This document shows, piece by piece, positions 1-24,647 of a stretch of DNA of 24,647 bases. A program made the position numbers and the translations under genes. Numbering within the stretch: the stretch's first letter is position 1; the number at the start of each line of letters is the position of its first letter. Source of the stretch: a virus; IMG/VR virus record IMGVR_UViG_3300046373_000013, positions 1-24,647 of that record. The stretch is one strand, 5' to 3'. A model generated the notes under the pieces. It searched no databases. It worked only from the letters and a program-made list of their open reading frames with translations, and was not told the origin of the DNA.

Positions 1-2
1 AA

Positions 3-14
3 TCATCTCCGTGA
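3..14 (+). CDS. 3' end of an upstream gene (partial)
   Basis: Reading frame 3 is open from the window edge and ends at TGA 12-14. That TGA overlaps the GTG start of the next gene in a GTGA tetranucleotide, the same type of overlap that joins many genes here. Only three codons are visible, so nothing can be said about the product. Frame 1 is also open, to a TGA at 109-111, so this assignment rests only on the overlap pattern. Confidence 0.3.
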   Translation, partial: SSP

Positions 15-250
15 GCACGTTCATCGAGATGTACACTGCCGTGACAGGCGCTGGGCCGCATCGTACACCGGACACGGGTGCAATGTGGCAGCAAGCGAAC
101 ACGGACGCTGAGCAGCACTGCAAGTTGTTAGTGCTAAAGGAGGTGCTGAAAATGCAGTTGCCTCCTGAGGCATTCAGCGATCCTGAACTGGCCAACGCAA
201 TGCAGGCGGGGTACACCCGGTGCCTGCGCGATAATAAGGTGATGATATGA
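11..250 (+). CDS. Small hypothetical early protein (79 aa)
   Basis: I do not recognise the product. It is a 79-residue soluble-looking protein with no membrane segment and no clear motif. The frame is open to the window edge. GTG at 11 is preferred because it overlaps a TGA in frame 3 (GTGA), a common coupling in this genome; an ATG at 29 is the alternative. The stop (248-250) overlaps the next start in ATGA, so translation is probably coupled. A near-perfect Shine-Dalgarno sequence at 136-145 inside the gene, followed by an in-frame ATG at 152, could also produce a 32-residue C-terminal form. The frame is credible; the start is less certain. Confidence 0.6.
   Translation: MSTFIEMYTAVTGAGPHRTPDTGAMWQQANTDAEQHCKLLVLKEVLKMQLPPEAFSDPELANAMQAGYTRCLRDNKVMI
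136..145 (+). promoter_or_regulatory. Strong internal Shine-Dalgarno sequence
   Basis: AAAGGAGGTG is nearly the full complement of the 16S rRNA 3' end. It lies 6 bases before an in-frame ATG at 152 inside the gene at 11-250. It could be an internal restart yielding a 32-residue protein, or the true start of that gene. It encodes Lys-Glu-Val in frame, so chance through codon choice is possible. Confidence 0.5.
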
Positions 251-405
251 AGCTCCCGAAGCCACGGGCTGTGCTAATGCAGGGCGAGTGGATGATTCAC
301 CATCCCGGCACGTACACGAAGAGCAACCCAGTGTTCCACCGGGCGTTAGCAGACTGGTTGCACTCAAACTGGACGCGCAGTCGGATCATGCGCACCATCC
401 CATGA
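247..405 (+). CDS. Small hypothetical early protein (52 aa)
   Basis: A 52-residue basic protein rich in Trp, His and Arg (start MKLPKPRAVL, end SRIMRTIP). I do not recognise it. The start ATG at 247 overlaps the previous stop as ATGA and has AAGGTG at 236-241 five bases upstream. Its own stop at 403-405 overlaps the next ATG at 402. Two tetranucleotide overlaps and the Shine-Dalgarno support a real gene despite its size. No membrane segment or metal-binding pattern is seen. Confidence 0.62.
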   Translation: MKLPKPRAVLMQGEWMIHHPGTYTKSNPVFHRALADWLHSNWTRSRIMRTIP

Positions 406-536
406 AGTACGGTATCCGATACTTCGACAAGCGCTGGTGGGTGTACGAAGTGGCTGCCAATCGTATCGTGAGCAAGGGTTACATCCTGCGCTTCACGGCA
501 CGGTGGATGAGCGATCGTATGAACGAACGAGGTTAG
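402..536 (+). CDS. Small basic hypothetical protein (44 aa)
   Basis: A 44-residue, strongly basic and aromatic protein (start MKYGIRYFDKRWWVYEV). The frame is open further upstream to 288, but ATG 402 is chosen because it overlaps the previous stop in ATGA, and starting earlier would run through most of the preceding gene. No separate Shine-Dalgarno is visible, so it is probably translated by coupling. Small, basic early proteins in T7-like phages often bind host proteins or nucleic acid, but nothing here identifies a target. It is the last gene of the first overlapping chain; a 90-base gap follows. Confidence 0.6.
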   Translation: MKYGIRYFDKRWWVYEVAANRIVSKGYILRFTARWMSDRMNERG

Positions 537-547
537 CTGTACCCTGT

Positions 548-607
548 GCTCTAGTCACTGCGAGGCTGGCCTTTGTGCCCTTGCATACATAGAACGCAGG
601 CTAGAGC
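548..607. repeat. Compound inverted repeat in the first intergenic gap
   Basis: GCTCTAG at 548-554 pairs with CTAGAGC at 601-607. Inside it, CTGCG at 558-562 pairs with CGCAG at 595-599. The two stems are separated by 3 and 1 unpaired bases and enclose a loop of about 32 bases. It lies almost wholly within the non-coding gap 537-626, and no run of T follows, so it is not a standard intrinsic terminator. It could be an mRNA structure or processing site before the gene at 627. Confidence 0.45.
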
Positions 608-626
608 CAATCAAGCGGGGTGCATT

Positions 627-1079
627 ATGTGGGAATCACTGTGGCGTGTAGTGCAGGCACTACGTGATGCGCCGTATGACAAGGCAATCAAAGAAGCGCG
701 GGATGCTGTGAAGGAACAATGCTGTGCTCGATGTGGTATCCGTGGGTGCAAGTGTGATGAACCTTGGGTGCCGGGTGAGCCTGTGCTGAGCATCCTGAAT
801 GCGTACAAGGCAAACCGTGCTCGATTTGTATACACTGTGGTGTACCGCAGGGGTCGTGACGTACAGACGCTGTTAGACAAGGTAACGGGTGTATCTTTCA
901 GCCTCGCTACTCGGCCATACGTAAGAAGCATGGGTAATGAGCCGACCGGGCTGAACTTGCAGGAGACTACGTGGCTGCTACAGCAGGTGCTTGATGATAG
1001 GCATGACAGACGCTTGCGGCTGGAGTACCTGCTGAGTCAGCGCAGGCGGGCTAAACTGAGCAAGCTGTACGTCAAGTAA
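627..1079 (+). CDS. Hypothetical protein with a Cys-rich cluster (150 aa)
   Basis: A 150-residue protein of unknown function. Residues about 30-45 hold the cluster CCARCGIRGCKC, which could bind a zinc ion (inference). The C-terminal third is highly basic (DRRLRLEYLLSQRRRAKL), so nucleic-acid contact is possible. The frame is open from a TTG at 573, but ATG 627 is preferred: it has a GGGG stretch just upstream, and the earlier extension falls in a segment containing a large inverted repeat. It follows a 90-base gap, so it may begin a transcription or processing unit, and ends 11 bases before the next ATG. Confidence 0.7.
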   Translation: MWESLWRVVQALRDAPYDKAIKEARDAVKEQCCARCGIRGCKCDEPWVPGEPVLSILNAYKANRARFVYTVVYRRGRDVQTLLDKVTGVSFSLATRPYVRSMGNEPTGLNLQETTWLLQQVLDDRHDRRLRLEYLLSQRRRAKLSKLYVK

Positions 1080-1090
1080 TGGAGACCGTT

Positions 1091-1228
1091 ATGCAAGCTG
1101 GTATCTTGTTTCGCTGGGCATCCTGCTGGGTTGGTGCCCATTACAGCCCGTACAATCGCCGGTGGTGCGTGAACCTCGTGCCGTTCGTGACTGTGTGGGT
1201 AACTCTCAAGGGAGGTACACGACCATGA
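1091..1228 (+). CDS. Conserved small phage protein, SPYNRR type (45 aa)
   Basis: A 45-residue protein with a central WVGAHYSPYNRRWCVNL segment followed by VPFVTVWVTL. From memory, proteins with this WxGAHxSPYNRR pattern recur as small genes in many tailed phages; their function is unknown. The start ATG at 1091 has GGAG at 1081-1084. The stop overlaps the next start as ATGA (1225-1228). The hydrophobic C-terminal stretch is short and not clearly a membrane segment. Confidence 0.75.
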   Translation: MQAGILFRWASCWVGAHYSPYNRRWCVNLVPFVTVWVTLKGGTRP

Positions 1229-1398
1229 AGCCGCACATTCGGCTGGCCGATGTTCAAGCAGTGCGCGGTATGTGGTTGTGTTTGAATCGCACGACGCTTA
1301 CCCAACGTATCACGCACTACAAGGCAGGATTGGGCAAATCTCCAGCAGCTGCCTACGCAGATTGGGCAAGGATTAACGATGTCAATCAGAACAGCTAA
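1225..1398 (+). CDS. Small hypothetical protein (57 aa)
   Basis: A 57-residue basic protein (start MKPHIRLADVQAVRGMW) with no recognised domain. The frame is open from 1162, but ATG 1225 is chosen because it overlaps the previous stop in ATGA and has a strong AAGGGAGG at 1208-1215, nine bases away. The next gene starts inside its 3' end (ATG 1379), a 20-base overlap. The compact overlaps on both sides support a real gene. Confidence 0.66.
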   Translation: MKPHIRLADVQAVRGMWLCLNRTTLTQRITHYKAGLGKSPAAAYADWARINDVNQNS

Positions 1399-1570
1399 CG
1401 GCGGACGTGCCGACGTCGGCACTGAGTTCGACATGCTCAGTACAACACAGGCCGAGCGGAACCTGATCATGGACCGCGAAGCAAGGGTGGCAGCGTGGCG
1501 TAAGACGCTGCCGAGGCGCAAGAAGCCCGAGCATGAGAAGCCCGGGCCACTCGTATGGGTGCAACTATGA
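1379..1570 (+). CDS. Small basic hypothetical protein (63 aa)
   Basis: A 63-residue protein with a charged, Arg/Lys-rich middle (EARVAAWRKTLPRRKKPEH). It is not recognised. AAGGA at 1368-1372 lies six bases before ATG 1379. The gene overlaps its predecessor by 20 bases and its successor by ATGA at 1567-1570. The helical, highly charged composition suggests a small soluble protein, possibly nucleic-acid binding, but no fold can be assigned. Another, shorter frame runs on the opposite strand and is discarded. Confidence 0.62.
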   Translation: MSIRTANGGRADVGTEFDMLSTTQAERNLIMDREARVAAWRKTLPRRKKPEHEKPGPLVWVQL

Positions 1571-1746
1571 AAGACGGTCTGATGCTGGCGCAAACCATCA
1601 ACAGCGATGGCTACCTCGTGGTGGGCCTCGCTATCCCCGGTAAACAGGAGTACGTCACCGCGAATCTCACGGCGGACGATGTGCGTGCTGTTATCGAACA
1701 CCTTCAAGACGTGCTCGCCAATCAGGCGGCACCAACCCTGCACTAG
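1567..1746 (+). CDS. Small hypothetical protein (59 aa)
   Basis: A 59-residue protein (start MKDGLMLAQTINSDGYLVV). Its pattern suggests a beta-hairpin or sheet followed by a helix (TADDVRAVIEHLQDVL), a compact alpha-beta fold of unknown role. Two ATGs are possible, 1555 and 1567. The second is preferred because it overlaps the previous stop as ATGA. The stop at 1744-1746 is TAG, immediately used as part of the Shine-Dalgarno (TAGGAG) of the next gene. Confidence 0.66.
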   Translation: MKDGLMLAQTINSDGYLVVGLAIPGKQEYVTANLTADDVRAVIEHLQDVLANQAAPTLH

Positions 1747-1754
1747 GAGCTACA

Positions 1755-2258
1755 ATGAAATTCACCGACCTCAGTTCCCAACAACGTAGCATGCTCACCA
1801 TGCTGTGCACCGGGCAAGCATTCAACACTGCTGAACTCGGGCGTGGCTGCTACCCACGGGCCGATGCTCGGTATGCCGCTCAGCATGCCGCGCAGTTGCT
1901 GATAGACCTTCGCGAGAAGGGCCTTGTGTTCTCTAGTCAGAAGGCGGCGGGACAACCGTATGCCCACTGGCGTGCCAGCGATTACGGGCGTGATGTGTTC
2001 GCCGGTCGACCTGACGAGGTGGTCAACACTAATGTAGCCAAGGCACCGGCTCAGGATCCCGACACGGGTACGTGGATAGTGTACCTTCATGACAACACAG
2101 CAACCGGTCAGTACCGCGGCCAGTTCATCAGCGAGCAAGATGCCTGCACGGCAGCGGCTAAGCTGGTCGATGCGTACGGCAAAGAGTACCACGTAGCCAA
2201 GCTGGTGGCCCGCGTCAAACCAGTACAACAACCGACCTTCGCGATCGAACGGGTGTAG
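1755..2258 (+). CDS. Hypothetical protein with N-terminal winged-helix-like region (167 aa)
   Basis: Residues about 1-85 alternate helices and a hairpin in a way that resembles a winged helix (RSMLTMLCTGQAFNTAELG, then AAQLLIDLREKGLVFSS, then HWRASDYGRDVF). Such a fold would suggest DNA binding or regulation, but this is pattern-based inference. Residues about 95-160 form a second, probably alpha-beta, part with TWIVYLHDN and DACTAAAKLVDAYG. The start ATG 1755 has AGGAG at 1745-1749. It is the last gene before a 46-base gap, and no known catalytic motif is seen. Confidence 0.78.
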   Translation: MKFTDLSSQQRSMLTMLCTGQAFNTAELGRGCYPRADARYAAQHAAQLLIDLREKGLVFSSQKAAGQPYAHWRASDYGRDVFAGRPDEVVNTNVAKAPAQDPDTGTWIVYLHDNTATGQYRGQFISEQDACTAAAKLVDAYGKEYHVAKLVARVKPVQQPTFAIERV

Positions 2259-2267
2259 GCGTCGGGC

Positions 2268-2303
2268 CTGTACTCGCAACCCTTTCCTAGCGTGAGATAC
2301 GAG
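2268..2303 (+). promoter_or_regulatory. Candidate regulatory motif upstream of the 537-aa gene
   Basis: CTGTACTCGCAA (2268-2279) followed 17 bases later by ATACGAG (2297-2303) fills most of the gap 2259-2304. A very similar pair, CTGTACTTGCAA then ACACGAG 18 bases later, occupies the gap before the gene at 12297. It could be a phage promoter or leader element; no experimentally known match is claimed. Confidence 0.3.
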
Positions 2304-2304
2304 A

Positions 2305-3918
2305 ATGAGCATCCAACTCAAAATTGCTGAGCCACAACACGGTGCGTCTGAGGTAGCAACCGCAACTCGGGAGAGTTTACAGCAGTGGATTGAATCGGTG
2401 CAGGATAAATGTGGCGATCGTCTGGCACAAGTGCTGGACTCGGCCGAAGCTGCAAAGCATGTGCAGTGCGGCCGTGGCTGGTTCGAAGACGCGCTGGTAG
2501 ACACCTATAATGGCACTCGGCCGCCGGCTTACCGCATGATCCTCGCGTTCATGCGGGCGCTGAGCCGCACGGGTAGTCGTATGGAGGGCGATGCCCGCGT
2601 AGCATCGTATCGAGTGGAAGGTGTGATGCGCGCCTTCGCCAAGGCTGTATTCGACAATAAGCTCTCGTTCAGCCCTATGGAGCGCCGTGTGTACATGGAC
2701 CTGACATCAGGTGGGGCGGACATGTCGGGCATTGCGTACGCTAACACGGTGAACTACACTGGCGGCGGGGATATCTACCTGCAACCGTTCTTGGAATCCC
2801 TCGGCCGTGCCAAAGGCGCCATTGATGGGTTCGTTGAACAGCGGAAAGCTCAACTGCGCATTTCGAATGAAGTGTCGGGCACGCCATTCGTGTACTACGG
2901 TTCGGGCTACATCCTCGACGAAGCCCGTGGCCGCATGATCATCCCTGTGGGGTACATGGACGTCGACGGCCCATGGGTGGCAGGCTTCCTCACCCCGGAC
3001 GACACGGCGCGCTTGCGCTTCACTCGCAAGCGCCTCGGTGCATGGCTCAAGGACAGCGGCCTGTACAACGATGAGGAGATTCGTGCCACCGTCGAGCAGG
3101 CCAAGACCCAGCAGACCGGAGGCGTGTTCACGATCTACCCGAACGACGTACTGTTCGGCGAGATCTACTACGCCGGCGTCAACGCCGGCGGCAACACCGT
3201 CGGCTCGTGCATGGCCTCACCCCCTGACGATTACTGCACTTGGGATGGCATCCATCCGTGCGACGTGTACAGCACAGCGTACTATGGCGTGGGTGACAAC
3301 GGCCTCGCGCTGTTCACCGCAGAGAATGAGGTCGGTGACATGGTTGGCCGTGGCATCTGGAACCGTAGCACGAAGAAGATCGTGCGCTGGTACGGGGATG
3401 CGACGAAGTTCCGTGCGCTGAGCCGCATCGGTATGGAGCGCGACACAGAAGCGTTGGAAGGCGCGTGGCTCGCACACATCGCTAATGGTAGCAAGTTCAT
3501 CGCTCCGTACGTCGATGGTGACATCGGGTGCGGTAAGGTGGCAGCCGACGAGGGTCGGGTGTATCTGCGCAGCGATGGCAGCATCAGCCTGAGTGAAACC
3601 TCCGGCGTGGTAGGTGTCGAAACTGTGTACTGTGAGGACGACGGCGAGTACCACGACCGCGAAGAGTGCACATATCAGAGCGAACACAACAACTACATAT
3701 GGAATGATACCCTGCTCGATGAATGGATGTGCTGTGTAACTGGAGAGTGGGTGGAAGAATCCTACCGCAGATACGTGTATATCTCTGGGGAGGAATCTGA
3801 AGTGTCCGTCCGAGTGATCAACCGGCTATCCCAGTATCTCCGTGAGGTTGAACCGACGGAGGACATGCTCGAAGAATTCGACGAGGATGACGTGCCTACC
3901 AACTACGAGATCCGGTAA
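2305..3918 (+). CDS. Large phage protein of unknown function (537 aa)
   Basis: The second largest early product here, with no recognised enzymatic domain. Residues about 1-110 are helical. The middle holds the segment GNTVGSCMASPPDDYC, then WDGIHPCDVY, then beta-rich GLALFTAEN and a region ending RWYGD. From memory, an SCM ... HPxxVY ... pattern recurs in uncharacterised proteins of several phages. The C-terminal part has paired Cys/His-rich elements (VYCEDDGEYHDREEC, EWMCCVTGEWV) that may form a zinc-binding unit, then an acidic tail (EEFDEDD). The start ATG 2305 follows a 46-base gap with only a weak GAG upstream. The stop overlaps the start of the peptidase gene as TAATG, so the two are likely co-translated and may act together. 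Confidence 0.88.
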   Translation: MSIQLKIAEPQHGASEVATATRESLQQWIESVQDKCGDRLAQVLDSAEAAKHVQCGRGWFEDALVDTYNGTRPPAYRMILAFMRALSRTGSRMEGDARVASYRVEGVMRAFAKAVFDNKLSFSPMERRVYMDLTSGGADMSGIAYANTVNYTGGGDIYLQPFLESLGRAKGAIDGFVEQRKAQLRISNEVSGTPFVYYGSGYILDEARGRMIIPVGYMDVDGPWVAGFLTPDDTARLRFTRKRLGAWLKDSGLYNDEEIRATVEQAKTQQTGGVFTIYPNDVLFGEIYYAGVNAGGNTVGSCMASPPDDYCTWDGIHPCDVYSTAYYGVGDNGLALFTAENEVGDMVGRGIWNRSTKKIVRWYGDATKFRALSRIGMERDTEALEGAWLAHIANGSKFIAPYVDGDIGCGKVAADEGRVYLRSDGSISLSETSGVVGVETVYCEDDGEYHDREECTYQSEHNNYIWNDTLLDEWMCCVTGEWVEESYRRYVYISGEESEVSVRVINRLSQYLREVEPTEDMLEEFDEDDVPTNYEIR

Positions 3919-4886
3919 TGAACAAGAAGATGGAAGTACCAGCAGTGCTGCATGCACTGCTTAGCATTCGGCGGCCCCACGGTGGTGTAGGTGAGGCTAT
4001 GGCTCAGAAGGTAGTACAGCGGGAGGCTCGCGATGCAGGGTACAACGCCATCCAAGATCGTCATGGCAATCTTGAAGTACGGGTTGGGAACAGACCTGAC
4101 CTTATCTTCACGGCTCATCTTGATACAGTGCATCGCACTGACGGCGGGCAAGTCCTGTACTTCATCGAAGAGACGAGGGAGCTGGTAGCCGATGGCCTCG
4201 ACGGCAAGGCATCTGTGCTAGGCGCAGATGATGCGTCAGGTGTGTTCCTACTGACAGAGATGATCAAGGCGAAGAAGCCCGGTCGGTACTTGTTCTTTGT
4301 CGGTGAGGAATGCGGAGGCATAGGCTCTAGTGCGTACGTGCTGGACAACCCAGACCTGAGCGCGCTCATGGTGGTATCGTTCGACCGCAAGGGTACGAAG
4401 GACATCATCACGCATCAGGCTGCGTACGAGACTGCCAGCCCTGTATTTGCCCGGGCCTTGGCGACGGCTCTGAACTTGCAAGAGCCTGAGTTCGAGTACA
4501 AGCCCTGCAACGGTGGGATGTACACCGACTCCAAGGAGTTCGCGCACATCGTCCCTGAATGCACGAACGTGGCTGTGGGATACTACTCTGAGCACACTGT
4601 GAAGGAGTCGCAGGACCTTGAGCACCTGCTGCGGTTGCGTGATGCAATCATCAAGCTAGACTGGGAGGCGCTGCCTATTGACCGGGAGCCGGTCGGGGAC
4701 ACGCCATGGTATCCAACAGGCTGGGAGGACTACCCACACGGCGGCACGCTCACGCCGCATGGCAAGCCGAGCAAGCTGGACCTGATGGCGGCCACTAACG
4801 CCCTGCGCAAGAAGGCGTGGGACGATGGCCTTGAGTACGACGATATCATCCTTTACACTGAACTCGTGGAGAACTACTTGAAATGA
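3918..4886 (+). CDS. M20/M42-type zinc metallopeptidase (322 aa)
   Basis: A co-catalytic di-zinc hydrolase of the M20/M28/M42 clan, which removes amino acids from peptides or deacylates small substrates. All expected ligands are visible: H67 and D69 in HLDTVH, D104/D105 in LGADDASG, E130 (catalytic) and E131 in VGEECGG, D156 in SFDRKG, and H226 in YYSEHTVKE. Only about 70 residues lie between D156 and H226, too few for the usual dimerisation or lid domain, so this is a catalytic core only. About 90 extra C-terminal residues (from 235) have no recognised fold. No signal peptide is seen, so it should act in the cytoplasm. ATG 3918 overlaps the previous stop (TAATG), and the stop overlaps the next start (ATGA). 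The substrate is unknown; a role in host takeover or anti-defence is speculation. Confidence 0.88.
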   Translation: MNKKMEVPAVLHALLSIRRPHGGVGEAMAQKVVQREARDAGYNAIQDRHGNLEVRVGNRPDLIFTAHLDTVHRTDGGQVLYFIEETRELVADGLDGKASVLGADDASGVFLLTEMIKAKKPGRYLFFVGEECGGIGSSAYVLDNPDLSALMVVSFDRKGTKDIITHQAAYETASPVFARALATALNLQEPEFEYKPCNGGMYTDSKEFAHIVPECTNVAVGYYSEHTVKESQDLEHLLRLRDAIIKLDWEALPIDREPVGDTPWYPTGWEDYPHGGTLTPHGKPSKLDLMAATNALRKKAWDDGLEYDDIILYTELVENYLK

Positions 4887-5275
4887 GCGCACTGACCAAG
4901 GCTGCATCCCTCCTGCTGCTGGCTGACCAGAAACTGTGCACCCTAGCAGCCACCATTAACAAGATCGTGTCTGACGCTGCGTACAAGCACGCACAGGCAA
5001 CGCTAAAGCGGAACCTTGCCAAGGCCTCGGATGCCGAGCAGAAAGCCCGCACGGACGCTGAGGCGCAGCGAGAAGCCATCTACAACGCCTACGCTGCGGC
5101 GCTGCGTAGGAACACGCAGGCCCTGACCCAACGTCTGGCCCATGCCGAGCACCTCGGTGATGCGGCGTACGAAGTGTGCGATCAGTACGAGGGCCTCGGT
5201 GCCGCGTGTTACGCACAGGCTGCCGACTCTGATGCTGCCGCACAGAAACTGGCTGGACTGAGGGCGCAGCTATGA
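4883..5275 (+). CDS. Ala-rich coiled-coil hypothetical protein (130 aa)
   Basis: An almost wholly helical protein, very rich in Ala, Gln, Lys and Glu. Long heptad-like stretches run over residues about 30-90 (KHAQATLKRNLAKASDAEQK and following), suggesting a coiled coil. No catalytic motif is seen. The start is part of ATGA overlapping the peptidase stop, with GGAG at 4868-4871. The stop overlaps the next start, again ATGA. The first hydrophobic stretch (ASLLLLAD) is too short for a membrane anchor. Function unknown. Confidence 0.75.
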   Translation: MSALTKAASLLLLADQKLCTLAATINKIVSDAAYKHAQATLKRNLAKASDAEQKARTDAEAQREAIYNAYAAALRRNTQALTQRLAHAEHLGDAAYEVCDQYEGLGAACYAQAADSDAAAQKLAGLRAQL

Positions 5276-5637
5276 GTGTACTACTCCCGGATGATCATCC
5301 AGCAGTACAAGCGCAGCGCCAGAAGGATCTACGCTATAGTGTGAACAGATTAGGTAACCCGGCCGCCCCTGTCGTCGAGCGCCAGCCTGCTGCTGAACTG
5401 CTGGTCGAATTCTTTGAGCATGGCCCTATGGCAACCATCAAATGGTTTACGCCATCCTCCTTTGAGCACGGCACGACAAAGGTCTACACCGCACCGCCCG
5501 AACTCGCCGAACTGCAAGCTACCATCGCACAGCTGACGGCGGAGAATGAGCGGCTGAAAGATGAGGCTACCAGTCAATACGCAAAACGTGTTGCCGTTGT
5601 GGAAGAAATCGAGCGGCTGAAGGGTGGGCAGGTGTAG
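5272..5637 (+). CDS. Hypothetical protein with C-terminal coiled coil (121 aa)
   Basis: The N-terminal 80 residues show no known fold. Residues about 78-117 (ELAELQATIAQLTAENERLK, then VVEEIERLKGG) form a leucine-zipper-like coiled coil, so the protein probably oligomerises. ATG 5272 overlaps the previous stop as ATGA, and the gene ends one base before the primase ATG at 5639. Similar coiled-coil proteins next to phage replication genes are common, but no function can be assigned. Confidence 0.78.
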   Translation: MSVLLPDDHPAVQAQRQKDLRYSVNRLGNPAAPVVERQPAAELLVEFFEHGPMATIKWFTPSSFEHGTTKVYTAPPELAELQATIAQLTAENERLKDEATSQYAKRVAVVEEIERLKGGQV

Positions 5638-5638
5638 T

Positions 5639-6475
5639 ATGGCCCTGCCCCGTGAGGACTACCTTCGGTATGCTCAGGCGTTGCCGGTCGGTGGTAAGAA
5701 GCGGGTGCGTCATAACTTCGAGTCGTCTGCTGCCATGGATGTGTACAACGACGGCGAGAAGTGGTCCGCGTACTGCCACCGCTGCCACGAAGGCGGCGCC
5801 GTTTACAAAGAGCATCAACGGGTACAGCGTGTAGTGGTCGAGCCTGACCGCATCTCGCCTGTACCTGCAACGATAATTCGCTTTCAAGACGCGACACCAT
5901 GGGAACAGTCCCGAATGTGGGACCTACTGGTGCGCAAGGGGTGCCCACCGGGCGTGATCCCCGAGGAGATGTTATGGTACGAACGATCAGTACAGCGGTT
6001 GATGCTGCGATCCGGAACGTTGGCCTTGGGCCGTGCGCTGGACCAGAGGCGCCTACCCAAATGGTTGCCGTACGGCGCGTGGCACGGCCTGCCGATGGTG
6101 TGGACGACCCGGCACGGTGCCGCGGGAACGCAACCTGCAGCAACTGCCAAGCCTTCCTCAGCCGTACTGACGGAGGATGCACTGTCGGCACACAAAGTAG
6201 CGAAGGCGATCGACACCTTTGCGCCCGAAAGCTCACTCGTGGTTATTGCCACGCTCGGAACGATAGTAACTGATCGGTTCCTGCCGTACGTGGTGAACCG
6301 CCCCGCTGTGGTGTGCATGTACGACGGCGACCCGGCAGGGCTGGCTGGATTCAACGCAATGCGTAAACGCCTGTCGGTGTGGGGTCAGCCGGTACTGGAC
6401 CGTCGCCCCACGTCAGGCGACCCGAAGAACAACGATCTCGCTGAGATTATCAAGAAACTTGAGGATTTTGTATGA
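5639..6475 (+). CDS. DNA primase (Toprim family), separate from helicase (278 aa)
   Basis: Synthesises RNA primers for the replication fork. The N-terminal zinc-binding part keeps only YCHRCHEGG (C46, C49). Where the first CxxC of T7-type primases is expected there is HNFE (H25). The Toprim core is intact: E179 in LTEDALSA, D229 and D231 in YDGDPAG, and GDPKNNDLAE near the end. It is a stand-alone primase, with the DnaB-type helicase as a separate gene at 7239, unlike the fused T7 gp4. ATG 5639 is preferred over the open frame from 5624 because it lies one base after the previous stop and is preceded by GGCAGGTG. The stop overlaps the next start as ATGA. Confidence 0.9.
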   Translation: MALPREDYLRYAQALPVGGKKRVRHNFESSAAMDVYNDGEKWSAYCHRCHEGGAVYKEHQRVQRVVVEPDRISPVPATIIRFQDATPWEQSRMWDLLVRKGCPPGVIPEEMLWYERSVQRLMLRSGTLALGRALDQRRLPKWLPYGAWHGLPMVWTTRHGAAGTQPAATAKPSSAVLTEDALSAHKVAKAIDTFAPESSLVVIATLGTIVTDRFLPYVVNRPAVVCMYDGDPAGLAGFNAMRKRLSVWGQPVLDRRPTSGDPKNNDLAEIIKKLEDFV

Positions 6476-6693
6476 CTACTGTGAGCGTAAAGAGAGGCGT
6501 TAAACCGCAGGCCCGATTTGAAAATTTACCCAACGGCACTGTATTTAGCTGGGGCGCGTGTACTACATGGTACGTCAAGGGGCTTTATCATGGTGCGTAC
6601 GCATTAGGTGGATCAAATCACGTTTCAGCGGAAACGCTGCGTGGGATTAGCCTGACGGTGGCTGCATCTGTTGAAGTCACACCGGAGATCTGA
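6472..6693 (+). CDS. Small hypothetical protein (73 aa)
   Basis: A 73-residue, beta-rich looking protein (RFENLPNGTVFSWGACTTWY, then ALGGSNHVSAETLRGI). The NGTVFSWG and GGSNHVS elements suggest a small barrel like those of phage proteins that control other factors, but this is a guess. ATG 6472 overlaps the primase stop (ATGA), with GAGG at 6464-6467. By eye it is more AT-rich than its neighbours. The next gene begins two bases after its stop. Confidence 0.72.
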   Translation: MTTVSVKRGVKPQARFENLPNGTVFSWGACTTWYVKGLYHGAYALGGSNHVSAETLRGISLTVAASVEVTPEI

Positions 6694-6694
6694 T

Positions 6695-7120
6695 ATGGCA
6701 CACCCACTGCAAACGTACCCGACCGGCTCGGCGTACATCGTGGACCGCACCAGCGCGGCGGATAAGGACCTCGTGGTCCTGTTCGAGACGTTCGAGCAGG
6801 CGCAGGAGTACATCAAGGAGGCTACGCTGATATCAGGCTGGGACATCTGCGGCCAAGACTACGGTGACGATGGCTCGCTGTTCAAGGCCATCCGCCGTGG
6901 CGACGACAACCAGATCATCGTGTGGGATTACAGTGTGTTCATCCGCTGGGTAGCGTTCACCGAACTGGCCAAAGTACTGGGTATGTCCTCGAAGATGGAG
7001 CGCATCGAGTTGTCCCGGGCGCTGGTTGATGGCGATCCAGTGGCCGCACAGAACATCGTGCGGTACACGCCTGTGTACCAACGCATGGCGGAGATCTCCG
7101 ACCTGTACATTTCATCATGA
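6695..7120 (+). CDS. Hypothetical protein between primase and helicase (141 aa)
   Basis: A 141-residue soluble protein with no recognised motif. The N-terminal half looks alpha-beta (SAYIVDRTSAAD, LVVLFETFEQAQEYIKEA). The C-terminal half is helical with a Met-rich loop. The frame is open from 6671, but ATG 6695 is chosen because it lies one base after the previous stop, with GGAGA just upstream. Its stop overlaps the next start as ATGA at 7117-7120. The location between primase and helicase suggests a replication accessory role (inference). Confidence 0.76.
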   Translation: MAHPLQTYPTGSAYIVDRTSAADKDLVVLFETFEQAQEYIKEATLISGWDICGQDYGDDGSLFKAIRRGDDNQIIVWDYSVFIRWVAFTELAKVLGMSSKMERIELSRALVDGDPVAAQNIVRYTPVYQRMAEISDLYISS

Positions 7121-7239
7121 GCGCGTTCTTCCGGTACTATCGCAATAGTATGGTTACCGCGGTGTTCTGTGATGACGTCGGCGTTCGCTATGACATTGAT
7201 TGGCTGACCTTAGAAAGCTGGGTATCCGTGGAGGATTGA
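7117..7239 (+). CDS. Micro-gene overlapping helicase start (40 aa)
   Basis: A 40-residue frame (start MSAFFRYYRNSMVTAVFC, end ESWVSVED) that fills the whole gap between the previous gene and the helicase. The start ATG overlaps the previous stop as ATGA. The stop TGA (7237-7239) overlaps the helicase ATG as TGATG. Near its end it encodes GGAGG, the helicase Shine-Dalgarno, so its translation may control helicase synthesis. It is not recognised; the double overlap is the main evidence that it is real. Confidence 0.6.
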   Translation: MSAFFRYYRNSMVTAVFCDDVGVRYDIDWLTLESWVSVED

Positions 7240-8498
7240 TGGACATTCACTTATTAGGTGCGCTGCGAGAGCGCAGTAAGTTCCGGCAGCTCAGGTCTGC
7301 CGTGCCCGACGCATTACTAGGGCAAGAGACGATTGCCATGCTGAGGTGGTACGAGGCGTACTTCGCAGCGTTCCCTGAGAAGGAGTACGTCGAGACTGAT
7401 GTGCTGCGCTCGCTGTTCACCCTGAAGGCTGGTAGCACTGCATCGCCGGAGCAGGTCACTGTGATGCGCATGCTCATGAACAAGCTGGACGAGCCAGTAG
7501 ATGCACACATCCTAGCCGGTATCACCACTCAGCTGTATGAGCGCGACTTCGCAGGGCGGGCTGCTGCCCTGCTGAATCAGTTCGACAACGGCGACGAGGT
7601 GGACATCACGTACGAGCTGAACCGGCTCGCCAGTGAGAACCTGCGCCGCCTCAGCTCCAGTACCCCGAGTTCGTACATCGACGCCCCAATTGAGGAGATC
7701 CTTGCGGACTTCGGAGAAGACCGTGGCCTGAAGCTGCCCACAGCAGCCCTCAGGGAGACGATAGCAGGGCTTCAGGGCGGGGATAGTGTGGCAGTGGCGG
7801 GTCGGCCGGACAAGGGCAAGACGAGCCTCCTAGCGGCTGCTCTGGCGGGGTTCGCTCCGCAGTTGCGCCCACTCGGTCTGGCCGGTCGCCCTATGTTGTG
7901 GCTGAACAACGAGGGTTCTGGCCGACGTATCATCCCGAGAATTTATCAGGCTGCACTGGGTATCACGTTCGAGGAGATGGTAGCCAAGAGTAACGCTGGA
8001 ACCCTGCGAGCTGAGTACTTGCAAGCAGTTGATGGGCAAGACATCCGAGTGAAGGATGCGCACGGCCTGTCCCTCGGGCAGCTGGAGCAGATCATTGAGG
8101 ACATGAACCCGTGTGTGGTTGTGTTCGATATGCTCGGGAACTTCCGGCCGCCGAAGCACGAGGGTGGGAACAAGACGGACGGACTTGAGGCGATGTGGCA
8201 GGAGGTACGGGAAATGGCTGTGCGTCACGACTTCGTGGCATTCCCGACGATCCAGATCAGCGCCGACGGCGACAACATGCTGTACCCTCCGTACTCCGCG
8301 CTCAAGGACTCCAAGACGGGTGTACAAGGTGCGTGCGATGTGATCCTGATGATGGGTGCCCTGAACCAGATCGAGATGGACACCGTGCGTGGGTTCAGCA
8401 CTCCCAAGAACAAACGGCAGATGCCGGGTAAGCCAAGCAACGTGCAGTCGCAGGTGTTCTTCAACGCCCCGACCTGCCAATTCGAGGATGGACAGTAA
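7239..8498 (+). CDS. Replicative DNA helicase, DnaB-like RecA fold (419 aa)
   Basis: A hexameric 5'-3' helicase that unwinds DNA ahead of the phage polymerase. The N-terminal ~150 residues are helical. The RecA core carries Walker A (GRPDKGKTS, K194), the H1a glutamate in LNNEGSG (E225), Walker B (CVVVFDMLGN, D297) and a Gln-containing motif (FPTIQISADGD). The primase is a separate gene, as in phiKMV-like phages. An earlier in-frame start at 7200 exists, but ATG 7239 has GGAGG about five bases upstream and overlaps the stop of the 40-aa gene. The stop overlaps the next start as TAATG. Confidence 0.93.
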   Translation: MDIHLLGALRERSKFRQLRSAVPDALLGQETIAMLRWYEAYFAAFPEKEYVETDVLRSLFTLKAGSTASPEQVTVMRMLMNKLDEPVDAHILAGITTQLYERDFAGRAAALLNQFDNGDEVDITYELNRLASENLRRLSSSTPSSYIDAPIEEILADFGEDRGLKLPTAALRETIAGLQGGDSVAVAGRPDKGKTSLLAAALAGFAPQLRPLGLAGRPMLWLNNEGSGRRIIPRIYQAALGITFEEMVAKSNAGTLRAEYLQAVDGQDIRVKDAHGLSLGQLEQIIEDMNPCVVVFDMLGNFRPPKHEGGNKTDGLEAMWQEVREMAVRHDFVAFPTIQISADGDNMLYPPYSALKDSKTGVQGACDVILMMGALNQIEMDTVRGFSTPKNKRQMPGKPSNVQSQVFFNAPTCQFEDGQ

Positions 8499-8911
8499 TG
8501 CCAAGAGCAAAGAAAGCAGGCGCGGTGCCTACCGAGTACCAGCTGCTGACCCACAAGGGCCGTCAGATCGACGAGTCGAAGTCCCCAGACTACTGCGGCT
8601 CCTGTACAATTGAGCTGCATATCGCTCAGATGGAGGATAAGAGCAGCTGGGTGCAGGGCTTTCTGGATCAGTGGTATGAGTTGGGCGGCGGTGTACCAGA
8701 CGAGCCGAAGAAAACCGCAGTTCTATTCACAGAGGAACGGCAGGCTGCCCGGGCAGCGGACAAGGCGCTGATCGCACAGTTCGCCGTCGGCCTGCTGCGT
8801 GACGGCACAGGCTCGTACGATGCTGACGACGTGGCCCTGCGGAACCGTACAAAGGATGCGCTGAACCGAGCGCGTGTGATGCTGGAAGAATTCAAGAAGT
8901 TCGAGGTGTAA
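8498..8911 (+). CDS. Hypothetical protein between helicase and ligase (137 aa)
   Basis: A 137-residue protein with a basic N-terminus (MPRAKKAG), a single CGSC pair near residue 35 and a helical C-terminal half (RQAARAADKALIAQFAVGLL, then ALNRARVMLEEFKKFEV). One CxxC pair alone does not make a zinc site. The start overlaps the helicase stop (TAATG), and the ligase starts one base after its stop. Conserved placement between helicase and ligase suggests replication support, but no family is recognised. Confidence 0.78.
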   Translation: MPRAKKAGAVPTEYQLLTHKGRQIDESKSPDYCGSCTIELHIAQMEDKSSWVQGFLDQWYELGGGVPDEPKKTAVLFTEERQAARAADKALIAQFAVGLLRDGTGSYDADDVALRNRTKDALNRARVMLEEFKKFEV

Positions 8912-8912
8912 C

Positions 8913-9866
8913 ATGGCGACTCAGCCACGATTGATCAAGCCCGACTGCCACCGCCCAGTGAACTGGAACGAGGCCGCCGTCGAGCGCTGCCTCGCAGCAC
9001 AGGGGCATGTGTACGCTCAGGTGAAGAAGGACGGCATCAGGTTCCACGCATGGCTGGATCAGGCCGAGGACGTGCGTATAGTGACGCGTGAGGGCATTGA
9101 GATCAAATCCCTTGTCGTGGTCAAGCATGGACTCGAAGGCCTCCTACAGGCGCTCCCAGAGGGCTTCGTGGTGGATGGTGAGGTAACCATCCCGGGCGTG
9201 CCGTTCGAGGAAGCCAGCGGCATCCTGCGCCGATTCGAGGCTGTATCCGTGCCGGTGCAGTTCCATGTGTGGGACACGTTCCCGCTGACCACACTGCTGG
9301 GCAGCACACCGTTCGAGCACTCGTACGACAACCGACTGGGGAACCTGATCAAGGCATTCACCCAGCAGAACACGGAGAACGTGTACGTCATCACCTGCGA
9401 GGTGTGTAGTACCATGCAGGAACTCACCAAGTTCTTCGACGATGCCCGCGAGAAGGGCGAAGAAGGGTTGGTAGTGAAGGACCCGGGCCTGCATGTCCGG
9501 AACGGCAAGGTCACCGGCCAGTGGAAGATGAAGCCCAGCGATACCTGCGACGGTAAGATCGTAGGCATTGTGTGGGGTACGCCGGGGCTAGGAAATGCCG
9601 GTAAGATCGTGGGATTCACAGTTGAGCTGGAGGACGGTACGTTGTGCGATGCCACGGGACTGACACAGGCCCGCATGGACGCGTACACGAAGGTGTGGAA
9701 TAAAGACCCCACCTCGATCCATATGTACCCAGACGGCAGCTTCACGCCGATCCTTGGCCGGTACTGTGAGGTCTCCTACATGGAGAAGACCAGAACGGGG
9801 TCGCTTCGGCATCCTAACTTCGTACAATTTCGTGATCTCGACTACGCACCGGGGATCAAATCGTAA
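8913..9866 (+). CDS. ATP-dependent DNA ligase (317 aa)
   Basis: Seals nicks by the adenylation mechanism, joining lagging-strand fragments during phage replication. Visible nucleotidyltransferase motifs are: motif I QVKKDGIR with the AMP-accepting lysine K38, motif III-like FVVDGEVTI, motif IV EEGLVVKDPG and motif V QWKMKPSD. The C-terminal ~90 residues (KIVGFTVELEDGT onward) fit the OB-fold domain. At 317 residues it is somewhat shorter than T7 ligase (about 359), which fits the minimal two-domain phage type. ATG 8913 follows the previous stop by one base, with GAGGTG upstream. The TAA stop is the start of a 22-bp repeat shared with 20378-20399. Confidence 0.95.
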   Translation: MATQPRLIKPDCHRPVNWNEAAVERCLAAQGHVYAQVKKDGIRFHAWLDQAEDVRIVTREGIEIKSLVVVKHGLEGLLQALPEGFVVDGEVTIPGVPFEEASGILRRFEAVSVPVQFHVWDTFPLTTLLGSTPFEHSYDNRLGNLIKAFTQQNTENVYVITCEVCSTMQELTKFFDDAREKGEEGLVVKDPGLHVRNGKVTGQWKMKPSDTCDGKIVGIVWGTPGLGNAGKIVGFTVELEDGTLCDATGLTQARMDAYTKVWNKDPTSIHMYPDGSFTPILGRYCEVSYMEKTRTGSLRHPNFVQFRDLDYAPGIKS

Positions 9867-9884
9867 TAGAACCGCACTCATCGT
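9863..9884 (+). repeat. 22-bp direct repeat, copy 1; candidate phage promoter
   Basis: The 22 bases from 9863 (core TAATAGAACCGCACTCATCG) are identical to 20378-20399. In both places the repeat begins with the stop codon of a gene and runs into a non-coding gap, so coding constraint does not explain it. TAATA, AACC and CACT recall T7 and T3 promoters. It precedes the DNA polymerase gene by 21 bases. Promoter activity is inferred. Confidence 0.65.
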
Positions 9885-9905
9885 CCCAGTGAGGAAGAGC
9901 AGAGT

Positions 9906-12248
9906 ATGTACAAGATACTAATTACTGACTTAGAGACGGAGAATAAGCCGTGGTATGGTCAGGTAGCATCTCCTTTCAATCCTGATAACTACATTGTAGC
10001 TCCGGGTTGGAGGGTGGATACAGTACAGGATGATGGTACTGTCACCGTTGGTGAGGTGCATCACAGGTACTTCCACTCGAAGGAAGAAGCAGACGCTGGA
10101 GCCGACTGGTTCAACGTACTGGATGACTGCCAGATCATGGTGTGTCACAACAGCATGTTCGAGCAGAAGTGGTTCCTGAGCAAGTACCGCACGGTGCTGG
10201 AGAACTTCCTGAAGCGCGGTGGGCGTATCGCCTGTACCGCCATGGGTCAGTACCTGATCAGCGGCCAGCAGGACCTGTACCCGTCCTTGGACGAGACCGC
10301 CCCACTGTACGGTGGTACGCACAAGGTCGACGGCGTGAAGATCCTGTGGCAACAGGGTAAGCTCACCAGCGAGATCGACAAGGACCTCCTGATCGAGTAC
10401 CTCGTTGGCCCGTCGGGTGACATCGACAACACTGCCCTGTGCTACTACGGGCAGATGCAGAAGCTCGAAGAGATGGGTATGACTGCCATGTTCTGGGAGC
10501 GGTGCGAGTCTCAGCTGGCGTTCGGGTACTGCGAATGGTTCGGCATGCATGTTGACCGTGAGGTTGCTGCACGTAATCAAGCCGAGCAGGAGGCCGAGAT
10601 CGCCTCCCTGACTAAGCAGCTGGAGGAACTGCTGCCGAAGGACCTGCCCGACTGGGTAGAGTTCAACTGGGGCAGCCTGTACCACATGAGTTCACTCATC
10701 TATGGTGGGCCGATCAAGGGTAGGCACCGGGTGCCGTATGACCCGCCGCAGTACGTGAAGGCAGACTACTACAAAACGGTGGCATGTGACGAGCTAATAC
10801 CCGTGGAGGACATAGCCCAGCACGGTGACATTGATCTGGTCAAGTACGCCAGCGGTAAGAACAAGGGCCAACTGAAGGTGTTCCGCGAGGACACTGCCGA
10901 GGAGAAGCTGAAGTGGGAAGACATTACTACACGACTACCGGGTTTGGTCGACCTGAACAAACTCCCTGATGTGATTAAGGCGAAGTACTTGGGCAAGCGT
11001 GCCGAGTACCGCGGTGCCCTGACTCAGTGCGACGACTCTCCGGTGTACAGCACAGCCGGTGAGGTGCTGGAAGGCCTGAAGAACTTCGTGCCTGAAGTCA
11101 AGCTCATGGTGCAGCTGGCGAAGCTGGAGAAGGACACAGGGACGTACTACCTGCGGACTGAGTACAACAAGGACGGTTCCGTCAAGGAAGTCAAGGGCAT
11201 GCTCCAGTTCGTGGGGCCGGACAACATCGTGCACCACAGCCTGAACACCACGGCCACGGTAACGACCCGACTGAGTAGCTCCCGACCGAACCTGCAGAAC
11301 CTGCCACGCTCCGACGAGGATGACGATGGTGTGGCGAAGTCCAAGGTGAAGGAGATGTTCACCAGCCGATTCGGCCCCGACGGACAGATCATTGAGGTGG
11401 ACTACAGTGCGCTGGAAGTTGTGATGCTCTGCGCCATGACCAAGGATACTGACCTGCTCAAGCTGTTGCAGGCCGGGACGGACATGCACTGCTACCGGTT
11501 GGCGTACAAGCTCGGCGAGGACTACGCCAGCGTTAAGCTGAAGTGCAAGGATGAGGACCACCCGGAGCACGGTAAGTACAAGACCATGCGGTCGGACATC
11601 AAGCCGCTGTCGTTCGCTGACCAGTACGGCGCCAGCGCCGCGGGCCTAGCGTTCAACACTGGTTGCAGCATTGAGTTCGCAGAGGAATTCCAAGCGAACG
11701 AGATGAAGCTGTTCCCGATCTCCCGTGGTTACCGTCAGGTGATCATCGACGAGGTACAGCGCACCGGGAATACCCCGGAGGGTGTGCACCGCGAGATGTA
11801 CGACAACGGCTCGTGGGGCGTGTACCGCCGTGGGTACTTCACCGGGCCTAGCACGACTCGGTACAGCTTCCGCCAGCAGAAGACTTGGGACAAGGAGACC
11901 CGGTCTGAGATCATGGCGTACAAGCCAACTCAGATGGCGAACTACCCGTTCCAAGGTGAGGCCGGGTTCATGATGTCGTCCAGTATGGGCCGCATCTGCC
12001 GCTGGCTCATCAGCAAGGACTGGTTCGACAACCAAGTGTGCTTGATCAACAACGTACACGACGCCGCGTACATGGACGCCGCGAACGCTGAGGTGGGGCG
12101 CAAGGCTGCGCTCGGAGCCAAGGCTATCATGGAGGACGCACCGAAGCACCTGACCAGACTGTGGCCCGCCTATGACATGGCCGACGTACCGTTCCCAGCA
12201 GCCGCTGAGATGGGTTCGAGCATGCAGGTGAAATACCACGTCGAGTGA
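9906..12248 (+). CDS. Family A DNA polymerase with 3'-5' exonuclease domain (780 aa)
   Basis: The replicative polymerase. The N-terminal exonuclease shows D8/E10 in ITDLETE, exo II HNSMFE (N82, with E86 where Asp is usual) and GDIDNT. The polymerase domain has the TTRLSSSRPNLQNLPR primer-template region, motif A VDYSALE (D499), motif B RSDIKPLSFADQYG (R562, K566, Y574) and motif C NVHDAAY (H718, D719). Motif C has Ala where many family A enzymes have Glu (HDE). At 780 residues it is a little longer than T7 gp5 (704). ATG 9906 follows a 39-base gap with GAGG at 9891-9894. It is the largest gene after the RNA polymerase and probably the first of the unit driven from the repeat at 9863. Confidence 0.96.
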   Translation: MYKILITDLETENKPWYGQVASPFNPDNYIVAPGWRVDTVQDDGTVTVGEVHHRYFHSKEEADAGADWFNVLDDCQIMVCHNSMFEQKWFLSKYRTVLENFLKRGGRIACTAMGQYLISGQQDLYPSLDETAPLYGGTHKVDGVKILWQQGKLTSEIDKDLLIEYLVGPSGDIDNTALCYYGQMQKLEEMGMTAMFWERCESQLAFGYCEWFGMHVDREVAARNQAEQEAEIASLTKQLEELLPKDLPDWVEFNWGSLYHMSSLIYGGPIKGRHRVPYDPPQYVKADYYKTVACDELIPVEDIAQHGDIDLVKYASGKNKGQLKVFREDTAEEKLKWEDITTRLPGLVDLNKLPDVIKAKYLGKRAEYRGALTQCDDSPVYSTAGEVLEGLKNFVPEVKLMVQLAKLEKDTGTYYLRTEYNKDGSVKEVKGMLQFVGPDNIVHHSLNTTATVTTRLSSSRPNLQNLPRSDEDDDGVAKSKVKEMFTSRFGPDGQIIEVDYSALEVVMLCAMTKDTDLLKLLQAGTDMHCYRLAYKLGEDYASVKLKCKDEDHPEHGKYKTMRSDIKPLSFADQYGASAAGLAFNTGCSIEFAEEFQANEMKLFPISRGYRQVIIDEVQRTGNTPEGVHREMYDNGSWGVYRRGYFTGPSTTRYSFRQQKTWDKETRSEIMAYKPTQMANYPFQGEAGFMMSSSMGRICRWLISKDWFDNQVCLINNVHDAAYMDAANAEVGRKAALGAKAIMEDAPKHLTRLWPAYDMADVPFPAAAEMGSSMQVKYHVE

Positions 12249-12251
12249 CCG

Positions 12252-12288
12252 CTGTACTTGCAACGCATACCTGACTTTCAAACACGAG
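12252..12288 (+). promoter_or_regulatory. Candidate regulatory motif in the gap after DNA polymerase
   Basis: CTGTACTTGCAA (12252-12263), then CTTTCAA and ACACGAG (12282-12288), lie in the 48-base gap 12249-12296. The same 12-mer, one mismatch allowed, also occurs at 2268, 5859 and 20593. The end of the motif merges with the GAGGA Shine-Dalgarno of the gene at 12297. A phage promoter or leader is possible, unproven. Confidence 0.35.
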
Positions 12289-12296
12289 GAAACAAA

Positions 12297-13097
12297 ATGT
12301 CTGTTCAAAATCTGAGCGCCCTGATCGACGAAGCCATTGAACTCCAAGAAGTGGACATGACCCAAGAGGGTTCTGGCGGCGGTGGCCTGATGCCTGAAGG
12401 CTACGCCATGGCCCGTCTGGTCACGTATATCGAGCTGGGCCAGCACCCACAGGAGTACCAAGGCAAGGCGAAGGCGCCAGCCCGCGAGGTGGTGGCAGGC
12501 TTCAAGCTGTACGGCGGCGAAGACAACTGCTACGACGGCCGCTTCATCAAGACGTTCGACCTGTCGGTGAGTAACAATCCGAAGTCGGCGCTGAAGATCC
12601 TGTTCGATCGCCTGAACTGGGAAGGCAACATGAAACACATGGCCCAAGCACTGGGCAAGGGCTTCCTTGTGCCTATCACCATCAACAAGAGCAAGACCAC
12701 CGGCAAGGAAGGCAACCGCATCAATCTGGCGGGCATCCTGCCACCGATCGATGTGGTGAGCAAGGCGAAGTACCCAATCCCTGAGTGCGAGGACAGTGAT
12801 CTCACGTACTTCTTCTTCGACAAGCCCACCACCGAGACGTGGGCGAGCCTGTTCGTCGAAGGCAACTGGGACGATGGTAAGAGCAAGAACCGCATGCAGG
12901 AGAAGATCCTTACCGCTCTGGATTACCCGGGCAGTGCGCTGGAGCAGCTCGTGAGCGGCGTGGTGCTGCCGGACCTGTCGCCGGACCCTGAGCCAGCCAA
13001 GGTAGAGACCAAGCCTGTGGAGGTTGCACCGGCGAAGGTGGCGACCACCGTGCCGAGCATGCCGTCGATGCCTGCCCTGCCAGTAATGCCGGAGTAA
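12297..13097 (+). CDS. Replication-region protein, possible ssDNA-binding protein (266 aa)
   Basis: A 266-residue soluble protein between the DNA polymerase and exonuclease genes, the place where several T7-like phages keep a single-stranded DNA-binding protein. Residues about 40-200 are beta-rich (MARLVTYIELGQHPQEYQ, VVAGFKLYGGED, FLVPITINKSK), which would fit an OB-like core. The acidic C-terminal tail typical of SSBs is absent; residues about 225-266 are instead Pro/Val-rich (VPSMPSMPALPVMPE). The assignment is inference from position and composition. The frame is open from 12258, but ATG 12297 has GAGGA six bases upstream and fits the gap. It may be one of the more strongly expressed genes, having its own leader and a good Shine-Dalgarno. 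Confidence 0.8.
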   Translation: MSVQNLSALIDEAIELQEVDMTQEGSGGGGLMPEGYAMARLVTYIELGQHPQEYQGKAKAPAREVVAGFKLYGGEDNCYDGRFIKTFDLSVSNNPKSALKILFDRLNWEGNMKHMAQALGKGFLVPITINKSKTTGKEGNRINLAGILPPIDVVSKAKYPIPECEDSDLTYFFFDKPTTETWASLFVEGNWDDGKSKNRMQEKILTALDYPGSALEQLVSGVVLPDLSPDPEPAKVETKPVEVAPAKVATTVPSMPSMPALPVMPE

Positions 13098-13100
13098 GTC

Positions 13101-14102
13101 ATGGACCTGTCCAGCATGCTGGCGGGTCTGCCTGACCAGTTTGATCGTACGGTGCAAGGCCGTACGCTCATTCTGGACAGCGACTTCCCGGCGTACCAAG
13201 CCTCGGCCACAGTGAAGAAGCTACAGACGGCCCTGACGCGCTTCCAGACCCTCGTGGAGACGGAAGTGTTCGTCACTGGGGCCGAGATGGTTCGGGTACA
13301 TCTGACCCCGCGTGGCTGTAGCAAGTGCAGGCGCAGGGACTATCCAACGGTGAAGCCCTACCAAGGGCAGCGCACGGGGCCTAAGCCGGTGCTGTTGGAG
13401 CCTCTCAGGCAGGCCATCGCCACGCACTCTTGGCCGGAGCACTGGTCAGTGTTCTCGTGGATGGACCGTGAAGCCGATGACGGCATGATGATGGACAGTT
13501 TCACGTACGGGCCGAACGGTATCGTGTCCTCGGGTGACAAGGATCTGAGCATCACACCGCATCCGTACTGGATCATCGACGAGGGCCGTCTCGACATTAT
13601 CGAGAACCGATTCGGATGGATCAAACCATCCGAGACTCCGAGCGGCACCAAGAAGGTGCTAGGGCACGGCACCAAGTTCTTCTGGGCGCAGATGCTCATG
13701 GGGGACTCCGCCGACAACGTGAAGGGCATACTGACGTACAAGGGTGCGAAGTGTGCTGCCGTGGGCGCATGGGAAGCCCTACGGAATGTACAGTCTGAGG
13801 ACGAGGCAGCGAACCTAGTGCTACGTGCGTACGCCGACATCGGGCAGGACTTCCTAGCAGAGGCCCAGTGCTTGTGGCTGCGCCGGTCGCTGGACGACTG
13901 CGCGTTCAAGTACCTCAGTGAGTTGGACCTGCACCCACAGTTACGCAAGTGGATGGAAATGCTACACGAATACCACCAGCAAGTGCTGGCACTTAAAGCA
14001 GAGCAGAAGGATGAAGAGCATGGCGAAGTTGAACCGAGCACAAGCGCGAGCATTGAAACACGAGGGGACTCTGGCACTGGACGTCTCCCGTGGGAAGACT
14101 GA
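13101..14102 (+). CDS. 5'-3' exonuclease, FEN/T7 gp6-like (333 aa)
   Basis: A structure-specific 5' nuclease that removes RNA primers and degrades host DNA. Acidic metal-binding motifs are visible: LDSDFPAY near residue 26, DREADDG (D122, E124, D126, D127), SGDKDLS (D146, D148) and MGDSADNVKG (D202, D205), the last matching the helix-hairpin-helix entry of the family. A CSKCRRR element near residue 75 is unusual and might bind metal. ATG 13101 lies three bases after the previous stop, with GGAG at 13091-13094. Its last 83 bases overlap the next gene in another frame. The C-terminal ~40 residues are charged and low in complexity. Confidence 0.92.
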   Translation: MDLSSMLAGLPDQFDRTVQGRTLILDSDFPAYQASATVKKLQTALTRFQTLVETEVFVTGAEMVRVHLTPRGCSKCRRRDYPTVKPYQGQRTGPKPVLLEPLRQAIATHSWPEHWSVFSWMDREADDGMMMDSFTYGPNGIVSSGDKDLSITPHPYWIIDEGRLDIIENRFGWIKPSETPSGTKKVLGHGTKFFWAQMLMGDSADNVKGILTYKGAKCAAVGAWEALRNVQSEDEAANLVLRAYADIGQDFLAEAQCLWLRRSLDDCAFKYLSELDLHPQLRKWMEMLHEYHQQVLALKAEQKDEEHGEVEPSTSASIETRGDSGTGRLPWED

Positions 14103-14259
14103 TCGCATCGGGGATGTCATTGCACAGGTGTGGGATGCGTACTACGCGAACGATCATCGCAGTGTGGAGAACCGGATGGCCTCTCTGCGTAAGCTCAGCC
14201 CGTACCACAGCCGTGAGCTGTACAACGAATTGAACGAGCTGATCTCAGCTCAGGAGTAA
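14020..14259 (+). CDS. Small basic helical hypothetical protein (79 aa)
   Basis: A 79-residue helical protein (start MAKLNRAQARALKHEG, then SPYHSRELYNELNELIS). It is not recognised. Two ATGs, 14011 and 14020, are close together; 14020 is preferred because AAGGA at 14006-14010 is then at a normal distance. It overlaps the end of the exonuclease gene by 83 bases, a longer overlap than usual here. The C-terminal part, beyond the overlap, is the only stretch free of another gene, so its reality depends on that portion. Confidence 0.68.
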   Translation: MAKLNRAQARALKHEGTLALDVSRGKTDRIGDVIAQVWDAYYANDHRSVENRMASLRKLSPYHSRELYNELNELISAQE

Positions 14260-14262
14260 TAC

Positions 14263-14514
14263 ATGGGCACTTTGACCGTGTTACCGGGCGGCGGGGCAGG
14301 TGGCCCCACCCCACCAGATATGAATGATGCAGCGCGCCTGCTGGAACGCGTCCTAGCCATCGCCAAGGAGAACGGTGTGGTGAACGTCGCCATTGCATGG
14401 ACGCCACCCGAGGGTGGTGCGTGCAGCTGCTACAGTGCGGAGGATGGTGGGGTGGCTCTACTGGGTGCCGTGACCGTGCTTCAAGCCCGTATGGTTCAGG
14501 AGATCCGATCGTGA
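14263..14514 (+). CDS. Small hypothetical protein (83 aa)
   Basis: An 83-residue protein with a Gly/Pro-rich N-terminus (LPGGGAGGPTPPDMNDAARL), then a helix, a strand (VVNVAIAWTPPEG) and a second helix (TVLQARMVQEIRS). The layout suggests a small alpha-beta fold of unknown function. Similar short proteins beginning LPGG...PDP are, from memory, scattered in phages. ATG 14263 has CAGGAG ending at 14254. The stop overlaps the next GTG start as GTGA. Confidence 0.73.
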   Translation: MGTLTVLPGGGAGGPTPPDMNDAARLLERVLAIAKENGVVNVAIAWTPPEGGACSCYSAEDGGVALLGAVTVLQARMVQEIRS

Positions 14515-14804
14515 CAGTAATTCGATTCTTGGCTGACTTCGCTCAGCTGTTCATGACCCGCGCTGCCAAGGAAGGTATCAATGACCTGAAGGTGGTGTAT
14601 AGCGAGGAAGACGGAAAGGCGTACGCCGACATCACCGGTCCGCAGGGTGGCGCCATCACCATTGGTGTGGAGCATCCTCTGGATGGCCTGCTGGATGCGA
14701 ACTACACCCCGGAGCTGACCCCAGACCTGTGGGAGCTGTTCCTTCGACAAGAGAAGCCTTGGCGCTTCACTGATCAGGAGATCGCGCCCGATGCAGCCAC
14801 GTAA
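14511..14804 (+). CDS. Small hypothetical protein, GTG start (97 aa)
   Basis: A 97-residue protein (start MTVIRFLADFAQLFMTRAA). A helix-rich N-terminus is followed by beta strands (LKVVYSEEDGKAYADI, AITIGVEH). The frame is open from 14397, but GTG 14511 is chosen: it overlaps the previous stop (GTGA), has AGGAG at 14498-14502, and avoids reading through the previous gene. It overlaps the endonuclease VII start by 14 bases. No family is recognised. Confidence 0.72.
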   Translation: MTVIRFLADFAQLFMTRAAKEGINDLKVVYSEEDGKAYADITGPQGGAITIGVEHPLDGLLDANYTPELTPDLWELFLRQEKPWRFTDQEIAPDAAT

Positions 14805-15219
14805 GCTCACGCGCTCCCAGCTCAGGCCGCTGGGCATGCGCATGCTACAGGAACAGGGTGGGGTGTGCTCCCTCTGCGGTAAGCCTGTGGACCTATCAAT
14901 CAAAGGCGAGATGGTAATCGATCATGATCATGAGAGTGGACTTGTTCGCGGTGCCCTACACCGATCATGCAATGCCGCCGAAGGAAAGGTGGCTAACGCA
15001 GCAGGTCGTTGGGGTGCAAAGAGTATGTCGTATGGGGCCATACTTCCGTGGCTCCGTAATCTTATTACCTATCTGGAGCGAGAACCCCAGCCCTACATCT
15101 ACCCCACCCACCAGACCGAAGAAGAAAAGCGAGTAGCCGCGAACGCTAAGGCCCGCCGTACTCGTGCCACCCGTAAGGCCCGTGAGGTCGTACGCAAATC
15201 AGTCGTCAAGAAGGATTAA
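14791..15219 (+). CDS. Recombination endonuclease VII (142 aa)
   Basis: A Holliday-junction-resolving and debranching nuclease of the T4 endonuclease VII type (His-Me finger), acting on branched replicative DNA and on DNA to be packaged. The zinc pair CSLCG (C26, C29) pairs with a second Cys region HRSCN (C60). The active site IDHDHESG (D44, H45, D46, H47) is followed by LVRGALHRSCNAAEG, typical of the family. The C-terminal ~35 residues are a highly basic tail (RRTRATRKAREVVRKS), likely for DNA contact. ATG 14791 has AGGAG at 14777-14781. The metallophosphoesterase gene starts three bases after its stop. Confidence 0.94.
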   Translation: MQPRKLTRSQLRPLGMRMLQEQGGVCSLCGKPVDLSIKGEMVIDHDHESGLVRGALHRSCNAAEGKVANAAGRWGAKSMSYGAILPWLRNLITYLEREPQPYIYPTHQTEEEKRVAANAKARRTRATRKAREVVRKSVVKKD

Positions 15220-15221
15220 GA

Positions 15222-16184
15222 ATGCGCCTCCTGAAACTCCTAAGCAAAGACCAGCACGTTGATGTGCTATCCCGACACTCCTGCAACGTGCAGGCTGCCG
15301 AGGTGTACACCAAGGCCATGGGACAACCAGTGACCCGCCAGAACGTTGCGTACTGGCGCAGCATCTTCCTCGACGAGGGGAGCAAGGCCAAGGCCGACCG
15401 TGTACTTGCAGCGACCCGCGTGCTGCGCAAGGCCGAGCCGGGTGACGACGTGGGCGACCTGTCATTCGTACCTGAGGTGGCTCGCCGCATCATCGTGATC
15501 GGCGACCTGCACGAACCGTACGTGCACCCCGATGCGTACACATTCCTCGAACACATCAAGAACGAGCACAACCCAGACCTTGCCGTACAGATCGGTGACG
15601 AGACCGATGGGCACGCCCTGAGCTTCCACGAGAGCGATCCAAACCTCGACAGCGCAGGTGTGGAGCTGGACAAGGCCCGGGCCGGTCTGGCGAAGCTGTA
15701 CGACCTGTTCCCGCAGGCTCTGGTGTGCCACTCGAACCACGGATCGCTGGTGTACCGCCGTGCGAAGTACGCAGGCATCCCGATCCAAGTGATCAAGTCG
15801 TACCGTGAGATCCTGTTCCCGGACAACACAGCCGCTGGTTGGCACTGGGCATTCAACTGGAAGGTTGAGACTCCGCTCGGTCCAGTGCTGTTTCGGCACC
15901 AGACCTCCGGCGATGTGCTGGATGCTGCTGCCGCTGAGGGTTGCAGCCTCGTGGTCGGACACGAGCACGGCAAGTTCGGCTCCCGCTGGGGCGCCACTAG
16001 CATGCGGCTGTTCTTCGGTGCGTACACCGGCTGCCTGATCGACAAGGACAGCATGGCGTTCGCGTACGGGAAAATCTACCCGCGCAAGCCGATCCTCGGT
16101 GTGCTCATGATTATCGATGGCGTTCCTGTGAACGTCCCTATGTTGTTGAACTCTGATGGAAGGTGGGTAGGTCCAAATGTATAA
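15222..16184 (+). CDS. Calcineurin-like metallophosphoesterase (320 aa)
   Basis: A two-metal phosphoesterase; in phiKMV-like phages a protein of this type sits between the endonuclease and the RNA polymerase. Motifs in order are GDLHEP (D95, H97), IGDETDGH (D126), SNHG (N172, H173) in place of the usual GNHE, FRH (H226) and GHEH (H247, H249). These are the core metal ligands. Residues 1-90 are a separate helical part with a helix-turn-helix-like segment (NVQAAEVYTKAMGQPVTRQN), perhaps for DNA binding. The substrate, nucleotide or nucleic acid, is unknown. ATG 15222 has AAGGA at 15211-15215. The gene overlaps its successor, a nucleotide pyrophosphohydrolase, by eight bases, hinting at joint nucleotide metabolism. 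Confidence 0.92.
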   Translation: MRLLKLLSKDQHVDVLSRHSCNVQAAEVYTKAMGQPVTRQNVAYWRSIFLDEGSKAKADRVLAATRVLRKAEPGDDVGDLSFVPEVARRIIVIGDLHEPYVHPDAYTFLEHIKNEHNPDLAVQIGDETDGHALSFHESDPNLDSAGVELDKARAGLAKLYDLFPQALVCHSNHGSLVYRRAKYAGIPIQVIKSYREILFPDNTAAGWHWAFNWKVETPLGPVLFRHQTSGDVLDAAAAEGCSLVVGHEHGKFGSRWGATSMRLFFGAYTGCLIDKDSMAFAYGKIYPRKPILGVLMIIDGVPVNVPMLLNSDGRWVGPNV

Positions 16185-16725
16185 GAATCCGCTTTACAAC
16201 TGGGGTGAAGGCTTCAGTAACCAACAAACCCTGCTGTGCGAGGTATGTGGTAAGCGCCCCGGAGCGCACTACTCGCTGGACGTTAAAACCAAGAGTATGT
16301 ACTGCACGCCGGGTGGGCGGGGCGGCGTAGACATGCCGGTATTAGACCTCCCCGGATATCCGGACGGGAATCCCAAGAGCCTACAAGGTGCCAAGAAGTA
16401 CAGCCTACGGTACTTACCGCTCCCCGCGAACATCGCGGTGAACCGGGCATTCGAGGACGGGGCCACGAAGTACGGCCCTGCGAACTGGCGTGAGAAGGGT
16501 GTGGCTGCAAGCGTGTACATCGACGCTGCGCTGCGCCACATCAACCAGTGGTACGACGGGCACCAAGACGACGCCTCAGACTCGGGCATCCCGAACCTTG
16601 GCCACGCCATGGCATGCCTTGCAATCATCCTTGATGCACAGCACTGTGGTACCTTGACCGATGACCGCCCATTCGGCTGCCTTGATACCGACGCAGCCCT
16701 GAAACGTGAGGTGAAAGATGCGTGA
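16177..16725 (+). CDS. DUF5664-type dATP/dGTP pyrophosphohydrolase-like protein (182 aa)
   Basis: Helical domain of the family annotated as dATP/dGTP diphosphohydrolase, expected to split dNTPs to dNMP and pyrophosphate. GATKYGPANWR (from residue 95) and ALRHINQWYDG followed by SGIPNLGHAMACLAIILDAQ are characteristic. The usual acidic GExxD...H pattern is altered: the Glu after Gly is His (GHQDD), and a His is replaced by Asn (IPNLGH), so metal binding may differ. The N-terminal 60 residues carry an extra CEVCGKR...YC element that could hold a zinc ion. ATG 16177 lies inside the metallophosphoesterase 3' end, with GTAGGT upstream. The stop overlaps the next gene by eight bases. The family assignment is firm, activity less so. 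Confidence 0.85.
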   Translation: MYKNPLYNWGEGFSNQQTLLCEVCGKRPGAHYSLDVKTKSMYCTPGGRGGVDMPVLDLPGYPDGNPKSLQGAKKYSLRYLPLPANIAVNRAFEDGATKYGPANWREKGVAASVYIDAALRHINQWYDGHQDDASDSGIPNLGHAMACLAIILDAQHCGTLTDDRPFGCLDTDAALKREVKDA

Positions 16726-16918
16726 CTTCTTCGGGCAACCACTGAGTCCCGGTGATGTGGTGGCGTTCGTCACCAAGCACTACCGGGACCTGACCATCGG
16801 CACCGTGGTGGCACTCACCGCCAAGCAGGTGCGGGTGGAGTACGTGAATGACATCCGCTCGAACACCACTGAGCAGACCCTGCGCTACCCTAGCGTACTA
16901 GTGCGGAGACCAGCATGA
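16718..16918 (+). CDS. Small SH3-like hypothetical protein (66 aa)
   Basis: A 66-residue beta-rich protein (MRDFFGQPLSPGDVVAF, LTIGTVVALTAKQVRVEY) whose pattern fits a small SH3-like or KOW-like barrel. From memory, short phage proteins beginning DFFGxxLxxGDxV are widespread and unassigned. It overlaps the previous gene by eight bases, with GAGGTG at 16708-16713. The stop overlaps the next start as ATGA. Confidence 0.78.
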   Translation: MRDFFGQPLSPGDVVAFVTKHYRDLTIGTVVALTAKQVRVEYVNDIRSNTTEQTLRYPSVLVRRPA

Positions 16919-17223
16919 TAGCCGCCCTAGCAGTGTTTTCTGCAGCGTACGCAACAGTGATGTTGCTAGGGCTGCAATCCAAGCTGATGCGTGACAACAA
17001 ATGGAAGATGAGCTTCTGCACAAGCTGGCTCATCACCTGTGCCCAGACGGGCAGCACGTACGCAATCGCCCACAACGCCCTGCCCATTGAGAGCTACCTG
17101 TTCTTCAGTGGGTTGGGCGGCAGCGTGGGCATTGTGTCTGCGCACTTCGTTTATGACTGGTATGACAAGAGGTTCAACCATGCTTCCGTTTCTGCAAGTC
17201 CCCGTACACAAGGGCCTAAGTGA
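16915..17223 (+). CDS. Three-helix membrane protein (102 aa)
   Basis: Three hydrophobic stretches suggest membrane helices: residues 2-20 (AALAVFSAAYATVMLLGL), about 33-53 (SFCTSWLITCAQTGSTYAIA) and about 60-80 (YLFFSGLGGSVGIVSAHFVY). A polar tail follows. It should sit in the host inner membrane. A holin is conceivable, but T7-like lysis genes lie in the late region, and no endolysin is adjacent, so no lysis role is assigned. From memory, a similar small membrane protein occurs next to nucleotide-metabolism genes in other podophages. The start overlaps the previous stop as ATGA. Its 3' end overlaps the next gene by 44 bases. Confidence 0.8.
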   Translation: MIAALAVFSAAYATVMLLGLQSKLMRDNKWKMSFCTSWLITCAQTGSTYAIAHNALPIESYLFFSGLGGSVGIVSAHFVYDWYDKRFNHASVSASPRTQGPK

Positions 17224-17374
17224 TTCGCTACATGCAGCAATCGACACAGGCAACCACGAAGAAATATACGGCGTGATCGATAACGCGGAGGACGCCTTCG
17301 CCGCTGGGCAGATCGATGCCGTCCAGCTGGGTGACCTGTTGGATGACTTTCGTATCTGGGAGGAAAGTGTATGA
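17180..17374 (+). CDS. Small acidic hypothetical protein (64 aa)
   Basis: A 64-residue acidic helical protein (start MLPFLQVPVHKG, then AIDTGNHEEIYGVIDNAEDA). The frame is open far upstream, but that part runs inside the membrane protein gene. ATG 17180 has AGAGG at 17168-17172 at good spacing. The stop overlaps the next start as ATGA. No family is recognised. Confidence 0.7.
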   Translation: MLPFLQVPVHKGLSDSLHAAIDTGNHEEIYGVIDNAEDAFAAGQIDAVQLGDLLDDFRIWEESV

Positions 17375-17565
17375 TCCAGATGTGTGAGCACTGGGCAGAG
17401 CCACTGCGCGGAAAGTACAAGGGTAGGTTGGGTAGGATTCAGCACCAGACCTCACCTCATCCACTGTCATCGCATAAGCGGCGCTGGGCAATCTGGTTCT
17501 ATCACCCGCAGGCCAAGATGATCTTCATGCAGGAAGATGGCTTCATAGTGAGGATTGATAAATGA
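17371..17565 (+). CDS. Small basic hypothetical protein (64 aa)
   Basis: A 64-residue basic protein (MIQMCEHWAEPLRGKYKG, ending MQEDGFIVRIDK). The pattern of short strands suggests a small beta fold. ATG 17371 overlaps the previous stop (ATGA) and has GGAGG about eight bases upstream. Its stop overlaps the following start, again ATGA. Function unknown. Confidence 0.72.
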   Translation: MIQMCEHWAEPLRGKYKGRLGRIQHQTSPHPLSSHKRRWAIWFYHPQAKMIFMQEDGFIVRIDK

Positions 17566-17723
17566 TGTTCCCCGAGGACCGGGTCGACTATGTCGGCCCA
17601 ATCAAGGCCAAGATGGACGCCGGGGACTACGACGCAGCGCGGAAGCTGCTGCGCAAGGTGCCCAAGGAATTACGCAACAGTGTGTCGTGGACTATCGCGG
17701 CGATGACCGCAATCGTACTTTGA
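17562..17723 (+). CDS. Small hypothetical protein before RNA polymerase (53 aa)
   Basis: A 53-residue helical protein (MMFPEDRVDYVGPIKAKMDA, then YDAARKLLRKVPKELRN). The ATG at 17562 overlaps the previous stop as ATGA, with GAGG at 17549-17552. The stop TGA 17721-17723 forms part of the GAGGT Shine-Dalgarno of the RNA polymerase gene, eight bases before its ATG. Composition and context support a real gene; no function is known. Confidence 0.7.
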   Translation: MMFPEDRVDYVGPIKAKMDAGDYDAARKLLRKVPKELRNSVSWTIAAMTAIVL

Positions 17724-17730
17724 GGTAGCA

Positions 17731-20193
17731 ATGGATCTTTATCAACGTCAGATCGATATCGAGCGTGAGTACACGAACGAAGGGATCGTTCAGGCGATCC
17801 GTAAGTGGGAGAAGGACCTCGCAGAGGGGCGCCTCGCAGACACCGGCGTAGGCCGGAACCTGATCATCCGCACGTACGGACTTGTGCGGGACGAGTTGGA
17901 GAAGATCTGCACAGCTGGAACCCGTGGCGTCGGTGGCCGATACCGCACCCTGCTGAAAGAGATCGGCATGGATCGCTGCGCCGTGATCGGTCTGCGCTCC
18001 GCGCTGGGTCTTGTGGGCGGTGCACGCTCCAAGTCCTCTCGTGACCTGCGCAGGGACCGCGTGGGCCTGCCGCTAGCGCAGGATCTGATCAGTGATGCCT
18101 CCCAGAGTCTGGAGCTGGAGCACATGCTGTGCAAGCTTCAGATCGCTGCGCCGGGGTACATGCACCGGGTGACGAATAGTATGGCTGAGGCCCGCACTAA
18201 GTCCAAGAACCACAGAAAGCGTACGTTCGCAGCCAGCGCCAACAACGTCAAGGTTGGTGCTGAGAACGTTCTGTGGAGCAACGCGGAGGGCGAGGGTGCT
18301 GGCCGTCTGGTGATGGAAGCCCTGATCAATGCGGGCATCATCGAGACGTACGATATTCCCAAGAGTCGCGGGCAGAACTGGGTGGCCATTCGAGCCACCT
18401 CATCGATCGAGGAACACGTTGAACGCATGGGCAGTACCATCAGGGCGTTCCTGATGTACCCGCCGATGCTAGTGCCGCCGAAGCCACACACGAAGGACAC
18501 GCTGTTCTACGGTGCCTCGTACCTCACTGAGGGTATGGCGCCACACTCGTGGACTGTGAAGTTGCGGACCAGACGAGCTGACCATAAGCGGTGGATCGCT
18601 GATAACATCGGGCAGGCTGTGTTCGACGCGGGCAACAAGGCTGCGCAGCAACCGTACGTGATCGACACCGAAACTGCTGGCATCCTCCGCGATGTATACG
18701 CATCTGGCGTGTACAACGGCATCGCGGGTATTCCCACCCGGGACCCCATTAAGCCGCCCGAGTACCCTCACCCCGAGGGCTGGGATCGGGAAGATCCGAA
18801 GCTGCTAGACGCGCACAACGAGTGGAAGGTACTGGCCCGACAAGCATACTCTGACGAGATCGTGCGAAAGTCTCACGTTCTGGAATTCCACCAGACCATG
18901 AAGTACCTCCGTGAGTACTCGGGCAATGCCCTGTACTTCCCAACGTACTTCGACTGGCGTGGCCGCCTGTACTTCCGTAGCCGTATCAACCCGCAGGGTA
19001 CGGACTTGGTCAAGGCTGTGCTACAGTTCGCGAACAAGAAGGCGCTGGGCAAGCGTGGGGTGTACTGGCTAAAGGTTCACGTAGCGACGTGCTACGGCTT
19101 CGATAAGAAGCAGTTCGACACCCGTGCCTTGTGGACGGACGAGAACATGGATATGATCCGGGATGCAGTGAACCGCCATGTGGACTCTGACTTCTTCCGC
19201 GCCGCCGATGCGCCGTGGTGCTTCTTTGTGGCCGCGCGGGAGTTGATCCGGGCCATTGACAGCGGCAGCCCAGAGACTTGGGAGACCGGTGTGCCTGTGG
19301 CTATGGACGCCACCTGCAGCGGCATGCAGCACCTGTCCGCGGTCCTGCGTGACCCGGTGGGCGGGATGTTCACGAATCTCCTGCCGAACCACGGCACCGA
19401 AAAGGAGGACATCTACGCTGGGGTGGCAGCCGTGGCTGTATCGAACATCCAGCGGGACCACGAGAACCTTGTGCAGGCACAGTACTGGCTGAGCGCGGGC
19501 GTCCCACGTAGCGCTGCGAAGCGCCCTGTGATGACGTACGTGTACGGCGGCACCCTCATGAGCTGTGGGGATTACGTGCTGCTGGACATGCATGAGCGCG
19601 GCATGCTGGGCCTACCAGAGTACAGTCCGATGAAGTTGGCCGTGTACTTGGGCCGACACTTGCGCCGGGGTATCGAGAGCGCTGTACCGTCCTCAGCGAC
19701 CGCCATGCGGTTTCTGCGCACGTTGGCCGGACTGATGCCGACGGATCAGGCGATGCGCTGGGTGACGCCAGCCGGGTTCCCGGTGATCCAGCACTACGCC
19801 AAGGAGGAGGTGGTGCGGGTTGACATGCAGGGTCTGGGCATCACGCTCAGCATGACCCGGTTCGACCACACCAAGATGAACCGGTCTAAGTGCGTGAACG
19901 GGGTATCCCCAAACTTCGTGCACAGTTTGGACAGCGGGCACCTTGTACGGGTGATTGCCGCATACGAGGGCTGCCTCATCCCGATCCACGACTCATTCGC
20001 TACACATCCATCGGATGTTGACCGGATGCACGAGGTGCTGCGGGAAGAGTTCGTCCTGATGTACGCCGATGCAGATCCTTTGCAGACGCTAGTGGACTCA
20101 GTGAAACAGTTCACAGAGGCCGAAATCGAGTTGCCGCCGAAGGGCACGCTGGATATCCAGCTGGTTCGGAAGTCGGAATTCTTCATGTGTTAG
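17731..20193 (+). CDS. Single-subunit T7-like RNA polymerase (820 aa)
   Basis: A DNA-directed RNA polymerase that transcribes phage genes from phage promoters without host subunits. Catalytic elements are all present: FDWRGRLYF (D408, R412), VAMDATCSGMQH (catalytic D526), AAKRPVMTYVYG (K597, Y605, the same spacing as T7 K631 and Y639) and IHDSFATH (H753, D754). The region corresponding to the T7 specificity loop, about residues 690-715 (VVRVDMQGLGITLSMTRFD), differs from T7, so a different promoter is expected. At 820 residues it is shorter than T7 (883), and it ends FFMC instead of FAFA. ATG 17731 has GAGGT at 17722-17726. Placement directly before the virion genes is the phiKMV-like arrangement. 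Confidence 0.97.
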   Translation: MDLYQRQIDIEREYTNEGIVQAIRKWEKDLAEGRLADTGVGRNLIIRTYGLVRDELEKICTAGTRGVGGRYRTLLKEIGMDRCAVIGLRSALGLVGGARSKSSRDLRRDRVGLPLAQDLISDASQSLELEHMLCKLQIAAPGYMHRVTNSMAEARTKSKNHRKRTFAASANNVKVGAENVLWSNAEGEGAGRLVMEALINAGIIETYDIPKSRGQNWVAIRATSSIEEHVERMGSTIRAFLMYPPMLVPPKPHTKDTLFYGASYLTEGMAPHSWTVKLRTRRADHKRWIADNIGQAVFDAGNKAAQQPYVIDTETAGILRDVYASGVYNGIAGIPTRDPIKPPEYPHPEGWDREDPKLLDAHNEWKVLARQAYSDEIVRKSHVLEFHQTMKYLREYSGNALYFPTYFDWRGRLYFRSRINPQGTDLVKAVLQFANKKALGKRGVYWLKVHVATCYGFDKKQFDTRALWTDENMDMIRDAVNRHVDSDFFRAADAPWCFFVAARELIRAIDSGSPETWETGVPVAMDATCSGMQHLSAVLRDPVGGMFTNLLPNHGTEKEDIYAGVAAVAVSNIQRDHENLVQAQYWLSAGVPRSAAKRPVMTYVYGGTLMSCGDYVLLDMHERGMLGLPEYSPMKLAVYLGRHLRRGIESAVPSSATAMRFLRTLAGLMPTDQAMRWVTPAGFPVIQHYAKEEVVRVDMQGLGITLSMTRFDHTKMNRSKCVNGVSPNFVHSLDSGHLVRVIAAYEGCLIPIHDSFATHPSDVDRMHEVLREEFVLMYADADPLQTLVDSVKQFTEAEIELPPKGTLDIQLVRKSEFFMC

Positions 20194-20201
20194 GAGGGTG
20201 T

Positions 20202-20381
20202 ATGTGGACTTGGTATTACGATAAGCATTACGATGTAGTGGTAGCGCGGTTTACCACTGCGGATGGCAAGACCTACAACGCGCAGGCAAGAGGTCCATCT
20301 GAGGAGTTCTCGATCGACCAGATCATCGCTGAGATGCAGCTAAACATGAGCAATTACCTAGCTTCCAGAGGTTTGCAGTAA
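20202..20381 (+). CDS. Small hypothetical protein after RNA polymerase (59 aa)
   Basis: A 59-residue protein (MWTWYYDKHYDVVVARFTTA, ending MSNYLASRGLQ). A hairpin-like N-terminus is followed by a helix. ATG 20202 has TAGGAGGG directly upstream, built from the RNA polymerase stop; the GTG at 20187 lies before that Shine-Dalgarno and is rejected. The TAA stop is the first part of the second copy of the 22-bp repeat. Function unknown. Confidence 0.74.
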   Translation: MWTWYYDKHYDVVVARFTTADGKTYNAQARGPSEEFSIDQIIAEMQLNMSNYLASRGLQ

Positions 20382-20399
20382 TAGAACCGCACTCATCGT
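20378..20399 (+). repeat. 22-bp direct repeat, copy 2; candidate late promoter
   Basis: Identical to 9863-9884. This copy is followed by TAC and then GGGAGA (20402-20407), the initiation sequence of T7 and T3 promoters, although the spacing from TAATA to GGGAGA is six bases longer than in T7. It lies in the 84-base gap between the post-polymerase gene and the virion block, the expected place for a strong late promoter. Activity is inferred. Confidence 0.68.
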
Positions 20400-20402
20400 A
20401 CG

Positions 20403-20436
20403 GGAGAGTATGACAGCACAAGATGCGGTACTCTTC
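20403..20436 (+). other. Inverted repeat at the likely 5' end of late mRNA
   Basis: GGAGAGTA (20403-20410) can pair with TACTCTTC (20429-20436), eight pairs including one G-U, with an 18-base loop. It begins at the GGGAGA element after the 22-bp repeat, so an RNA starting there would fold its own 5' end. No T run follows, so it is not a terminator. A stabilising 5' hairpin or RNase III site is inferred. Confidence 0.5.
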
Positions 20437-20465
20437 TGTAAAGTGTGACGTACCTAAGAGGTGAA

Positions 20466-20663
20466 ATGCGAATGTCTTCTGATCAGAAGGTAACCTTTAC
20501 AAGAGAACAAATTGAGTGGTTGGAGCGGGAGTTTCCCGAAGATCCCTACGAGGAATCCTCCGACCTGCTCATCCGTAAGGCAGGGCAGCGCTCTGTACTT
20601 GCAAGAATTAAACAGATCTCACGAGTGGAGACTCGATATGTCCCTGTACATCGTATCTCGTAA
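20466..20663 (+). CDS. Small charged hypothetical protein (65 aa)
   Basis: A 65-residue protein (MRMSSDQKVTFTREQIEWLE, ending RYVPVHRIS) with a charged helix and acidic middle. The first helix vaguely resembles one turn of a homeodomain-like fold, but this is too weak to assign. AAGAGGTG at 20456-20463 precedes; ATG 20466 and ATG 20472 are both possible. It is the first gene after the candidate late promoter and overlaps the next gene by 26 bases. Confidence 0.68.
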   Translation: MRMSSDQKVTFTREQIEWLEREFPEDPYEESSDLLIRKAGQRSVLARIKQISRVETRYVPVHRIS

Positions 20664-21063
20664 CGCTACGGCTAACGACTGTGCTGAGGCCGCGGACACT
20701 ATGTGGTTCCAGCAGAAGTTTCCTCAGAAGCACTTCAAGTGCAGGCAGGAATATCGGGACATTGCTATTCGCGAGATTGCAGACTGCCCGTCGATCATCG
20801 CGTACCATCCGGACGCTGGAGACATCGCCGTTGGGTGGTTGGCTTTCGACGTGGACACCGATCTACACTTCCCCGGCAAAGGGGCGATTGTATACCACTT
20901 GGTCGTGGATAAGCACTTCCCGGAGGCCCTGCCTGCACTGATGCGCGAATTCGTACGACTGGCCCGCGCCAATGGCTGTGAGTGGTATCAGACCACCAAG
21001 CGAGTGGATGAGGTGACCCTCACGTCCACATTCAAACGATTATCAGGAGGCACCCGTGGGTAA
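20638..21063 (+). CDS. GNAT-like acetyltransferase (141 aa)
   Basis: The size and order of strands and helices suggest the GNAT fold: helical start, AVGWLAFDVDTD (the central strand with a Gly-Trp turn), GAIVYHLVVDKHFP, then PALMREFVRLARANGCEWY and a final strand region. The usual acetyl-CoA loop Q/RxxGxG/A is not clear, so catalytic activity is uncertain. Proteins of this kind occur just before the portal genes of other podophages. The frame is open from 20512, but ATG 20638 has GGAG at 20627-20630 and gives the expected length. It overlaps the next GTG start by eight bases. A target, host or virion, cannot be read from the sequence. Confidence 0.7.
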   Translation: MSLYIVSRNATANDCAEAADTMWFQQKFPQKHFKCRQEYRDIAIREIADCPSIIAYHPDAGDIAVGWLAFDVDTDLHFPGKGAIVYHLVVDKHFPEALPALMREFVRLARANGCEWYQTTKRVDEVTLTSTFKRLSGGTRG

Positions 21064-21391
21064 GAAGATTAAGAAAACACTGGCGAAGTTTGACCTCGGC
21101 CACCAGTTCGCCAAGAAGGCGGGCCTACCTGACCCGAGTGGCGATTTGTTCTATGGTAGCGAGCGCGCCCTGACCCCTGCCGAGCAGCAGGCAAAGGATA
21201 CGCTGAAGCAGCAGCAGGACCTCGCGAACCAGCAGGCAATTATCGCGCAGAACGCTACGGCGCTGCAAGCGAACTCCGCCACAGATAACACCGTGACTGC
21301 TATCTCTGGTGGCACTGCCGACGCAATGGACGTAGGCACTGACCTCAAGCGTAAGCGTGGCGGCTCCGTCAGCTCGCAACTGGGGATTTAA
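21056..21391 (+). CDS. T7 gp7.3-like virion/tail assembly protein (111 aa)
   Basis: Begins MGKKIKKTL and ends DLKRKRGGSVSSQLGI, the same basic-start, Gly/Ser-rich basic-end layout as T7 gp7.3 (MGKKVKK ... GGGINI), a protein found in the virion and needed for adsorption and tail assembly. The middle is Gln/Ala-rich and helical. It lies directly before the portal gene, as gp7.3 lies before gene 8 in T7. The start is GTG 21056, with a perfect AGGAGG at 21045-21050, five bases away. Assignment rests on ends and position, not on detailed similarity. Confidence 0.76.
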   Translation: MGKKIKKTLAKFDLGHQFAKKAGLPDPSGDLFYGSERALTPAEQQAKDTLKQQQDLANQQAIIAQNATALQANSATDNTVTAISGGTADAMDVGTDLKRKRGGSVSSQLGI

Positions 21392-21394
21392 CGT

Positions 21395-22927
21395 ATGCAA
21401 ACCAAAGAATCGTACGAAAGTCTGTACCAGAAATACCGCGACGACAGTGCGATCCTTCGGAATGAGAAGTACGCTTACTGGAGTCTCCCTACTGTATTCG
21501 CCGATCCGGACGTAAACTATAACCGGGGTAAGCAGAATCCTGTTCGCCGTGATTTTCAATCGGTGGGCGCTATCCTGACGAACCAGCTGGCCAGTAAGAT
21601 GGCTTCGCTGCTGTTCCCATCCAATCAGTCGTTCTTCCGGCTTGACGCTGCGGTGAACACTGCTGAGATGACTCAGGCCATGGGCGTCAGCGCTAATGAC
21701 CTAGCATCCGGCCTAGCCACGCTGGAGAGTACCGCGTACCGCAGGATCTTCCTGCGAGCATCGTACCATCAGCTGGTGCACACCATGAAGCTCCTGATTA
21801 CGACGGGGAACGCCCTGTTGTACCGGGATAGTCCGGGTACGAACCTGCACGCATACAGCATGCGGCAGTACGCGCTGTGCCGCGATGGCTCCGGTAAAGT
21901 GCTGGATACTGTTCTGAAGGAACGTACCACCGTTGGGCAGCTACCTGCGTCCGTCCAAGGACACTTTGGCGCCCGGGAAGAGTACGATAGCGTGTGCCTG
22001 TACACCCGTATTAAGCGCGAGCGGCGCGGTGTGACCGACGTGTTCGTTGTAACCCAAAGCGTTGAGAACCTGCTGCTCGACACCCACGAGGAGTACCCGG
22101 AGGCAGTGTGCCCGTACATCCCTGTGACTTGGAACCTGATTACCGGTGAGAACTACGGCCGTGGCCTCGTTGAGGACTACGCCGGGGATTTCGCTAAACT
22201 CTCGGCTGTTGCTGAGGCGCTGGCGCTGTACGAGATTGAAGCCTGCCGTGTACTGCACCTCGCTGCCCCGGGCGCCGGTGGTGACGTGGATGCAATGGCG
22301 GAGGGTGAGTCCGGTCAGTGGTTCCAAGCCGACCCGACCAAGGTGCAGGCGTACGAGGCGGGGGACTTCCAGAAGATCAACGCCCTTGTGGCGGATCTTC
22401 AGAGTATCTTCCAGCGCCTCAGCCCCGCATTCATGTACGCAGGGAACACCCGTGACGCAGAACGTGTCACAGCGGAGGAGATTCGCCAGCAAGCCGAGGA
22501 AGCCAACCAGTCACTGGGTGGTGTGTACTCTGTCATTGCAGACGGTCTGCACATCCCGCTGGCCCACATCCTGTGCGCTGAGGTGAATCCAGAGTTCGTG
22601 TCTGAGATCATCGCAGGCGGTCTGACCCTGAGCGTACTCACCGGTGTGGCAGCCCTAGGTCGTTCCTCCGACGTGACCAAGCTGCTTCAGGTAGCCCAAG
22701 TGCTCGCCACCATCCTACCAGTGTTCACTCAGGCCAGCCAACGTCTTGACCCAGAGCGCACCATCTCGAAAGTGTTCGAGGGCTTCGGCCTGAACATAGA
22801 AGAGTACAGCCGCACCGAGGAAGAACTGCAAGCGCTGCAAGAGCAGAATGCCGCCCAAGCACAAGTACCAGTAGCCACAGATGTCGCTGACGTCGCTGGC
22901 CAAATCAGTCCACAAGGAGTCCTGTAA
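21395..22927 (+). CDS. Portal (head-tail connector) protein (510 aa)
   Basis: Forms the twelve-subunit ring at the capsid vertex through which DNA enters and leaves. The 510-residue length, N-terminal helix region (SYESLYQKYRDDSAILRNEK), conserved segment VGAILTNQLASKMASLLFPS, and YIPVTWNLITGENYGRGLVE match T7-like portal proteins (T7 gp8 is 536 residues). The segment RVTAEEIRQQAEE is also typical of this family. The C-terminal 60 residues are Gln/Ala-rich. ATG 21395 lies three bases after the previous stop, with a GGGGA upstream. The stop overlaps the scaffold start as TAATG. Confidence 0.95.
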   Translation: MQTKESYESLYQKYRDDSAILRNEKYAYWSLPTVFADPDVNYNRGKQNPVRRDFQSVGAILTNQLASKMASLLFPSNQSFFRLDAAVNTAEMTQAMGVSANDLASGLATLESTAYRRIFLRASYHQLVHTMKLLITTGNALLYRDSPGTNLHAYSMRQYALCRDGSGKVLDTVLKERTTVGQLPASVQGHFGAREEYDSVCLYTRIKRERRGVTDVFVVTQSVENLLLDTHEEYPEAVCPYIPVTWNLITGENYGRGLVEDYAGDFAKLSAVAEALALYEIEACRVLHLAAPGAGGDVDAMAEGESGQWFQADPTKVQAYEAGDFQKINALVADLQSIFQRLSPAFMYAGNTRDAERVTAEEIRQQAEEANQSLGGVYSVIADGLHIPLAHILCAEVNPEFVSEIIAGGLTLSVLTGVAALGRSSDVTKLLQVAQVLATILPVFTQASQRLDPERTISKVFEGFGLNIEEYSRTEEELQALQEQNAAQAQVPVATDVADVAGQISPQGVL

Positions 22928-23739
22928 TGACCGATACTGTAACCAACTCCGGCCAAGTCATCAACGAGTTCGGTAGCAAAGTAGATGCTGCCCCAGCTCC
23001 GGATGGCCTGAACGATCAGGGCAAGGTAACCACGCTCGACGATATCCTCGCAGCCGTACGCGGTGGCAAGGTAGTCGACAAGGCAGCTGATCCTGTGGTT
23101 GAGGACGCCCCGGATGACAAGACCGACCCGGTCAAGGACGCCACCGGCGAATTCAACACTGGCAACAAGGCTCTGGACATTGCCGTGGGCACCTTCGCCC
23201 GTAGCACCGGTGCCACGGACGCGGACTTCCAACGCGCATGCCAGAATGCTTTGGACTACAACGACCCTGCTTTGATCGACAAAGCTTTCCTAACTGAACG
23301 CTTCAAAGACCGCGCTGAAGACGCCCTCGCCCTTGCGCAGGCCGTGATTGAGCAAGCGGGCATTGAGAAGCAACGCCTAGTCGACAGTGTGTACGCACTG
23401 GCCGGTGATGAGGGCAAGTGGAAGGAAGCTTTGGGCGTGTACAAACAACACGCCCCAGCGGGCCTGCAGAAGGCTCTGAGTATGATGTTCAACTCGGGTG
23501 ACGCCGCCTCCGTTAAGGAAGCTGCCCAACTGGTGGTGGACTTCGCTAAAGGTAGTGGTGTACTGCCCGCAACCGGTGGCCGCCTCACAGCCGGCTCTGG
23601 TTTTGCGGATTCTGCAGGCCTGTCTGCTACCGAGTTCCAAGCTGCCGTTGGCAAGCTGAACCAGTCGTCTCGCACTTACGTTGCGGACTACAACAAACTC
23701 ATTGAGATGCGCCGTATCGGCAAACAACTCAACAAGTAA
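22927..23739 (+). CDS. Scaffold (capsid assembly) protein (270 aa)
   Basis: Directs assembly of the capsid shell and is lost before maturation. The composition is typical: acidic, Ala/Asp-rich, few aromatics, helical. The N-terminal half is disordered-looking (PVVEDAPDDKTDPVKDATGE). The C-terminal part is more ordered, with a basic end (YNKLIEMRRIGKQLNK) that would bind the capsid protein. It sits between portal and major capsid protein, as T7 gene 9 does. ATG 22927 overlaps the portal stop (TAATG) and has AAGGAG at 22913-22918. Confidence 0.9.
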   Translation: MTDTVTNSGQVINEFGSKVDAAPAPDGLNDQGKVTTLDDILAAVRGGKVVDKAADPVVEDAPDDKTDPVKDATGEFNTGNKALDIAVGTFARSTGATDADFQRACQNALDYNDPALIDKAFLTERFKDRAEDALALAQAVIEQAGIEKQRLVDSVYALAGDEGKWKEALGVYKQHAPAGLQKALSMMFNSGDAASVKEAAQLVVDFAKGSGVLPATGGRLTAGSGFADSAGLSATEFQAAVGKLNQSSRTYVADYNKLIEMRRIGKQLNK

Positions 23740-23762
23740 TTAATCCTTAGAGGAGAAATACA

Positions 23763-24647
23763 ATGGCTGATACCCCGTATGTACCGAACCTGACTCGCCC
23801 ACACTGGGGTGGTCCTAACTCGGATGCTGACATCCATCTGGAAGTCTTCGATGGCGCGCTGGACACCGCATTCGTGTACAACTCGTTCTTCCGCTCCAAC
23901 AGCACCTTCATCTCGGTCAACGATCGCTCTAACACTGCGCGTATCGACCGTCTGGGTACTGTGACCATCCAAGGTCGTAAATCCGGCGAGGCTCTCGTGC
24001 CGCAAGCCGTGAAGAACGACAAGCTGGTGATCACTGTGGACACCGTGACGTACGCCCGCACCCCGATCGACTATCAAGACGATTGGACCGCGCCAGACTT
24101 CCTGCCGGCTATCGGTAAGAACCACGGCACCGAACACGCTAAGCTGTTCGACCAGTCCCACATCATCCAGATCATCAAAGGTCGTACTTGGATTGCCCCT
24201 GCGCACTTGAAGCCAGCGTTCTATGATGGTAAAGAGTACACCGCGCAGCTGGTGACCAATGACAACGCTGCATCGGCCAAGGCCATCATCGCAGCACACG
24301 CTGCTGGTGTGCAAGAGCTGATCACACGCGACCTCGGAGGTTCGCTGAACGAGTTCATCACTCTGGTATCCCCACGAGTGTTCGGCATTCTGATGGCTGA
24401 TGACAAGCTCATCAACGTGCAGTACTCCGACGGCAACGGCAACTACGCCCAACGTCGTCTGGCGTATCTGAACGGTGTACGCATCGTTGAGACCGCCCGC
24501 TTCCCATCGGCGGTTATCACCAACCACCCACTGGGCGTAGCTTTCAACGTCGATGCTAACGACATCGCCTGCGAAATGGTTGTGTACCACCCTAACATGA
24601 CTCTGGTTACTGTTGAGGCTAAGGCGCACACCTCTCGCGTATGGGAT
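23763..24647 (+). CDS. Major capsid protein, 3' end cut by window (295 codons seen)
   Basis: An uninterrupted frame of 295 codons from ATG 23763 to the last base, with no stop seen. AGAGGAG just upstream is one of the strongest Shine-Dalgarno sites here, as expected for the most abundant virion protein. Segments such as LTRPHWGGPNSDADIHLEVF, RSNSTFISVNDRSNTARIDR, YARTPIDYQDDW and ITNHPLGVAF fit T7-like HK97-fold capsid proteins, usually about 330-350 residues, so perhaps 40-50 residues lie beyond the window. It follows the scaffold gene by 23 bases. A long reading frame on the opposite strand is a shadow. Confidence 0.93.
   Translation, partial: MADTPYVPNLTRPHWGGPNSDADIHLEVFDGALDTAFVYNSFFRSNSTFISVNDRSNTARIDRLGTVTIQGRKSGEALVPQAVKNDKLVITVDTVTYARTPIDYQDDWTAPDFLPAIGKNHGTEHAKLFDQSHIIQIIKGRTWIAPAHLKPAFYDGKEYTAQLVTNDNAASAKAIIAAHAAGVQELITRDLGGSLNEFITLVSPRVFGILMADDKLINVQYSDGNGNYAQRRLAYLNGVRIVETARFPSAVITNHPLGVAFNVDANDIACEMVVYHPNMTLVTVEAKAHTSRVWD

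Follow-up and report, generated by a model that had tools for sequence, protein, structure and literature searches.

A 22-base sequence that occurs twice in the viral DNA analysed here is very probably the promoter of the phage's own T7-type single-subunit RNA polymerase, as predicted by comparative sequence analysis. The window, i.e. the entire stretch under study, is the whole 24,647-base virus record, which represents a genome fragment. Within it, the sequence GTAATAGAACCGCACTCATCGT is found in identical form at positions 9863-9884 and 20378-20399, in both cases on the + strand. This 22-mer, as already pointed out in a preliminary description of the DNA, is an exact repeat; it is the longest direct one of the window (the runner-up has 16 bases), and according to shuffled sequences none would be expected by chance. 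When up to three mismatches were allowed, the two copies remained the only sites in the window, and 100 dinucleotide shuffles yielded none. A scan for the 22-mer with up to four mismatches had been proposed earlier; extended to seven of the 22 positions within the window, it revealed no third copy. That only two copies are seen is due to the fragmentary nature of the record. Both copies overlap a stop codon, TAA at 9864-9866 and at 20379-20381, which is directly followed by TAG to give a double stop, and the hexamer TAATAG occurs on the + strand of the window only at these two places. The copies had been described as starting in the stop codon, but they begin one base earlier, at the final base of the codon that precedes the stop.

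Copy 1 lies between the gene for an ATP-dependent DNA ligase (8913-9866, + strand; Pfam DNA ligase domains), the stop codon of which overlaps the 5′ edge of the repeat, and the gene for a family A DNA polymerase (9906-12248, + strand; Pfam DNA_pol_A), which is the first gene past this copy. Copy 2 is located downstream of the gene for a single-subunit (T7-type) RNA polymerase of 820 amino acids (17731-20193, + strand). This protein was recognised by the Pfam profile RNA_pol (E 1e-86) as well as by a profile match to T7 RNA polymerase structures, and it is presumably the reader of the promoter. From the RNA polymerase gene to copy 2, the ORF list contains a 64-amino-acid ORF (20187-20381, + strand) whose stop codon overlaps the 5′ edge of the repeat, and which had no match in Pfam, in PHROG or in a tblastn search against relatives. 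Past copy 2 follow the virion (head and portal) genes. The first ORF of this late unit encodes 63 amino acids from the ATG at its start (20472-20663, + strand; phrog_5394), and the head-tail connector (portal) gene is situated further downstream (21395-22927, + strand; Pfam Head-tail_con).

Judging from its RNA polymerase sequence, this uncultivated phage is related to the Corkvirinae, with whose single-subunit RNA polymerases its own enzyme shares 56-70% identity. An alignment search with the RNA polymerase gave 80 loci. The nearest named polymerases are those of the Pseudomonas phages YMC11/06/C171_PPU_BP (Kantovirus, 70%; C171 in the following) and Ep4 (67%), followed by those of Phimunavirus, Kotilavirus and Stompvirus phages of Pectobacterium and Dickeya (56-60%); the nearest uncultivated relative is the locus L015. 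A search of viral contigs for close relatives with the polymerase alone as query gave no match. Phage PP99, for which promoter predictions have been published, was rejected as a relative because it is SP6-like. On the DNA level the window can be aligned with its relatives only in part, and therefore similarity at the repeat is not a by-product of whole-genome identity. An exact 18-mer scan of viral contigs returned a lone match (L013). It falls within the coding sequence of a terminase-like protein in an unrelated phage, and we regard it as a chance occurrence.

One motif, WTAGAAYNNCACTNNNN followed by R, is present in the relatives in a version specific to each genome, upstream of the DNA polymerase gene and downstream of the RNA polymerase gene. 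Conservation of the motif in related phages had been named in the preliminary description as a test of its proposal that the repeat is a promoter for the phage's own RNA polymerase, and its occurrence at equivalent gene positions supports that proposal. In its strict form the motif matched 24 times in the 456 kb of 13 Corkvirinae-type loci and not once in 1.07 Mb from 67 more distant phage loci with a single-subunit polymerase, and the reversed pattern, used as a control, had no matches in either group. It is important to note that the pattern was derived from some of the scanned genomes, so that their match count is descriptive. The repeat of the window, however, was found independently of the pattern and thus provides a fair test: WTAGAAYNNCACTNNNNR has exactly two matches in the window, which are the two repeat copies, and none in shuffled sequences. 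A site of the same type precedes the DNA polymerase gene in all eight relatives whose available sequence includes that gene. Altogether, sites at matching places, each in its own version, were detected in Ep4, C171, PP90, PhiM1, PP16 and MA2, and likewise in BF25/12, PPWS1, CX5, L015, L020 and L027.

Several of these genomes are instructive in detail. Ep4 possesses a different repeat, 39 identical bases from AATAGGTTGTGTCGCTAAGCCCAG, at exactly the two equivalent gene positions, namely upstream of the DNA polymerase gene and downstream of the RNA polymerase gene together with an HNH gene; its motif retains ATAG and lacks CACT. C171 has GTAATAGAATGACACTCTGTGCCC upstream of the DNA polymerase gene, and its second site, TTGACTCTGCACTTAGT followed by G, fits the motif only partially, as does the site of L022; these partial fits, like the missing CACT of Ep4, count against the promoter reading. 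In PhiM1 as in PP90, four related sites were seen, both gene positions included, and the Phimunavirus, Kotilavirus and Stompvirus phages show four to six sites of one motif each, again with both positions among them. A matrix built from the four PhiM1/PP90 sites and scanned over other genomes retrieved the sites of Kotilavirus and Stompvirus in equivalent positions. The Kotilavirus version is ATAGAACGACACTTATA followed by A and the Stompvirus version TTAGAATATCACTTGGA followed by A, next to ATAGAACCGCACTCATC followed by G in the window. In the uncultivated L020 and L027, each genome has its own version at both positions, one of them directly downstream of the ligase gene and upstream of the DNA polymerase gene. 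The site sequence thus differs between genera and agrees within a genome, which is what one would expect for polymerase-promoter pairs. No published promoter for the Corkvirinae was found in the literature searched, which omitted Zhu et al. 2025 on T7-like polymerase promoter specificity.

The register of the predicted promoter was deduced from L015, which has ATAGAAGGACACCTATA followed by GTACGGGGAGG directly downstream of its RNA polymerase gene. In this locus, ATAGAAGGACACCTATA plus GTAC is in register with the promoter of the VSW-3 RNA polymerase, TTAATTGGGCCACCTATA followed by GTA, the start of which was mapped by 5′-RACE (PMC9624206); with GTA alone appended, the L015 site is nearly identical to the VSW-3 promoter, the difference residing mainly in bases -17 to -9. 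Lining up L015, VSW-3 (TAATTGGGCCACCTATA followed by GTA) and the window (ATAGAACCGCACTCATC followed by GTACGGGAG) points to starts at G9883 and G20398. The predicted core therefore consists of the 17 bases ATAGAACCGCACTCATC, at 9866-9882 in copy 1 and 20381-20397 in copy 2 (-17 to -1), followed by a purine at +1, a placement that may be off by one or two bases. According to the alignment, one register is common to all motif sites, with the purine at +1 coming about 17 bases after the 5′ edge, and the 22-base repeat would span -20 to +2. The window and VSW-3 have in common a length of 17 bases upstream of +1, CAC at -8 to -6, a start with GTA, and one copy downstream of the polymerase gene with further intergenic copies. 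They differ in the bases at -17 to -9, and whereas VSW-3 has four copies in a complete genome and a start mapped by 5′-RACE, the window has two copies in a fragment and a predicted start.

This register calls for a revision of the geometry given in the preliminary description, which had the promoter two to six bases longer than that of T7. In the alignment with the relatives, the distance to the predicted purine at +1 is 17 bases, like in VSW-3 and T7; the extra bases arose because the earlier reading was anchored on TAATA and took GGGAGA as the start. TAATA is not a T7-like element but the stop codon TAA running into TAG, and the relatives keep WTAG. GGGAGA is indeed present past copy 2 (20402-20407), yet it would occupy +5 to +10 as part of the stem of a conserved hairpin. 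A +1 at GGGAGA was rejected, since this hexamer is missing from copy 1, with no GGG at the corresponding place, and since the sites of the relatives call for a different register. The 17-base core, a CACT element and a purine start are shared with the T7 and T3 promoters. In contrast to these, the CACT of the window core is placed one base further upstream, ATAG stands for TAAT/AATT, bases -4 to -1 read CATC instead of the A/T-rich TATA, a departure that counts against the promoter reading, and GGGAGA is missing at +1. The earlier remark that AACC recalls T3 holds in the new register, where it covers -13 to -10. The T3 polymerase has Asp at the position of T7 N748 and AACC at -13 to -10 of its promoter, and the RNA polymerase of the window also has Asp at this position. 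However, a simple code relating residue 748 to bases -11/-10 fails, as Asp is present in both the window and C171 while the bases are CC and TG, respectively. We therefore claim no residue-base code and note only a T3-like coincidence.

In the proposed scenario, the polymerase would bind ATAGAACCGCACTCATC from -17 to -1, melt the DNA around the start and initiate with G at 9883 and 20398. Copy 1 would thereby drive the replication genes from the DNA polymerase gene onward, and copy 2 the virion genes. The RNA made from copy 2 would have 5′-GUACGGGAGAGU as its beginning, and a 13-bp hairpin would form from the second base onward. This conserved element (20399-20440, + strand), which would form the 5′ end of the late transcript, comprises the 13-bp outer stem (-18.8 kcal/mol, z -3.4) and an invariant inner element; the fold of copy 1 showed no such hairpin (z -0.3). 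In the window, in C171 and in L015 alike, the stem begins at +2 relative to a start that was predicted independently of it. In an alignment of 11 phages, 12 of the 13 outer pairs have changes on both sides, and 91% of the cells are complementary versus 42-59% with the partners slid. The inner GYA/UGC element shows either no variation at all or changes confined to one side. Deriving the structure from the aligned sequences themselves biases the result in its favour; nevertheless, both controls, by sliding and by shuffling, gave a clear outcome. A covariance model found one match per Corkvirinae-type genome tested, only downstream of the RNA polymerase gene, and no match in KP34 and other distant relatives. 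Rfam contains no family for the hairpin, with one sub-threshold match elsewhere. An intrinsic terminator was rejected, because there is no T run, AAAGTG comes next, and no terminator-like site was seen there on the + strand.

The obvious models come from T7 leaders that carry a 5′ hairpin or an RNase III site; by analogy, the hairpin may either lend stability to the late mRNA or serve for cleavage by RNase III. A more specific idea, which we put forward tentatively and with less than even confidence, is that the late transcript of the subfamily opens with a fixed two-part module, consisting of a genus-specific promoter and a covarying hairpin from about +2 with an invariant inner GYAC..GMUGCG. 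This would constitute an undescribed leader RNA family, present once per genome, whose inner part may be read by a protein or nuclease and may set late-gene expression, rather than serving merely as a generic stabilising stem.

In view of the highly conserved hairpin right behind copy 2, one could also imagine that the repeat acts only as RNA, for instance as a processing or leader element such as an RNase III site, and is not a promoter at all. We consider this very unlikely. The hairpin lies outside the repeat save for its first base, and copy 1 has none; moreover, the repeat itself shows no base-pairing variation, and the other sites of the relatives, both those ahead of the DNA polymerase gene and the leftward-pointing ones close to the left end, are devoid of the hairpin. 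Slightly less credible still is a role as a DNA element in replication, nicking or packaging instead of transcription, even though T7 promoters double as origins. A repeated motif of KP34 was once proposed as a nick site as in phikF77 (PMC4411677). Yet the copies in the window head the replication and the virion gene blocks, as would be expected of transcription units, and the motif is similar to promoters that have been proven. Furthermore, the sequence CGACNNNNNCCTACTCCGG, which we take to be the phiKMV-type nick motif, is not at the repeat, and the window holds no match to it with fewer than two mismatches.

HNH-type genes reside beside one or the other site in C171, Ep4, PP90, PhiM1, MA2 and BF25/12, so that the copies might be traces of gene transfer or homing left behind by the traffic of HNH endonucleases. 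This appears more improbable again, as the sites in PP16, L015, L020 and the window have no adjacent HNH gene, and as the sequence differs between genera and matches within a genome. Phages of this kind have their early genes transcribed by the host polymerase, but that the repeat is a promoter for this enzyme is the least probable of the alternatives and close to negligible: neither copy has a sigma-70-like site (-35/-10 hexamers), the whole window has a single weak sigma-70 match, fewer than in shuffles, and the versions in the relatives vary in a genome-specific manner. The promoter of the phage's own RNA polymerase thus remains the preferred reading.

In both KP34 and VSW-3, a proven promoter is located directly downstream of the polymerase gene and a few further copies occur elsewhere (PMC6834552, PMC9624206). 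KP34 resembles the window in gene order, in this placement and in the low number of copies per genome, and a plain scan of KP34 recovered its three published sites. On the other hand, its promoter, TAATGTTACAGGAGTA followed by GG (PMC6834552), is unrelated in sequence, lacks CACT and has 16 bases, and its RNA polymerase is only 37% identical. An earlier KP34 prediction from the longest repeat alone failed in vitro (PMC4411677, PMC6834552); by contrast, the case of the window is founded on position and conservation, not on repetition alone. Repeat-based promoter predictions have also been made for the phiKMV-like phages phi80-18 and Ahp1 (PMC7316996, PMC5014404), which have other sequences and belong to other branches than the window.

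The predicted promoter belongs to an already known kind, the T7-type single-subunit phage RNA polymerase promoters. Promoter prediction is described as the limiting step for using new phage RNA polymerases (PMC11475235), and few promoters have been mapped in the phiKMV-like branch. To this branch we add a corrected 17-base core with a predicted first base, a family-wide motif and a conserved late-leader hairpin; a template designed in the former register, with the start at GGGAGA, would be several bases off. Through the comparison of gene positions among relatives, a polymerase-promoter pair becomes available for testing, together with its predicted first base; about ten related polymerases provide a set of such pairs for matching loop residues to promoter bases.

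Downstream of the RNA polymerase gene, the gap that surrounds the predicted phage promoter is a spot at which insertions occur. In the window it harbours an orphan ORF of 64 amino acids (20187-20381), and HNH-type genes occupy it in the related phages Ep4 (L004:20945-21490), C171 (L003:37422-37934) and BF25/12 (L009:32118-32594); in PP16 and the uncultivated relative L015 the gap is devoid of any insert. Endonuclease-type insertions, which are perhaps introns, also interrupt polymerase genes in some relatives, i.e. the RNA polymerase gene of PPWS1 (L010:19707-22900) and the DNA polymerase genes of BF25/12 (L009:20033-23071), PPWS1 (L010:11006-14050) and the uncultivated L027 (L027:1843-4979).

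Kotilavirus and Stompvirus have additional motif sites at two places: one to a few genes upstream of the DNA polymerase gene, where Phimunavirus has them too, and close to where the acetyltransferase gene ends, downstream of the RNA polymerase. Such extra sites were located in the related phages PhiM1 (L006:9797), BF25/12 (L009:19491 and L009:33072), L007 (L007:8878 and L007:21172) and L008 (L008:11179 and L008:23007); at the equivalent places of the window there is no motif match. The predicted late transcript of the window opens with a conserved, covarying hairpin (20399-20440), which occurs once per Corkvirinae genome and corresponds to no Rfam family. In some relatives a short hairpin also starts from +1 of the site preceding the DNA polymerase gene (L008:12165-12187; L020:1703-1723, the latter uncultivated), and none was found there in the window and C171.

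Several Corkvirinae share a motif match that is oriented leftward, toward the terminal repeat, within non-coding DNA by the left genome end (minus strand; L006:490-507, L005:504-521, L008:509, L010:454-471, L009:10289-10306, L011:32794 and L003:15543). Since every T7 promoter, to our knowledge, points rightward, this conserved putative promoter site is unusual. The window stops short of the region concerned.

In the replication region of the more distant phage KP34 we noted an imperfect promoter copy, TAATGTGATACGAGTAGGA (L012:12983-13001), possibly a fourth in addition to the three published ones. At the four PhiM1 sites (9797, 10518, 20951 and 490 on the minus strand) the bases at -13 to -9 vary from site to site, and in Kotilavirus and Stompvirus they are constant among sites. 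From this sequence comparison, the strictness with which these positions are read may differ between genera.
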